This document shows positions 1-55,423 of a stretch of DNA of 55,423 nucleotides, piece by piece. Below the pieces are notes generated by a model. That model was not told the DNA's origin. It saw only the letters and a list, made by a program, of their open reading frames with translations, and did no database searches. The translations under genes were made by a program, and so were the position numbers. Numbering within the stretch: the first letter of the stretch is position 1; each line of letters begins with the position of its first letter. Source of the DNA: Bacteroidota bacterium (GTDB lineage Bacteria > Bacteroidota > Ignavibacteria > Ignavibacteriales > Ignavibacteriaceae); the NCBI GenBank assembly GCA_021831685.1, contig JAKBMG010000016.1, positions 1-55,423 on the forward strand, in the 5' to 3' direction.

Positions 1-1612
1 TCTCTGCTGATATAAAATCATCAAATACATTCTGTTTATTACCGAGCATACCAGCCTTATGCCAAGCTTCGCCATACTCCCCGCCGCCGCGAATATTAGG
101 GATTGCAAGCACTCCGCCATTCTCAAGAAAAATTAATCGTGTAATACTGAACGCCGGATTTATACTGATATCAAAACCGCCGTATGCATAAAGAAAAGCA
201 GGATTGTTTCCGTTTCTCTTTAATCCTTTTTTATAAACAATAAACATAGGAACCTTAGTTCCGTCTTTGCTATTGTAAAATACTTGCTTCGTTATATAAT
301 TATCAAAGTTGAAATTGATTTCTGGTTTACGGAAAATGGTAGAAGTATTATCTTTTACATTTAGTTCATAAATTGTCGGGGGAAAAGTGAATGATGTAAA
401 ATCATAAAAAGCAATATTATCATTTCTCTTTCCATTTAAACTTTCAATTGTGCCAAGTGCAGGTAATTTTATTTCCTCTTCATTATTGCCTGAAAGGTTA
501 TACATAAACATCCTATTGCTGGCGTCTTTCATATAGATTGCAATTAACTTTCCGCCGATAACGGAAACAGACTGAAGCACATCATTCTTTTCGGGAATAA
601 TAGTTTGCCAGTTTGTTTCACCTGGATTTTCAGGATCAATAAGGACTAACCGGTACTTAGGAGCATTTTTATCAGTTAGAACTAATAGCTTATCGCCAAT
701 ATTATCAACAACACTGTAATTATGATCATAATTATCAATAACTTTTAACACCGGTGAACCAGACTTCTCTAGGTCTTGAACATAAAGCGCATTATTGCTT
801 GTTCCTGTCGAAAGATAAAGGATTAAAAATCTCTCGTCCTCAGTCGTCTGAGCACCTACCGTTAACTTAGGTTGAGACAGATTCTCATATATCAGGCTGT
901 CGCTTGACTGTTCTGTTCCAAGTTTATGGTAATATACTTTATGATATTCATTTTTAGATGTTAATTCCTCACCCTTTGCCGGTGTAGGATAACGGCTATA
1001 AAAGAAACCGTCCTTAAACCAGGCAATACCGGAAAACTTTATCCATTTAAGATCATCACTTAAGACTTTTTTTGTCGCAACATCCATAACGTGAAATTCA
1101 TTCCAGTCAGAGCCGCCGGAAGCAGTACCATAAGCAAAATATTTTCCGTCTTTTGAAGGAGCATATGCAGAAAGCGAAACAGTTCCATCCTTTGAAAGTT
1201 TATTTGGGTCTAAGAAAACTTCCGGTTTCGCATTAAGCCCGTCTTGGATATAAAGCACAGCTTGATTTTGAAGTCCGTCATTCTTAAAAAAGAAATAATC
1301 CTTACCCGCCTTGAACGGTGCAGAATATTTCGGATAGTTCCATAGTTTTTCAAGTCTTGCCTTAATTTTTTCCCTGTAAGGAATCTTATCAAGATAGCTA
1401 AAAGTAACTTTGTTTTCTTCCTTGACCCATTCTTTAACAGCTGAAACAGTGTCGTCTTCAAGCCAGCGATATGGATCGGGAACAATAGTACCAAAGTAAT
1501 TATCTTTAACATCGTCTTTTTTGGTGAGGGGATATTTTAATTTTGTCTGAGGAATAATTACAGTAGAAATGAAAAGTGATAACATAATAGCAACCGTTAG
1601 ATTTGTTTTCAT
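1..1612 (-). CDS. Prolyl oligopeptidase family serine peptidase (S9A), C-terminus beyond window edge
   Basis: Reading the minus strand from ATG at 1612 gives about 537 codons without a stop, running off the left edge. Residues 1-22 are a signal peptide (MKTNLTVAIMLSLFISTVII). The mature start carries the family's N-terminal signature: 'Y' then 'PDPYRWLEDD', followed by 'VKEWVKEEN'. A seven-bladed beta-propeller region follows, and near the edge the hydrolase domain begins ('AYGGFDIS', 'IPNIRGGGEYGEAWHKAG'). The catalytic Ser/Asp/His lie off-window, so activity cannot be checked. S9A enzymes cleave after proline in short peptides; the signal peptide implies action in the periplasm or outside. 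It is transcribed divergently from the GNAT gene at 1882. Confidence 0.93.
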   Translation of the reverse strand, partial: MKTNLTVAIMLSLFISTVIIPQTKLKYPLTKKDDVKDNYFGTIVPDPYRWLEDDTVSAVKEWVKEENKVTFSYLDKIPYREKIKARLEKLWNYPKYSAPFKAGKDYFFFKNDGLQNQAVLYIQDGLNAKPEVFLDPNKLSKDGTVSLSAYAPSKDGKYFAYGTASGGSDWNEFHVMDVATKKVLSDDLKWIKFSGIAWFKDGFFYSRYPTPAKGEELTSKNEYHKVYYHKLGTEQSSDSLIYENLSQPKLTVGAQTTEDERFLILYLSTGTSNNALYVQDLEKSGSPVLKVIDNYDHNYSVVDNIGDKLLVLTDKNAPKYRLVLIDPENPGETNWQTIIPEKNDVLQSVSVIGGKLIAIYMKDASNRMFMYNLSGNNEEEIKLPALGTIESLNGKRNDNIAFYDFTSFTFPPTIYELNVKDNTSTIFRKPEINFNFDNYITKQVFYNSKDGTKVPMFIVYKKGLKRNGNNPAFLYAYGGFDISINPAFSITRLIFLENGGVLAIPNIRGGGEYGEAWHKAGMLGNKQNVFDDFISAE

Positions 1613-1881
1613 AATCAACCTAAAATGAATTTATAATTTTATAATATAATAATAACAATAAGAGCCGATTAACAGCAAGAATTTTTTTGTAGTTTGTGCT
1701 TAAATTGAATCCTGGTTTAATTTGTTTAATATCAATGCTCTTCCTAATGAAATATATCAATATTTTATTATTTTGCACTTGAGACATTAAGATTCCCTGT
1801 AACTTTTATTTTTGTTAACAATTAACATTTACAAAATAGTATCCTCGTTATTTTTTTTACTAATATTTATTCTAAACAGTT

Positions 1882-2418
1882 ATGATTGTCGTAGATTCAG
1901 AAATTACACTAATGGATTTAGAAATGTCAAGTTCGGATGCATTGTACAGATTGATTGATACAAACCGCGGTTATCTCGGTGAGTGGTTAAGCTGGGTAGA
2001 ATGTACAATGAGTGTTATGGATACTATCAACTACATTTTTGCAATGTCCGAGCATGATATGTATTCCAGCCGGTATGTTATGGAAATATGGTATAATAAT
2101 TTGTTAGCAGGGCTGATCGATGTACATAACGGAGATCGTCTAAACAAGAAGGCTGAGATAGGTTATTGGCTTGGTGAACAGTTTCAGGGAAAAGGAGTGA
2201 TGACCAGGTCATGCAAGGCACTTATAAATTATGCTTTTTATGATGCAGGTTTAAACAGAATTACCATTAAATGTGCCGAAGGAAATAAAAAGAGTCAGGC
2301 AATTCCACAAAAATTGAACTTTTCTTTTGAGGGAATTGAAAAAGAAGGACAGTACTTATACAACAAATATGTTGATCTTTTTGTGTATTCAATGCTAAAG
2401 AAAGAGTGGAGTAAGTAA
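1882..2418 (+). CDS. GNAT family N-acetyltransferase, RimJ/RimL-like
   Basis: 178 residues, a normal length for the RimJ/RimL group that acetylates alpha-amino groups of proteins or small amines with acetyl-CoA. The acetyl-CoA binding motif is visible near residues 91-101 ('LGEQFQGKGVM', Q-x-x-G-x-G/A type). It is preceded by 'AEIGYWLG' and followed by 'ALINYAFYDAGLNRITIKC', a classic RimL beta4-beta5 layout. No signal peptide, so cytoplasmic. The stop is only 6 nt before the next ATG, so it is probably co-transcribed with the deaminase. The substrate cannot be told from sequence. Confidence 0.88.
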   Translation: MIVVDSEITLMDLEMSSSDALYRLIDTNRGYLGEWLSWVECTMSVMDTINYIFAMSEHDMYSSRYVMEIWYNNLLAGLIDVHNGDRLNKKAEIGYWLGEQFQGKGVMTRSCKALINYAFYDAGLNRITIKCAEGNKKSQAIPQKLNFSFEGIEKEGQYLYNKYVDLFVYSMLKKEWSK

Positions 2419-2424
2419 ACTTAT

Positions 2425-2922
2425 ATGAATAAAAAGAAACGGCCATCGTGGGATGAATATTTTTTGAAGCTTGCCATGCTTGCCTCTGAGAGATCAACCT
2501 GCCCGCGAATGCATTGCGGCTGTGTATTTGTAAGAGATAAATTTGTGTTGGCAACAGGTTATAACGGCTCCTTGCCAGGGCATCCGCATTGCGAGGATAT
2601 TGGTTGTTTAGTTGTAGATAACCACTGCGTAAGAACAAATCATGCGGAGATGAATGCACTTACTCAGGCGGCAATTCACGGAGTGACCTTAAAAGGCGCT
2701 ACAGCATACATTACAAACATGTCCTGCACAACCTGCGCAAAAGCCTTGATAGCTGCGGGTATAGTTCGTGTTGTTGTTTTTTCGGATTTTCATGACACGC
2801 TTGCAACACAATTTTATACCACCTCCGGAGTAGAGATAGTAAAGACAGAAATGCCTGAAAAAATGATCAACTATGAAATTGAAAAATATTCATCGGCAAA
2901 AAAGACAAAAAAATCTAAATAG
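2425..2922 (+). CDS. Deoxycytidylate (dCMP) deaminase family protein
   Basis: 165 residues with the zinc-dependent cytidine/dCMP deaminase fold. The zinc ligand and proton shuttle are His73 and Glu75 in 'TNHAEMNAL', and the second half of the site is Cys101/Cys104 in 'SCTTCAKAL'. An extra N-terminal Cys/His set ('TCPRMHCGCV') fits the dCMP deaminase/ComEB subfamily, and the substrate-loop motif 'ATGYNGSLPGHPHCED' supports dCMP rather than tRNA or free cytidine. It would convert dCMP to dUMP for dTMP synthesis. It sits 6 nt after the GNAT gene. The lysine-rich C-terminal tail looks dispensable. Confidence 0.9.
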   Translation: MNKKKRPSWDEYFLKLAMLASERSTCPRMHCGCVFVRDKFVLATGYNGSLPGHPHCEDIGCLVVDNHCVRTNHAEMNALTQAAIHGVTLKGATAYITNMSCTTCAKALIAAGIVRVVVFSDFHDTLATQFYTTSGVEIVKTEMPEKMINYEIEKYSSAKKTKKSK

Positions 2923-2940
2923 TTTGATATCAGTAAATTA

Positions 2941-3813
2941 ATGAAAAAAAAACTCCTCCAATTTTGGGAACCACTCTTTGCTGTTATCTTATGGGGAAAT
3001 TCTTTCATTGCAACTAAGCTTGCATTACGGGAACTAAACCCACAAACAATAATTCTTCTTCGTCTTATATTTGGAATCGCCTTACTCGTAGTATTTGCAA
3101 TTTACACCAAAAAAGATTTTACCCTAAACCTAAAAAACCATGGAGCAATTTTTATTTTAGCGCTTATTGCGGTTTTTCATCTTTGGATTCAAGTTACGGG
3201 TTTGGAATATACTTCGGCGGCAAGCACGGGCTGGATAGTTGGAGTCACACCGGTATTTATGGCAATCCTAAGCACAATATTTTTTAAGGAAAAACTTAGC
3301 AAAACGAAAATTATCGGAATAATTGTAGCATTTTCAGGATTATTACTTCTTGTAAGCAGAAGCAATATGTCAAATATTAAATTTATTGAACAGAAAGGAG
3401 ATTTACTGGTACTTGCAAGTGCATTTACTTGGAGCGTTTATTCACTGGTAAATAAGAAGATTAGTCTAAAATATCCGCCAATGATGACAATCCTTTTTTT
3501 ATTCATAATGATGGCAGTAATTATTTCGCCATTTACGGTAACTCGGCAATCAATAAATGCAGTAATTCATCTTTCTTTAATAGGATGGGTTTCTATCTTA
3601 TTTCTTGGAATTTTCTGTTCAGGTATTGCTTATGTCCTGTGGGCAAAATCATTAAAGGAACTTGAAGCAACAAAAGTAGGGTCTTTTTTATATCTCGAAC
3701 CCTTCGTTACGGTTTTTTCGGCATGGATTATTTTAAGCGAGACCATAACTGTTACAATAATTCTGAGCGGATTGATAATTACAGCCGGAGTAATTTTAGT
3801 AAACAGAAAATAA
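2941..3813 (+). CDS. EamA/DMT-family transporter
   Basis: 290 residues made almost entirely of about ten hydrophobic helices in two homologous halves (EamA repeats, residues ~8-138 and ~155-288). The first half starts 'PLFAVILWGNSFIATKLAL' and has 'TSAASTGWIVGVTPVFMAIL'; the second starts 'LLVLASAFTWSVYSLVNKK'. Such inner-membrane carriers export amino acids, purines or other small metabolites; nothing here fixes the substrate. It starts 18 nt after the deaminase stop, so 1882-3813 may be one transcript. It converges on gmd with a 28 nt gap. Confidence 0.92.
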   Translation: MKKKLLQFWEPLFAVILWGNSFIATKLALRELNPQTIILLRLIFGIALLVVFAIYTKKDFTLNLKNHGAIFILALIAVFHLWIQVTGLEYTSAASTGWIVGVTPVFMAILSTIFFKEKLSKTKIIGIIVAFSGLLLLVSRSNMSNIKFIEQKGDLLVLASAFTWSVYSLVNKKISLKYPPMMTILFLFIMMAVIISPFTVTRQSINAVIHLSLIGWVSILFLGIFCSGIAYVLWAKSLKELEATKVGSFLYLEPFVTVFSAWIILSETITVTIILSGLIITAGVILVNRK

Positions 3814-3841
3814 AAATCTTTCTCTAAGCTTACAAGTAAAT

Positions 3842-4969
3842 CTAATAACCTCTCTGAAGAACCTTATCAAGGTCTGACTTTATCATTAGCTTCACCAATT
3901 CGTCAAATTTGGTTTTGGCTTTCCAGCCGAGAATCTTTTCTGCTTTTGCGGGGTTTCCGATAAGTAACTCCACCTCCGTCGGGCGGTAATAATTTGGATC
4001 AATAACCACAACAGTTTTGCCTGGTTTTAAGATGTCGCTAAAATTAAATTTATATTTAGATGGGTTATCGCCATAACCAATTAAATTTTTTGCTTTTTCC
4101 ATATCAATCTTTTTAATCAACCCCTTTTCATTTTCTTCTTTACCGGACCACTCAATCTCAATTCCGACCTCTTTAAATGTGAGCTCGGTAAATTCACGAA
4201 CTGTGTGCGTTTCGCCGGTAGCAAGAACAAAATCTTCAGCAGTTTCTTGCTGAAGGATTTTCCACATTCCTTCGCAAAACTCAGGTGCAAAGCCCCAATC
4301 CCGTTTTGCATCCATATTTCCCAGCGCGACAGTAGATTGAAGACCAGCTACGATTTTCGAAGCGGCACGTGTAATTTTTCTAGTGACAAAAGTTTCGCCG
4401 CGTCTCGGAGATTCGTGATTAAACAAAATCCCGTTACACGCAAAAATATTATATGCCTCACGATAGTTCACAATTATCCAGTATCCATATAATTTTGCAA
4501 CGCCATAAGGCGAACGGGGGTAGAACGGAGTTGTTTCCGATTGCGGAACTTCCTGTACTTTTCCGAAAAGTTCGCTTGTAGAAGCTTGATAAAATTTTAC
4601 CTGCTTTAAACCGACTTCTCTTATCGCATCTAAAAATCTTAACGTTCCCAGGGCGTCAACCTGCCCCGTATAATCAGGTACTTCAAAAGATACTTTAACA
4701 TGGCTTTGTGCTGCAAGATTATAAATTTCGTCCGGCTCAATTTTTTCAAGTAGACGATTAAGATTGCTTGTGTCTACAAGATCGCCGTAATGAAGGAACA
4801 TTTTTTTATTAAGAATTTCTTTGTCGGAATAAAGATGTTCAAGCCTTCCTGTGTTAAAGGAACTGCTCCTTCTAATTATGCCGTGAACTTCATATCCTTT
4901 TTCGATAAGAATTTCTGTTAAATAACTTCCATCTTGTCCTGTAATACCGGTAATTAATGCTCGCTTCAT
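3842..4969 (-). CDS. gmd: GDP-mannose 4,6-dehydratase
   Basis: 375 residues, standard length. It converts GDP-D-mannose to GDP-4-keto-6-deoxymannose, the first step to GDP-L-fucose and related sugars for surface glycans. Visible: NAD(P)-binding '[10 protein letters not shown]' at 8-17, '[15 protein letters not shown]' near 33, catalytic Tyr155/Lys159 in '[12 protein letters not shown]', and the Gmd-specific '[16 protein letters not shown]'. Its usual partner fcl is on the same strand but 5.6 kb away at 10574-11551, with oppositely oriented accessory genes between. The 215 nt upstream of the start is AT-rich and could carry its own promoter. Confidence 0.97.
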
Positions 4970-5184
4970 TCAAATCTCCAATTAAAGATTAAATTGCTTT
5001 TAAAAATCTAATAACATTTATAGCAAATTTAAATAATCTATTGCTCAAATCCCTATCCGGGGTTTCCACCATTTACTCGCAAGAGATTATTTTTGAGATT
5101 TCTATTGTAATAAAGATAATCTTTTTTTAAGTTAAAATGTAAAAGAAAAAGTGCCAATGTAAAAATGGAGAAGACCTTGAATGA

Positions 5185-5376
5185 TCTGATATTGACGTTG
5201 CAGTTGTCTCGGATGATTTTTGCGGCTACCGGCTTGAAGACAATAAACGCTTGATACCGCTGGCTATTAAAGTGGAGCGAAGAATTGAAACGTATCCATT
5301 TACTACAAAGGACTTTGAAAACTCTCCTTTCGTTCTTGATGAAATAAAGAACAAAGGGCTGAGGATGAATATATAA
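5185..5376 (+). pseudogene. Remnant of a MNT-type nucleotidyltransferase
   Basis: From 5185 the frame reads S-D-I-D-V-A-V-V-S-D-D-F and continues to 'ERRIETYPFTTKDFENSPFV' and 'LDEIKNKGLRMNI' before TAA at 5374-5376. This is the C-terminal half of the minimal nucleotidyltransferase (MNT) fold used by HEPN/MNT toxin-antitoxin pairs; 'SDIDV' is the metal-binding motif. The codon just before it (5182-5184) is TGA, where related proteins often have Trp, and no N-terminal 'GSxA' half lies upstream. I read it as a truncated, stop-containing fragment. It may be a relic of an earlier insertion into the gmd-fcl interval. Confidence 0.7.
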
Positions 5377-5387
5377 CTGACATAATT

Positions 5388-5477
5388 ATGAATACACAAT
5401 TTGCCAGCTCAAACGCATTTGAGTTCTGGCAGAATGAATCTGAAGATTTATACCAGGATTATTTGCCGGCAAAATAA
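5388..5477 (+). CDS. Short ORF (29 aa) with acidic FW...DxYQDYL tail, possible antitoxin remnant
   Basis: ATG at 5388, TAA at 5475-5477. The product is 29 residues, ending in 'EFWQNESEDLYQDYLPAK'. That acidic tail resembles the C-terminal ends of small antitoxin-type proteins that I recall from Bacteroidota and cyanobacteria, but the N-terminal DNA-binding part is missing. It starts 11 nt after the nucleotidyltransferase remnant and ends 14 nt before the ORF6N start codon. It has no clear Shine-Dalgarno sequence. It may be a real tiny gene or the tail of a decayed one. Confidence 0.4.
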   Translation: MNTQFASSNAFEFWQNESEDLYQDYLPAK

Positions 5478-5491
5478 AGTAAGGAGTCAAG

Positions 5492-6040
5492 TTGGTAATT
5501 TCTAATCCTTTCCCTATTGAAGTGGTTGAACAAAAAATATTTATCATTCGCAGCCAAAAGGTAATGCTTAGTATTCACCTTGCTGAACTTTATGGTGTCG
5601 GACATAAAGTATTAATGCAATCGATAAAACGGAACTTAGAACGTTTTCCTGAAGACTTTATGTTTCAGTTCAATCATCAGGAATGGACCAACTTGAAGTC
5701 ACAAATTGTGACTTCAAGTTGGGGAGGCGTTCGCAAACTTCCTTATGCCTTTACCGAGCAAGGTATAGCTATGCTTTCATCTGTCCTGAAAAGCCAAAGT
5801 GCAGTGCAAGTTAACATCCAAATTATGAGAGCTTTTGTTAAACTTAGAGAAATTCTGTCCACACATAAAGAACTTGCCCAAAAATTGAAAGAACTCGAAT
5901 TGAAGTTTGAATCTCATGATGAACAAATTATGGCAATATTCGAAGCTATAAACCAACTAATTACTCCACCTGAAAAACCTAAACCGCAAATTGGTTTTCG
6001 GGTTAAAGAACTAAAAGTTAAATATTTTGAAAGGAGCTAA
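5492..6040 (+). CDS. ORF6N domain-containing DNA-binding protein
   Basis: 182 residues. The N-terminal ~90 residues are a textbook ORF6N domain: 'IFIIRSQKVMLSIHLAELYG', then 'NLERFPEDFMFQF', then 'LPYAFTEQGIAMLSSVL'. A C-terminal helical region follows ('LAQKLKELELKFESHDEQI', coiled-coil-like). ORF6N proteins occur in phages and mobile islands as presumed DNA-binding regulators; their target is unknown. The start is TTG at 5492, chosen because AAGGAG at 5481-5486 lies at good spacing. It is the first intact gene of the accessory island and sits directly upstream of the structured RNA-like element. Confidence 0.88.
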   Translation: MVISNPFPIEVVEQKIFIIRSQKVMLSIHLAELYGVGHKVLMQSIKRNLERFPEDFMFQFNHQEWTNLKSQIVTSSWGGVRKLPYAFTEQGIAMLSSVLKSQSAVQVNIQIMRAFVKLREILSTHKELAQKLKELELKFESHDEQIMAIFEAINQLITPPEKPKPQIGFRVKELKVKYFERS

Positions 6041-6071
6041 ACAATAAACTAAACTTTTAACATAATTTTTT

Positions 6072-6235
6072 AACGCAGCTATTGCGTTGTTCTGAGTCGA
6101 AAACTGGTAATTTTAAGCAATCAAGAACAAGCCTAGAAAGCTGCGTCCAGAAATGGACGCGCTTTCTTATGTCTTTGATTGTGGGCATACCAGTGCCTCG
6201 GCTCAGGATGTAACGGAAGTTGCGTCCTTTTTTTG
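6072..6235 (+). ncRNA. Structured RNA candidate with intrinsic terminator
   Basis: Four nested helices can be drawn by hand. CTGAG 6092-6096 pairs with CTCAG 6202-6206; ACTGGTA 6103-6109 with TACCAGT 6188-6194; CAATCAAGA 6118-6126 with 6172-6181 (one bulge); and GAAAGC-GCGTCCA 6136-6149 with TGGACGCGCTTTC 6154-6166, closed by a GAAA tetraloop with one bulged T. A small hairpin AACGCA/TGCGTT (6072-6088) precedes it. It ends in a terminator (6206-6234): 9 bp stem with two G-U pairs, GGAA tetraloop, then seven Ts. I do not recognise the family. A 6S-like RNA is one guess; a leader of the downstream gene is another. No clear promoter was found. Confidence 0.65.
6206..6234 (+). terminator. Rho-independent terminator ending the RNA candidate
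   Basis: GGATGTAAC (6206-6214) pairs with GTTGCGTCC (6219-6227) around a GGAA loop, followed directly by T7 (6228-6234). Its 3' arm (GTTGCGTCC) resembles the 5' arm of the apical hairpin upstream (GCTGCGTCC, 6141-6148), so GGACGC at 6155-6160 could pair with either. Confidence 0.75.
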
Positions 6236-6298
6236 TTTTAAACTCGGTATCATTTTTTTCGTTAGAAAGTTAGTTACTTATTGCAAATTTGTAAAAAA

Positions 6299-6383
6299 AC
6301 AATTAGGCATTTTGGTTAACGGCAGCGAACCAATGCTTAACTTTAATCTAAAAATCGTTGCCAAACTAAAGTTAGGAGTAATT
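6299..6383 (+). repeat. Conserved 5' leader, copy 1
   Basis: Starts 'CAATTAGGCATTTTGGTTAA' and ends with AGTTAGGAGTAATT just before ATG. It matches the leaders at 7014-7097 and 8167-8250. A stem GGCAGCGA (6321-6328) with TCGTTGCC (6355-6362) sits upstream of the Shine-Dalgarno AGGAG. The same stem occurs in copy 2 with paired base changes. Confidence 0.75.
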
Positions 6384-6968
6384 ATGAAAACATATTATTT
6401 GTTATTTGCAGTGTTCATTGCTTTGTCCGGATTTGCCTCTGCCCAGTTTCAAAACGAAAGCCTTTCCATTTCACAAGCTGATATCAGTAAGGCATATGGC
6501 GATAACGTCATTTCCTTAGATAATCAATTCAATAAAACCTTATTGATTGAAAAACTGGATCCGGGTCATGCTATGCTTATGTCGGCAGTATGGCCTGGTT
6601 TGGGACAATTTTATAATGGTCCGACTGAAACCACAAAAGGTACGATTATGGCTATAGGGCAGGGCGGATTGTTTATTTTAATGATCGTCGGTGCTCTTAA
6701 TCCCAGTGAGCCAACTGTCAGTAATACCTATTCAAGCATTAACGTCAATGTAGCGAGCGCCATTAATCCCTTACTATGGGTCGGACTCATCGGTATGCTT
6801 GGAAATTCCATTTACAGTATCATCGATGCGGGCAATCGGGCCAAAGAGCTTAATGCCGAAGAAGGTTTTTCTTTTCAAATTAATATGTTTAATAATTTAC
6901 CACATTTAATCGGGACAAATATTTCTAATAAGTTCAGTGCAAATTTATCGTTTAAGATTAATCTTTAA
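6384..6968 (+). CDS. Secreted/membrane protein with DUF5683-like segment
   Basis: 194 residues from ATG at 6384, chosen for the AGGAG at good spacing and because translation begins with a clear signal peptide (MKTYYLLFAVFIALSGFASA). Around residues 58-75 'PGHAMLMSAVWPGLGQFYNG' matches the start of DUF5683-type membrane proteins common in Bacteroidota. Two more hydrophobic segments follow ('GGLFILMIVGAL', 'INPLLWVGLIGMLGNSIYSI'). The C-terminus ends in 'NLSFKINL', like an outer-membrane or lipid-facing strand. No function is known to me. It is the first of three island genes with the shared leader. Confidence 0.72.
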   Translation: MKTYYLLFAVFIALSGFASAQFQNESLSISQADISKAYGDNVISLDNQFNKTLLIEKLDPGHAMLMSAVWPGLGQFYNGPTETTKGTIMAIGQGGLFILMIVGALNPSEPTVSNTYSSINVNVASAINPLLWVGLIGMLGNSIYSIIDAGNRAKELNAEEGFSFQINMFNNLPHLIGTNISNKFSANLSFKINL

Positions 6969-6999
6969 AAATAACTTCACACTGCGCTACATTGCCAGC

Positions 7000-7020
7000 C
7001 GGTTATACGAAACGTTAGGC
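7000..7020 (+). other. attC-like R' box (CGTTAGGC) at start of a putative cassette
   Basis: CGGTTATACGAAACGTTAGGC at 7000-7020 ends in GTTAGGC, matching the integron core GTTRRRY. Its reverse complement closely matches GCCTAACGTTCTTCAAACCG at 8108-8127, so the two bracket the genes at 7098-8086 as R' and R'' bracket an integron cassette. The left half expected of a full attC is not convincing here. Confidence 0.45.
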
Positions 7021-7097
7021 ATTTTGGTTTAATGGCAATGTGCCAGTGTCTGACTTTAATTTATAAAAACATTGCCAAATTAAATTTAGGAGTCATT
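7014..7097 (+). repeat. Conserved 5' leader, copy 2
   Basis: Begins at the GTTAGGC core and ends AAATTTAGGAGTCATT before ATG at 7098. A perfect 9 bp stem, TGGCAATGT (7033-7041) with ACATTGCCA (7069-7077), lies 11 nt upstream of AGGAG. Relative to copy 1 the stem differs by compensating pairs (T-A to C-G, and T-A to A-T). Confidence 0.75.
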
Positions 7098-7382
7098 ATG
7101 AAAACTCTATTTAAAATTTTCTTCCTCTTTTCCTTCGCATTTTTTCTCGCTTCATGTGCATCATCCACCGAAAGCCTTCAAAGGGCAACAGCCCAACAGA
7201 TTGGAAATACAAGGTTGCAAGATGTTACAATTTATAATGTAAAAAGAGGCGTTTCCACAGTTTCTTGGTACGCAAAAACACCAAATGGTTGTTATGAATG
7301 CGATGCTGATGATATGGTTCGTCAAGTTAATTGTGTAAAAGTTGGTTGCGACAGTTTAAAAATGACCGGGCCAGAAAAATAA
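7098..7382 (+). CDS. Small secreted lipoprotein, unknown function
   Basis: 94 residues from ATG at 7098 (AGGAG upstream). The N-terminus is a lipoprotein signal: hydrophobic run then 'FFLASCASS', with lipobox L-A-S-C and Cys at about 20, so a membrane-anchored periplasmic or outer-membrane protein is expected. The mature part has three further Cys ('GCYECDADDM', 'NCVKVGCD') that could form disulfides or bind metal. I do not recognise the family. It carries the conserved leader and is followed by a strong hairpin. Confidence 0.7.
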   Translation: MKTLFKIFFLFSFAFFLASCASSTESLQRATAQQIGNTRLQDVTIYNVKRGVSTVSWYAKTPNGCYECDADDMVRQVNCVKVGCDSLKMTGPEK

Positions 7383-7399
7383 TTTTTTTATTATCAGTA

Positions 7400-7431
7400 G
7401 GGGGAATAGAATAATTTTATTCCCCCATTTT
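7400..7431 (+). terminator. Hairpin terminator after the lipoprotein gene
   Basis: GGGGGAATA (7400-7408) pairs perfectly with TATTCCCCC (7418-7426), 9 bp with a 9 nt loop, followed by ATTTT. It separates the lipoprotein gene from the next small ORF 16 nt downstream. Confidence 0.65.
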
Positions 7432-7446
7432 ATAAAGGAGTTAAGT

Positions 7447-7686
7447 ATGGAATATTTGATACTTTTTTCGCCATTTATAATTGGAATTATTATTGCGTTA
7501 TTAAATAATCAAGTAGTTGATAATAATGTTGATAAATTTCAAAATTGGTTGTCCTACCGTAAACAAAAAATTACACCTTCCAGCGGCAAACTCAACAGAT
7601 TTTTAACTCGTCCTTTTCCGTGGATAGCACTAAAGATAAAAGAATGGACAAATAATATTAATCATTCTGGAATTAAGTCTGGTTAG
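7447..7686 (+). CDS. Small single-pass membrane protein, hypothetical
   Basis: 79 residues. ATG at 7447 is preceded by AAGGAG (7436-7441), a good ribosome site. One N-terminal membrane helix (residues ~4-20, 'LILFSPFIIGIIIALLN') is followed by a basic cytoplasmic-type tail with two Trp-rich stretches ('FQNWLSYRKQK', 'RPFPWIALKIKEW'). No family recognised. Its end overlaps an open, hydrophobic frame belonging to the next ORF, so the two may be translationally coupled or may once have been one gene. Confidence 0.55.
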   Translation: MEYLILFSPFIIGIIIALLNNQVVDNNVDKFQNWLSYRKQKITPSSGKLNRFLTRPFPWIALKIKEWTNNINHSGIKSG

Positions 7687-7765
7687 AATCACATTATATA
7701 TTTATCTTGGTGCAATATTCTTATACCTCTTTATTACATTCGCAATTTTAATTGCCATCTTTATA

Positions 7766-8086
7766 ATGATAGGGATTGCAATTTGGATTTATGACAAATT
7801 AACTTCGGATAGTTCAACTCAGCCAAGTACAGCTAAGCCGAATAGAGTTTTGCGTAACCGAGATGAAAATGTAATTGACTACGCTGGACTAAAAGGGAAG
7901 AAAATTTATTCGGGGACAAATTGGTTTAATGAAGAAAAAATTGGTAGGATAGATGAGTATGGGAATATTATTAAAGGAACAAGTTTTTTTAATGAAGAAA
8001 AAGCGGGCAGAATAGATGAAAACGGTAATATTTATAAAGGAACTAATTGGCTCAACGAAGAAAAACAAGGTAGGTCTGCTGAGTGA
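7766..8086 (+). CDS. Repeat protein with N-terminal membrane segment, start uncertain
   Basis: From the first ATG (7766) the product is 106 residues. The frame is already open from 7640 and encodes a strongly hydrophobic stretch ('LYIYLGAIFLYLFITFAI' and onward), so the real N-terminus is probably upstream, from a non-ATG start or by frameshift from the preceding ORF. The C-terminal half has three 21-residue repeats of the form I-x-x-G-T-x-x-x-N-E-E-K-x-G-R-I-D-E-x-G-N. These resemble short beta-strand repeat proteins; I cannot name the family with certainty. No Shine-Dalgarno precedes ATG 7766. Confidence 0.55.
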   Translation: MIGIAIWIYDKLTSDSSTQPSTAKPNRVLRNRDENVIDYAGLKGKKIYSGTNWFNEEKIGRIDEYGNIIKGTSFFNEEKAGRIDENGNIYKGTNWLNEEKQGRSAE

Positions 8087-8106
8087 ACTAATTCTATTTT
8101 GTACAA

Positions 8107-8173
8107 TGCCTAACGTTCTTCAAACCGAATACCTTTCCAAGCGATCGATTACTGATTGGTAAGCTAATTAGGT
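8107..8173 (+). other. attC-like site between putative cassettes
   Basis: GCCTAAC (8108-8114) fits the R'' core RYYYAAC. CTTTCCAA (8133-8140) pairs with TTGGTAAG (8156-8163) apart from one T-T mismatch, giving the inner stem. The right core reads ATTAGGT (8167-8173), one base off GTTRRRY. The spacing of boxes is asymmetric compared with textbook attC sites, so I call it attC-like only. Confidence 0.45.
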
Positions 8174-8250
8174 GCCTGTTTTAAATGCAATTAGCAGGTT
8201 GCTTGAATTTAATATGTATAAGCATGGACAAATTAAATTTAGGAGTATTT
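8167..8250 (+). repeat. Conserved 5' leader, copy 3 (diverged)
   Basis: Starts ATTAGGTGCCTGTTTTAAATG and ends AAATTTAGGAGTATTT before ATG at 8251; the last 25 nt match copy 2 nearly base for base. The stem seen in copies 1 and 2 is weak here (only ATGC/GCAT remains). Confidence 0.65.
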
Positions 8251-9513
8251 ATGAAAATATTTAGTGTTACAATTTTCGCAATAGTTTATACTCTCTTAAT
8301 TACACAATATTCATTTGCACAGTGGGTACAAACTAATGGACTTTATGGTGATGTTATAAATTGTCTTGCCTCAAGTGGTACAAATATCTTTGCAGGAACT
8401 GACGTTAATGGCGTTTATCTTTCTACAAATAATGGGGAGAACTGGGCTAAAGTTAATTTTGGCCTTTCGGATTCTACTATTAATGCATTTGCTGTAGTAG
8501 GAGAGAGAATTTTTATAGGTACTGGTGGGGGTGGGGATAGTGGTGGAGTCTTTTTTTCTACAAATAGCGGCACAAGTTGGAGTTTATTAAATAATGGTTT
8601 GCCAAATAACGTTTATATTACTTCGTTAGCCGTTAGCGGCACTAATATATTTGCAGGGACTTTGATGGGGGGAGTTTATCTTTCCACTAATAACGGAAAA
8701 AACTGGTCACAAGTTAATAATGGATTACCAACAAATTCTTGGATTCTTTCTCTTGTCGCAAATGATACTATGATTTTTGCTGGCACTCAAGTTGGAGTCT
8801 TCCTTTCTACTAACAACGGTACAAATTGGACACAAGTAAATAACGGATTAACAAATTCTTATGTTAATTCTCTTGCCCTAAGTGGAAAAAATATATTCGC
8901 AGGAACTAGTGGTGATGGAGTTTATCTTTCACAAAATAACGGAATAAGTTGGTTACAAGTTAATAATGGCTTACCAAATAATTCTTGGATTTTTTCTTTT
9001 GCTGTGAGTGGTACAAATATTTTTATTGGAACGTATGATGCGACAACTAATAATCATAAAGTTTATCTTTCCACTAATAATGGAGCAATGTGGTCCCAAG
9101 TTAATAATGGATTACCAACAAATATTAATGTTAATTCACTTGATATAATTGGGCCCAATATTTTTGTGGGTACTGCTGGTAATGGTGTTTGGCGGTGTCC
9201 GTTGTCTGAAATAATAACCGCTATTGAAGATAAACAAAATAATTTCCCAATAAGTTTTTCCCTGCAGCAAAACTATCCCAACCCATTCAATCCAACAACA
9301 ACTATAAACTACTCCGTTCCTAAAACCAGTTTTGTTACACTAAAAGTTTATGATGTTTTGGGAAAAGAAATAACGACTCTAGTCAACCATGAAACGCGTT
9401 CTGGAAATTATAGTGTTGAATTCAATGCTAGCAAATTTATAAGCGGAGTCTATTATTACAGAATGCAAGCGGGCAGTTTTGTAGAAACTAAAAAATTAAT
9501 TGTGCTAAAATAA
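8251..9513 (+). CDS. T9SS-secreted beta-propeller protein
   Basis: 420 residues from ATG at 8251 (AGGAG upstream). Signal peptide (MKIFSVTIFAIVYTLLITQY...SFA) is followed by seven or so repeats of about 42 residues with the pattern 'SGTNIFAGT...GVYLSTNNGxxWxQVNNGL', i.e. BNR/sialidase-like Asp/Asn-box blades. The last ~85 residues are a type IX secretion type A sorting domain: 'QQNYPNPFNPTTTINYSVP', 'LKVYDVLGKEI', 'SGVYYYRMQAG', 'KKLIVLK'. The protein should cross the outer membrane through T9SS and be surface-attached or released. No catalytic residues can be assigned, so 'sialidase' would be overcalling. It carries the shared leader and lies between two attC-like sites. Confidence 0.88.
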   Translation: MKIFSVTIFAIVYTLLITQYSFAQWVQTNGLYGDVINCLASSGTNIFAGTDVNGVYLSTNNGENWAKVNFGLSDSTINAFAVVGERIFIGTGGGGDSGGVFFSTNSGTSWSLLNNGLPNNVYITSLAVSGTNIFAGTLMGGVYLSTNNGKNWSQVNNGLPTNSWILSLVANDTMIFAGTQVGVFLSTNNGTNWTQVNNGLTNSYVNSLALSGKNIFAGTSGDGVYLSQNNGISWLQVNNGLPNNSWIFSFAVSGTNIFIGTYDATTNNHKVYLSTNNGAMWSQVNNGLPTNINVNSLDIIGPNIFVGTAGNGVWRCPLSEIITAIEDKQNNFPISFSLQQNYPNPFNPTTTINYSVPKTSFVTLKVYDVLGKEITTLVNHETRSGNYSVEFNASKFISGVYYYRMQAGSFVETKKLIVLK

Positions 9514-9722
9514 TTCCTAACCAGCTTTTCCACCCGCCCGCCCGACAATGCCGGGTAGACTGTTTTTCATTGCGGCATTTTTCAAATATTCGGGTTTGGT
9601 GAAGTAGATAAGCATAGCAATTAACTTTGTTCTATTAAATAAAATTGTTAATAATTATTGGCATTGCTTTTTAATCGGCATTCTTGTTCTGGGCGGACGG
9701 GTGAAAAGCCACGCCGTTAGTG
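9514..9722 (+). other. Large attC-like inverted-repeat site
   Basis: Begins one base after the propeller stop. CCTAAC (9516-9521) faces GTTAGTG (9716-9722). Inside, CTTTTC and ACCCGCCCGCCC (9525-9543) pair with GGGCGGACGGGT...GAAAAG (9691-9708) with one mismatch and one bulge, and AATGCCG (9546-9552) pairs with CGGCATT (9676-9682). The whole 209 nt could fold as one long hairpin. It is longer than usual attC sites (about 55-150 nt), so a MITE-like element is the alternative. Confidence 0.45.
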
Positions 9723-9797
9723 TGCTTAGTCGGTTTATCTTATCTTGGAATTGAATTAAATTAAAGGAAGAATAATTCATTGATGAGGTATTAGCAA

Positions 9798-10040
9798 ATG
9801 GAAAACAAAGTATTTTATAATAAGTTCGAATCTCTCCCAATAGAAGCAGAGAAACAAGTATTGGCATTTATATATTTCCTACAAAAAAGGTATGAATCAA
9901 AAAGTAAAAAACCTCGTGAACGGGGATCTATTATTAATAAAAAATTTGTGGGGCTTTGGGAAAATCGAGAAGATTTAAAAGACAGCTCTTTATGGATAAA
10001 AAATTTACGAAGAAAAGAGTGGGGAGAAATTGGCGAATAG
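9798..10040 (+). CDS. DUF2281-like small protein, probable antitoxin
   Basis: 80 residues. The N-terminal helix-strand pattern 'FESLPIEAEKQVLAFIYFLQ' and the C-terminal 'GLWENREDLKDSSLWIKNLR' plus 'KEW' match DUF2281 proteins, which are VapB-like antitoxins usually followed by a PIN-domain toxin. No PIN gene follows: the next ORF is unrelated and starts 49 nt downstream. It may be an orphan antitoxin or protect against a toxin encoded elsewhere. A purine-rich AAAGGAAGAATAATT lies at 9760-9780, somewhat far from the ATG. Confidence 0.7.
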   Translation: MENKVFYNKFESLPIEAEKQVLAFIYFLQKRYESKSKKPRERGSIINKKFVGLWENREDLKDSSLWIKNLRRKEWGEIGE

Positions 10041-10089
10041 GTAAGTGAAGTCAACAAAAAGAAGACAAGAACTATCAGAGAGATGAGAT

Positions 10090-10476
10090 ATGGCGGAATA
10101 CGGTGAATGGAATCGCAAAGGGGCAACCCTTAGCGACGTAACAGCCAAGAAGGAATATGGAGTGAGCCAGGCCTTTATTGTGAAGGGCATCCGTGATGGC
10201 AAACTTGAATACCGGGACGGAGTGATATGGGGCAATCCATATCTTAGGGTCTTAAGGAGTCAGCTCGAGCAGTACATCGCTGAAGAGCTTGGCGCGGATT
10301 GTTTATCGAACGGAAAGAACCAGACAGAGTTGCGCAAGATCAAGAAAGAAATAGCCGACCTGAAAAAGAGACTGGACGAGCTTCAGGCTCGTAGGACCGA
10401 AATCGAGAATGCCACAAGGAAGTCTCCGACCGAACCAGCGGGTGCAAGCAACGATGCCAAAACGCGCCGCGCCTGA
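10090..10476 (+). CDS. Cassette-type conserved hypothetical, HTH-like with C-terminal coiled coil
   Basis: 128 residues. The N-terminal 65 residues start 'GEWNRKGATLSDVTAKKEYG', then 'IRDGKLEYRDGVIWGNPYLR'. I recall close relatives as short proteins in integron cassettes and accessory regions of many environmental bacteria; the layout suggests a helix-turn-helix reader but no target is known. Residues ~83-112 form a Lys/Glu-rich coiled coil. Base composition is clearly richer in G+C than its neighbours (GCC, CGC, CTG codons common), which points to recent acquisition. Its stop lies inside the attC-like site at 10456-10493. Confidence 0.72.
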   Translation: MAEYGEWNRKGATLSDVTAKKEYGVSQAFIVKGIRDGKLEYRDGVIWGNPYLRVLRSQLEQYIAEELGADCLSNGKNQTELRKIKKEIADLKKRLDELQARRTEIENATRKSPTEPAGASNDAKTRRA

Positions 10477-10493
10477 CCCGAAGCGTTATGTGC
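10456..10493 (+). other. attC-like right end of the island
   Basis: AACGC (10461-10465) faces GCGTT (10483-10487) in a G+C-rich context, and GCGTTATGTGC resembles the common R' variant GCGTTATGC. It overlaps the end of the preceding gene, as integron recombination sites often do. Short and imperfect, hence low confidence. Confidence 0.3.
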
Positions 10494-10540
10494 GAATAAA
10501 TATTCTTGGAAATATAATTAACAAGTTCGGTATTGTAATT

Positions 10541-10561
10541 TGTGGCTACGCCTTAGCCACA
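10541..10561. terminator. Hairpin between island and fcl
   Basis: TGTGGCTA (10541-10548) pairs perfectly with TAGCCACA (10554-10561). It lies 12 nt past the fcl stop on the minus strand and between convergent genes, so it may stop transcription in both directions. Its core echoes the GGCTTTAGCC hairpin of the intergenic repeats near 50.5 and 53.4 kb. Confidence 0.55.
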
Positions 10562-10573
10562 CGCTGTTAATTT

Positions 10574-11551
10574 TTACTTTTGACTTGAAAGAAACCAAGC
10601 GTAAGTTTTTTCAATCCCTTCTTTTAGAGAAGTTTGATGATTCCATCCGAGTTTGTGGATCCTTGAAACGTCCATCAACTTACGCGGTGTGCCGTCGGGT
10701 TTAGAACTATCATATTCAATTTTTCCGTTGAAGCCTACAACGTCGGAAATTAATCCGGCTAATTCATTTATTGACAAATCTTCACCGGTGCCAATATTTA
10801 TTTGAGAAATTCCGTTTTCATATAAATCATTGGCTTCAACATTTTCAAGAAGATAGCGGATTGCTTCCGCTAAATCTTCAACATAAAGAAATTCTCTTTT
10901 GGGTTTACCAGTTCCCCAAAGAGTAACGGTATTATTTATGTCTTTTTGATTTTTTGCAACGTGAAATTTTCTAATCAGTGCGGGAAGAACATGAGAGGTT
11001 TCAAGGTCAAAATTATCATATGGTCCAAAAAGGTTTGTCGGCATAGCCGAATAAAAATTAACGCCATATTGGCGATAAAAACTTTCGCACAATTTAATGC
11101 CTGCTATTTTTGCAATGGCATAAGGTTCATTCGTAAATTCAAGATAATCGGATAAAAGATATTCTTCCTTCAATGGCTGTGGGGCAAGCTTTGGATAGAT
11201 GCACGAGCTTCCAAGAAAAATTAATTTCTCTGTTCCGCTTTTGTAAGCTGCATTTATAATATTTGCTTCGATCATCAAATTATTATAAATAAAATCTGCA
11301 CGATAAATATTATTAGCCCAAATTCCGCCTACTTTTGCAGCGGCTATTATGACACACTCAGGTTTTTCTTTTGAAAAAAAATTATCGACCTCATTTTGTT
11401 TAATCAAATCTAATTCTACCTGCGAACGAGTAATTAAATGATTATAACCATTGTGTTCAAGATTTCTTTTTATTGCCGAACCAACCATTCCGCGATGACC
11501 GGCAAGGAAAATTTTCTTATGAATAAATTTTTCTGTTGATTTCACTAACAT
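10574..11551 (-). CDS. fcl: GDP-L-fucose synthase
   Basis: 325 residues, family length. It epimerises and reduces GDP-4-keto-6-deoxymannose (the Gmd product) to GDP-L-fucose with NADPH. Visible: Rossmann 'AGHRGMVGSAI' at 17-27, 'GSSCIYPKLAPQPLKEEYL' near 114, catalytic Tyr144/Lys148 in 'NEPYAIAKIAG', and 'MPTNLFGPYDNFDLETSHVL'. It lies 12 nt after the aminotransferase stop in the rfbA-rfbC-aminotransferase-fcl run and is the last gene of that run before the island; gmd follows beyond it. Confidence 0.96.
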   Translation of the reverse strand: MLVKSTEKFIHKKIFLAGHRGMVGSAIKRNLEHNGYNHLITRSQVELDLIKQNEVDNFFSKEKPECVIIAAAKVGGIWANNIYRADFIYNNLMIEANIINAAYKSGTEKLIFLGSSCIYPKLAPQPLKEEYLLSDYLEFTNEPYAIAKIAGIKLCESFYRQYGVNFYSAMPTNLFGPYDNFDLETSHVLPALIRKFHVAKNQKDINNTVTLWGTGKPKREFLYVEDLAEAIRYLLENVEANDLYENGISQINIGTGEDLSINELAGLISDVVGFNGKIEYDSSKPDGTPRKLMDVSRIHKLGWNHQTSLKEGIEKTYAWFLSSQK

Positions 11552-11563
11552 TCCCGAATAATG

Positions 11564-12736
11564 TTAAAATTGATTTTGAGTAAATTCTTTGATCGTTCTT
11601 ACAACAAATTCTATCTGATTTTTAGACAGTTCAGGATAGATTGGCAGCGCAATTGAAGTATCGGCTGACATTTCTGACAGTGGAAAATCGCCTCGCTTAT
11701 ATCCTAAATTTGCAAAACATTCCTGCATATGAAAAGGAACAGGATAATAAATTTCTGTACTGATTTCATTCTTCGCTAAAAATTGACGCAGTTCATCACG
11801 TTTTTCAACCCGTATAATATATTGATTGTATATATGGAAATTTTTTATTGCGTCTGATTTATAAATTGCCTTCGGTAAAAGAACTTTATTCTTTTCATTG
11901 AAATAAATCTTTCCCGTTTCTTCAGCTAATCCGGCGGCGATGAATGACTTATTGTAATCTTCGGCGTTTTCTCTTCTTTTTTGTGACCAGCCATCAAGAA
12001 ACGGAAGTTTAACTTTAAGAACTGCGGCTTGAATTGCATCTAACCTAAAATTTCCTCCGATAATTTTATGATAATATTTAGGCTCCCCGCCGTGAACACG
12101 TAAAATTTTTAATCTTTCAGCAAGTTTGTCATCATTTGAAATAACCAATCCGCCGTCGCCGTATCCACCTAAATTTTTACTTGGAAAAAATGAAAAACAA
12201 CCAATGTCGCCGATAGTTCCTACGTGTCTTCCGTCTTTATATTGAACCCCGATAGCTTGCGCACCGTCTTCAATAACTTTTAGACCGTTCTCTTTTGCAA
12301 TTCTAATTATCTCATCCATCTCACAACTTTGTCCGTAAAGATGGACAGGGATAACCGCCTTTGTCTTTACCGTAATTTTTTTTTCAAATTCCTTAGGATC
12401 TATATTAAATGTAACTGGGTTAATATCAACAAAAACCGGCGTAGCATTTAATCTTGAAATAACACCTGCGGTTGCAAAAAAAGAAAAGGTGGGAACTATT
12501 ACTTCGTCCCCCGGTTGAATTCCTATTGCCATTAAAGCTATCAACAAAGCGTCGGTGCCAGATGAAACGCCAAGCGCATGTTTACAATTTAAATAATCAC
12601 AAAAAACTTTTTCCATTGAATCAACTTCGGGGCCAAGAATAAAATACTGAGATTCTGCAACTTTGATTATCGCTTCGTCTAATTCTTTTTTTAAAGAAAG
12701 GTACTGCGGTTTAAGGTCTAACAGTGGTACGCGCAT
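11564..12736 (-). CDS. DegT/DnrJ/EryC1/StrS-family sugar aminotransferase
   Basis: 390 residues. PLP-dependent transamination of a nucleotide-linked keto-sugar is the family role. Motifs: 'VPLLDLKPQY' at the N-terminus, 'SSGTDALLIALMA' near 58, 'IPVHLYGQ' near 129, PLP-ring Asp157 in 'VIEDGAQAIG', and PLP Lys187 in 'SFFPSKNLGGYGDGG'. C-terminal 'LPIYPELS' is also typical. Placed between rfbC and fcl, it could act on a dTDP- or GDP-linked 3- or 4-keto-6-deoxy sugar; the exact substrate is not determinable by eye. Part of the rfbA-rfbC-fcl transcript. Confidence 0.92.
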   Translation of the reverse strand: MRVPLLDLKPQYLSLKKELDEAIIKVAESQYFILGPEVDSMEKVFCDYLNCKHALGVSSGTDALLIALMAIGIQPGDEVIVPTFSFFATAGVISRLNATPVFVDINPVTFNIDPKEFEKKITVKTKAVIPVHLYGQSCEMDEIIRIAKENGLKVIEDGAQAIGVQYKDGRHVGTIGDIGCFSFFPSKNLGGYGDGGLVISNDDKLAERLKILRVHGGEPKYYHKIIGGNFRLDAIQAAVLKVKLPFLDGWSQKRRENAEDYNKSFIAAGLAEETGKIYFNEKNKVLLPKAIYKSDAIKNFHIYNQYIIRVEKRDELRQFLAKNEISTEIYYPVPFHMQECFANLGYKRGDFPLSEMSADTSIALPIYPELSKNQIEFVVRTIKEFTQNQF

Positions 12737-12817
12737 AAATACTCCATAATTTTAAAACAAATTTAATAAAGAATTAGAAGTAATGGAAAGGAGAATTTCG
12801 CTTATTCTTTTACAAAA

Positions 12818-13366
12818 TTAGAAAATAAAATCCATTTCAATATCTTTTAATAGTTTTGCTGATAAATCTTTTTCAGAAACAATAGGGTTTTCAATTTGCC
12901 ATTCTATGTTTAACTGTGGATCGTTATATCGGATAGATCTTTCATCAGCTTTACTATAATAAGCAGTACATTTATAGTGAAAAATTGCTTCACTTGATAA
13001 AACTGAGAAACCGTGAGCAAAACCGTGAGGAATCCATAGTTGTTTATGGTTTGCTTCCGATAACTCAACAGAAAAATATTTTCCAAATGATGGAGAATTA
13101 AATCTAATATCTACCGCGACATCTAAAACATTGCCTAAAATTACCTGGCAGAGTTTTCCTTGCGCGTTATCCCCGATTTGATAATGAAGACCGCGAACGG
13201 TTCCTTTTTTTGATTTTGAAATATTATCTTGAACAAAATTAAAACTCAATCCATGTTCGATATATTTTTTGGCACTGAAAGACTCGAAAAAATATCCGCG
13301 TCCGTCCGGAAAAACATCCGGTTCAATAACTATCGGTCCAGTGATTTCTGGTTTAATAATTTTCAT
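12818..13366 (-). CDS. rfbC: dTDP-4-dehydrorhamnose 3,5-epimerase (RmlC family)
   Basis: 182 residues, a cupin enzyme. It epimerises C3 and C5 of dTDP-4-keto-6-deoxyglucose. The N-terminal 'DGRGYFFESFSAKKY' and 'VQDNISKSKKGTVRGLHYQ' are diagnostic; catalytic His61 sits in R-G-L-H-Y-Q and the active-site Tyr region is 'FHYKCTAYYSKADE'. It lies 31 nt downstream of rfbA. No rfbB or rfbD is present in the window, so the pathway must be completed elsewhere, or the enzyme is a 3,5- or 3-epimerase for another dTDP sugar. Confidence 0.94.
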   Translation of the reverse strand: MKIIKPEITGPIVIEPDVFPDGRGYFFESFSAKKYIEHGLSFNFVQDNISKSKKGTVRGLHYQIGDNAQGKLCQVILGNVLDVAVDIRFNSPSFGKYFSVELSEANHKQLWIPHGFAHGFSVLSSEAIFHYKCTAYYSKADERSIRYNDPQLNIEWQIENPIVSEKDLSAKLLKDIEMDFIF

Positions 13367-13397
13367 ATAACAGTTATTCTTTATTAAAAAGGTTGTG

Positions 13398-14261
13398 TTA
13401 AGATTCTCTCAATACTTTTTCAAGATAATTTCTGTAAAGAGAATTCGGAATAGAATTAATTACTATTTCAAATTCAGTTTTACTAATATAGTTCATATAA
13501 AATGCTATTTCTTCGATACACGCTACCTTTAAACCTTGGCGTTCTTCAATTACGCCAAAGAAATTCGAAGCTTGAAGCAGCGCCTCAGGAGTACCGGTAT
13601 CAAGCCATGCAATACCGCGACCGATCTTTTCAACCTTTAATTTTCCTTTAGCTAAATATTCTTTGTTCACATCAGTAATCTCAAGTTCTCCCCGAGCTGA
13701 AGGCTTTAAGCTTTTTGAAATCGCCACTATATCTTTGTTGTAAATATAAATCCCTGGAACAGCATAATTTGATTTAGGTATTTTTGGTTTTTCTTCAATC
13801 GAAATTGCTTTACCGTCTCTGTCAAACTCAACAATGCCATATCTTTCGGGGTCATTTACTTGATATCCAAAAATTGTTGCACCTTCATTATTTCTAATTC
13901 CCCGGTAGAAAAACTCTAATGAACCGTAGAAAATATTATCGCCAAGAATCAAGACGACACCTTCACCGTTAATAAATTTTTCTCCGATTATAAATGCTTC
14001 GGCGATTCCGTTAGGTGCAGGTTGAACGGCATATTCAATTTTTAATCCAAGATGCGAACCATTTCCAAATAGCTGCCGGTAAAATGGGATTGTTTCTTCA
14101 TTAGAAATAATTAGTATTTCTCTGATCCCACCGAGCATTAAAATTGATAGTGGGTAATAAATTAAAGGTTTATCGTAAATAACCGTAAGTTGTTTACTAT
14201 AAATTTTTGTAATCGGATACAGTCGAGATCCGGAACCGCCCGCCAAAATTATGCCTTTCAT
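13398..14261 (-). CDS. rfbA: Glucose-1-phosphate thymidylyltransferase
   Basis: 287 residues, the short RmlA form. It makes dTDP-glucose from dTTP and glucose-1-phosphate, the entry to dTDP-deoxysugars. Motifs: 'GGSGSRLYPIT' at 8-18, 'SKQLTVIYDKPLIYYPLS' at 22-39, 'VQPAPNGIAEAFIIGE' near 79, 'LILGDNIFYG' near 104, and 'GRGIAWLDTGTPEALLQAS' near 213. First gene of the minus-strand sugar cluster; the 168 nt gap to dgt should hold its promoter. Confidence 0.96.
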   Translation of the reverse strand: MKGIILAGGSGSRLYPITKIYSKQLTVIYDKPLIYYPLSILMLGGIREILIISNEETIPFYRQLFGNGSHLGLKIEYAVQPAPNGIAEAFIIGEKFINGEGVVLILGDNIFYGSLEFFYRGIRNNEGATIFGYQVNDPERYGIVEFDRDGKAISIEEKPKIPKSNYAVPGIYIYNKDIVAISKSLKPSARGELEITDVNKEYLAKGKLKVEKIGRGIAWLDTGTPEALLQASNFFGVIEERQGLKVACIEEIAFYMNYISKTEFEIVINSIPNSLYRNYLEKVLRES

Positions 14262-14312
14262 AACACCTTTTTATTTAATTAAGATTTAACAATACGCAGG
14301 TAATTTAAAATA

Positions 14313-14334
14313 TAATGGTAGTTATTATTTCATA
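14313..14334. terminator. AT-rich hairpin between rfbA and dgt
   Basis: GGT(a)GTTATTA pairs with TAATAACC around a TTTCA loop, followed on the plus strand by TTTTG. It lies downstream of dgt (14430) on the minus strand. Weak, A-T-rich stem; a possible terminator only. Confidence 0.3.
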
Positions 14335-14429
14335 ATAACCTTTTGCGTAATGTGAGTTAAGATTATATTATTAAAAGTATTTACATTGAATCAAAGGAAA
14401 AATAGCAAACTGAATAAATGAATTCAAAA

Positions 14430-15818
14430 TTATTTTCCGGGCAAGGAAATTCCTTTTATTTTTCTAAACAAAGATACAGCAAAAGAATCCGTCATACCCG
14501 AAACAAAATCAATTACACTTAGCAGTCGTGAATAAAGCTCTCTCTCCGGTTTTCTTTCTCTTCCTCCAAATTGTTCAGGTAACAGCTTAAGCAGTGTTTT
14601 ACTCTTTGGGGAAATTTTTCCTTTTGATGCTTCGTTCACCGAACTAATAAACGAATCTAGCAAACCGCCAAGCACTTCATAACCGGCGGCTTCTCTTTCT
14701 ACAACGCTTTCATAAGAATAAATTTTTTTTATAGATATCCTTTCAATTGCCTGAAGAGATTTGATAGAAGGTAAAATTGAAATCAAATCAGTTTCAAATT
14801 TCCCACTCATTATATTGTTTTCTTCGTCTAAAAATATTTCCGATAACTGATTAACAAGATTACTTATCACTTTAGCGCGCAAATAACCGATCTTATCATT
14901 TTCATCACGGCGGTTATAATTGTTCAATTTGTTCTTTTCAATGAATGGCATTAAAAGATTTTGTGTGTCCTTAAATGAAAGTAACCCAAGCCTAAATCCA
15001 TCTTCGAGATCCATAATTCTATAGCAAATATCGTCTGCCGCTTCAACAAGAAATGCAAGAGGATGTCTGATATATTGCAAAATATTTTTATCAGAAGTTT
15101 TTTTGTTCAAACCCACATTCTCTGCAACCTCAACAAAAATATCGCGCTCTGATTGGAAAAATCCAAACTTCTTATATAGTTTAATTTCCTTAGATTCAAC
15201 TTCTTTTAGCGAGGGAGATTCCTTGGGATACTTTGTAAAAGCGGCAAGCATTGCATTAGTTAGATGTAGTCCACCTATAATATTTGGATTTTGAAGGCGA
15301 GTTAAAATTCTAAAACCCTGCGCATTACCTTCAAAATTCGTTAAGTCATTCCATTGTTTAGCAGATAGACTACTTTCAAACGCTTTACCGTTCCCACTTT
15401 TAAAATATTCCGAGATTGCGCTTTCACCTGAATGCCCGAACGGTGGATTACCAATATCGTGTGCAAGGCAAGCAGCAGCGACTATTTCACCAAAGTGAAA
15501 TTTTGTTATTTCTTTTTGGAGATTTTTATTTCGTGATAAAACCTTTTCACCCACCAAATTTCCAAGTGAGTGCCCCACGCAAGAAACCTCAAGGCTATGT
15601 GTTAATCTGTTATGCACAAAATCACTTTCCGGCAACGGGAATACTTGAGTTTTATCCTGCAGTCTTCTAAATGCTGATGAAAAAACAACTCTGTCAAAGT
15701 CTCTTTGAAACTCACTTCTTCCGTCTGAATTGTTTTGCGGAAGATTTTTCTCTTCGCCAAGCCTCGTTCTTGATAAAAGTTTTTTCCAATCCACGTTAGT
15801 CTCAAATTTTATTTTCAA
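14430..15818 (-). CDS. dgt: Deoxyguanosinetriphosphate triphosphohydrolase (dGTPase)
   Basis: 462 residues. It hydrolyses dGTP (or dNTPs) to nucleoside plus triphosphate, controlling dNTP pools. The HD-domain metal ligands are visible: His74 in 'HNRLTHSLEVS', His120-Asp121 in 'CLAHDIGNPPFGHSGE', with Asp256-257 region 'EAADDICYRIMDLEDG'. The N-terminal 'SEFQRDFDRVVFSSAFRRLQ' signature is typical of the Dgt branch. Divergent from recG with an 83 nt gap containing both promoters. Confidence 0.94.
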   Translation of the reverse strand: MKIKFETNVDWKKLLSRTRLGEEKNLPQNNSDGRSEFQRDFDRVVFSSAFRRLQDKTQVFPLPESDFVHNRLTHSLEVSCVGHSLGNLVGEKVLSRNKNLQKEITKFHFGEIVAAACLAHDIGNPPFGHSGESAISEYFKSGNGKAFESSLSAKQWNDLTNFEGNAQGFRILTRLQNPNIIGGLHLTNAMLAAFTKYPKESPSLKEVESKEIKLYKKFGFFQSERDIFVEVAENVGLNKKTSDKNILQYIRHPLAFLVEAADDICYRIMDLEDGFRLGLLSFKDTQNLLMPFIEKNKLNNYNRRDENDKIGYLRAKVISNLVNQLSEIFLDEENNIMSGKFETDLISILPSIKSLQAIERISIKKIYSYESVVEREAAGYEVLGGLLDSFISSVNEASKGKISPKSKTLLKLLPEQFGGRERKPERELYSRLLSVIDFVSGMTDSFAVSLFRKIKGISLPGK

Positions 15819-15901
15819 AATAGCTACTTATAAAATACTAAATTAAATTTGAAATATTAATTAAGTTGTAATTACTTTTAGCATGAATTATTTTTATTTC
15901 A

Positions 15902-18112
15902 ATGAATTCCGAAAAAGAAAAAATACTTAAACAATCTGTTCAATTTATAAAATCAGTTGGACCAAAACGCGCCGAAGCCTTTGGAAAGATCGGTATAAAC
16001 ACCATCCGTGATTTATTGTTCTATTTCCCATCGCGACATCTTGACCGAACAACTACTTTAAATGTCTCGAAGGCCTATGGTTTTTTGATAGACGGATTCA
16101 ATGGTGAAATCACAATCGTTGGAAAGGTAGTTGAAAAAGAAAAATTAAACTTCGGCAGAAAAGAATTGTTGAAGGTTCAAATGCGAGACTCAACCGGTTT
16201 CTTTGAATGCGTTTGGTTTCAGGGGATAAAATATTTTTCCAATGTTTTTAACGCCGGAGAAATCTTTGCCGTATCAGGTAAACCGGTTATTTCAAAATAT
16301 AATGCGCTACAATTCACTCATCCCGACTTTGACCGAATAACTGAAGATGAATCAAATAGTTTATTAAACACCGGCAAGATAATTCCATTTTACAGAATAC
16401 CTAAAGAATTACGAGTGGGAAACATAGGCGACTTTAGTCTGAGAAAAATTATAAACACAACAGTTGAAAATTATGCCGACAACCTTGATGAAACATTACC
16501 CGAAGAATTGTTGAAAGAAAATAATATTGCCGGTTTAGTAGATTCTATAAAGAATTTCCATTTTCCCGAAAGTAAGGAAAAACTAAACTCAGCGATTCAA
16601 AGATTTAAGTTTGAAGAACTTTTTTACCTTGAGATTTTAGTTGCTCTTAGAAAATTCAATTACAAAACAAAGCTCTCCGGCAATTCAATGAGAGTGAAAA
16701 CAAATCTTATTTCAAGTTTCTTAAAGATTCTTCCTTTTAAATTAACGGAAGCCCAATTGAAAGCCTTAAGTGAAATAAGGAAAGATATGGAATCCCCGCT
16801 TCCGATGAATAGACTTTTGCAGGGCGACGTGGGCAGCGGTAAAACCATCGTTGCGCTAATTGCAATGTTAATTGCTGTTGATAACGGATTTCAGGCCGTG
16901 CTAATGGCGCCAACAGAAATATTGGCTGATCAGCATGCGAAAAACATTTCTAAACTATTAAAGAATCTTTCGGGAATTTATACAGAGAAGGAAATAAAAC
17001 TTAGCTTGTTAATCGGAGGACAAAAAAAATCCGTAAAAGAAAAGAATTTGGTAGATATAGAATTTAACGAAGCGGACATTGTGGTTGGCACTCACGCTCT
17101 ATTTGAAGAAAAAGTAAAATTTAAAAATCTTGGATTAGTCATTGTCGACGAACAACATCGCTTTGGGGTGGAGCAAAGAGGAAAACTTCAGAACAAAGGG
17201 GTCACTCCGGATGTTTTAGTCATGAGCGCAACACCAATTCCGAGAACATTGTCTATGACTGTATATGGTGACCTAGATGTTTCAATAATCAACCAAATGC
17301 CCAAAGAAAGAAAACCGATTAAAACAATTATGCGGGGTGAAAATTCTTTGCCGGATATCTATCAATATATTGTTGATAAAGTAAAAGATGGCTATCAATC
17401 ATTTATAGTCTATCCTTTGGTTGAAGAATCTGAAAAACTCGAATTGAAAGCCGCAGAAACTTATTTCAAGGAATTGACCGAAACTTTTTTGAAAAAGATA
17501 AATGTTGGTTTGCTTCATGGAAGAATGTCTTGGCAAGAAAAGGAAGAAGTGATGCTGATGTTCCTTGCAAAAAAATATGACGCGTTAATAGCGACTACAG
17601 TTATTGAGGTCGGCATCGATATTCCGGACGCAAACATAATAGTTATAAACGACGCTCAGCGATTTGGATTATCTCAGCTCCATCAACTTCGCGGACGAAT
17701 CGGGCGCGGGACCAAACAAGGTTATTGTATTCTTGTAACTAAAGAAGAATTCGCAGCATTAAGCAGCAAATATAAATTAAACCTTGATTATCTTTCTCCT
17801 GTTCAGCTTGAAAAATATCGTTCGGCAGTCAGACTGCAGACAATGGTAAACAATTTAGACGGTTTCAAAATTGCCGAGATTGATTTGAAACTACGCGGAC
17901 CGGGAAATATATTCGGCACAGAGCAAAGTGGCTTTCCTGAGCTTAAGCATGCTGATCTAATTAATGATACCCAACTAATTGTCAGAGCCAAGACAGCAGC
18001 ATTTACCTTAATAGAAAACGATCCCCATTTCCAAAAGGAAATACATTTTATTATCAAAAAGAATTTACTTGAACACTACTCACATAGTTTAAATTATGCT
18101 AAGATTGCATAA
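15902..18112 (+). CDS. recG: ATP-dependent DNA helicase RecG
   Basis: 736 residues. RecG remodels stalled forks and Holliday junctions. Domains in order: N-terminal helical part with HhH-like 'IKSVGPKRAEAFGKIGINTI', wedge/OB fold (~60-170), helicase motor. Walker A 'GDVGSGKT' near 306, Walker B/DEQH 'VIVDEQHRFGVEQRG' near 413, motif III 'VMSATPIPRTLSMTVYGDLD', motifs V-VI 'TTVIEVGIDIPDANIIV' and 'QLHQLRGRIGRG', and the RecG-specific TRG region 'LKLRGPGNIFGTEQSGFPEL'. ATG at 15902 gives the expected length. Cytoplasmic; divergent from dgt. Confidence 0.97.
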   Translation: MNSEKEKILKQSVQFIKSVGPKRAEAFGKIGINTIRDLLFYFPSRHLDRTTTLNVSKAYGFLIDGFNGEITIVGKVVEKEKLNFGRKELLKVQMRDSTGFFECVWFQGIKYFSNVFNAGEIFAVSGKPVISKYNALQFTHPDFDRITEDESNSLLNTGKIIPFYRIPKELRVGNIGDFSLRKIINTTVENYADNLDETLPEELLKENNIAGLVDSIKNFHFPESKEKLNSAIQRFKFEELFYLEILVALRKFNYKTKLSGNSMRVKTNLISSFLKILPFKLTEAQLKALSEIRKDMESPLPMNRLLQGDVGSGKTIVALIAMLIAVDNGFQAVLMAPTEILADQHAKNISKLLKNLSGIYTEKEIKLSLLIGGQKKSVKEKNLVDIEFNEADIVVGTHALFEEKVKFKNLGLVIVDEQHRFGVEQRGKLQNKGVTPDVLVMSATPIPRTLSMTVYGDLDVSIINQMPKERKPIKTIMRGENSLPDIYQYIVDKVKDGYQSFIVYPLVEESEKLELKAAETYFKELTETFLKKINVGLLHGRMSWQEKEEVMLMFLAKKYDALIATTVIEVGIDIPDANIIVINDAQRFGLSQLHQLRGRIGRGTKQGYCILVTKEEFAALSSKYKLNLDYLSPVQLEKYRSAVRLQTMVNNLDGFKIAEIDLKLRGPGNIFGTEQSGFPELKHADLINDTQLIVRAKTAAFTLIENDPHFQKEIHFIIKKNLLEHYSHSLNYAKIA

Positions 18113-18285
18113 CATATTTTTGAATTAAATTCGTTACCGTAAAAAAAAGTTTAAATGTGATTGTAAAAATTTGATTAATAAATTTTTTTTGTTATAAATT
18201 TGTCGTGCAAAAATATTTTTCTTTGAAATCATTGTTCAATAAAAAAAATTCAAGAAAAATATTTTTTGCCGGTGAGCAAAAACTG

Positions 18286-18315
18286 TTGACTTAGAAAATA
18301 TATTAGTTATATTTG
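18286..18315 (+). promoter_or_regulatory. Bacteroidetes-type sigma-A promoter for the ATP-grasp/kamA operon
   Basis: TTGAC at 18286-18290 and TATATTTG at 18308-18315, 17 nt apart, fit the Bacteroidetes consensus TTG...TAnnTTTG. The start of transcription would fall near 18322, leaving about 50 nt of leader before the first coding codon. Confidence 0.6.
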
Positions 18316-18371
18316 TTAAAAATAATTTACAGAAGGAGAAAAATATTTTATCCCCCGAGTTCAATGTTAGA

Positions 18372-19427
18372 TTGAACGTTGCATTAGCTTATAATGTAAA
18401 ACCTGAAAGTCAAACTTTCCACGAAATCGTACCCCCAATTTTAAAAGATCGCGTAACACAACCGCAAAAATCGATAGATACATTCGCTGAATGGGATACT
18501 TGGGATACTGTTAATGCACTTAAAGAGGCCTTAGAAAGCTTAAACAACGTAATTTTAATCGAAGCAGACGATTCCGCCTTCAATAAATTTCGGGAATCGA
18601 AGCCAGACATAGTGTTCAATGTTGCAGAAGGCTTTAATGGAGGGAGTCGAGAAGCTCAAATCCCTTCGATGCTAGATATGCTTCAGATTCCGTATACTGG
18701 ATCAGATCCATTAACTCTTGCAACATGCCTCGACAAAGCGCGCACAAAAGAAGTTTTATCATACTATAAAATCCCAAATGCAAAATTTTTGATTGCTTTT
18801 GAGTTAAATGAAGTAAAAAATATTAATTTAAAATTTCCTCTTATCGTTAAACCGGTTTTCGAAGGTTCAAGTAAAGGGATTTTTTCGTCCTCATTTGTAA
18901 ATAATCCAAATGAACTTAATCACGAAGTAGAAAGAATTATTTCCGAATATAATCAGCCTGCGTTGATAGAAGAATTTTTACCAGGGAGGGAATTCACGGT
19001 TGCAATAATCGGTAACGGTAATGAAGCCGAGGTCCTTCCAGTTGTAGAAATTAATTATAACGACTTTCCCCAGGATTTTGTTCCCATTTATTCTTATGAA
19101 GCAAAATGGATTTTAGATACAAAAGAAAATCCGCTTAATATTTTCTCTTGCCCAGCGAAAGTCAATTCTGATCTTGAATTAAAAATTAGGAAGACGGCAC
19201 TTAAAACTTTTAACGTCTTGCGCTGTAAAGATTGGAGCAGAATTGATATTAGATTGGACGCAAATGGAGAGCCTAATATAATAGAAGTAAATCCGCTCCC
19301 GGGAATACTCCCGGATCCAAACGATAATTCATGCTTTCCCAAAGCTGCCCGCTCAAGCGGATTAAATTATAACGAAATGATTAATAAAGTCTTGTTTGTT
19401 GCTGCAAAGAGGCATAAACTGTTATGA
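18372..19427 (+). CDS. ATP-grasp ligase, D-Ala-D-Ala ligase-like (first of pair)
   Basis: 351 residues. The ATP-grasp carboxylate-amine ligase fold is clear: N-terminal 'NVALAYNVKPES', 'KPDIVFNVAEGFNGGSREAQ' near 75, substrate loop 'LDMLQIPYTGSDPLTLATCL', 'FPLIVKPVFEGSSKGIFSSS' (ATP-binding Lys, flexible loop), 'EEFLPGREFTVAIIG', and metal-binding 'RIDIRLDANGEPNIIEVNPLPG' near 290-308. The E-x-N motif is intact. Start is TTG at 18372 where homology begins; AGGAG (18334-18338) lies too far upstream for it, so initiation farther upstream (for example ATT 18345) is possible. It overlaps the next gene by 4 nt. Divergence from true Ddl and operon context argue for a dedicated peptide or amide ligase. 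Confidence 0.85.
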   Translation: MNVALAYNVKPESQTFHEIVPPILKDRVTQPQKSIDTFAEWDTWDTVNALKEALESLNNVILIEADDSAFNKFRESKPDIVFNVAEGFNGGSREAQIPSMLDMLQIPYTGSDPLTLATCLDKARTKEVLSYYKIPNAKFLIAFELNEVKNINLKFPLIVKPVFEGSSKGIFSSSFVNNPNELNHEVERIISEYNQPALIEEFLPGREFTVAIIGNGNEAEVLPVVEINYNDFPQDFVPIYSYEAKWILDTKENPLNIFSCPAKVNSDLELKIRKTALKTFNVLRCKDWSRIDIRLDANGEPNIIEVNPLPGILPDPNDNSCFPKAARSSGLNYNEMINKVLFVAAKRHKLL

Positions 19428-20485
19428 AAACAAATGCGAAAATATTAATCTGTTATAACGCACCGGTTTCTGTCTTTTCGATTTATAATGGGAAACCAAA
19501 CGATAGTGAATTTTCTTCCAATGATCTTTCAGAAAACGGCTTTGTAAATGAAATATCACTAATTAAAAATAACCTCGCGCATTATTTCAACGAAGTTAAA
19601 GCTATTGCAATAGATAAGAATGTTGAACATACCATTAATTCTATTAATGAATATAACCCGGATATTATTTTTAACTTTGTCGAATCTGTCGAAGGAATTG
19701 CCTCTTATGAATATTGTATGGCTGGACTGTTTCAGCTTTTAGACTTCAATTTTACCGGTAATATGCCTGCTACGCTCGGCAATTGCTTAAATAAAAGCAG
19801 GACAAAAAAAATTCTTGCCTCTTTCGGGATTAGTACGCCGCATTCAACAACTTTAAAACCTTTCGAAGAATTATCGGGTATAAATTTTAATTTAAATTTT
19901 CCTGTAATCCTAAAATTACTAAAAGAGGATGCAAGCATAGGTATTTCGGAATTCTCTGTTGTAGAAGATATAGATGCCTTAGAAAAGCATCTTAAATTTT
20001 TATGGAAAACATACAATCAAGAAATTATAATAGAAGAATATATTGACGGTCGCGAATTTAATGCTGCCGTGCTTGGCGATATAGTACTTCCGATTTCTGA
20101 AATTAACTTTGACGGCCTTCCGGATGATTTACCAAGGATTGTTACATATGAAGGCAAATGGATTGAGAATAGTGTTTATTATCAGTATACGAAACCTGTA
20201 TGTCCGGCGAAGCTTAATAAAAATCTTAAAAGCAAAATAGAAAAAACCGCTTTGCTTGCATTTGAAGCAATGGGTTGCCGGGATTATGCAAGGATTGATT
20301 TTCGCATCGATAAAAATGGAAACCCTTTTGTAATTGAAGTAAATCCAAATCCGGATATTTCAACCGACTCCGGTTTTGCGCGAGCTTCGGCAGCCTTTGG
20401 GATTTCTTACCCCGAATTATTGAGACGGATCGCAAGTTTTGCTTTAACAAGAGAAAAAAATGATTCGCAAAATAGAGCAAGTTGA
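19424..20485 (+). CDS. ATP-grasp ligase, D-Ala-D-Ala ligase-like (second of pair)
   Basis: 353 residues, paralogous to the preceding gene and overlapping it by ATGA. Shared motifs: 'NPDIIFNFVESVEGIASYEY', 'GLFQLLDFNFTGNMPATLGNC', 'FPVILKLLKEDASIGISEFS', 'EEYIDGREFNAAVLG', and 'RIDFRIDKNGNPFVIEVNPN'. The metal-binding E-x-N is kept. In the ATP loop 'GSSKG' of the partner is replaced by 'DASIG', so specificity or activity may differ. The C-terminus overlaps the GNAT gene by 26 nt. Two ligases in tandem suggest two sequential amide-forming steps or a heteromer. Confidence 0.85.
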   Translation: MKTNAKILICYNAPVSVFSIYNGKPNDSEFSSNDLSENGFVNEISLIKNNLAHYFNEVKAIAIDKNVEHTINSINEYNPDIIFNFVESVEGIASYEYCMAGLFQLLDFNFTGNMPATLGNCLNKSRTKKILASFGISTPHSTTLKPFEELSGINFNLNFPVILKLLKEDASIGISEFSVVEDIDALEKHLKFLWKTYNQEIIIEEYIDGREFNAAVLGDIVLPISEINFDGLPDDLPRIVTYEGKWIENSVYYQYTKPVCPAKLNKNLKSKIEKTALLAFEAMGCRDYARIDFRIDKNGNPFVIEVNPNPDISTDSGFARASAAFGISYPELLRRIASFALTREKNDSQNRAS

Positions 20486-20930
20486 CGCAGCAAAAATAGC
20501 AAGGATGCTGAAAAAAATTTCCAATTTCACCAATAATGAAATTGAAGTTGCCATGGAATTAGTAAATATTGCGGCAAATAATCCGGCACAAAATGATTAT
20601 CATCTTTTCGTATATGAGTACGAAAAAAAAATATTAGGATATCACTGCACCGGTAAAAGGCCGCTGACAGACGGAGTTTTTGATTTATACTGGATCGTTG
20701 CAGATCCTGATTCCGAAATAAAAGGTATTGGTAAAAATCTTCTTGAGCATGCAGAAGGATTTGTAAAAGAAAACAACGGCAGATGGTTTTTAGCCGAGAC
20801 ATCTTCTAAAGATAGTTATGCAAGAACAAGAAATTTTTATTTGCGGAACAAGTTTACAATAGTCGCCGAGATAAAGGATTTTTATTCAGTAGGTGACCAT
20901 TTAATTATTTTCGGAAAATATTTTTATTAA
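20460..20930 (+). CDS. GNAT family N-acetyltransferase
   Basis: 156 residues with a compact GNAT fold; the acetyl-CoA motif is 'DSEIKGIGKNLLEHAEGF' near 77 (K-G-x-G-K in place of Q/R-x-x-G-x-G). It is followed by 'RWFLAETSSKDSYARTRNFY' and 'LRNKFTIVAEIKDFY', a layout common to acetyltransferases of small amines or amino acids. It starts inside the second ATP-grasp gene (26 nt overlap) and lies 20 nt before kamA, so it is tightly co-translated. In ablA/ablB systems a GNAT acetylates beta-lysine; this could be an analogue, but that is inference from context. Confidence 0.82.
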   Translation: MIRKIEQVDAAKIARMLKKISNFTNNEIEVAMELVNIAANNPAQNDYHLFVYEYEKKILGYHCTGKRPLTDGVFDLYWIVADPDSEIKGIGKNLLEHAEGFVKENNGRWFLAETSSKDSYARTRNFYLRNKFTIVAEIKDFYSVGDHLIIFGKYFY

Positions 20931-20950
20931 AAACAAACTGAGGCTTAGTC

Positions 20951-22114
20951 ATGGAACTGTGGCAGCAAATGATCAGAGACAGTGTTCACACTGTTGATCA
21001 GATTGTGGAAAAATTCAATATTGATAGAAAAGTTGCGGAAGACTTAGATGAATTTTTTCAGGCTCGAATAAATCCTTATTATCTTAGTTTAATTCGTTAC
21101 CCAGGTGATCCTATTTGGCGCCAATGCGTTCCGGATAAAATAGAACTTGATGATATTGATAGCGATGAAGATCCTTTGATGGAAGATGCTATGAGTCCAG
21201 TTCCTAATATTACACATCGATATCCAGATAGAGCCCTTTTCCTTGTTACAAGCCAGTGTGGTCTATATTGCCGCTTCTGTACTCGCAAACGCAAAGTAGG
21301 TGATTATGAAAAAATTTCGATGAAGGGATTGGAAAGCGCATTTCAATATCTTGAAAAGCATACTGAAATAAGAGATGTTATTATGTCGGGCGGCGATCCG
21401 CTTATGCTAACCGATGCAATGCTTGAAAAAATTATTCAGCGCCTAAGAGCAATTCCTCATATTGAAATAATAAGACTTGGCTCCAAAATGCCTTGCGTAC
21501 TTCCGCATAGAATTACTCCGCAGCTTTGTAACATGCTTAAGAAATATCATCCGATTTATCTTAATACTCATTTCAATCACCCTTGGGAAATTACCCCGGA
21601 AAGTTCTAAAGCTTGCACAATGCTTGCAGATGCTGGTATTCCAGTTGGAAATCAGATGGTATTAATGAAAGGAGTAAATGACAACCCAGAGGTAGTTAAG
21701 GAATTAATGCAAAAACTTCTTAGAATTCGTGTTCGCCCATATTATATGTATATGGCTGACGAAACAAAAGGAGCAAATCATTTCAGGACTTCTATTGAAA
21801 CCGGATTGAACATAATTGAAAATTTACGCGGACATACAAGCGGACTTGCTATTCCCCACTTCGTAATCGATGCCCCCGGCGGTGGCGGGAAAATTCCTCT
21901 ACTTCCGAATTATGTGGTTCATTTTGATGATGAAAAAATAATTCTACGCAATTACCAGAAGAAAATCTTTTCTTATAAAAATTATCACGATAGTCATAAT
22001 CCAGTTAAAACAAATGGTAAAAATGGAAGTAACGGCAAAAATGGAAAAACCAAACAGAAAGAAATAAAAGTAACTAAGATCGAACTTCCTGTTTTAGAAG
22101 AAGTAGAAAATTAA
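20951..22114 (+). CDS. kamA: Lysine 2,3-aminomutase (KamA family radical SAM)
   Basis: 387 residues. Interconverts L-lysine and beta-lysine using a 4Fe-4S cluster, SAM and PLP. The cluster motif is Cys103-x3-Cys107-x2-Cys110 in 'SQCGLYCRFCTRKRKVGD'. PLP lysine is Lys314 in 'DAPGGGGKIPL'. Asp270 ('YMADETKG') and Asp307 sit 37 residues apart with Lys314 7 further on, the same spacing as the lysine-binding Asp293/Asp330 and Lys337 recalled for the clostridial enzyme; this favours lysine over glutamate. The last ~45 residues are a low-complexity Asn/Gly/Lys tail. It is longer than EpmB, and no efp or epmA is nearby. Last gene of the ATP-grasp operon. Confidence 0.9.
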   Translation: MELWQQMIRDSVHTVDQIVEKFNIDRKVAEDLDEFFQARINPYYLSLIRYPGDPIWRQCVPDKIELDDIDSDEDPLMEDAMSPVPNITHRYPDRALFLVTSQCGLYCRFCTRKRKVGDYEKISMKGLESAFQYLEKHTEIRDVIMSGGDPLMLTDAMLEKIIQRLRAIPHIEIIRLGSKMPCVLPHRITPQLCNMLKKYHPIYLNTHFNHPWEITPESSKACTMLADAGIPVGNQMVLMKGVNDNPEVVKELMQKLLRIRVRPYYMYMADETKGANHFRTSIETGLNIIENLRGHTSGLAIPHFVIDAPGGGGKIPLLPNYVVHFDDEKIILRNYQKKIFSYKNYHDSHNPVKTNGKNGSNGKNGKTKQKEIKVTKIELPVLEEVEN

Positions 22115-22417
22115 ATTTTTATTGTATTAAACTGAAGGTTGACCCCAAAGCCCGTAGTGCGTCTTCGACCAGAGAGAGAAATCTTCAATATTTAAAAGAT
22201 TTCTCAATTGAAGATCTGTTTATCGGACAAGTGGGCTCTATCGAACTGATAGTCATCTTGCCTTTAGGTCATTCTTTTTTTGAATGAAAAATTCTAAGCA
22301 TGTCTTCTCTTTTTATTCCTTTATTGATAATTAATAATTCGAATCAAAGTGTGCTCAGAAAGCAAGAAGCAGTAATTAAATTGTATTTAGAAAAGAAAAC
22401 TTATTTTATTTATAGAT
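22115..22417 (+). other. 303 nt gap between kamA and pdxB with possible RNA structure
   Basis: No ORF of note. GAGAAATCTT (22176-22185) pairs perfectly with AAGATTTCTC (22196-22205). ATCTTCAAT (22181-22189) can pair instead with ATTGAAGAT (22207-22215), a competing helix. CTATC/GATAG (22238-22252) and AGCCC/GGGCT (22149-22153 with 22233-22237) would close a multi-branch fold. It could be a 3' end of the kamA transcript or a leader of pdxB. No known riboswitch recognised. Confidence 0.4.
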
Positions 22418-23557
22418 ATGATTTTAGTCGTTGATGAAAATATATCATTTGCCGAAGAAGCATTCTCACAATTTGGAGAAGTAAGGCTGCTTCCCGGAAG
22501 AAAAATTACAAGAGAGACATTACTTTCCGCCGATGCTTTGATTGTCCGTTCAATTACAAAGGTAGATGAAAACTTATTACGCGATACCCCGGTGAAATTT
22601 GTTGGTACAGCCACTATAGGTACCGACCACATCGACTTAGAATATTTAAAGTCAAATAAAATCATTTTTAAGGATGCAGCAGGCTGCAATGCTGATGCCG
22701 TTGCGGAATATGTGTTTACTTCAATTTCTCTACTTGCTAATGAGTATTCTTTTTCCATCGAAGAAAAAACGCTTGGAGTTGTAGGTGTCGGAAACATCGG
22801 TAGCCGTGTTGCAAGGCTTGCCGAATCCGTCGGAATGAAAGTACTCAAAAACGATCCTCCCCTGCAAAGGAGAACAGGAAGCAATGAATATGCTTCTCTT
22901 GAAGAAGCACTTAACGCCGATATAATTACATTCCACGTTCCATTAAATCTTGAAGGTGTTGATAAAACTTTTCACCTTATCAATGCGGAAAAGTTATCAT
23001 CACTTAAAAGAGGAACAATATTGATAAATGCTTCGCGCGGTCAGGTAATAGATAATTCTCTACTTGTAAAATTTCTTAAGGAAAAATCTTTTCTGGTTAA
23101 TCTTGATGTTTGGGAAAATGAGCCTGATATAAATATTGATTTGCTAAAACAGGTATGTATAGCAACACCGCATATTGCTGGTTATTCACTTGAAGGAAAA
23201 ATAAACGGAACTGTAATTATTTATAATGCACTTTGTAGTTTTCTAAAAGTAAAACCAATGTGGAACCCCATTTTTCAGAGAGTGCGGGAAAATGAAATAA
23301 TAATTAATTTTAACGGAAAATTAACGGCAACACTAAATAATATATTTAAATCGGCCTATGCTATCAAAGAAGATGATGCTCGAATGCGCATGATAGAAAA
23401 TTTAGAGAAAAAAGATCGTTCAGCTTATTTTGATAAGTTGCGAAAAGAATATCCTTTTCGAAGGGAATTTAGTAATTATAAAGCAGTAATATCAAATGGG
23501 GATGAAAGAATTTTGAATATTATAAAAAGTTTCGGCTTTCAGGTCGAAATTATTTAA
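22418..23557 (+). CDS. pdxB: Erythronate-4-phosphate dehydrogenase
   Basis: 379 residues. Oxidises 4-phosphoerythronate in the DXP-dependent branch of pyridoxal phosphate synthesis. D-2-hydroxyacid dehydrogenase fold with NAD motif 'LGVVGVGNIGSRVA' at 119-132 and the catalytic triad Arg207 ('NASRGQVID'), Glu235 ('DVWENEPDI') and His252 ('TPHIAGYSLEGK'). These nearly coincide with R208/E237/H254 in E. coli PdxB. 'GSRVARLAESVGMKVLKNDPPL' and the C-terminal dimerisation domain separate it from PdxB-like serA. It follows the PLP-dependent kamA, though with a 300 nt gap. Confidence 0.93.
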   Translation: MILVVDENISFAEEAFSQFGEVRLLPGRKITRETLLSADALIVRSITKVDENLLRDTPVKFVGTATIGTDHIDLEYLKSNKIIFKDAAGCNADAVAEYVFTSISLLANEYSFSIEEKTLGVVGVGNIGSRVARLAESVGMKVLKNDPPLQRRTGSNEYASLEEALNADIITFHVPLNLEGVDKTFHLINAEKLSSLKRGTILINASRGQVIDNSLLVKFLKEKSFLVNLDVWENEPDINIDLLKQVCIATPHIAGYSLEGKINGTVIIYNALCSFLKVKPMWNPIFQRVRENEIIINFNGKLTATLNNIFKSAYAIKEDDARMRMIENLEKKDRSAYFDKLRKEYPFRREFSNYKAVISNGDERILNIIKSFGFQVEII

Positions 23558-23570
23558 GATTAAGAACAAT

Positions 23571-24347
23571 TTATTTTAATTTGAACTCAATTGGAATTTT
23601 CATTTCAACTTTAACCGGTTTTCCCTTTATCATTCCTGGTTTAAACTGTGCATAAAAGACAGCAATTTTTGCAGCTTCATTACAGCCATGCCCAATTCCT
23701 TTCAATACTTTTGCATAATTGACTTCGCCATATTCATCTATATCCGCTAAGATTAAAACGGTACCTTCAATTTTCTTTTTTCTTGCATCTTGCGGGTAAA
23801 CTAATTTATTTAGTATAGATTTTATACCGCCGACAGGTGTGGGCATTACTTCGGCGCTTGTTAAATAACCCGAATTATCAAATACATTTTTAGCACTAGA
23901 AACTTGGGTTGAGTCTTTCTGTTGACTTTTATTATTATATAACGTATCAACGATAGCACTAGCAATTAAGTGCGTCGTATCTTCTTCATTACGCTGTAAA
24001 ATACCGGCAGAGTAATTATCATCTTTCAAATAATTACCATCTTCACCATAAAAAGAAGTTGCTCCTTCACGTCTTCCATTTTCAATGGTGTAAAGTTCTT
24101 TAAGTTTTCCGTTTTCATAATATTCTTTAACTACTCCATCAACGGCTCCATTAATATAATTTAATTCTTCTTTCAAATTACCGTTAGGATAGTAAAATTT
24201 GGCCGAACCCTCTTTAACATTGTTTGAATAATTTATTTCAGATTTTACTTTTCCGTTCTCGTAACGAGCTTTTACCAATCCCTGCTGAGCAAATATATTT
24301 GTGGTAATTACGAAACTTAAAATGAAGAGAACTTTTTTATTAATCAT
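23571..24347 (-). CDS. Secreted MORN-like (YwqK) repeat protein with TonB C-terminal domain
   Basis: 258 residues. Signal peptide (residues 1-20, ending 'NIFAQQ'). Residues ~26-115 hold four to five imperfect ~23-residue repeats 'YENGKVKSEINYSNNVKEGS', 'YPNGNLKEELNYINGAVDG', of the YwqK/MORN_2 type. Residues ~175-258 are a TonB C-terminal domain: 'PVGGIKSILNKLVYPQDARK', 'EGTVLILADIDEYGEV', 'FKPGMIKGKPVKVEMKIPIE'. Such fusions are common in Bacteroidota and are thought to sit in the periplasm; a direct energy-transducing role is unlikely without the N-terminal TonB helix. It converges with pdxB (13 nt gap). Confidence 0.85.
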   Translation of the reverse strand: MINKKVLFILSFVITTNIFAQQGLVKARYENGKVKSEINYSNNVKEGSAKFYYPNGNLKEELNYINGAVDGVVKEYYENGKLKELYTIENGRREGATSFYGEDGNYLKDDNYSAGILQRNEEDTTHLIASAIVDTLYNNKSQQKDSTQVSSAKNVFDNSGYLTSAEVMPTPVGGIKSILNKLVYPQDARKKKIEGTVLILADIDEYGEVNYAKVLKGIGHGCNEAAKIAVFYAQFKPGMIKGKPVKVEMKIPIEFKLK

Positions 24348-24501
24348 TTATATAAGAATATTAAAATTATTAATGAATTATAACTGACATAAATAATGTC
24401 ATCACAAAAATAATAATAGCACAACAATGAAGAAATAGTCGGCTTTGGTGTAAAATTCTAAAACGTTTGATTTTCCTTCTTCGCTGAAAAGCTATAACTA
24501 T

Positions 24502-25389
24502 TTAGCCGTAGAATTTATCCCGTTTAAAGGGAGAATTCCTGCATTCTTCTGAACAACAATAATCATTTTCTATTTTGCATCTGTGGCATGCCACTAAAAT
24601 TTTATCGCACTTTAAATTATGGCAATTGATGTAGTAAGAAGTAGGTTCACCGCAGAAATAACAATTGGAAACATATTTTAATTTTGGATCGCTGTTAGGG
24701 TTAACTACACGCCGTTCGTCGAAAACAAAAATTCCACCTTCCCAATAAGTGTCGGGGAATATTTTTGTATAAGTAACAATCCCGCCATCAAGTTGGTAAA
24801 CATCTTTGAATCCCTTTTCAACTAAATACGCAGAAGCCTTTTCACATCTGATTCCTCCGGTACAGTAAGTAACAACGGTTTTATCTTTGAAATCATTTAG
24901 CATCTCTGCAGCTTGCGCCCAATCTCTGAAATTTTTCATAGGAGGCGTAATGGCATTTTTGAATTTTCCAATTTTACTCTCATACCAGTTCCTGGCATCG
25001 ACAATAATAAACTCTTTTTCTTCTTCATAAAATCTTAAAAGACCTTCAGGGGTCAATCTTTTACCGCCGTTCCGAAGTGATATAATATCCAAATTCGAAT
25101 GAACAATTTCCTTTTTCACCCTGACATGAATTTCCTTAAAAACGTGTTCATCTTCATCATCTTCTTTGAAAATAATGTCATTGAACTCAGGATAGCTTCG
25201 CAATAATAATTTGTATTTATTAATATTTTCTATGTTGCCTGAAACAGTTCCGTTTATTCCTTCCGTAGCAATGAATATTCTTCCTTTGATGTCATTATTA
25301 TTGCACCACGAAAGATGATCGCGCATAAACCTTTCGGGTTCATTAAAATGAACATACTTATAGAATAATAAAACTTTAAATTTTTTCAT
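24502..25389 (-). CDS. trhO: Rhodanese-related tRNA uridine(34) hydroxylase
   Basis: 295 residues, TrhO/YceA family. It hydroxylates uridine 34 of certain tRNAs on the route to 5-carboxymethoxy/methoxyuridine. N-terminal ferredoxin-like domain 'LLFYKYVHFNEPERF' and 'RIFIATEGINGTVSG'; rhodanese domain 'IIVDARNWYESKIGKFKNA' with active-site Cys176 in 'TYCTGGIRCEKAS' (Cys182 also conserved). C-terminal Cys-rich tail ('YVSNCYFCGEP', 'LVACHRCKIENDYCCSEEC') probably binds zinc, as in many family members. Monocistronic by layout. Confidence 0.93.
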   Translation of the reverse strand: MKKFKVLLFYKYVHFNEPERFMRDHLSWCNNNDIKGRIFIATEGINGTVSGNIENINKYKLLLRSYPEFNDIIFKEDDEDEHVFKEIHVRVKKEIVHSNLDIISLRNGGKRLTPEGLLRFYEEEKEFIIVDARNWYESKIGKFKNAITPPMKNFRDWAQAAEMLNDFKDKTVVTYCTGGIRCEKASAYLVEKGFKDVYQLDGGIVTYTKIFPDTYWEGGIFVFDERRVVNPNSDPKLKYVSNCYFCGEPTSYYINCHNLKCDKILVACHRCKIENDYCCSEECRNSPFKRDKFYG

Positions 25390-25667
25390 TTGATTTGTGG
25401 CGATTAAAAAACGGTAGCAAATCTAATACATTTGTACATCTATATAAAGGACATGTCTAATAACCCAAATGTTAAACTAAGTGGAATAAAGAATTATTCT
25501 TTGTAGAACGCTAAAGTAGCTTTCAATAAAAATGAAATATAAATTTATTTGCTTTTATTCTACAGATAATATATTTCTCTAATTTGATATAAAGCATTCA
25601 AGTAATTATTATTTAAACCGAAGTTAATTATTTTAACAGCGTTGTTTAATGTTAAGAAAGGAATTAT

Positions 25668-26360
25668 ATGCCAAGTACTCCGCATACAGAAAAACATTTT
25701 ACCTCTTCGGAAACAGTCAGAGACGTTGTAATAGGAATGTCCGACGGATTAACTGTGCCGTTTGCATTAGCCGCAGGATTGACGGGCGCAGTAGCCGCTA
25801 CGAATATTGTTGTTACTGCCGGATTTGCAGAAATAGCAGCGGGTTCTATTGCTATGGGACTCGGCGGATATCTTGCAGCTAAGACAGACCTTCAACACTA
25901 TAACTCCGAGCGTCAAAGAGAAATTGATGAGACAATAAAATTACCCCATATTGAAATAGAAGAGGTGGAGGAGATATTTCAAGATTACGGCTTAAGTGAT
26001 GAACAAATTAAGCCAATCTCTGCAGCGCTTTCTAAAAATCAAGATAAGTGGGTTGATTTTATGATGAGATTTGAACTTGGTCTCGAAGCCCCCGACCCTA
26101 AGCGCGCACTTAAAAGCGCTTCCACGATTGCTTTTTCCTATATATTTGGCGGATTAATTCCTCTTGCGCCTTATATTTTTTTAAAAGATATAATGATTTC
26201 TCTTTACGTTTCTGTAGTGGTTACTTTAGCTGCATTGTTTATCTTCGGATTCGTTAAAGGAAAATTTACGGGCATTAATCCTTGGCGAGGAGGTCTTCAA
26301 ACTATATTTATCGGGGGTTTAGCGGCAGCGGCGGCATTTATAATAGCCCGGCTTATTTGA
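25668..26360 (+). CDS. VIT1/CCC1-family iron/manganese transporter
   Basis: 230 residues. ATG at 25668 follows AAGGAAT at good spacing. The VIT signature 'RDVVIGMSDGLTVPFALAAG' is at 22-41, then 'GFAEIAAGSIAMGLGGYLAA' (second helix with metal-site residues), then a cytoplasmic Glu-rich metal-binding loop ('IEEVEEIFQDYG') and three C-terminal helices. These carriers remove Fe2+ or Mn2+ from the cytoplasm. It converges on the mntR-mntH-usp operon, pairing export with import of the same metals. A 278 nt AT-rich gap upstream gives room for its own promoter. Confidence 0.92.
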   Translation: MPSTPHTEKHFTSSETVRDVVIGMSDGLTVPFALAAGLTGAVAATNIVVTAGFAEIAAGSIAMGLGGYLAAKTDLQHYNSERQREIDETIKLPHIEIEEVEEIFQDYGLSDEQIKPISAALSKNQDKWVDFMMRFELGLEAPDPKRALKSASTIAFSYIFGGLIPLAPYIFLKDIMISLYVSVVVTLAALFIFGFVKGKFTGINPWRGGLQTIFIGGLAAAAAFIIARLI

Positions 26361-26502
26361 TAAAAAAACGAAGTAATTTTTAGACGGACCATTTTTTTAC
26401 ATGTGATGCGGTATAAGATCTATGTTTGCATCCTTTGTAATGCATGAAGCGAATTTTTCCGAATACCAGTCTCAAACCAAGTTTTCATTACTTTATTTAT
26501 TT

Positions 26503-27414
26503 CTAAACCGGGACAAGCAAGATGGGTACTTTGCTTGCTTTGCTAATTTTTGGAGTAATGCTTCCCTCCCAAAATGCTTCTGCTCCTTTTGTACCGTGGG
26601 TTGCAAGAATAATTAAATCCGAATTATTTTCTTCTGCTGTTTCTAAAATAGCTATTGCAGGGTCATTTCTTTTAGCGCTTGTAGATATTATTAAATTGAA
26701 CTCTTTAAACTTTTCTTTCAGGCTCACCAGGTATTCTTCTGCATCGGTTACAAGCATATCCATCATTTTGGAAGTTGTGGCAGGAAGAAAGCGGTTTGCA
26801 GGAGATACTTCTCCAGACATTGTCCCAAAATTAGGGATTGCCATAACGAGATGAATCTTTGCTTCGCATAGTTTTGCTAATCCGGAAGCATAGCTCAAAG
26901 CATGTTCATGATCCGGATTCCCATCCAATGGAACAAGAAAATTTTTGAAATGATATTCGCTGCTCAAATTTTTTGCTGATGGATTAATTAATAAAACCGG
27001 TGTTTTACCCCTTGAAATTACTTGTTGCGCTACCGAACCAAATATCATTCCGTGCAATCGTACATTACCATGAGCGCACAAAATAACAATATCCTGATTC
27101 AATTCTTTTATATGATCAGCTATACTTTTGGGAACATCGCTTACTTTTTCTTTGTGGACATGAATTTCAACTTTTGTTCCCTTGAATATATCAAGTCCTG
27201 CAATTGATTCTAAATATCCTTCTGCCTGTTTTGATAATTTAAGATGTCTCTGTCCATGTACTTTTTCGGGCGCATCTTTTTCTATGATGTGTATTAAGGT
27301 AACAGAAGTATGTAATTTTTGGGCAAGAAAAGCCACAGCTGGTAAAACAGATTCTGCTAACGGTGAACCGTCAAGCGGAACTAATAAGCGCTTTAGTAGA
27401 AATTTATCCAACAA
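26503..27414 (-). CDS. Tandem universal stress protein (two UspA domains)
   Basis: 303 residues: UspA domain 1 (~6-145) and 2 (~155-303). Domain 1 has 'RLLVPLDGSPLAESVLPAVA' and the nucleotide-binding 'CAHGNVRLHGMIFGSVAQQV'; domain 2 has 'NFLVPLDGNPDHEHALSYAS' and a degenerate 'ATHGTKGAEAFWEGSITPK'. Start is TTG, inside the last codons of mntH (11 nt overlap), so translation is coupled to the metal importer. USP proteins bind ATP/AMP and support stress survival; here it may modulate or accompany manganese uptake. Last gene of the mntR operon. Confidence 0.9.
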   Translation of the reverse strand: MLDKFLLKRLLVPLDGSPLAESVLPAVAFLAQKLHTSVTLIHIIEKDAPEKVHGQRHLKLSKQAEGYLESIAGLDIFKGTKVEIHVHKEKVSDVPKSIADHIKELNQDIVILCAHGNVRLHGMIFGSVAQQVISRGKTPVLLINPSAKNLSSEYHFKNFLVPLDGNPDHEHALSYASGLAKLCEAKIHLVMAIPNFGTMSGEVSPANRFLPATTSKMMDMLVTDAEEYLVSLKEKFKEFNLIISTSAKRNDPAIAILETAEENNSDLIILATHGTKGAEAFWEGSITPKISKASKVPILLVPV

Positions 27415-28708
27415 ATAATACCTGGTAGATTAAGTAAATATTTAAAAATATAATTAAAACGGCAATAACAGACACAATAAAAGTAGTGATTTTTTTGTTA
27501 ACAAGAATCCCCATTAATTTTTTTTCCCTTGTAAAAATTATTAAAGGAATAATTGCGAACGGAAGACCAAAGCTTAAAACAACCTGGCTAATAACAAGTG
27601 TTCTTGTAGGATCAAAGCTAAGAGCTATTACGGTGATAGAAGGTATTATGGTAATTAGACGTCTTAGCCAAACTGGAATATGTCTATGAAGAAATCCTTG
27701 CATCATTACTTGTCCTGCGCTTGTTCCGACTGTAGAGGAGGATAATCCGGAAGCAAGTAGAGAAATTGCAAATATCCAACTTGCAGCTTTTCCCAGCAAT
27801 GGTTGCAAAGTTATGTGAGCCTCTTCTATTGTAGCAATATGAGTAAACCCACGTTGGTAAAATGTTGATGCTGCCATAATTAACATTGCCATATTAACCA
27901 AGCTCGCAATTCCCATCGCAATTGTTACGTCAAGAATTTCATAATGGAAAAGTTTGAGAAGTTTTTTGGGATTCTTTACAGTGATTCTTTGTTGCATTAA
28001 TGCAGAGTGAAGGAAAATTGCATGGGGCATAACAGTGGCGCCTAAAATACCTGCTGCAAGAATTATACTTTCGGTTCCCGAAAACTGTGGAACAAACGAG
28101 TGATATAAGAGAGATTTAAATTCAGGTTTATCAAGTATTGTTTCAATAAGATAGCTGCTTGCAATTACTGTTAGCATAATTGTAATTGCAATTTCAAGAG
28201 GGCGAAATCCATACCGTTCCAAGCCAAGAATTAAAAATGTGCAAATTGCCGTCAGTATTCCACCGATAATTAATGGAAAACCGAATAATAAATTAAATCC
28301 AATTGCTGCGCCCAAAAATTCTGCAAGGTCTGTAGCCATCGCAACAATTTCCATCAATACCCACATTCCGTAAACAGTTGGCTTGCTAAAATTATTTCGA
28401 CAATGTTCTGCAAGATTTTTGCCTGTTGCAATTCCAAGTTTTGCTGAAAGTGTTTGCAAAATCATTGCCATAAGATTACTGACCAATATTACCCAAAGTA
28501 AAGTATAGCCAAAGGCGGAGCCACCTTGAATGTTAGTTGCAAAATTACCAGGGTCAACGTAAGCAATGCTTGCAATAAAAGCCGGTCCAAGGAAGGGAAT
28601 TAATCTTTTGAAAATTCCTTTCGTTGATTTTCCCGATAGCGCTTCCTCTGCCGAGCTTCTGGTTCTTCCGTCTGTTTGCAACATTGATGAATTTAATAAA
28701 TTCTTCAT
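27404..28708 (-). CDS. mntH: Nramp-family divalent metal transporter, MntH-like
   Basis: 434 residues, eleven predicted membrane helices. The metal-site motif 'AYVDPGNFATNIQGGS' (Asp52-Pro-Gly-Asn55) in helix 1 and 'MPHAIFLHSAL' (Met-Pro-His) in helix 6 are intact, as in proton-coupled Mn2+ importers. The first ~32 residues are polar ('QTDGRTRSSAEEALSGKST') and likely cytoplasmic. It sits 10 nt after the DtxR/MntR-type regulator and overlaps the USP gene, so all three form one operon. Confidence 0.94.
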   Translation of the reverse strand: MKNLLNSSMLQTDGRTRSSAEEALSGKSTKGIFKRLIPFLGPAFIASIAYVDPGNFATNIQGGSAFGYTLLWVILVSNLMAMILQTLSAKLGIATGKNLAEHCRNNFSKPTVYGMWVLMEIVAMATDLAEFLGAAIGFNLLFGFPLIIGGILTAICTFLILGLERYGFRPLEIAITIMLTVIASSYLIETILDKPEFKSLLYHSFVPQFSGTESIILAAGILGATVMPHAIFLHSALMQQRITVKNPKKLLKLFHYEILDVTIAMGIASLVNMAMLIMAASTFYQRGFTHIATIEEAHITLQPLLGKAASWIFAISLLASGLSSSTVGTSAGQVMMQGFLHRHIPVWLRRLITIIPSITVIALSFDPTRTLVISQVVLSFGLPFAIIPLIIFTREKKLMGILVNKKITTFIVSVIAVLIIFLNIYLIYQVLFVG

Positions 28709-28718
28709 CTAAGAAATT

Positions 28719-29378
28719 TTATTTCTTCTTTTCAACAAAAATATTATCTGCCAGCTTTTCGCTGATGTTCCATGATTTACCTTTAATTATTATCAACATT
28801 GATTTATCAAAGTTCCTTTTTTCTTTTAGTTTTATAGTCTCATTTAATTTGATTCCAAGACCGGAAATGTATGTTAGAAATTTTTCATCAAAATCACTTA
28901 CCCTTACTACAATTGCAGATTCTCCCGCGTTCAGCAATGATAATGGGATGTGATTTTTAGTACTTGGCATTTTTCCTTCTTTGGATGGAATCGGATCGCC
29001 GTGCGGATCATATTCCGGAAAGCCTATCATTTCTTCAAGCTTGTTTATGAGTTCATCAGAGGAAGAATGTTCCAAATGGTTTGCCTCTTCATGAACCTTA
29101 TCCCAAGGAATACCCACAACCTGATTCAGAAACATTTCCCAAATTCTATGGCGACGAACCATATTCCGTGCATAGACCTCTCCAGCAGCAGTTAAGCGAA
29201 TTCCTTTGTAACGCTCATACTCTATATATCCTTCCCTTGATAATTTTTTTATCATATCGGTTACGGCAGCGTTTGAAATAGAAAGCTTTTCGGCAATCAA
29301 GTTAGGTTTGATTTCGTCTTTATCATTTTTGTGTTTGAAGATTATTCGTAAATAGTCTTCTTTTGATATATTCTTCAT
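28719..29378 (-). CDS. DtxR/MntR-family metal-dependent transcriptional regulator
   Basis: 219 residues. N-terminal winged helix ('PNLIAEKLSISNAAVTDMIK', 'REGYIEYERYKGIRLTAAG'), dimerisation and metal-binding helices ('VHEEANHLEHSSSDELINKL', 'GFPEYDPHGDPIP') and a C-terminal FeoA/SH3-like domain ('AIVVRVSDFDEKFLTYISGL'). The FeoA domain is typical of DtxR/IdeR-sized members, longer than Bacillus MntR. It should bind DNA when loaded with Mn2+ or Fe2+ and repress its own mntH operon. The perfect palindrome at 29401-29420 just upstream is a natural operator. Confidence 0.92.
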   Translation of the reverse strand: MKNISKEDYLRIIFKHKNDKDEIKPNLIAEKLSISNAAVTDMIKKLSREGYIEYERYKGIRLTAAGEVYARNMVRRHRIWEMFLNQVVGIPWDKVHEEANHLEHSSSDELINKLEEMIGFPEYDPHGDPIPSKEGKMPSTKNHIPLSLLNAGESAIVVRVSDFDEKFLTYISGLGIKLNETIKLKEKRNFDKSMLIIIKGKSWNISEKLADNIFVEKKK

Positions 29379-29400
29379 ATTTAAGTATATTTTTTATTAT

Positions 29401-29420
29401 AATTTAAGCGTACTTAAATT
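29401..29420. promoter_or_regulatory. Palindromic operator for the MntR-like regulator
   Basis: AATTTAAG-CGTA-CTTAAATT: perfect 8+8 palindrome, 23 nt upstream of the regulator start. On the minus strand it lies between a TTGACT and a TATAAT-like sequence, so binding would block RNA polymerase. A half site ATTTAAGTA recurs at 29380-29388. Confidence 0.65.
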
Positions 29421-29583
29421 AATAGTCAATGACTACTTAATATTTGATGGAAAGTGAATTACTTGAATCAAATATCAAAGGGTGTTTGAGATGTGAGAAT
29501 TAAATCACATTCGGCTAATTAGTAAGTTCATATTATTCATAGGTAAATAATGGATTTGTTTGGTTTTTAATAAGGATTTAACA

Positions 29584-29691
29584 ATGGAATTGCCGGTTAT
29601 TCTAATTTTAGTCGGTGTTTTTACAGTCGTAATGTTGATTCAGGTTTTAACTTTTAAGAAATATTTAAGAGATATTCGTTCCCAAAAGTAG
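29584..29691 (+). CDS. Small single-pass membrane protein (35 aa)
   Basis: ATG at 29584, TAG at 29689. AAGGA at 29572-29576 gives 7 nt spacing. The product begins MELPVILILVGVFTVV, continues hydrophobic to residue ~22, then ends in a basic tail 'FKKYLRDIRSQK' consistent with positive-inside anchoring. It is divergent from the mntR operon, with the operator palindrome in the shared 205 nt region. Small membrane peptides next to metal transport genes sometimes tune them; that is speculation here. Confidence 0.6.
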   Translation: MELPVILILVGVFTVVMLIQVLTFKKYLRDIRSQK

Positions 29692-29858
29692 CGACTATTA
29701 TTACTTGCAAATATTTGTACTGAACTTTCTTCAGTCAAAATTATTGTATTATTTAAGAGACTATAGGCAACCTTTTATGATGGGATAGCTTTTTGTATTT
29801 TCAAAATGTCAATTAAAAAAGTTTCTAACATTTAACCTCCAAATACTTATAAGTTAAC

Positions 29859-30503
29859 ATGATTAAAAATTTATTTGCTGCGGTTTTAGTTTTGTTTATT
29901 ATTTCTTCAGGAAATTCTTTTGGACAGAAAAAAATCAAAGAGTATAAGGGACCATTGCTCGGCAAATGGGAAACGCCAAACCTTGGGCTTGATGCATCTC
30001 ATCTGACGATAGAATTTAAACCAGGTTATAAATTCTTTTATGATTTGGAATCCCGGTGGAATGGTAAATATAAATTGGAAGGGACAAAACTTACTTCCAG
30101 CTATTATATCCCTTTCCTGAGTAAATGGGTATATGATACAAGCATTGTATTAATTAATGCAGATACTCTTATACTTGCTACCGGAAAAGATACGGCTCAA
30201 ACTATTACAAAATTTGTTAGAGAAAAAGATAGTTTATATTCTTCAGGTGGAATTGTCGGAAGTTGGTTCTCAAATAATTTTCAAGGGGATAAAGCTGTTT
30301 TAACTTATTATAAAAACGGAAATCTTTATATTAAAAAAACTTTAAATAAATATGACGGTTTTTTTATTGTTAAGAAAAATATTTTTTCGGTATTTTCAAA
30401 AAGGTCTCTTATAATTAAGATGAAGTATCAAATAATACGCGGAGATCTTTACCTTTACAAAATAGGCAGTCCTGGCGTTATGAAACTTGTTAGGGAAAAA
30501 TAA
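29859..30503 (+). CDS. Secreted protein with lipocalin-like beta repeats, unknown function
   Basis: 214 residues. Signal peptide 1-22 ('NLFAAVLVLFIISSGNSFG'). The mature protein holds two halves that each begin with a G-x-W segment: 'GPLLGKWETPNLGLDASHL' and 'GGIVGSWFSNNFQGDKAVL', followed by alternating beta-strand patterns such as 'KYKLEGTKLTSSYYI'. This suggests two short lipocalin-like or beta-barrel units. Basic C-terminal half. No catalytic motif recognised. It stands alone, convergent with gpsA. Confidence 0.7.
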   Translation: MIKNLFAAVLVLFIISSGNSFGQKKIKEYKGPLLGKWETPNLGLDASHLTIEFKPGYKFFYDLESRWNGKYKLEGTKLTSSYYIPFLSKWVYDTSIVLINADTLILATGKDTAQTITKFVREKDSLYSSGGIVGSWFSNNFQGDKAVLTYYKNGNLYIKKTLNKYDGFFIVKKNIFSVFSKRSLIIKMKYQIIRGDLYLYKIGSPGVMKLVREK

Positions 30504-30675
30504 ATCTTCGGCTGCATTACATTTTTAGTTTGGCAAAGACAATATGAGATTTTACTCCCAATATGAAAATAGATTTCTATTGGTTGGAAATTTTGATTTT
30601 TAGAAAGCTATTTGGGATGTTTTATCAAATGGCGGAATTAAAAAATGTAATTTATAGAGGTTACCTTAGAAAAAG

Positions 30676-31671
30676 TTATTCCGTTTTCATATCACGCGTC
30701 ATCAAATCCGTTGTAGCCTTCACGGGGTCTTTATCTTCGAAAAGGATTTTATAAACTTCGTTCGTGATGGGAGTTGTTACATTATTTTTTTCTGCAAGCT
30801 GAGAGGCAGAGCGGCTTGTTTCCACTCCTTCGGCTACCATATTCATCGACTTAAGAACTTCTTTTAATTTTTTCCCGGCACCAATTTGTTCGCCGACGTA
30901 CCTGTTACGGCTGTGTCGGCTCATGCAGGTAACAATTAAATCTCCCATACCCGATAAGCCTGAGAAGGTTTCCGGATAAGCGCCCATTGAAACACCGAGA
31001 CGCGCAATTTCAGCAACTCCTCTCGTCATTATGGCTGCTTTTGTATTATCCCCGAAATTGGCTCCGTCTATAATTCCCGCACCGATTGCGATTACGTTTT
31101 TTAATGCACCCCCAAGCTCAACCCCAAGAATATCAGTAGAAGAATAAACTCTAAAATATGAAGTCATAAAAGCTGCTTGAATTGATCTGGAAATTTCATG
31201 GCTTTTTGATGAAGCAACAACCGCTGTGGGGATCCGCTTACTTACTTCTTCTGCATGGCTTGGGCCAGATAAAACACCAATTTGATTTTCATCAATGGAG
31301 GGCATTTCATCTTTAAGCATTTGAGACATTGTCATTAAAGTATTTATTTCAATACCTTTGGCAACACTTATGAGAATCGTATCCTTTATGTCCGACGGAC
31401 TTACATTTTTAATAACACCTCTTAAAAATTGAGATGGAACAGCCAACACAATCATATTTTGGTTGGATGTAGATTCCTCAATGTCGTATGAAATAACTAT
31501 TTCGTCTGGTATTTTTATTCCGGGAAGATAATCAGGGTTCTCTCTTTTTTTATTAAGAAGCTTGGCGTAGCTTTTTTTATATTCCCATAGGGTAACGTTA
31601 TGGCCATTAAAATGTAGCAGAACAGCAAGGGTTGTGCCCCAGCCCCCTGCGCCTAAAACAGAAATTTTCAT
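30676..31671 (-). CDS. gpsA: Glycerol-3-phosphate dehydrogenase [NAD(P)+]
   Basis: 331 residues. Reduces dihydroxyacetone phosphate to sn-glycerol-3-phosphate for phospholipid synthesis. NAD motif 'SVLGAGGWGTTLAVLL' at 3-18; 'VLAVPSQFLRGVI'; 'LSGPSHAEEVSKRIPTAVV'; catalytic Lys in 'GVELGGALKNVIAIGAGI'; and 'GLSGMGDLIVTCMSRHSRNR' near 230. It overlaps plsY by one base, so glycerol-3-phosphate supply and its first acylation are co-expressed. Confidence 0.97.
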   Translation of the reverse strand: MKISVLGAGGWGTTLAVLLHFNGHNVTLWEYKKSYAKLLNKKRENPDYLPGIKIPDEIVISYDIEESTSNQNMIVLAVPSQFLRGVIKNVSPSDIKDTILISVAKGIEINTLMTMSQMLKDEMPSIDENQIGVLSGPSHAEEVSKRIPTAVVASSKSHEISRSIQAAFMTSYFRVYSSTDILGVELGGALKNVIAIGAGIIDGANFGDNTKAAIMTRGVAEIARLGVSMGAYPETFSGLSGMGDLIVTCMSRHSRNRYVGEQIGAGKKLKEVLKSMNMVAEGVETSRSASQLAEKNNVTTPITNEVYKILFEDKDPVKATTDLMTRDMKTE

Positions 31672-32348
31672 TATTTAACTGCGGAATTTTTCTTTTTGGG
31701 AAAATTAATTTTGTGTTCGTTTCCATTCAAAAGTCGCACAACATTTTTTCTGTGCGTGTATATAACGAGGAAACAGATTCCGACAACAAATGGTAAGACT
31801 GTATTGTAACTTGGGATATTAACGTTAAAAATATTTTCTCTAATTATTAAAGTAAGCGGAATTGAAATGGCTCCCAAAATTGATCCAAGAGAAACGTATT
31901 TTGAAATTGAAACAACAAGAACAAAAACACCTATTGCTACAAGCATATCAACGGTGGAAATTATGAGAAGGATTCCCAGGGCGGTAGCGATTCCTTTACC
32001 ACCTCTAAAGCCCGCAAAGACAGTCCATATATGCCCAATTACCGCAGCAATGCCCGCAATAATTTGGACTAAGGTAAAATCATCAAATGGGGTTAAGTTT
32101 CTGAAAGGCATTTGTCCATAATGTAATCTTGCAACAACAACAACTGCTAAAACACCTTTAAAGGCATCGAGGATAATAACCAGCATACCAAGTTTCCACC
32201 CAAGTACACGCATTACATTCGTACCTCCGGCGTTTCCACTGCCGTAATTCCGAATATCTACGCCTTTAATTGCTTTGGTAACAATTATACTTGTAGGTAT
32301 TGAACCAATTAAGTAGGATAATATTACAATTGTAGCTAATAAAAACAT
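31671..32348 (-). CDS. plsY: Glycerol-3-phosphate acyltransferase PlsY
   Basis: About 225 residues from ATG at 32348. A TTG four codons upstream (32360) would also be in frame, but the family begins right at the first helix, as here ('MFLLATIVILSYLIGSIPTS'). Five membrane helices. Motifs: 'GSIPTSIIV', 'DIRNYGSGNAGGTNVMRVLG', 'IGHIWTVFAGFRGGKGIAT' (acyl-phosphate and glycerol-3-phosphate sites), and 'VIYTHRKNVVRLLNGNEHK'. Transfers acyl groups from acyl-phosphate to glycerol-3-phosphate at the inner membrane. Confidence 0.95.
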   Translation of the reverse strand: MFLLATIVILSYLIGSIPTSIIVTKAIKGVDIRNYGSGNAGGTNVMRVLGWKLGMLVIILDAFKGVLAVVVVARLHYGQMPFRNLTPFDDFTLVQIIAGIAAVIGHIWTVFAGFRGGKGIATALGILLIISTVDMLVAIGVFVLVVSISKYVSLGSILGAISIPLTLIIRENIFNVNIPSYNTVLPFVVGICFLVIYTHRKNVVRLLNGNEHKINFPKKKNSAVK

Positions 32349-32474
32349 ATTAAAACCCAAATTTTGAGTCCGACTAAACTAATTATAATGCATTAAAGAT
32401 TCAATGCTGATAGATAGACTATACATTATCGACAAATTGTGGTATATATTTAATTAATAATAAGTCGAAATATA

Positions 32475-33134
32475 CTATTCATGTGGATGGAGTCTGATTA
32501 CATCATCCTTAATTTCCATTCTATAATCATCTCTTTTATTTGTAATAAAATTCTGTATAAATTCTATTGTGGGATAATCATTTTCACCTGTAAAACATCG
32601 AGCATCGTCGATTAAGACAATATGATTTTCTTTCAAAGAGAATATTGTGTTTAATTCAGAAATAATGGGAGTTTCCAAATCTCCCCTAGCGGTAAAGCCA
32701 GCAGAGTAGTGGCCATCAAGCCAAAATAAGCAGGGCTCATTTAATACTGGAGTAATTTCTTTTAAAACAATACCGCTATCTCCTTTTAGAATTTCGATAT
32801 TATTAACGCGCTTTAATTTTTGTTTAGCGTCTTTATAAAATACTTCGTCCAACTCAATGGAAACTAATTTAGAGAAGTTGTTTCTTTGGGAATATACCAT
32901 GTCGCCAAGAAATGTTCCTGTTTCAATTAGCGTTTTTAGGTTATACTTTTTCCCAAATTCCTCTATTACTTTTTGTTTAGCAATATGTGGAGGAGGGAGA
33001 GGCTTACCATCCTGCAGCCATTTCCGATAAATTTTTTCTTGTCTAGATGTTGAATTCCGTTGCTTTATCCTAATTCTTTCGAAATTATAAAGCAGAAAAT
33101 GAGGGATAAATTTTTTAATTTTTTCTTTAGTCAT
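32475..33134 (-). CDS. Class I SAM-dependent methyltransferase-like protein
   Basis: 219 residues. Rossmann-type SAM motif I reads 'LKTLIETGTFLGDMVYSQR' (E-T-G-x-x-x-G) near 67-85, then 'KLVSIELDEVFYKDAKQKL' (acidic residue after beta2), 'IEILKGDSGIVLKEI' and 'LFWLDGHYSAG'. The latter D-G-H-Y motif occurs in TylF-like/FkbM-like sugar or small-molecule methyltransferases. Substrate unknown. The N-terminal ~50 residues are basic and helical. The gaps on both sides (114 and 68 nt) suggest it is transcribed alone. Confidence 0.75.
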   Translation of the reverse strand: MTKEKIKKFIPHFLLYNFERIRIKQRNSTSRQEKIYRKWLQDGKPLPPPHIAKQKVIEEFGKKYNLKTLIETGTFLGDMVYSQRNNFSKLVSIELDEVFYKDAKQKLKRVNNIEILKGDSGIVLKEITPVLNEPCLFWLDGHYSAGFTARGDLETPIISELNTIFSLKENHIVLIDDARCFTGENDYPTIEFIQNFITNKRDDYRMEIKDDVIRLHPHE

Positions 33135-33202
33135 AAACGTTTGATTCTATTTGTTAGGGACATTTACATTTTTATAACTATCCGAATCGAGGAACAAGAG
33201 TT

Positions 33203-33880
33203 TTATTTTCTTATTAGGTTCTTAAAGAGATCAATATCGTTTTTCCTAGTAACCTTGAAGTTCATTATTGAGCCTTCGAATAAATGAACTTTCTTTCCAA
33301 GTCTTTGAATAAGCATTGACTCGTCAGTGCCATAGAAGTTGTCCTTATAAGCTTTATTCATGGCTAACATTAAATCTTTGTATGAAAAAATCTGTGGTGT
33401 TTGTACCAAGAATATTTCGTCACGGCTAATATAAGATTCAACATTATCTTTTCCTTTTACTAAGGTATCCTGCGCTTTTAAGCAAACCAGAGCGTTGCCT
33501 TTTTTCTTTGCATAAAGAATTGCTCCTGTAAGTATATTAACCGGAAGTAGGGGGCGGGCAGCATCATGGACAACAACAAGGTCATTAGCTTTTGCTCTTA
33601 AAACTTTTAGTGCGTTGTAAACCGAATCCTGGCGCTCTTTGCCACCCTCAACGATAGACTTAATTTTTGTTAATTTGTATTTTTCTTTAATCTTTTGGAG
33701 TAGCTTAAAATAGAAAGGGTCAGCAGAAAGGATTATTTCATCAACCAATTTATTTTTTTGAAAAATTTCAAGTGTGTAAATAATTATTTCTTTCCCCCCA
33801 ATCTTAAGATATTGTTTAGGAGCGGCAAATCCGCTCCTAATACCTTTACCCGCAGCAGGAATAATTGCATAAGTTTTCAT
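33203..33880 (-). CDS. ispD: 2-C-methyl-D-erythritol 4-phosphate cytidylyltransferase
   Basis: 225 residues. Third step of the MEP isoprenoid pathway: CTP plus methylerythritol phosphate gives CDP-ME. Motifs: 'IIPAAGKGIRSGFAAPKQYL' at 5-24, 'VEGGKERQDSVYNALKVL' near 77, 'VVHDAARPLL' near 101, 'QTPQIFSYKDL' and 'GTDESMLIQRLG' in the second half. It overlaps the upstream queA end by 4 nt. The usual ispF fusion is absent. Confidence 0.95.
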   Translation of the reverse strand: MKTYAIIPAAGKGIRSGFAAPKQYLKIGGKEIIIYTLEIFQKNKLVDEIILSADPFYFKLLQKIKEKYKLTKIKSIVEGGKERQDSVYNALKVLRAKANDLVVVHDAARPLLPVNILTGAILYAKKKGNALVCLKAQDTLVKGKDNVESYISRDEIFLVQTPQIFSYKDLMLAMNKAYKDNFYGTDESMLIQRLGKKVHLFEGSIMNFKVTRKNDIDLFKNLIRK

Positions 33881-34911
33881 AAGACAAGCATTGCATCGCC
33901 ATAACTGAGGAATCTATAATTTTCCTTAAGTGCTTTTTTATAGCCTTTCATTATAAAGTCAGTACCTCCTAAAGCACAAACAAGCATTAGTAATGTAGAT
34001 TCCGGTACGTGAAAGTTTGTAATAAGTTTATCCGTAACTTTGAAATCAAAAGGAGGATAAATGAACTTGTCAGTCCAGCCTCTGTTTGGCTTCACAAATC
34101 CCTCAGCGGTTGTGCTTGTTTCAAGTGCACGGCAAGCGCTTGTGCCTACAACAAAAACATGATGCTTTGCTGCAATTGATTTATTAATAAGATCAGCTGA
34201 TTTTGGCGAAATTTCAAAATATTCCGAGTCCATTTTATGCTTTGTTAGGTCTTCTACCTCAACCGGTCTAAATGTTCCCAAACCAATATGAAGAATCACC
34301 GGGACGATTAAAATTCCCTTCTTTTCAATTTTTGCCAAAAGCTTTGGAGTAAAATGCAAACCGGCAGTCGGGGCCGCAACAGCACCGTCTACGCGTGCAT
34401 AAACTGTTTGATAGTCTTCTTTATCAGAAGCTTCCGGTTCTCTTTTTATGTAAGGCGGCAGTGGTGTAAAACCGATCTTTTCTACTGCTTTAAAAACATT
34501 TCCAGGCTGATTGAACCTGACCGTTCTACCTCTTGAAGTTGTGTTATCAATTACTTCGCACCAAAGTTTGTCGTTAAAATATATCTTATTTCCAATTCTG
34601 ACTTTTCTTGCTGGATCAACAATTACATCCCAGATACATTCCTCGGCGTTAAGCTCTCGTAGCAAAAACACTTCAATTTTTGCATTTGTCTTTTCTTTCT
34701 TGCCATACAGTCTTGCCTGAAACACACGTGTTTCGTTGACGACTAAGATATCGCCTTTTTCCATATAATCTACAACATCACTGAAAGTTTTGTTTTCAAT
34801 TTCCTCTGTTTTTTTATTAAGTACCATCAACTTTGACTTGTCTCTCGGTGATACCGGATATTTAGCAATCTGAGTCTTTGGCAGATTATATTTGAAGTCT
34901 GATAATTTCAT
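33877..34911 (-). CDS. queA: S-adenosylmethionine:tRNA ribosyltransferase-isomerase
   Basis: 344 residues. Adds the epoxycyclopentane ring to preQ1 in tRNA to form epoxyqueuosine. Motifs: 'KLSDFKYNLPKTQIAKYPVS' at the N-terminus, 'GDILVVNETRVFQARLYGKK', 'LPPYIKREPEASDKEDYQTV', 'VAAPTAGLHFTPKLL', 'HIGLGTFRPVEVEDLTKHKM', 'ITNFHVPESTLLMLVCA'. Full length. Its last codons overlap the start of ispD, so the two share a transcript. Confidence 0.96.
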   Translation of the reverse strand: MKLSDFKYNLPKTQIAKYPVSPRDKSKLMVLNKKTEEIENKTFSDVVDYMEKGDILVVNETRVFQARLYGKKEKTNAKIEVFLLRELNAEECIWDVIVDPARKVRIGNKIYFNDKLWCEVIDNTTSRGRTVRFNQPGNVFKAVEKIGFTPLPPYIKREPEASDKEDYQTVYARVDGAVAAPTAGLHFTPKLLAKIEKKGILIVPVILHIGLGTFRPVEVEDLTKHKMDSEYFEISPKSADLINKSIAAKHHVFVVGTSACRALETSTTAEGFVKPNRGWTDKFIYPPFDFKVTDKLITNFHVPESTLLMLVCALGGTDFIMKGYKKALKENYRFLSYGDAMLVL

Positions 34912-34947
34912 TCTTCATTACCTTTGTTTAGTTAAAAGTTAATTCAA

Positions 34948-34972
34948 GAAGGGAGTTTAATAAACTCCCTTC
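34948..34972. terminator. Strong hairpin after ppdK
   Basis: GAAGGGAGTTT pairs perfectly with AAACTCCCTTC around AAT, 11 bp. It lies 20 nt past the ppdK stop on the minus strand and 37 nt upstream of queA. The T-run on the minus strand is weak (TTGAATT), so termination strength is uncertain. Confidence 0.65.
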
Positions 34973-34991
34973 GCATGAATTTAGTTATAAA

Positions 34992-37778
34992 TTATTTCTT
35001 CTTTGAAGAAGTAGCTCTCTTAGCTGTCTTTGTCTTTGCTTTAGTTGTCTTTTGGGACATCTCTTTTACAACTGCACGGGCAGCGGCTAATCTTGCAATC
35101 GGTACTCTGAACGGTGAACAACTTACGTAGTTCAAACCCGTTCTGTGACAAAATTCAACCGAAGCAGGTTCACCACCATGCTCACCACAAATACCAACTT
35201 TAAGGTCGGGGCGAGTTGAACGACCTCTTTCAGTCCCCATTTTTACAAGTTGTCCTACTCCTTCTTGGTCAAGAACTTCAAAAGGATCGTTTGGTAAAAT
35301 TTCATCTTGAACATAAAGAGGAAGAAATTTACCGGCATCATCTCTTGAAAGACCAAAGGTTGTTTGGGTAAGATCGTTTGTTCCAAAACTGAAAAATTCC
35401 GCACGCTGTGCAATTTTATCAGCGGTAATAGCAGCTCTCGGAAGCTCAATCATTGTTCCAACCATGTAGCTAATCTTCTTTCCTTTTTCTTTCATAACTT
35501 CTTCAGCTACTCTTCTTACAATTGATTCCTGAAGTTTAAATTCATTAAGATCACTAACGAGAGGAATCATGATTTCCGGCTTAACCTTTATTCCCTTCGC
35601 GGCTACATCGCAAGCAGCTTCCATAATGGCGCGGGCTTGCATTTCCGTTATTTCCGGGTAAAAAATGCCAAGGCGGCAGCCTCTAAAACCTAGCATAGGA
35701 TTGAATTCATGCAAGTTGTCGATTTTCTGTTTCAATTTTTCAAGCGGGACATTTAATGCATTTGCAAGCTCTATTTGCTCTTTCTCTTCATGAGGTAAAA
35801 ATTCGTGAAGCGGGGGATCAAGCGTTCTAATAGTTGTCGGCAAACCCTTCATAACTTCAAAAATTCCGTGGAAGTCTTCTCTTTGAAGTGGAAGAAGTTC
35901 TGCAAGCGCTGCCTTTCTGTCTTCAATGGTATCCGAGACGATCATTTTTCTAACAGACATTATTCTGTCTCCGCCAAAGAACATATGTTCGGTGCGGCAA
36001 AGCCCGATTCCTTCAGCCCCGAAGGCAACAGCATTAGCGGCTTGATCCGGCTGATCTGCATTCGTTCTAATGTTAAGCTTCCTCAATTTATCTGCCCAAC
36101 TCATCAAGCTTGCATAAGTTTGATAAACGGGTGAATCTTTCGGATCAAGTGTTTTATTAATTAAAACCTGAATGACTTCTGAAGGCTTTGTTTCGATCTT
36201 TCCCGAAATTACTTCGCCGGTTGTTCCGTCTATAGAGATATAATCTCCTTCGTGAAGAAGAAGGTCTTTCCCTTCTACCCCAACTGATCTTTCTTTATAA
36301 TTAATCTTTAATGTTCCGCACCCAGCAACACAAACCTTTCCCATTTGACGCGCAACTAAAGCAGCGTGGGAAGTCATACCTCCGCGTGCTGTTAAAATAC
36401 CTTCTGAGGCGTTCATTCCTTTAATGTCCTCGGGAGATGTTTCAATTCTTACGAGAATAACTTTGTCTCCCTTAGCCGCCATCTCTTCAGCATCTTGAGC
36501 ACTCAAAGCAATTTTTCCTGAAGCAGCGCCAGGCCCGGCGTTCAATCCTTTTGCAAGAAAATTACCAGCATCAATTGATTTACGTTTTTGTTCTAGATCA
36601 AAGATTGGGCGAAGCAATTGATTTAACTGATTCGGTTCAATACGATTAATAGCTTCTTCCTTTTCAATTAATTTTTCTTTGACCATATCAACAGCCATTT
36701 TAACTGCTGCAAAGCCAGTTCTCTTCCCTACCCGGCACTGAAGCATCCACAACTTTCCCTGTTGAATTGTAAACTCAATATCCATCATGTCTTTATAATG
36801 TTTTTCGAGAGTTTTTCTAATGCCGTCAAGTTGTTTATAAATAACAGGGTCATCTTCATTTAATTTTGCGATCGGAAGAGGAGTTCTTATACCAGCAACG
36901 ACATCTTCACCCTGGGCGTTAAACAGATATTCACCATAGAAAATATTATCGCCTGCAGCAGGATCACGGGTAAATGCAACTCCGGTTCCTGAATCCTCTC
37001 CCATATTTCCAAATACCATTGATTGAACATTAACAGCGGTTCCCCAACTCGCAGGTATACCGTTTAATTTTCTATAAACAATTGCTCTATCGTTCATCCA
37101 CGAACCGAATACTGCACCTACTGCACCCCAAAGTTGTTCCATTGGATCATTAGGAAAATCATAACCGGTTTTTTCTTTGATAGCCGTTTTGAATTCTTCA
37201 ACCAATTCTTTCAGATGGTCTGCTGTTAATTCTGTATCAAGTTTAACTCCATTAGCATGTTTTTTCTTTTCAAGAATTACTTCAAACGGATCTTCATCAT
37301 GCTTGTCAACCGGCTTAAGCCCAAGCACTACGTCGCCGTACATTTGAACGAATCTTCTGTAAGAATCGTATGCAAAGCGAGGGTTGTTAGTTTTCTTAAT
37401 TACTCCTTGAACTGTTATATCATTTAATCCAAGGTTAAGGATTGTATCCATCATTCCGGGCATAGAAGCTCTTGCACCGCTTCTAACAGAGACTAAAAGT
37501 GGATTAGATGAGTCGCCAAATTTTGCGCCCATTGCAGTCTCAACTTTTTTTAATGCGGAAATGACTTGGTCTTTTAGTTCCTTAGGATATTTATTTTTAT
37601 TATCATAATAATAGGTGCATACTTCGGTTGTAATTGTGAAGCCAGCGGGAACCGGTAAGCTGATGTTTACCATTTCCGCAAGGTTAGCGCCTTTACCACC
37701 AAGAAGATTTTTCATATCTGCTTTACCCTCGGCTTTAAGATTGCCGAAGAAGTAAACATATTTTTGTTGTTTTGCCAT
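34992..37778 (-). CDS. ppdK: Pyruvate, phosphate dikinase
   Basis: 928 residues. Interconverts PEP + AMP + PPi and pyruvate + ATP + Pi. N-terminal ATP-grasp domain ('[18 protein letters not shown]', '[16 protein letters not shown]'), central phosphohistidine domain with '[20 protein letters not shown]' (catalytic His near 467), and C-terminal PEP-binding barrel ('[12 protein letters not shown]', '[20 protein letters not shown]', '[18 protein letters not shown]', catalytic Cys near 863 in '[16 protein letters not shown]'). Lys/Thr-rich tail (~20 residues, '[19 protein letters not shown]') is extra. A central metabolic gene transcribed alone. Confidence 0.97.
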
Positions 37779-37866
37779 TTTTATTTTTCCTTTAAATTAA
37801 TTTAATAATACAGAAAACATTTTGATTTAATTTTATTGTTTTTTTGTTTATTTCTTTCGTCCTTTA

Positions 37867-38913
37867 TTAAGTTGATAATTTATTAAACAAAAATTCTTTG
37901 AACGATTTTTCATCATCCATTTTAATTTGAATCTTCAAATAGAAAATATCAATATCGTCTAGTTCCTTAGAAAACTTATAGAGTTTAACTGCATCTTTTT
38001 CTGTTGTTACAACCGAGTGAGAATTTGTGTCATAAAATTCTTTTCTAATTCTATGGACTTCTTTTAAGGTATAATTTTTATGATCTCTAAACATGATCTG
38101 GTTTTGTGTATCTACTTTCGTTTGTTTCAGTGCGTTGATAAACGAAAATGGATTTGCAATTCCGGAGACCACCAAGCTTTTCTGTCCTTCAAAATCTTCT
38201 ATTTTATAGAAGGTCTGTTTTTTTATATCAACGAATCCTATTGCTTCATAAAATGCCGTAAAGCTTTTTATATCGTTGAAAAATGTTTTTAAATTTACAG
38301 GCACATCGGAAATTTCAGAAAATTTTCTATTTATGATAATAGCATCCGCTCTTTTAATCGAGCTGAACGGCTCTCTCATCAATCCTGCAGGAAGTAAACT
38401 TTGATTAAATAATCCTGTATCTGTTAAGAACCGTTGTTCAAACAATAGAATGTTTACATCGCGATAAATCCAGCGGTGTTGAAATGCATCATCAAGAACT
38501 ATGGCTTTTATACCGGTTTCTTTAATTAATCTTATTGCGCCTTTAACTCGATTTTCAGAAACAGCTGCTGGTGCTTTTGTTTCTTTAGCAGTATGAAAAA
38601 TTTCATCCCCGCACTGATCGACCGTAGTTAGAATTTTTCCTTTGTTAGAAACCAAAACATATCCGCGAGACGCTCTTCCGTAACCTCTGCTTAATACCCC
38701 GACTAGCATACTTTCATTTTTAAGCAGATTTAAAAGATAAATCACCATCGGAGTTTTGCCGGAACCACCTACAGTAAGATTTCCTACAGATATAATTATT
38801 GCATCTACCTTTCGGCTCTTAAAAATATTTATGTCAAAGAAAATATTTCTTAGTCTAACTATCAACGCATAGATAGGAAGCAACGGAAGCAATATTATCT
38901 TTAGTAATTTCAT
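37867..38913 (-). CDS. lpxK: Tetraacyldisaccharide 4'-kinase
   Basis: 348 residues. Phosphorylates the lipid A precursor at the inner membrane. N-terminal membrane helix ('LLKIILLPLLPIYALIVRL'), then P-loop 'ISVGNLTVGGSGKTPMVIYL' at 41-60, 'GVLSRGYGRASRGYVLVS', 'CGDEIFHTAK', and 'IVLDDAFQHRWIYRDVNILL'. Together with lpxB and the acyltransferase upstream it forms a lipid A/outer-membrane cluster. Gap to ppdK 88 nt; to the acyltransferase 25 nt. Confidence 0.95.
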   Translation of the reverse strand: MKLLKIILLPLLPIYALIVRLRNIFFDINIFKSRKVDAIIISVGNLTVGGSGKTPMVIYLLNLLKNESMLVGVLSRGYGRASRGYVLVSNKGKILTTVDQCGDEIFHTAKETKAPAAVSENRVKGAIRLIKETGIKAIVLDDAFQHRWIYRDVNILLFEQRFLTDTGLFNQSLLPAGLMREPFSSIKRADAIIINRKFSEISDVPVNLKTFFNDIKSFTAFYEAIGFVDIKKQTFYKIEDFEGQKSLVVSGIANPFSFINALKQTKVDTQNQIMFRDHKNYTLKEVHRIRKEFYDTNSHSVVTTEKDAVKLYKFSKELDDIDIFYLKIQIKMDDEKSFKEFLFNKLST

Positions 38914-38938
38914 TAAATCGATTCACTAATCAATATTT

Positions 38939-39598
38939 TCATAAAAACCTATTTGTCTTATCATGTAGTTCATTTAACAGCAGCTCACATTTTTCAATTT
39001 CTTTCGAAGTTTCATCGTGACTTAAATTAGCATCAACATAAATCGGATCAGAAAACAAAATATTTACCCTGGAAAAAAGCTTAGGGATTTCAAACTTATC
39101 CCAACTTTTTAGAATTCTTTTGCGTTTTATTCCAACAGCTACGAGTATGAGAGGTAAACTGCTTTTCTTTGCGGTAATAACAGCACCAGCTTTAAATTGA
39201 TGAAAAGGACCTCTCGGTCCGTCCGGGGTTAAAGCTATAGACCTATTGTTTTTTGCAAAGTCTATTAAAATTCCCAGTGCCACATCGCCGCCTTGACTGC
39301 TAGAACCTCTTACAACATTAAAATTCCATTGTCTCAAAATTTTTGCTAACAAATCTCCGTCCTTGCTTTGACTCGTTAGCGCAGCAAAATTTTTATTGCG
39401 AAATAAAAACCATGGGAGTAACATACTGCCGTGCCAAAATGCGATAACAAAATTTTTCTTTTTCATTTCCATATCTTCAATTACTTGTTTATTAGTGTAA
39501 TTGAATTTCAAACTTTTACAAAGAATATTCAAAGCAAAATGAAGAAGATAATATCCAGTAAATCTTAAAAAATTCTGTCGAGCCGTTTTAAGCTTCAT
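38939..39598 (-). CDS. Lysophospholipid acyltransferase family protein (DUF374)
   Basis: 219 residues. LPLAT-type fold: His56 in 'IAFWHGSMLLPWFL' stands for the acyltransferase His, 'TSQSKDGDLLAKIL' near 75, 'RGSSSQGGDVALG' near 97 and 'LTPDGPRGPFHQFKAGAV' near 123. DUF374 proteins are thought to acylate lipid A or phospholipid precursors. It overlaps lpxB by 11 nt and precedes lpxK, so a role in lipid A/LPS assembly is likely but not shown. Confidence 0.87.
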   Translation of the reverse strand: MKLKTARQNFLRFTGYYLLHFALNILCKSLKFNYTNKQVIEDMEMKKKNFVIAFWHGSMLLPWFLFRNKNFAALTSQSKDGDLLAKILRQWNFNVVRGSSSQGGDVALGILIDFAKNNRSIALTPDGPRGPFHQFKAGAVITAKKSSLPLILVAVGIKRKRILKSWDKFEIPKLFSRVNILFSDPIYVDANLSHDETSKEIEKCELLLNELHDKTNRFL

Positions 39599-40733
39599 TT
39601 AGCATTCTGTATATAATTTTCGCTGCTCTTTCAGAAGCTCCTCTTGTTCCTAACTTTGTTTTAATTTCCGACATCTTTTTCTTGATTGAGAGTAATAGGT
39701 TTTTATCGGATAAAATCCTCTTTAGTTCAGTGTAAACTTTTTCTTGAGAAACATTATCTTGAATAAGTTCCGGCGCCACTTTTTCTCCGGCGACAATATT
39801 TACCATGCCGATATTACCTACCTTAATCAATTTTTTCCCGATTAGGTATGTTAAGAAACTTGTTTTGTACACGATCACAATCGGAAGCTCGAACAGCGCA
39901 GCCTCTAGAGTAGAAGTCCCGGATTTTACTATTCCAATTTTAGCGTTCTTTAGAAAATCGTATGTATAACCCGTTACTACCTTAAAGTTATTGATGTTGG
40001 TAATCCTATTAAAAATTTTATCGTCAATATTTGGCGCGCAAGCAACAACAATTTGCATATTAAATTCTTCAGAAATTTTCTTTGCAGCCTTAATGCTCTC
40101 CGGAAATATTTTTTCAACTTCATGCAAACGGCTACCGGGAAGAATAAGCAAAATCTCTTTTTCCTGTTCAAGACCAAATTTTAGGAAGAGCTCATTTTTC
40201 GTTAAAAAAGTATAATCTTCTATTCTTTCTAATAGGGGATGCCCCACAAACTCAACATCAACGCCGCTTTTTCTATAAAAATTTTCTTCAAATGGAAATA
40301 CAACCAACATTTTGGTGACAAGATTTCGAATCTTCTTAATCCTGCCAGCGCCCCAAGCCCATATTTGGGGTGAAATATAATAGACAATTTTTAAGTTTAG
40401 TTTTTTCAATTTCTTTGCAATACTTAAATTGAAGCCGGGGTAATCAATCAACACAGCATTTCGAATATTTTTTTCTTTGACAAGTTGGATTAAATCTTTT
40501 TGTACTTTTCTTATAAACGGAAGATGCTTCAGCACCTCAACAAATCCAAGAAAAGCCATTTTGTTTATGTGATAAATTAATTCCACCCCGGCGGCTTCCA
40601 TTTTATCGCCTCCGATTCCGAAAATATTTATTGCGTTATCAATCTTCTTCAGCTCTTTTACCAAAGAAGCACCGTGCAAATCACCGGAGGCTTCTCCGGC
40701 AATAATTAAAATATTTTTATTAAGATTCTTCAA
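39588..40733 (-). CDS. lpxB: Lipid-A-disaccharide synthase
   Basis: 381 residues. GT19 enzyme joining lipid X and UDP-diacylglucosamine. N-terminal 'ILIIAGEASGDLHGASLVKE', then 'IFGIGGDKMEAAGVELIYHI', 'AVLIDYPGFNLSIAKKLKK', 'VYYISPQIWAWGAGRIKKI', 'VFPFEENFYRKSGVDVEFVG', 'LILPGSRLHEVEKIFPES', 'KSGTSTLEAALFELPIVIVY'. Full length. Overlaps the acyltransferase gene; the upstream neighbour ends 7 nt before its start. Confidence 0.96.
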   Translation of the reverse strand: MKNLNKNILIIAGEASGDLHGASLVKELKKIDNAINIFGIGGDKMEAAGVELIYHINKMAFLGFVEVLKHLPFIRKVQKDLIQLVKEKNIRNAVLIDYPGFNLSIAKKLKKLNLKIVYYISPQIWAWGAGRIKKIRNLVTKMLVVFPFEENFYRKSGVDVEFVGHPLLERIEDYTFLTKNELFLKFGLEQEKEILLILPGSRLHEVEKIFPESIKAAKKISEEFNMQIVVACAPNIDDKIFNRITNINNFKVVTGYTYDFLKNAKIGIVKSGTSTLEAALFELPIVIVYKTSFLTYLIGKKLIKVGNIGMVNIVAGEKVAPELIQDNVSQEKVYTELKRILSDKNLLLSIKKKMSEIKTKLGTRGASERAAKIIYRMLNEA

Positions 40734-40740
40734 TTTGATT

Positions 40741-41328
40741 TTACATTCTTCTAAAAAACCAAAGCAAGAAAATTGTCAGGGAAACAAGAGTAAAGGCTTG
40801 CAAAGTCCTTTTTTCCGATTTCAATCCCGCCTTTAAATCAAATGGAGGCTGTTCAACATTACTTGCTTTGTAACGCGTAAACCGAGGAATGAACCTTGGT
40901 ACATTTTTAAGATAATCCTGATAACCCTTTCCGTAAGTTTTACTCAAATATCCTTCTTCTTCTTTTATAATAAAATGATATTGAATAAAAAAGAAAAGCA
41001 GGGCAATAATCTGCAGATAAGGAAAAATAGAGAAAGACATAACTCCAAGGCCGAAGTACATTAAAATATTTCCAACATAAAGAGGATTTCTAACCCGCCC
41101 AAACGGACCGCTTACGACTAAAAATGTTCCGCCAACGCTGCCTGTTGTGCGAGTTTCGCTTCCCGCCCAGCTTACTCCCCACAATCTTATTAATTCGCCG
41201 GTTACAGCAATTATAAAACCAATAATTAAGCTCCACACATTTGCGTCTTCATAAAAAAACATTAACAATAAAAATGGTATCGGAGTATAACTCCGGTATT
41301 TGAAAAATTTAGATGCGATGTTTGACAT
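40741..41328 (-). CDS. Isoprenylcysteine carboxyl methyltransferase/PEMT-like membrane protein
   Basis: About 195 residues from ATG at 41328. The same frame is open to ATG 41406 (3 nt after the phosphatase stop), but the extra 26 residues are Cys-rich and unlike the family. Four to five membrane helices. The ICMT/PEMT core is 'GTFLVVSGPFGRVRNPLYVG' followed by 'FIIKEEEGYLSKTYGKGYQD' and 'YLKNVPRFIPRF'. Related proteins methylate isoprenoid, lipid or unknown substrates in the inner membrane; the substrate here is unknown. It lies 7 nt upstream of lpxB. Confidence 0.82.
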   Translation of the reverse strand: MSNIASKFFKYRSYTPIPFLLLMFFYEDANVWSLIIGFIIAVTGELIRLWGVSWAGSETRTTGSVGGTFLVVSGPFGRVRNPLYVGNILMYFGLGVMSFSIFPYLQIIALLFFFIQYHFIIKEEEGYLSKTYGKGYQDYLKNVPRFIPRFTRYKASNVEQPPFDLKAGLKSEKRTLQAFTLVSLTIFLLWFFRRM

Positions 41329-41409
41329 AATATATTTTTTTCTTGTTAAATTATTTTCTGTGATTAAATAATACCGGCAGGTTTTAAAACAAGCCGGGGC
41401 GAACACATT

Positions 41410-42132
41410 CTATTCAGTCATATAAATTTCTTTTCGCTTAAGCTCGGCTTGATGACGTTTCTTCAATCTCTTTTTTGATCTTAGCTGGTCTATTTTCAAT
41501 ATCACATCATCAAAATTATTGTAAGGGAAATAGGTGATTCTTTCCAACTCACAGAATTTTAGCAAGTCATCTTTTGCAAAAATGAAATCGCAAAATTGTG
41601 AGGTATATTTATCAGAATTTCCGTCACCAATGAATATTGTAAAATCTTCATCGCTACTATGACTGATAATATGATTTCGTTTGCAGTTTGCTGATGTTGT
41701 GCAGCTTGCATCGAAATAAGGAAATTCTGGGGCAAAACGGTTATTTTCGTCTATTTCTAATTTATTGGAGTAAACACTTACATGATTAAGATTTTCTCTT
41801 TCAAAAATTCTCTTGATATAAAGATCAAAACCATCGCTTAGTACAATAAGCTCGATCTTATTTTCAGCACAATATTTATCAAGGTTTTTAAAAGTAGAAT
41901 CAATTTCCAATTTATCAATAAAATTTTTTAATCTACTAATGTCAATTCCTCCCACCGAATCGCATAACATCAACCAGCAATCTTTAGCCGATATTTCGTC
42001 TTTCAGGAGGCTTGTAATTATTGAGTCAACTTTTTCTTTGTTGCCAAACTCCCGGAAGATTGCTTCGCCAACATCTTCTTTTGAAATTGTGCCGTCAAAG
42101 TCTACAAATATTTTGAAAACCTTTTCCATCAT
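41410..42132 (-). CDS. HAD-IB phosphatase, MtnX-like
   Basis: About 240 residues. HAD motif I 'IFVDFDGTISKEDVGEAIF' near 8-26 (nucleophile Asp11 and Asp13), motif II 'LIVLSDGFDLYIKRI', motif IV 'TIFIGDGNSDKYTSQFCDF'. It resembles 2-hydroxy-3-keto-5-methylthiopentenyl-1-phosphate phosphatase (MtnX) and phosphoserine-phosphatase-like enzymes; no mtn neighbour supports methionine salvage, so the substrate stays open. ATG at 42132 is preferred to the TTG at 42138; either overlaps or abuts the T9SS gene stop (TGATAATG). Confidence 0.85.
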   Translation of the reverse strand: MMEKVFKIFVDFDGTISKEDVGEAIFREFGNKEKVDSIITSLLKDEISAKDCWLMLCDSVGGIDISRLKNFIDKLEIDSTFKNLDKYCAENKIELIVLSDGFDLYIKRIFERENLNHVSVYSNKLEIDENNRFAPEFPYFDASCTTSANCKRNHIISHSSDEDFTIFIGDGNSDKYTSQFCDFIFAKDDLLKFCELERITYFPYNNFDDVILKIDQLRSKKRLKKRHQAELKRKEIYMTE

Positions 42133-42134
42133 TA

Positions 42135-44102
42135 TCAATTAGTTAGCACCATTTTTTTTACATCTACAAAATCATCAGCCATAAATCGGTAAAAATAAAT
42201 CCCCGGTTTCAATCCTTGTGCTGAAAAAAAAACATGATTTTCTCCAGCAGGGAAAGTTTTATCGTCAATTTGGCTTATCAACGCAACGTGTCCGTCATAA
42301 AATTCGATCGATACCCTTGAAGTTTTTGGCAAATAAAAACTTATTTCAGTTGAATCGGAAAAAGGATTGGGAGAATTTTGCATAACAATAATATCTGATG
42401 ACTCTCCGAAATAATTTACTCTTGCAATATCAGACGTCTGGATATTGCTTACAGGGTCTGTTTGTTCAATTCTATAATAAAGAGTTCCGGTTGTGTCGGG
42501 AACATCAAAGTATTGAAACGTGTTGTTGTTTGCTGATCCGTTTGAACGAATTGCTCCAACATTTTTCCATGTCATTGTTCCTGCATCCGATTCAACAGCT
42601 CTCTCGATATTGTATAATGACTTTCCTCTTTCGTTTGCAACATTCCAAGCAATTTTGATTGAATCGTTTTGTACGATAGCTTTCAAATTGGATATTTGTG
42701 AAATATACGCTCCATTGTTAAAGATCTTTTGACCGTAAATTTTATTTATGCTGTTGCGGCGGTTTTTAAAAACCGCAATTGCTTCCCCCAGACCGTTTGG
42801 AACAAGGTTTAAATAGCTTTTGGGAGTATTAAAATTTGCCGCTACCGCAAGGCCAAGCGGATTCCATAGCATTTTTCCGCTATTATCAAATCGCTGTGAA
42901 TAAATATCTGCATAAGTGGAATCGTTTCTACTGTCAATCCATGCCACAATTACGCCACCCTTACCGTCGCTAATTAGACGCTGACCAAATTGTATACTTC
43001 TGAAACTTGTAACCGGCACTCCTGATTTTTCCCACATTGGTCTTCCGTGTTTGTTAAACTTTTGCAAATAGATTTCTTTGGTTTTATCATTTTCATTTGT
43101 CCAACTTAAAACAATCCCGGAGTCTACTTCAACCGCAACAGGATTGACCTGATTTCCTTTAAGATTTGTTATAAGTTTTCCACCGGGAATCCAAAGCGGG
43201 ATTCCTTTGTCGCTGATAAGTTGATGATAAATCACTCTGTCAATTCTTTGCGTCTGCCAGGCGACATATATTGATGTGCCAAGTTTCGTAATAAAATAAT
43301 TTAGAACGTTGTGAACTCTACTGGAAATTTCAATCGGCTTATTACCCCAAACTTCTTTTCCTTCCCGGCTAATGTGCTGACCGAAAAGTATAACTCTTTC
43401 GTTTATAACTTCAAGCCAAAACACAAATACTCCCCCATCTTCATCGGCAATTACAGAGGTCATATTTTTTTTAATCCTGGATTTATTTAGGCTAATTCCG
43501 TCATGCTTAAAAATTTCCATTCCACCCGGTGAAAATTTCTTAACAATAATTCTGTAATCACCGGTAATTTCCGGTTCTTTAGCCACATAAGAAATAAAAG
43601 TGTTTCCATCATTATCTGAGTTAGCAGAATAATCACTTATGTCATCTCTCGAGCCGGAAATATCTATACCGTTGTCGGTCCATAATAAAGTTCCGTTTTG
43701 CGAAACACGCTGTGCAAGTAAGTCTCCGTTTTTTGATCTTGCAAAGTCTTTCCAGATTACAACAGCGCTATTAGGAAGACTTGCCGTACAGACGGGGTTT
43801 TCAGCTTGTCCTAAAAGACTTGTTATTTTTTTACCATCAGCCCTAAAGCTTATTCTGCCGCTCTCGTCAACGTGCATAAAAAAAATCTCATTCTGAAAGC
43901 CAAATTTATTATCCTGCCAAAAAACAAATGCGCCATTATTTTTATCACTTATAGCGGAAATATTAATCGGATCAACTGTTTCAATTGCTAAGGAAGTATT
44001 TATAGCCGGGTTGCTAACCCACTGAGCGAAGGAAGCCTGTGTTATAATAAAAGCAAAAATTGCAGCTAATAATAATTCGAATTTTCGTTTGTTATGAGAC
44101 AA
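42135..44102 (-). CDS. T9SS-secreted protein with WD-like/beta-propeller repeats
   Basis: 655 residues. Signal peptide 1-27 (ending 'ITQASFAQW'). Residues ~45-460 carry repeated blades of ~55 residues built on 'DGGVFVFWLEVINERVILFG', 'GKGGVIVAWIDSRNDSTYAD', i.e. an Asp-box-like pattern with central V-x-W. A fibronectin-like segment (~480-560, 'KIAWNVANERGKSLYNIERA') follows. The C-terminal ~85 residues are a T9SS type A sorting domain ('QNSPNPFSDSTEISFYLPKT', 'GIYFYRFMADDF', 'VKKMVLTN'). A surface or released protein; the ligand is unknown. It overlaps the smc end by 11 nt. Confidence 0.88.
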   Translation of the reverse strand: MSHNKRKFELLLAAIFAFIITQASFAQWVSNPAINTSLAIETVDPINISAISDKNNGAFVFWQDNKFGFQNEIFFMHVDESGRISFRADGKKITSLLGQAENPVCTASLPNSAVVIWKDFARSKNGDLLAQRVSQNGTLLWTDNGIDISGSRDDISDYSANSDNDGNTFISYVAKEPEITGDYRIIVKKFSPGGMEIFKHDGISLNKSRIKKNMTSVIADEDGGVFVFWLEVINERVILFGQHISREGKEVWGNKPIEISSRVHNVLNYFITKLGTSIYVAWQTQRIDRVIYHQLISDKGIPLWIPGGKLITNLKGNQVNPVAVEVDSGIVLSWTNENDKTKEIYLQKFNKHGRPMWEKSGVPVTSFRSIQFGQRLISDGKGGVIVAWIDSRNDSTYADIYSQRFDNSGKMLWNPLGLAVAANFNTPKSYLNLVPNGLGEAIAVFKNRRNSINKIYGQKIFNNGAYISQISNLKAIVQNDSIKIAWNVANERGKSLYNIERAVESDAGTMTWKNVGAIRSNGSANNNTFQYFDVPDTTGTLYYRIEQTDPVSNIQTSDIARVNYFGESSDIIVMQNSPNPFSDSTEISFYLPKTSRVSIEFYDGHVALISQIDDKTFPAGENHVFFSAQGLKPGIYFYRFMADDFVDVKKMVLTN

Positions 44103-47100
44103 AACTTAAATCCTCATTAAACCTAACGCTTACTAATTTTGAAATACCTTCTTCTTGCATCGTTACGCCGTAAAGAGTGCTGGCAGCTTCCATGGTGCGC
44201 TTGTTGTGTGTTACTACTATAAACTGAGTATCCTTGCTGAAGTCATGAATTATTTTTGTAAATCGGTCTATGTTTGCGTCGTCGAGCGGTGCATCAATTT
44301 CGTCAAGTATACAGAATGGACTCGGTTTTACTAAATAAATTGCAAATAAAAGTGCAATTGCGGTTAAAGTTTTTTCTCCTCCCGAAAGAAGTTCGATTGA
44401 TGTCGGTCGTTTTCCTTTCGGTTTTGCTATAATTTCGATTTTTCCTTCAAGCGGATCGGCGTTTTCTTCAAGGCGCAGGTCTGCTTCATCGCCGGGATTA
44501 AATAATCCTCTAAAAATATTTATGAAGTTCGTTCTTATCTTTTCAAAAGTATCCATAAAAAGAGTCTGAGCGTTGATGTTAATTTCTTCGATAGTCTTAA
44601 CAATATCTTTTTCGGATTCTATCAAATCATTACGTTGCTTATTCAAAAATTCAAATCGTCCTCTCTCCTCTTCGTATTCGGAGTAAGCAAGAAGATTTAT
44701 AGGGCCAAGATTTTTAATCTGCTGCTTTAATGAATGAACCTCTTCTGTTCTCTGTTTAAAGTCAAATGTTTCGTTGTCTTCAAATTCCTTTAGCTCAAGA
44801 GAGAGTGAATAATTTTCTTGAACGTTTTCTTGAAGAGAATTTATTTTCATCGCAAGTTCATTAAGCTTCATTTCGGATGAATGAACAGCCTCGGAAACGA
44901 TGTCTTTCTCTTTTCTTAAGCTTCGCTGCTTGTTTTCGATTTCCGAAATTTTCAATTGAACCATTTTATATTCCGAATCGATTTTATTTTCTTCTTCAGT
45001 CAATATTTGCTTACCAAGTTCAAGATTTTCTTGTTCGATTTTCTTTTCCGAAATGATATTACTTAGCGTTTGCGCTTCGTCCTGCGAGGATGAAATATCC
45101 ATCTCTCTTTTGGAAACAGACTTCTTAATGTTTTCAATCGACTCATTTGCATGACGAATTGCATTTTCAGTATTTTTCTTTTCGCCGAGCATCCTTTCTA
45201 ATTCAAGGTTAAGTTTGTTTTGTCCGGCTAGCACCGAATTAAATTCAACTTCAAAATTTTTGAAATCCTGCTCCAGTAACTTTTGATTGGCATCCGCTAT
45301 TCGTTTCTCCTCGACTTGATTGGAAAGAAGCGAATAAAGTTCTGTACGCTCATTATCAAGCTTATTGGACTCACCTACAATATCTTGAATTTCCTGTCGA
45401 GTTTTTTCAATTTCATCGTTTGCTTTTTTCTTTTCAAACTCGAACTGAGCAATTTGTTTTTCGACATTTGCAAGATCGTTTACTAAAAGCCTGCCGCGTT
45501 CCGATAGAACCTTAAGGTCAATTTCATTAATTTTTTCTTCAAGGCTTTGAATATCGCGGCGAAGATTTTCAAGGTCGTTTTCCCGTTGCGGGTATTCATC
45601 TTTTAATTTATCAAGCAACTGTTTCCTGCCAAAAAGCGAATCGTCTAGGCGCGGAGCAGAACCGGCTTCAATTATTCCTGACTTCTCCAGGTAATCGCCG
45701 TTTAGAGTAGCAAAATTAAAATCATTGTATCTCTTTGATAAATTAAAGGCGGTGTCTAACGAATCAACAATTACCGTCTTGCTTAATATTTTTTCAAAAT
45801 AAACTTTCCACTTGTTCTCTGTTTGAATAAAATCTTTTGCCCAACCGAGAAATCCTGATTCTTTAATTAGCTTTTTTGATTTTTTTCTTAGAAGCACTGC
45901 TGAAATTTTATCAAAAAATCCTTTCTTTTTTTCTTCAGTTATATTTGAAAGAGAAAAGGAAGCCTTACCGACTTCATGGTTTTTTAAGTATTCGATTCCG
46001 TTTTTTAAATCTTCTAAGCTTTCAACAAGAATATTATTTAAATTATTCTTCAACGAAGCTTCAACCGCAAACCGGTAAAATTCCGGAGAGTTGCCGATAT
46101 GAGCTAGTAAAACTTTCTGCCCGCTTGCCCAATCATTATTTTCAAGCAAAGCCTTAGCGCCTTTGGAAACGCCCTCAAGCGTGTCTATCAAGTTCTGAAT
46201 GAAATTAATTTTATCTTTTATACTGTTGATTACGCTTTTTATCTCAAGCTCTTTCTCTTTCAACTCGTTCAAATCTTTTTCGAGTTTTTCTTTATCTTTT
46301 TGTTTTTGAAGATAGTTCGCTTCAGCCTCAGCTAATTTTTCTTCAGTCTCCTTTTTCTCCTGACTTAATTCTTCCAGGTAACCGACTGTCTTTGCAACGT
46401 TGCCCGTTAAAGATTGAATTTTTTCATTGAACTTGCCGATTGAAAGATTTTTTGCTTCCAAAGATTTCTCAACGTTTGAAAGTTCATTTTCTTTGCCGGT
46501 AATTTCTTTAAATTTATCAAGTAAAAACTCTGACTGTGCTTTCAGAAAATTTCTTTTTTCTTCAAATTCAATTCGAAGATCATCTATATTTTCTTTTATT
46601 GAAACTTTCTCTGCTTCTTTTGATTCAATTTTATCACCAAAATCTTTTAGCGCTGACGAGCCTTCATTTAAAGTCTTCTCTGTATCTAAAAGCTGCTTAT
46701 TTAGCTCTTCAAGCTCTTGTTTGAAGCGTACGGCATTTTTTTCTAAGGAATTTTTTCTTTCTTCAGAAACCGAGACACTGTTTTGAGCATTAAAAATCTT
46801 TTCGGTTTGTGTGTTTAATTCAGAGCGCTTTATTTTTAACTGAAATTCTATATCGGAGAGATTCTGTTTAATTATTTTTATTTCATCATCAAGTTTAGCC
46901 AATTCGGAGTCAAGACTAATTTTCTTCTGAAAATTTTCTTCCTTGCCCTTCTTTGCTTCGTTTTTCTGAAGATTGAAAAGAGATAATTCTCTCTCTGCTA
47001 GTTCAAGTTCAAGCTCACGAAGCGTTGACGAAACTTTATTATACTTGTCCGCTTTTTTTGCTTGACGCTCAAGAGAGTTTACTTTTTTTTCTACTTCTGA

Positions 47101-47685
47101 AACAATATCGTTTACACGGGTAAGGTCTGACTTTACATCGTCAAGTTTTTTCAAGGCAAGTCGGCGGCGAAGTTTATATTTATTAACGCCGGCGGCTTCT
47201 TCAAACATAACGCGCCTTTCATCGGTTTTGTTATTTAAAATGGTTTCCACCATTTTAAGCTCAATAACGGAATAAGCGTTTGAACCGATGCCGGTGTCCA
47301 TAAAAAGATTTGTAATATCTTTTAATCGGCAGATGTTTTTGTTTAGGAGATATTCGCTCTCGCCTGATCTAAAAATTCTTCTGGTAATAGTAACTTCGGA
47401 ATATTCGGTTGGAAGTATTCCTTTATTGTTATGTATCGTCAAAGAAACTTCTGCCATACCCATCGGTTTTTTATTTGAAGTTCCGTTGAAGATAACGTTT
47501 TCCATCTTATCGCTTCTTAAAGTTCCACTTCGCTGCTCTCCTAGGCACCACCTAATTGCGTCTACAATGTTAGTTTTGCCACAGCCGTTCGGTCCTACGA
47601 TAGAGGTTACGCCTTCGTTAAAATTTACGAGAGTCTTTTGCGCAAATGATTTGAATCCGAATATTTCGAGTTTTGATAAATACAA
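44092..47685 (-). CDS. smc: Chromosome segregation protein SMC
   Basis: 1197 residues, full bacterial SMC. Walker A 'GPNGCGKTNIVDAIRWCLGE' at 31-50; long coiled coils (~170-500 and ~690-1040) broken by the hinge (~510-680, 'GVSKGAKALLENNDWASGQK', 'YLEKSGIIEAGSA'); ABC signature 'ELLSGGEKTLTAIALLFAIY' near 1096; Walker B 'FCILDEIDAPLDDANIDRF' near 1123. Start is TTG at 47685, set by the conserved MYLSKLEIFGFKSF N-terminus. It lies 6 nt after the glycosidase-like gene, an unusual partner; ScpA/ScpB are not here. Confidence 0.97.
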   Translation of the reverse strand: MYLSKLEIFGFKSFAQKTLVNFNEGVTSIVGPNGCGKTNIVDAIRWCLGEQRSGTLRSDKMENVIFNGTSNKKPMGMAEVSLTIHNNKGILPTEYSEVTITRRIFRSGESEYLLNKNICRLKDITNLFMDTGIGSNAYSVIELKMVETILNNKTDERRVMFEEAAGVNKYKLRRRLALKKLDDVKSDLTRVNDIVSEVEKKVNSLERQAKKADKYNKVSSTLRELELELAERELSLFNLQKNEAKKGKEENFQKKISLDSELAKLDDEIKIIKQNLSDIEFQLKIKRSELNTQTEKIFNAQNSVSVSEERKNSLEKNAVRFKQELEELNKQLLDTEKTLNEGSSALKDFGDKIESKEAEKVSIKENIDDLRIEFEEKRNFLKAQSEFLLDKFKEITGKENELSNVEKSLEAKNLSIGKFNEKIQSLTGNVAKTVGYLEELSQEKKETEEKLAEAEANYLQKQKDKEKLEKDLNELKEKELEIKSVINSIKDKINFIQNLIDTLEGVSKGAKALLENNDWASGQKVLLAHIGNSPEFYRFAVEASLKNNLNNILVESLEDLKNGIEYLKNHEVGKASFSLSNITEEKKKGFFDKISAVLLRKKSKKLIKESGFLGWAKDFIQTENKWKVYFEKILSKTVIVDSLDTAFNLSKRYNDFNFATLNGDYLEKSGIIEAGSAPRLDDSLFGRKQLLDKLKDEYPQRENDLENLRRDIQSLEEKINEIDLKVLSERGRLLVNDLANVEKQIAQFEFEKKKANDEIEKTRQEIQDIVGESNKLDNERTELYSLLSNQVEEKRIADANQKLLEQDFKNFEVEFNSVLAGQNKLNLELERMLGEKKNTENAIRHANESIENIKKSVSKREMDISSSQDEAQTLSNIISEKKIEQENLELGKQILTEEENKIDSEYKMVQLKISEIENKQRSLRKEKDIVSEAVHSSEMKLNELAMKINSLQENVQENYSLSLELKEFEDNETFDFKQRTEEVHSLKQQIKNLGPINLLAYSEYEEERGRFEFLNKQRNDLIESEKDIVKTIEEININAQTLFMDTFEKIRTNFINIFRGLFNPGDEADLRLEENADPLEGKIEIIAKPKGKRPTSIELLSGGEKTLTAIALLFAIYLVKPSPFCILDEIDAPLDDANIDRFTKIIHDFSKDTQFIVVTHNKRTMEAASTLYGVTMQEEGISKLVSVRFNEDLSFVS

Positions 47686-47691
47686 TTGTCT

Positions 47692-50283
47692 TTATCCTAA
47701 AATTTTGAATTGCTTAAAAGTCAACCAGATATAATCGAATGCCGAATCTTTAATTTGATAATAAAGCAGAAATCCCCCGGCAATAAAAATTATGATCAAA
47801 ATGCTATAAAAATATACACTGCCTGCATTAACGTCAAAGATAACGTAAATTCCCTTCATCAAACGGTAAAAAATCCAAAGCGAAAAAATTAAAAGCCCTG
47901 CGTAAATGTAGAGGTTAGCCACATTAGCATCGAGCGATCTGAATAAAATAATTCCTACCGGAATAAGTAAAACGAGAGGTAAAAAAGACCAAATAACCGT
48001 AAAGTAAACGCCGGATAAAAATATTTTGTTCCTTACAAAAAAGGAAGCGGCTTTTACTATAGCCGTGACTGCCAAAAGAAAAATTACAAAAATTACTGTG
48101 AGCCAAATGAGAGATTGAATTGGGTGCCAGGCAAGATAACTAACTGTCTTAATTATTCCGTTGGTTCCGAACGATAATAGAAATTTTTCAAGAAAAACAT
48201 TTTCACGGAAGTAAAACAAAAGATTACTAAAAATTAATGAAGTTGTCGCGGCGATTATTAGTGCAAGAATAGTTGAATGATAACTCGACATAATTCTCAT
48301 ATCCCTTACATCGGCGAAAAAATTATAAGGGCGCATAAGCGCACGGGATGCATCTTCACGGAATTTTCTTCCCGAGTTTACCAGCACTCCTAAAGCGATT
48401 GCTAAAACAAGTCCAAATAAAATAAATACAATCGGCGAGTTATCTTTTTTATTTCCGATTGGAATAGTTACTCTATCGGTATTGTGAAGTTTTGAGTATA
48501 TTACTTTATAGCCTAACCTGTTTATGCTTCTACCTTCGCCGCATATTCCGAGTTTATAAAGATTTTCGTTGTTGTATCCGGCGCTTAAAGAAGCATAGTC
48601 GCCCCGGTAATCAAACATTGAGTTGATGAAGAAACCAGACAGAGGATAATTTTCCGAATAATCAAACAAGTCTTCAAAATATTTTGCCTGAGCTTCAAAG
48701 GAATGATCATTTAAGTAACCGTCGGTATTTCCCATGTTTACCATATAAGTTGCTTCGCTAATAAAAACTTTAGCTGTACCCAATTTACTTTGCGCAACTT
48801 TTAGTTTATCGCCAATTATATTTACCGGCGTGTTATAAAATTCTATCCCGTACAAATCCAAATTATCTACGGGCAAAATATTAGCTCCACTGAAAGATGC
48901 ATAAGTTAAAAAGTTGGTTTCCTTTTTAACGATTTCGGATAAATCTTTTATTAATGAATTATGGATTTCGGACTGCGGTAAGTAGGAACTGCCCAATCCA
49001 ATTGCGGCAATAGCAGAATATCTTTTGTATGCCGTTAAAAAGTTGGTCAAATAATTTTCACTTCGTGTAATGAAATTACTTTCATCGGCAATATTCTCGG
49101 GAATGGAATTTATTGGAAGCTCAACAAAAGCAAGTAAGCCGTACTTTTCACATAATTCTAAATAGTAAGGATGGGGAACGCTCTTTTCAAAACGGACTGC
49201 ATTGAAGCCAAGGTCTTTTATCATCTTGATGTCCTGGTCCATCTGCTGATAATTTTCAAGATTTCCATAGTCATAATAAGACGGAACGTAAGTTACTCCC
49301 TTTAAGGAAAAATCATCGCCGTTAAGTTTAAGAGATTCTTTACCGGAGGATAAAGAATAAAATGAAATTGAACGAATTTCCCTATCAATCAAATTTGTTC
49401 CGCTCCAAAGTTCGATATAAGCCAAATAAGATTGCGGGTCTGAGGGCGACCATAGGACTGGCGATGTTAATTCAAATGTTTCATTAATGTCTTTGTCTTT
49501 GTTCGGGATAAGTTGTAAGTCATAATCCTGGGCATATTGGGTGCCACCGTTGTTTGGAGAAACGAACCTCATCTTCAAAACATATTGAGATGATGTTGAT
49601 AGAGTATCTTTTGTAAAATCGCGATTTTCAATTCTGGATCTTAAAGTGATATTAGCTCTGTTCGAAGTAGGATTGTATTTGTATGATAAATCCAGATTTG
49701 TAATTGAAATATTTGGAGTCTCCAGAATATACACATCTCTAAAAATCCCGCCAAAGTTGTGAGGGAAAAGAAATCTTTGCTTAACGGGGATAGTGTTTTT
49801 AGAATCCAGGCTATAAAATAATCTTACCGATAAAATATTATTCTTACCGGGGTGAAGAATATCTTTTGGCAATTTAACTGTAAATGGGAACTCTCCGCCG
49901 GTATGGCGGTAAATTATAACGCCGTTAACGGAAATATCGGCAGAGTAATTAATTCCTAAAAAATTTATCCTTAGCCTGTGGTTGTTAACCTGATCTCCGG
50001 AGAGATAAAATCGTTTTTCGAAGGTAAGTTCGCCGTTGCCATGAAAAATGGAAGGGACATTAATATCGACGGCTTTGTCTTCTTTTTTATTAGATGGAAA
50101 AACTTGCCAAACGCCGTCAAGCGAAATGATTTGCCTGGTTTCGGTTATACCAAAAAACGTAGAATCAGAAAGATTTATTGTGTTTTTGGGTAATTCCTTG
50201 AAAATTATTTGTCCATTGCTTTGGTGGGAGAAAAAAATTAGAAAGATTAATAAAGTAAGATAAAAAAATTTGGAGAGACCCAT
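47692..50283 (-). CDS. Membrane-anchored GH2-like protein with C-terminal Yip1-type domain
   Basis: 863 residues. Signal peptide 1-24; GH2 sugar-binding domain (~45-190, 'ISLDGVWQVFPSNKK', 'NVPSIFHGNGELTFEKRFYL'); Ig-like domain (~195-300); TIM-barrel (~305-600, 'LKGVTYVPSYYDYGNLENYQ', 'MIKDLGFNAVRFEKSVPHPY'). The GH2 acid/base 'GNE' position reads 'GLGSSYLPQSE' near 428, lacking the expected Glu; a Glu is present at the nucleophile-like 'VFISEATY' near 509. From ~625 on there are six membrane helices, Yip1-like ('RPYNFFADVRDMRIMSSYHS'). Probably a periplasm-facing pseudo-glycosidase or glycan binder anchored in the inner membrane. Co-transcribed with smc. Confidence 0.8.
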   Translation of the reverse strand: MGLSKFFYLTLLIFLIFFSHQSNGQIIFKELPKNTINLSDSTFFGITETRQIISLDGVWQVFPSNKKEDKAVDINVPSIFHGNGELTFEKRFYLSGDQVNNHRLRINFLGINYSADISVNGVIIYRHTGGEFPFTVKLPKDILHPGKNNILSVRLFYSLDSKNTIPVKQRFLFPHNFGGIFRDVYILETPNISITNLDLSYKYNPTSNRANITLRSRIENRDFTKDTLSTSSQYVLKMRFVSPNNGGTQYAQDYDLQLIPNKDKDINETFELTSPVLWSPSDPQSYLAYIELWSGTNLIDREIRSISFYSLSSGKESLKLNGDDFSLKGVTYVPSYYDYGNLENYQQMDQDIKMIKDLGFNAVRFEKSVPHPYYLELCEKYGLLAFVELPINSIPENIADESNFITRSENYLTNFLTAYKRYSAIAAIGLGSSYLPQSEIHNSLIKDLSEIVKKETNFLTYASFSGANILPVDNLDLYGIEFYNTPVNIIGDKLKVAQSKLGTAKVFISEATYMVNMGNTDGYLNDHSFEAQAKYFEDLFDYSENYPLSGFFINSMFDYRGDYASLSAGYNNENLYKLGICGEGRSINRLGYKVIYSKLHNTDRVTIPIGNKKDNSPIVFILFGLVLAIALGVLVNSGRKFREDASRALMRPYNFFADVRDMRIMSSYHSTILALIIAATTSLIFSNLLFYFRENVFLEKFLLSFGTNGIIKTVSYLAWHPIQSLIWLTVIFVIFLLAVTAIVKAASFFVRNKIFLSGVYFTVIWSFLPLVLLIPVGIILFRSLDANVANLYIYAGLLIFSLWIFYRLMKGIYVIFDVNAGSVYFYSILIIIFIAGGFLLYYQIKDSAFDYIWLTFKQFKILG

Positions 50284-50714
50284 CCGTATAATTCGTCCTA
50301 AAATAATAAAAAAAGTGGCTAAATATACTAAAGAAAGGAGGGGAAATCAACGTAAATGTTATAGTAGAATTCGTCATTTTCTCTTAATGTCGAGCTTAAA
50401 TGTAATAATTAAGTCATGTTAGGCATGTTTTTTCCCAATTGCCCCGCCATTTATGGCGGGGATTTAATCAACAAAAAATGATATTGGCTTTAGCCACATA
50501 AACTGCAAATATGGGGCTAAAGCCCATGTTTTGATTGTGTGACTCTGCCCCGGCATGAATGCCGGGGCAATACAGAAACACTATATCTTAGAAACAACTT
50601 CAGAATAATAATTGGAATATTTATTCATCACTTCTGAATTTTCACACAGCCTCATAATGTCGGGGCAAATGTAGTATCATAATGCGCAAGGTGACTAATT
50701 AAAAGATACTCTTT
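50284..50714. other. 431 nt gap holding intergenic repeat copy 1
   Basis: No ORF. It contains the 218 bp three-hairpin repeat (50436-50653). The GH2-like promoter should lie between 50284 and about 50435. Confidence 0.7.
50436..50653. repeat. Three-hairpin intergenic repeat, copy 1
   Basis: Three palindromes: CCCCGCCAT/ATGGCGGGG (50442-50461), GGCTTTAGCC/GGCTAAAGCC (50486-50524) and TGCCCCGGCAT/ATGCCGGGGCA (50546-50569). A near-identical 3' tail (CTTCTGAATTTTCACACAGC) ends both copies. Copy 2 is at 53321-53538, same length and orientation. No ORF inside. Confidence 0.85.
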
Positions 50715-51470
50715 TTAAGCTACCTGAATTATTCCAATAAATGATTCGGCTTTGAGGCAAGCTCCGCCAACAAGCGCACCGTCTATGTCTTTTTGAGAAA
50801 GCAATTCTTTTGCATTATCCGGTTTAACGCTTCCACCGTATTGAATTATGATTTTTTCGGCTGCGGCAGAGGAAAATTTGTCGGAAATTAAATTTCTAAT
50901 AAAATTATGTACTTCCTGTGCTTGATTTGGAGTTGCTGTTTTCCCGGTCCCTATTGCCCAAACAGGCTCATAAGCGATAATGATTGTGTCGAGGTCTTTT
51001 TCTGACAAACCATTTAATCCTTCATAAACCTGTCTTTTTATAATTTCATTGGTCACTCCGGATTCTCTTTCGTCAAGGGTTTCGCCTACACAAAAGATCG
51101 GTTTTAATCCGCTGCTTAAAGCTTTCTTGATTTTTTTGTTTATTAAATCATCAGTTTCTCCGAAAATATGCCTGCGTTCCGAATGACCGAGAATAACGTA
51201 CTCACACCCGGAACTAAGAAGCATTGAAGCTGAAATTTCACCTGTGAAAGCCCCATTTTCTTCAAAATACATATTTTGAGCCCCTAATTTTATAATAGAA
51301 CCACTTATCAAAGAAGCTGACAGGCTTAGTGATGTAAAAGGCGGACAAATAATCACGTCGCAGTTTGTTTTTTCTTTACCAAGTCCTTCAATTAATTTTG
51401 AAATTAAGTTTTGTGATTCCGTAAGATTATTATTCATCTTCCAGTTTCCGGCAATTACTTTTCTACGCAT
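50715..51470 (-). CDS. tpiA: Triose-phosphate isomerase
   Basis: 251 residues. Glycolysis/gluconeogenesis. Motifs: 'VIAGNWKMNNN' with Lys11, 'YVILGHSERRHIFGE' (electrophile His), catalytic Glu in 'IIAYEPVWAIGTGKTATP', and phosphate loop 'GGSVKPDNAKELL' with 'GALVGGACLKAESF'. Full length. It is the last gene of the hemH-side run, 153 nt downstream of hemH, and is followed by the intergenic repeat. Confidence 0.97.
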   Translation of the reverse strand: MRRKVIAGNWKMNNNLTESQNLISKLIEGLGKEKTNCDVIICPPFTSLSLSASLISGSIIKLGAQNMYFEENGAFTGEISASMLLSSGCEYVILGHSERRHIFGETDDLINKKIKKALSSGLKPIFCVGETLDERESGVTNEIIKRQVYEGLNGLSEKDLDTIIIAYEPVWAIGTGKTATPNQAQEVHNFIRNLISDKFSSAAAEKIIIQYGGSVKPDNAKELLSQKDIDGALVGGACLKAESFIGIIQVA

Positions 51471-51623
51471 CTTTCCCTCGACGTTTTAAGTTAAAAAAAA
51501 TCAGTAATTATACTCCCAAATTACAAAAGAACGGAATCCGCTTCAATTGTATTAGCGAGTCGAGACGGAAATGTGAAAAGTCCCTTTAGCCTCGGTAGGT
51601 TTTGACCAAAATCTTAAGGTCGA

Positions 51624-52640
51624 CTAAATCTGTTCGATAACCATTTGCTTCAGCGACCCAATCCATAGTGGGTGATCATTCAGACTTTCTACAAGCTGAA
51701 TTTTTTCACCGCCGTGATCCACAAATAGTTTTTGATATTCAATTCCGATTTCAACTATCGTCTCAAGGCAGTCGGCAACAAAGGCGGGGCTAAAGACCAG
51801 AATTTTCTTAGCTCCTTTTTCAGCTTTTTCGATAATTATTTTATCAGTAAATGGTTCAAGCCATTTTTTATCAAGGCGCGACTGAAAACAAACTGTGTAT
51901 GCATCTTTGGGTAATTGAAGCTTTGCCGCGAGCAAGCGCGTGGTTGCATAACAGGCTGCTTTGTAGCAAAATTTATTTGCATCCGTGATCTCATTTTCGC
52001 AGTTGTGTTCTGCACATGGCTTGCCGTCATCATAAACTTTGTCTACTTGTCTAAGCGGAAGTCCGTGGTAGCTGAAAAGTATATGATCGTATTCATTAAG
52101 ATTATAATTTTTTGTTCTTTCAATAATCGTGTTGATAAAGCCTTCATTATCATAAAATTGGCTGATAATTTTTATTTCGGGAATTACCCACCATTTGCTA
52201 ATTATTTTCATTGCCTTTTCAACGGCAGAACCTGTGCTTGCAGAGGCATATTGCGGAAATAATGGAATGATGATTATCTTTTGATAAGCTTTCTTCTTCA
52301 TCCTTTCGAGCACTTCCTCAATACCGGGGTTTTGGTAGCGCATTGCAATTTCAACTTCAAAATCACTGTTTAATTCTTTCTGAAGTTTATCTTTTACGCT
52401 GTTACCATAAATTATTATCGGTGATCCGTTTTCCCGCCAAAGTTGTTTATAGATTTTTGCAGATTTCGGTGAGCGGAATGGAACTATGATTAGGTTAACA
52501 AGAAGTATTCTTAGTAACCAGGGTATATCAATAACACGCGGATCATTTAAAAATTCATAAAGATATTTCCTTACGTCGGATACGGAAGGACTGTCGGGTG
52601 TACCGAGGTTTATCAACAAGACGCCGATTTTTGGATTCAT
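51624..52640 (-). CDS. hemH: Ferrochelatase
   Basis: 338 residues. Inserts Fe2+ into protoporphyrin IX (or a coproporphyrin). N-terminal 'IGVLLINLGTPDSPSVSDVR', 'YLYEFLNDPRVIDIP', 'RENGSPIIIYG', 'IPLFPQYASASTGSAVEK', metal-site His192 in 'DHILFSYHGLPLRQVDK', and 'FQSRLDKKWLEPFTDK'. The C-terminal 'SPAFVADCLETIVEIG' includes the second metal-site Glu. No C-terminal 2Fe-2S cluster motif. Cytoplasmic face of the inner membrane. Confidence 0.96.
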   Translation of the reverse strand: MNPKIGVLLINLGTPDSPSVSDVRKYLYEFLNDPRVIDIPWLLRILLVNLIIVPFRSPKSAKIYKQLWRENGSPIIIYGNSVKDKLQKELNSDFEVEIAMRYQNPGIEEVLERMKKKAYQKIIIIPLFPQYASASTGSAVEKAMKIISKWWVIPEIKIISQFYDNEGFINTIIERTKNYNLNEYDHILFSYHGLPLRQVDKVYDDGKPCAEHNCENEITDANKFCYKAACYATTRLLAAKLQLPKDAYTVCFQSRLDKKWLEPFTDKIIIEKAEKGAKKILVFSPAFVADCLETIVEIGIEYQKLFVDHGGEKIQLVESLNDHPLWIGSLKQMVIEQI

Positions 52641-52666
52641 ATTATTAAGTTAGATTATAAAAGAAA

Positions 52667-53206
52667 TTACCAGCCCATTCTTTTGCGCAATGATGTTATA
52701 TGCGCAATATGATGCTTGCCGTGCCATGCATAAATACCGAGATTTCTTCCAAGAGAAACCAAACCATTTTTGGGATGAAGAAAAGTTTTGCTGAAATCTT
52801 CCAGAGTCATTGACTTGAGTAATATTACGAATCTTTTATGAAGTGAATCAAACAAGTCAAGGGAAACAGGGACCGGTGTGTTAATAGAATCAGCTAACTG
52901 CGCCCACAAGTTTTCATCGTAAGGTTTAACAGCCGGATTATCTTCCGTAAGAGCAAGTTTAAACCTGATGTAAGAATTCATGTGACTGTCAGCTAAATGA
53001 TGGACAACCTGCCTTACTGTCCAGCCACCGGGGCGATAAGTAGTGTTTAGCTGTTCTTCTGTAAGTCCTTTTACAGCATTTCTAAGAAGGGAGGGCGCTT
53101 CCTCTAAATCGTGAATATACTTATTTTTAAATTCGTTTGTTAGTTCTCCCTCATATTGAAATTTGCCGATAGGATATTTAAGAGCGTCAAGATTTGTTTC
53201 TGTCAT
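52667..53206 (-). CDS. DinB/YfiT family putative metal-dependent hydrolase
   Basis: About 179 residues from ATG at 53206; GAGG lies 6 nt upstream of it, whereas TTG 53218 would place that GAGG inside the gene. DinB fold, YfiT branch: 'YPIGKFQYEGELTNEF' at the N-terminus, 'GGWTVRQVVHHLADSHMNSY' with the first metal His, and 'YAWHGKHHIAHITSLRKRMG' with the other two. Relatives act as thiol (bacillithiol-type) transferases or hydrolases. The thiol used by this organism is not visible here. It lies 26 nt upstream of hemH. Confidence 0.86.
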   Translation of the reverse strand: MTETNLDALKYPIGKFQYEGELTNEFKNKYIHDLEEAPSLLRNAVKGLTEEQLNTTYRPGGWTVRQVVHHLADSHMNSYIRFKLALTEDNPAVKPYDENLWAQLADSINTPVPVSLDLFDSLHKRFVILLKSMTLEDFSKTFLHPKNGLVSLGRNLGIYAWHGKHHIAHITSLRKRMGW

Positions 53207-53661
53207 TTTATACCTCAAATTTATTTACATTAAAGATCTTTATCTGATGATTATTTTTGCAATTCACTTCCATTATATTTGAAATTGTCTGCATAACATG
53301 AGTTATTAAATATTTTTTGTCAATTGCCCCGCCATTTATGGCGGGGATTAGTGTAAAAAAGATAATTATGGCTTTAGCCACATAAATAGCACAAATGGGG
53401 CTAAAGCCCTGTATTTATTGGAGTTCATTTCACCCCGACATAAATGTCGGGGCAATAAAAAGACACATTAATGTAGTCATATTTCAAAACCATAATTAGA
53501 ATATTTATTCATCTCTTCTGAATTTTCACACAGCCTCTTCAAGTCGTGGGTTGCTTAACATAAAACCTTATTTATTAACCGTTTCAACGGTTTTTAATAC
53601 CTAAATAAAAACTAGCGATTAACTTGGGTAATTTTTTTATCTATTCATGCTATTAGCTTTT
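53207..53661. other. 455 nt gap holding intergenic repeat copy 2
   Basis: No ORF. It contains the repeat (53321-53538); the rest is AT-rich sequence that could hold the promoter of the YfiT-hemH-tpiA run. Confidence 0.7.
53321..53538. repeat. Three-hairpin intergenic repeat, copy 2
   Basis: Direct repeat of copy 1. First hairpin identical (53327-53346). Second at 53370-53408. Third (53433-53452) reads CCCCGACAT/ATGTCGGGG, where copy 1 has CCCCGGCAT/ATGCCGGGG: G-C replaced by A-T on both sides, so pairing is kept. Confidence 0.85.
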
Positions 53662-55423
53662 TTACTTCAAAAACACCATTTTTTTTGTATCAGTAAAAGT
53701 TGGAGTAACGAGCCGGTAAAAATAAACTCCGCTTGATAAATGTCCGGCAGAAAAACTAACTGAATATTTTCCCTCTGTCTTTTCTTCTTCTATCAAATCA
53801 GCAACCTGATTTCCCAAAACATCATAAATCTTTAATGAAACATATCCGTCTTTAGCAAGATCAAATTTTATTGTTGTGTTTGGATTAAAAGGGTTTGGAT
53901 AGTTTTGATAAAGGCTAAAGGTTGTGGGATTAGAAGGATTTAAGATATTTCCAAGGCTATTTATGTCTTGAAATTTAATTCTTGCGTTTGAAATTGCATT
54001 TCTCAAATCGTTGAGGCTATATCCGCCGGCAACAGCAAAGGCAACGTCAATTGTATCGTGTGCCGGGATGCTAAAAGGACCGCCGGAAGTAACTTCGGAA
54101 ATATCTCCTGGACCAGCCTTAGGCTTTCCAATTCCGCTTGAAAGCGCCTGCCATTTTTCAGCGAAAGAGAATCCATCGTAGATTTGAAAACCATTGTCAC
54201 CACCCGGATTTAATATTCCCCAGTAGCCATAATTGTTGGAAGAAATCAATGCGGTGCTTACCCATTTATTCTGACTGCTATTGCCATGGTAAGCATAGCC
54301 GAGCTTTCCAGTTGTATCATAAGCCGTATAATCGCTATCTCCGCCGCTGGTTAAATCCCAATCGAAGAAAAGTCCCGCATATAAATTTGAAAGTGTCGAG
54401 TTATTATTATTGACAATGCTGTATCTAAGAATTATATAATTGTTGTCCGGCGGATTAGCAAAAGAATAAGAACGAAGCTTAATTGTTACGCCAAGTTTAT
54501 TTGCCAGGGCTCCGTTATCATTAAAAACAGTTGTACCTTCTTGATACCCGTCGCTTGAGTTAAGAAGAGAGAAAGGTTGAACAGTTTGGAAAGCGGTATC
54601 TTCATATTGTCCCTGGGCAGAATCTCTTGCCTCATCTGAAATCTTGTTTGCGGAAGTACCGAGCATAAGTGCACCTTCAAACATTAGGCTGCCATCGCCT
54701 TGAAATGAAAAGCCATCGCCTTCAATATTAGTGGAGTAATCATTATAACCTAAAGCGCCTTTGCTTGTAATTGTAAGAGCAACGTTATTACCGGACTGAG
54801 TTGCATAAGATGGATTAACCAGCATATTAAACATCTGGAAATCTTTATAGTTTCCGCCGGTAAAACTAAGATTAAATTGAAGTAAATAATTTAGCGGCAA
54901 TGTGCTGTCAAGTTTTATTGTAAACATTGCTGAAGAATTATCTAAAGAATCCAAGGTTCCCATGTGTGTAATATTAAAGCTGGTGTTTTCCAAAGTCGAG
55001 TAGGAGTTGTAATCTTGAAGTGCAACTTTTATGTTGTCTACCGGTTGAAGATAATTTTTAAATTTAATCATGATAGAGACAGTTTCGCCGGGTTCAAGAA
55101 TGCCATTGTTATTATCACCTGGAGCATTATCAAAAAATTGAATATCATCTGCACGGATTGCTTGTGAATTTGTATCGGCTAAAGCTTTGTAAGCATTGAT
55201 TCTTCCATAACCTAACTGATGATAGTAAGCTGCGTTTGAAGTTAGCGTATCAATAACATCGCTGTTTACCCTAATCTGCTGCGCAACTTGGAGTGGATTG
55301 TAATTTGGAAAGTGAGAAATAACAAGCCCTGCAAGTCCAGCAACCAAAGGTGAAGCAAACGAAGTACCATCGCCTCCCGGCAATAAATATGTATTTGGTT
55401 GCCAGGTGGAGCTTATATTGTTG
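53662..55423 (-). CDS. Subtilisin-like (S8) peptidase with T9SS sorting domain, N-terminus beyond window edge
   Basis: The frame is open to the right edge; visible part ~587 residues. Near the edge is the catalytic Ser motif 'GGDGTSFASPLVAGLAGLV' of the S8 family, so this is the end of the peptidase domain; Asp and His are off-window. Then a CARDB-like/Ig-like region (~'ILEPGETVSIMIKFKNYLQP'), a long beta-rich section (~200-480), and a C-terminal T9SS type A sorting domain ('YQNYPNPFNPNTTIKFDL', 'SLKIYDVLGNQVADLI', 'SSGVYFYRLVTPTF', 'TKKMVFLK'). A secreted protease. Confidence 0.92.
   Translation of the reverse strand, partial: NNISSTWQPNTYLLPGGDGTSFASPLVAGLAGLVISHFPNYNPLQVAQQIRVNSDVIDTLTSNAAYYHQLGYGRINAYKALADTNSQAIRADDIQFFDNAPGDNNNGILEPGETVSIMIKFKNYLQPVDNIKVALQDYNSYSTLENTSFNITHMGTLDSLDNSSAMFTIKLDSTLPLNYLLQFNLSFTGGNYKDFQMFNMLVNPSYATQSGNNVALTITSKGALGYNDYSTNIEGDGFSFQGDGSLMFEGALMLGTSANKISDEARDSAQGQYEDTAFQTVQPFSLLNSSDGYQEGTTVFNDNGALANKLGVTIKLRSYSFANPPDNNYIILRYSIVNNNNSTLSNLYAGLFFDWDLTSGGDSDYTAYDTTGKLGYAYHGNSSQNKWVSTALISSNNYGYWGILNPGGDNGFQIYDGFSFAEKWQALSSGIGKPKAGPGDISEVTSGGPFSIPAHDTIDVAFAVAGGYSLNDLRNAISNARIKFQDINSLGNILNPSNPTTFSLYQNYPNPFNPNTTIKFDLAKDGYVSLKIYDVLGNQVADLIEEEKTEGKYSVSFSAGHLSSGVYFYRLVTPTFTDTKKMVFLK

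Follow-up and report, generated by a model that had tools for sequence, protein, structure and literature searches.

At positions 6069-6234 of the window (the whole stretch of 55,423 nucleotides that was analysed), the forward strand encodes an RNA element of 165 bases. It forms a long rod with a pseudoknotted core. The element is probably a cis-acting leader that decides the expression of the downstream gene by transcription termination, and it would represent a riboswitch-like class not described before. This reading comes from the comparison of homologous sequences. Covariation supports a conserved structured core, and it likewise supports two mutually exclusive conserved folds that use a common strand.

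Structure and conservation of the element

The original prediction described four nested helices between 6092 and 6206, an apical hairpin, a 5' hairpin and a capped hairpin followed by seven T. All of them are present where it placed them, on the forward strand. The 5' hairpin P0 is seen in the sequence at 6073-6077/6083-6087, and in other copies its register is shifted within the same stretch. The base of the rod, P1, lies at 6093-6099/6199-6205 and shows every pair type. It is followed by P2 (6104-6109/6188-6193), where CUGGUA pairs with UACCAG and 99.3% of the cells are paired in 96 sequences. P3 occupies 6117-6125/6174-6182, with an extension at 6127-6129/6170-6172. The apical arm P4 consists of 6135-6141/6161-6167 and 6143-6149/6154-6160.

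The P2/P2' pseudoknot was absent from the earlier description. P2' is a 4-bp stem, GGCA/TGCC, at 6184-6187/6194-6197. Its six-base loop is the 3' strand of P2 and pairs with 6104-6109. The consensus is GGYA..URCC, and the partner of the loop is the upstream CUGGYA. With a fixed offset of 4 nt, 128 of 160 cells are standard pairs in 40 further loci. The most conserved unpaired letters are the A's after P1 and the U's after the 5' strand of P2, that is, in the pseudoknotted junction. At the 3' end, a local terminator-like hairpin with a GGAA loop (6206-6214/6219-6227) precedes the U-run (T7, 6228-6234).

Such a structure had been judged unlikely by chance, and folding energy agrees. Two hundred dinucleotide shuffles have a minimum free energy (MFE) of -42.8 ± 4.4 kcal/mol; the element in the window reaches -74.6 (z -7.2), and 0/200 shuffles are as good.

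Two covariance models were used: R1, from 28 aligned copies, and the broader R2, from 96 sequences. P2' and the alternative stem PT (below) are helices of neither model; the local hairpin is included in R1. Substitutions in homologues that break the helices had been named as the outcome that would speak against the structure. The opposite was observed. In the 96 sequences, 93.1% of the cells of rod and pseudoknot are paired, and 50 of 50 pairs in P0-P4 and P2' have changed on both sides; these counts lean towards the model helices, since alignments A2 to A6 were fitted to the model. The covariation score of rod plus pseudoknot is 0.762, compared with 0.046-0.078 for slid structures. We also compared the Watson-Crick fraction of each helix with shuffles in 43 representatives of less than 70% identity, a permutation test on dissimilar sequences that uses no tree. 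The z values range from 7.4 (P0) to 20.7 (P1), with 14.7 for P2, 7.9 for P2', 19.4 for the 9-bp part of P3 and 11.5 for the inner part of P4. The local hairpin covaries in the wider group of the window, with z 8.5.

Other pairings were tried and rejected. The P0-tail pairing, which is part of the MFE fold, was considered as a conserved antiterminator. Its sequence is conserved near the window copy and covariation is unsupportive (5' arm of P0 with the 3' arm of the terminator, z 0.7). An outward extension of P1 gave z -1.4, and the 5' strand of P4 with the 5' arm of the local hairpin gave z 1.8. A further candidate stands apart from these: an AAAA..UUUU hairpin that would enclose the P2 5' strand and turn P2 into a kissing loop may exist, its letters varying too little for covariation to speak for or against it.

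Three copies depart from the common form. L026 and L028 are deletion derivatives of the element. L026 lacks the stretch between the direct repeats GTTGCGTCC, found in the apical arm and in the tail, as if lost by slippage. In L030 (G085:C459), the 5' hairpin is interrupted by an inserted short palindrome, CCTGCC..GGCAGG.

A putative alternative terminator stem

The 3' half of the element can pair with itself. In the original prediction, GGACGC at 6155-6160 had two possible partners. Covariation bears out the re-pairing, but it is not confined to these six bases: 6155-6175 pairs with 6205-6227. We call this stem PT. It is about 19 bp long and joins the tail before the U-run to the 3' strand of P4, the strand common to both folds. 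In the window copy, the fold of the 3' half has 21 PT pairs, 20 of them within the 22-nt tail. The loop of PT contains the 3' strands of P3 and P1 and the P2' hairpin. PT and the rod are mutually exclusive in P4 and the start of P3.

The tail follows the P4 arm of its own copy. In 41 representatives, 4 of them Bacteroidia-type, the mean pairing energy between the 10 nt ahead of the U-run and the P4 3' half is -12.0 kcal/mol when both come from one copy and -8.2 with permuted partners (z -9.9). The control, with the 5' half of P4, gave z +1.4. With 65 representatives, z is -11.6 for the last 10 nt of the tail and -12.9 for its upstream part. Column by column in a 100-locus alignment, the signal is weaker yet present (z 5.5). 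In the 36 Bacteroidia-type loci alone, the tail pairs with its own arm at -13.4 and with the arms of others at -12.7, and its own arm is better in 29 of 36. This difference is small because tail and P4 arm are both conserved there.

An earlier comparison of duplex and local energies favours the duplex, as it has no loop penalty, and it was redone with whole folds over 170 loci. Before counting, we left out 8 of 140 and 2 of 40 loci that had no run of 4 T, together with the truncated L026 and L028 and the interrupted L030. When the 3' half is folded alone, PT has at least 8 pairs in 168 of the 170 loci (median 18-19). It beats a tail folded only locally by more than 2 kcal/mol in 168 of 170, or in 167 of 170 when the fold starts 6 nt later.

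A U-run of 4 to 9 T is found at the expected place in 132 of 140 loci. The gap between PT and the U-run is 0-1 nt in 121 of the 170 loci, 2-4 nt in 37 and at least 5 in 11; PT is absent in one. The flush ends are mostly in the wider group of the window (82/96), and PT stops a few bases before the U-run in many Bacteroidia-type copies. Of the 36 Bacteroidia-type loci, 25 have a local hairpin weaker than -3 kcal/mol; in the wider group the number is 18 of 96.

PT also bears on the hairpin caps. The GAAA and GGAA loops of the original prediction are present. However, they are not special: the apical loop differs among copies, and GRAAG pairs in the alternative fold. The supposed tetraloop GRAAG and the CUUUC..UUAUGUCU of the apical arm are alike across the subgroup of the window because they pair in PT. 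Comparison and folding together point to a mutually exclusive expression platform.

Distribution of the family

The suggested blastn check found homologues. They are at four places in the source genome, the window copy included, and in 18 of 97 genomes, its own among them. In those 97 genomes the distribution is patchy. R1 adds a weaker fifth place in the source genome. In the class of the window, R1 matches 52 of 294 genomes and 39 of 151 genera, with up to 7 matches per genome (E <= 0.01). Across the phylum, 48 of 395 sampled genomes have an R1 match at E <= 0.001, and 29 of the 48 are outside this class. R2 finds the element in 103 of 395 genomes and 63 of 196 genera of the sister class, the class of genome G463 (E <= 1e-4). 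We infer from the named plasmid carriers that this class is Bacteroidia. The E-values of both models are rough, and the scans of large samples used stricter filters, so that weak matches are lost. Since the element is palindromic, true copies also give weak matches on the opposite strand (19 of the 119 rows of one search, and at least one in the scan of 294 genomes). Loci that come from the same genome or species group do not count as independent.

The named carriers of plasmid copies are Bacteroides ovatus, B. finegoldii, Parabacteroides distasonis, Phocaeicola massiliensis, Chryseobacterium shandongense and Rhizosphaericola mali. All seven plasmid records were confirmed with R1. Named genomes were also scanned with a degenerate pattern, which matched 27 stretches. 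These come from metagenome-assembled genomes (MAGs) labelled Ignavibacteria, Ignavibacteriales, Melioribacter, Stygiobacter, Bacteroidetes or Bacteroidota, and Cloacimonadota or Cloacimonadales. The last two labels account for six stretches in two MAGs, and 6/6 match R1, with mis-binning of single MAG contigs being possible. A degenerate 22-base pattern had 0 matches in viral contigs; it fits the subgroup of the window only and says little about others.

Position relative to genes

Of 180 loci, 13 have no open reading frame (ORF) of at least 100 aa within 600 nt downstream; in 164 of the other 167, the nearest one is co-directional with the element. By the same criteria, the nearest upstream ORF is co-directional in 67 of 126 loci (54 without one). 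This difference argues for a cis-acting leader. A same-strand ORF of at least 60 aa follows in 97 of the first 100 loci, and its start is a median 83 nt away. The element appears, from this arrangement, to lie in the 5' leader of co-directional genes. The original prediction listed a cis-acting leader of the gene at 6384 among the candidates to exclude; it is instead the best explanation. That gene (6384..6968, forward strand) encodes an exported or membrane protein of 194 aa. Its product has a weak similarity to DUF5683 (E 8.7e-5), with 23 bits, under the Pfam cut-off of 26.7.

The element might otherwise be an independent trans-acting sRNA with its own terminator, spread by duplication, the genes behind it being incidental. 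Most copies do have a terminator-like end, there are several copies per genome, and copies within a genome have upstream DNA in common. Nevertheless, the co-directional genes and their short distance tell against it, and it is hard to see what a constitutive sRNA would gain from a second conserved fold. We regard this explanation as improbable.

The upstream DNA is best seen in genome G208. Five copies (L099, L104, L108, L116 and L118) have 150 to about 268 nt of upstream DNA in common together with the element. Pairwise blastn of these copies found no match in the 3 kb downstream, and nothing is common behind the U-run. The likeness is upstream only, so a promoter-leader unit was copied before unrelated genes, or genes were exchanged behind it. 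The Bacteroidetes-type -7 box TAnnTTTG is not enriched within about 45 nt before the element. Exact matches number 6 in the -65 bin, which is made up mainly of related copies; 0.37 would be expected for a bin. Inspection of related groups by eye showed a GTTCTTTATAAA-like box some 20 nt upstream of the element, and this box may belong to a promoter.

A second repeated leader was seen in the window at 6303-6384, 7012-7098 and 8204-8246, where three neighbouring genes each have it immediately ahead of their ATG. Judged by eye, it has an H-type pseudoknot, GGCA..TTAACGGCA..AACCAATGC..CGTTGCC, which adjoins the ribosome-binding site. By blastn it occurs at three places in the genome, all inside the window, and the copy at 7012-7098 has no Rfam match beyond one at chance level. 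It is also present behind the element studied here in L007, L009 and L016, and possibly in L014.

Genes behind the element

In the first set, 70 of the 97 first genes were scanned with Pfam; the scans also covered ten proteins of the second set and the plasmids, and 20 of 39 of the third set. The proteins were chosen by eye, so that the class counts are not rates. Restriction-modification proteins account for 7 of 70 in the first set (L127, L130, L146, L151, L168, L170 and L173) and 5 of 20 in the third (L244, L251, L255, L260 and L265). A defence system of another kind is represented by ZorA of a Zorya system (L262). Signalling proteins comprise response regulators (L094, L248 and the second gene of L183), the chemotaxis proteins CheB/CheR (L114) and CheW (L180), and PAS or histidine-kinase proteins (L109, L117, L247 and L249). 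Type IX-secreted proteins follow the element in L097, L110, L115, L145, L167 and L258, SusC with SusD in L185, and a SusC-like protein in L274. There are also an ECF-like sigma factor (L188), RibD_C reductases (L222 and L239), a DinB-type polymerase (L138) and a NYN protein (L162). The second set has more SusC-like, sigma and RibD-like first genes, recognised by eye only. Many of the scanned proteins have no Pfam match. The genes have an accessory function in common and no pathway in common, so no ligand is suggested.

Some related loci have the same kind of gene. In the genus of the window and its relatives (L003, L004, L011, L012, L018, L024 and L025), the element lies before a short response-regulator gene; by eye, these genes start alike. 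Pfam supports the response regulator in L094, which is the same place as L004. In the gut Bacteroidales L193, L194, L222, L223 and L224, a RibD-like gene (annotated as dihydrofolate reductase family) or a deaminase gene is behind the element, and a topoisomerase gene adjoins. The rteR sRNA is near L193 and L194, and RteC-domain genes are near L222 and L223. These five copies sit on CTnDOT-like conjugative elements.

Comparison with known RNAs

The structured RNA had been assigned to no family, and the proposed cmscan agrees: in the window, no Rfam 15 family reaches its gathering score. The sub-threshold matches are weak and were read as chance; the best, rli48, scores 24.3 bits where the threshold is 100. 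Twenty loci of distant homologues likewise have no Rfam 15 match at the element; the only family that reaches its gathering score in them is the rteR sRNA (RF04181), which lies nearby. It is an RNA in its own right, encoded on the other strand at a distance of about 570 nt in L193 and 1,380 nt in L194.

6S-type RNAs, including the flavobacterial model, had been named as candidates to exclude. The element resembles them in its long rod. However, neither a 6S model nor any other Rfam family matches at gathering score in the window or the 20 distant loci, and the element has several copies per genome and sits before genes. A palindrome acting at the DNA level, such as a recombination site or transposon end, would also account for a long palindromic structure with several copies per genome and a patchy distribution. 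Against it stand the covarying pairs around conserved loops, the U-run and the fixed orientation to genes. We find either of these identities, 6S-type RNA or DNA palindrome, scarcely credible.

Riboswitch-like leaders are a known kind of RNA. In textbook riboswitches, the sensor lies upstream of the terminator. The element shares with terminator riboswitches the 5' leader position, a conserved pseudoknotted core, a predicted terminator that excludes the alternative fold, and the U-run. In contrast, the alternative to the terminator is here the outer arm of the core itself (P4), and the 3' half of the core lies in the terminator loop. New here would be the folding of the sensor into the terminator and the breadth of genes behind it.

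Palindromic candidates from Bacteroidetes have been listed before, among them HMP2_1032 (106 bp, near TonB) and HMP2_4205 (132 bp, near TPR genes) (PMC8040213). As described in the accessible text, they share with the element the phylum, the palindromic form, predicted terminators and a suspected cis-regulation. That text describes no alternative fold and no such gene class; the comparison is by description, not by sequence. Such terminator-like candidates might include fragments of the element family. Searches of the open literature, including passages of PMC9723704, PMC7366714 and PMC8040213 and with supplementary candidate lists and subscription papers aside, yielded no matching description of the element.

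Proposed mechanism

We propose the following model for the leader. In fold A, the 5' and 3' halves pair into the rod (P1-P3-P4) with its pseudoknotted core (P2/P2'). In fold B, the 3' half pairs with itself to form the long PT stem before the U-run, with P2' in the loop. The two folds would interconvert, PT starting from a toehold in the region between P3 and P4, which is partly open. The choice would be biased by a signal; a small molecule or an ion that binds the pseudoknotted junction is the most likely candidate. With PT formed, transcription would stop and the gene would be off; the rod would act as antiterminator, giving read-through and a gene that is on. In the subgroup of the window, the local hairpin could terminate in the rod state too. 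Because of this extra hairpin, the direction of the switch is uncertain.

Two results constrain the model. By ViennaRNA, with the pseudoknot ignored, the rod is on average 12-16 kcal/mol more stable than the halves folded apart, which counts against a purely thermodynamic switch. PT must therefore prevail while the RNA is still being made, unless a factor keeps hold of the 5' half. Moreover, where PT ends 2-4 nt (37 of 170 loci) or at least 5 nt (11) short of the U-run, the arrangement is poor for an intrinsic terminator.

The stability of the rod makes room for another explanation. A protein or other macromolecule, bound to the RNA or keeping hold of its 5' half, could set the choice between terminator and rod, no small ligand being involved. 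Such a factor offers an easy route to the terminator, and the genes behind the element are without a common metabolite. On the other hand, no regulator gene was seen adjoining the element in the loci scanned, and the conserved unpaired letters in the pseudoknotted junction are like those of ligand-binding RNAs. We consider this explanation rather unlikely. A translating ribosome on a leader peptide might likewise block the 5' half and free the 3' half for PT. However, the window copy has no ATG in 6069-6152, and we give such an attenuator very little credence.

Returning to the small-molecule or ion model, a broader form of it is conceivable and advanced tentatively, as somewhat short of probable. 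In this form the element would be a phylum-wide ligand-sensing riboswitch with a pseudoknotted sensor folded into its terminator, the outer arm being the antiterminator and the 3' half the terminator loop. It would connect one widespread signal to accessory genes across Bacteroidota and Cloacimonadota. These would include restriction-modification, Zorya, SusC/SusD uptake, type IX-secreted proteins, chemotaxis and response regulators, and the cargo of conjugative elements.

If the element switches as drawn, one undescribed RNA class would control acquired and surface-exposed functions. It would do so in roughly one in four of the genomes sampled from a major bacterial class, with gut bacteria and their mobile elements among the carriers. 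The search for a ligand would be clear: the element is small, it has many natural variants, and the read-out is simple (stop or read-through at one U-run). It would also mean that a sensor can be built into the terminator itself, not placed before it.
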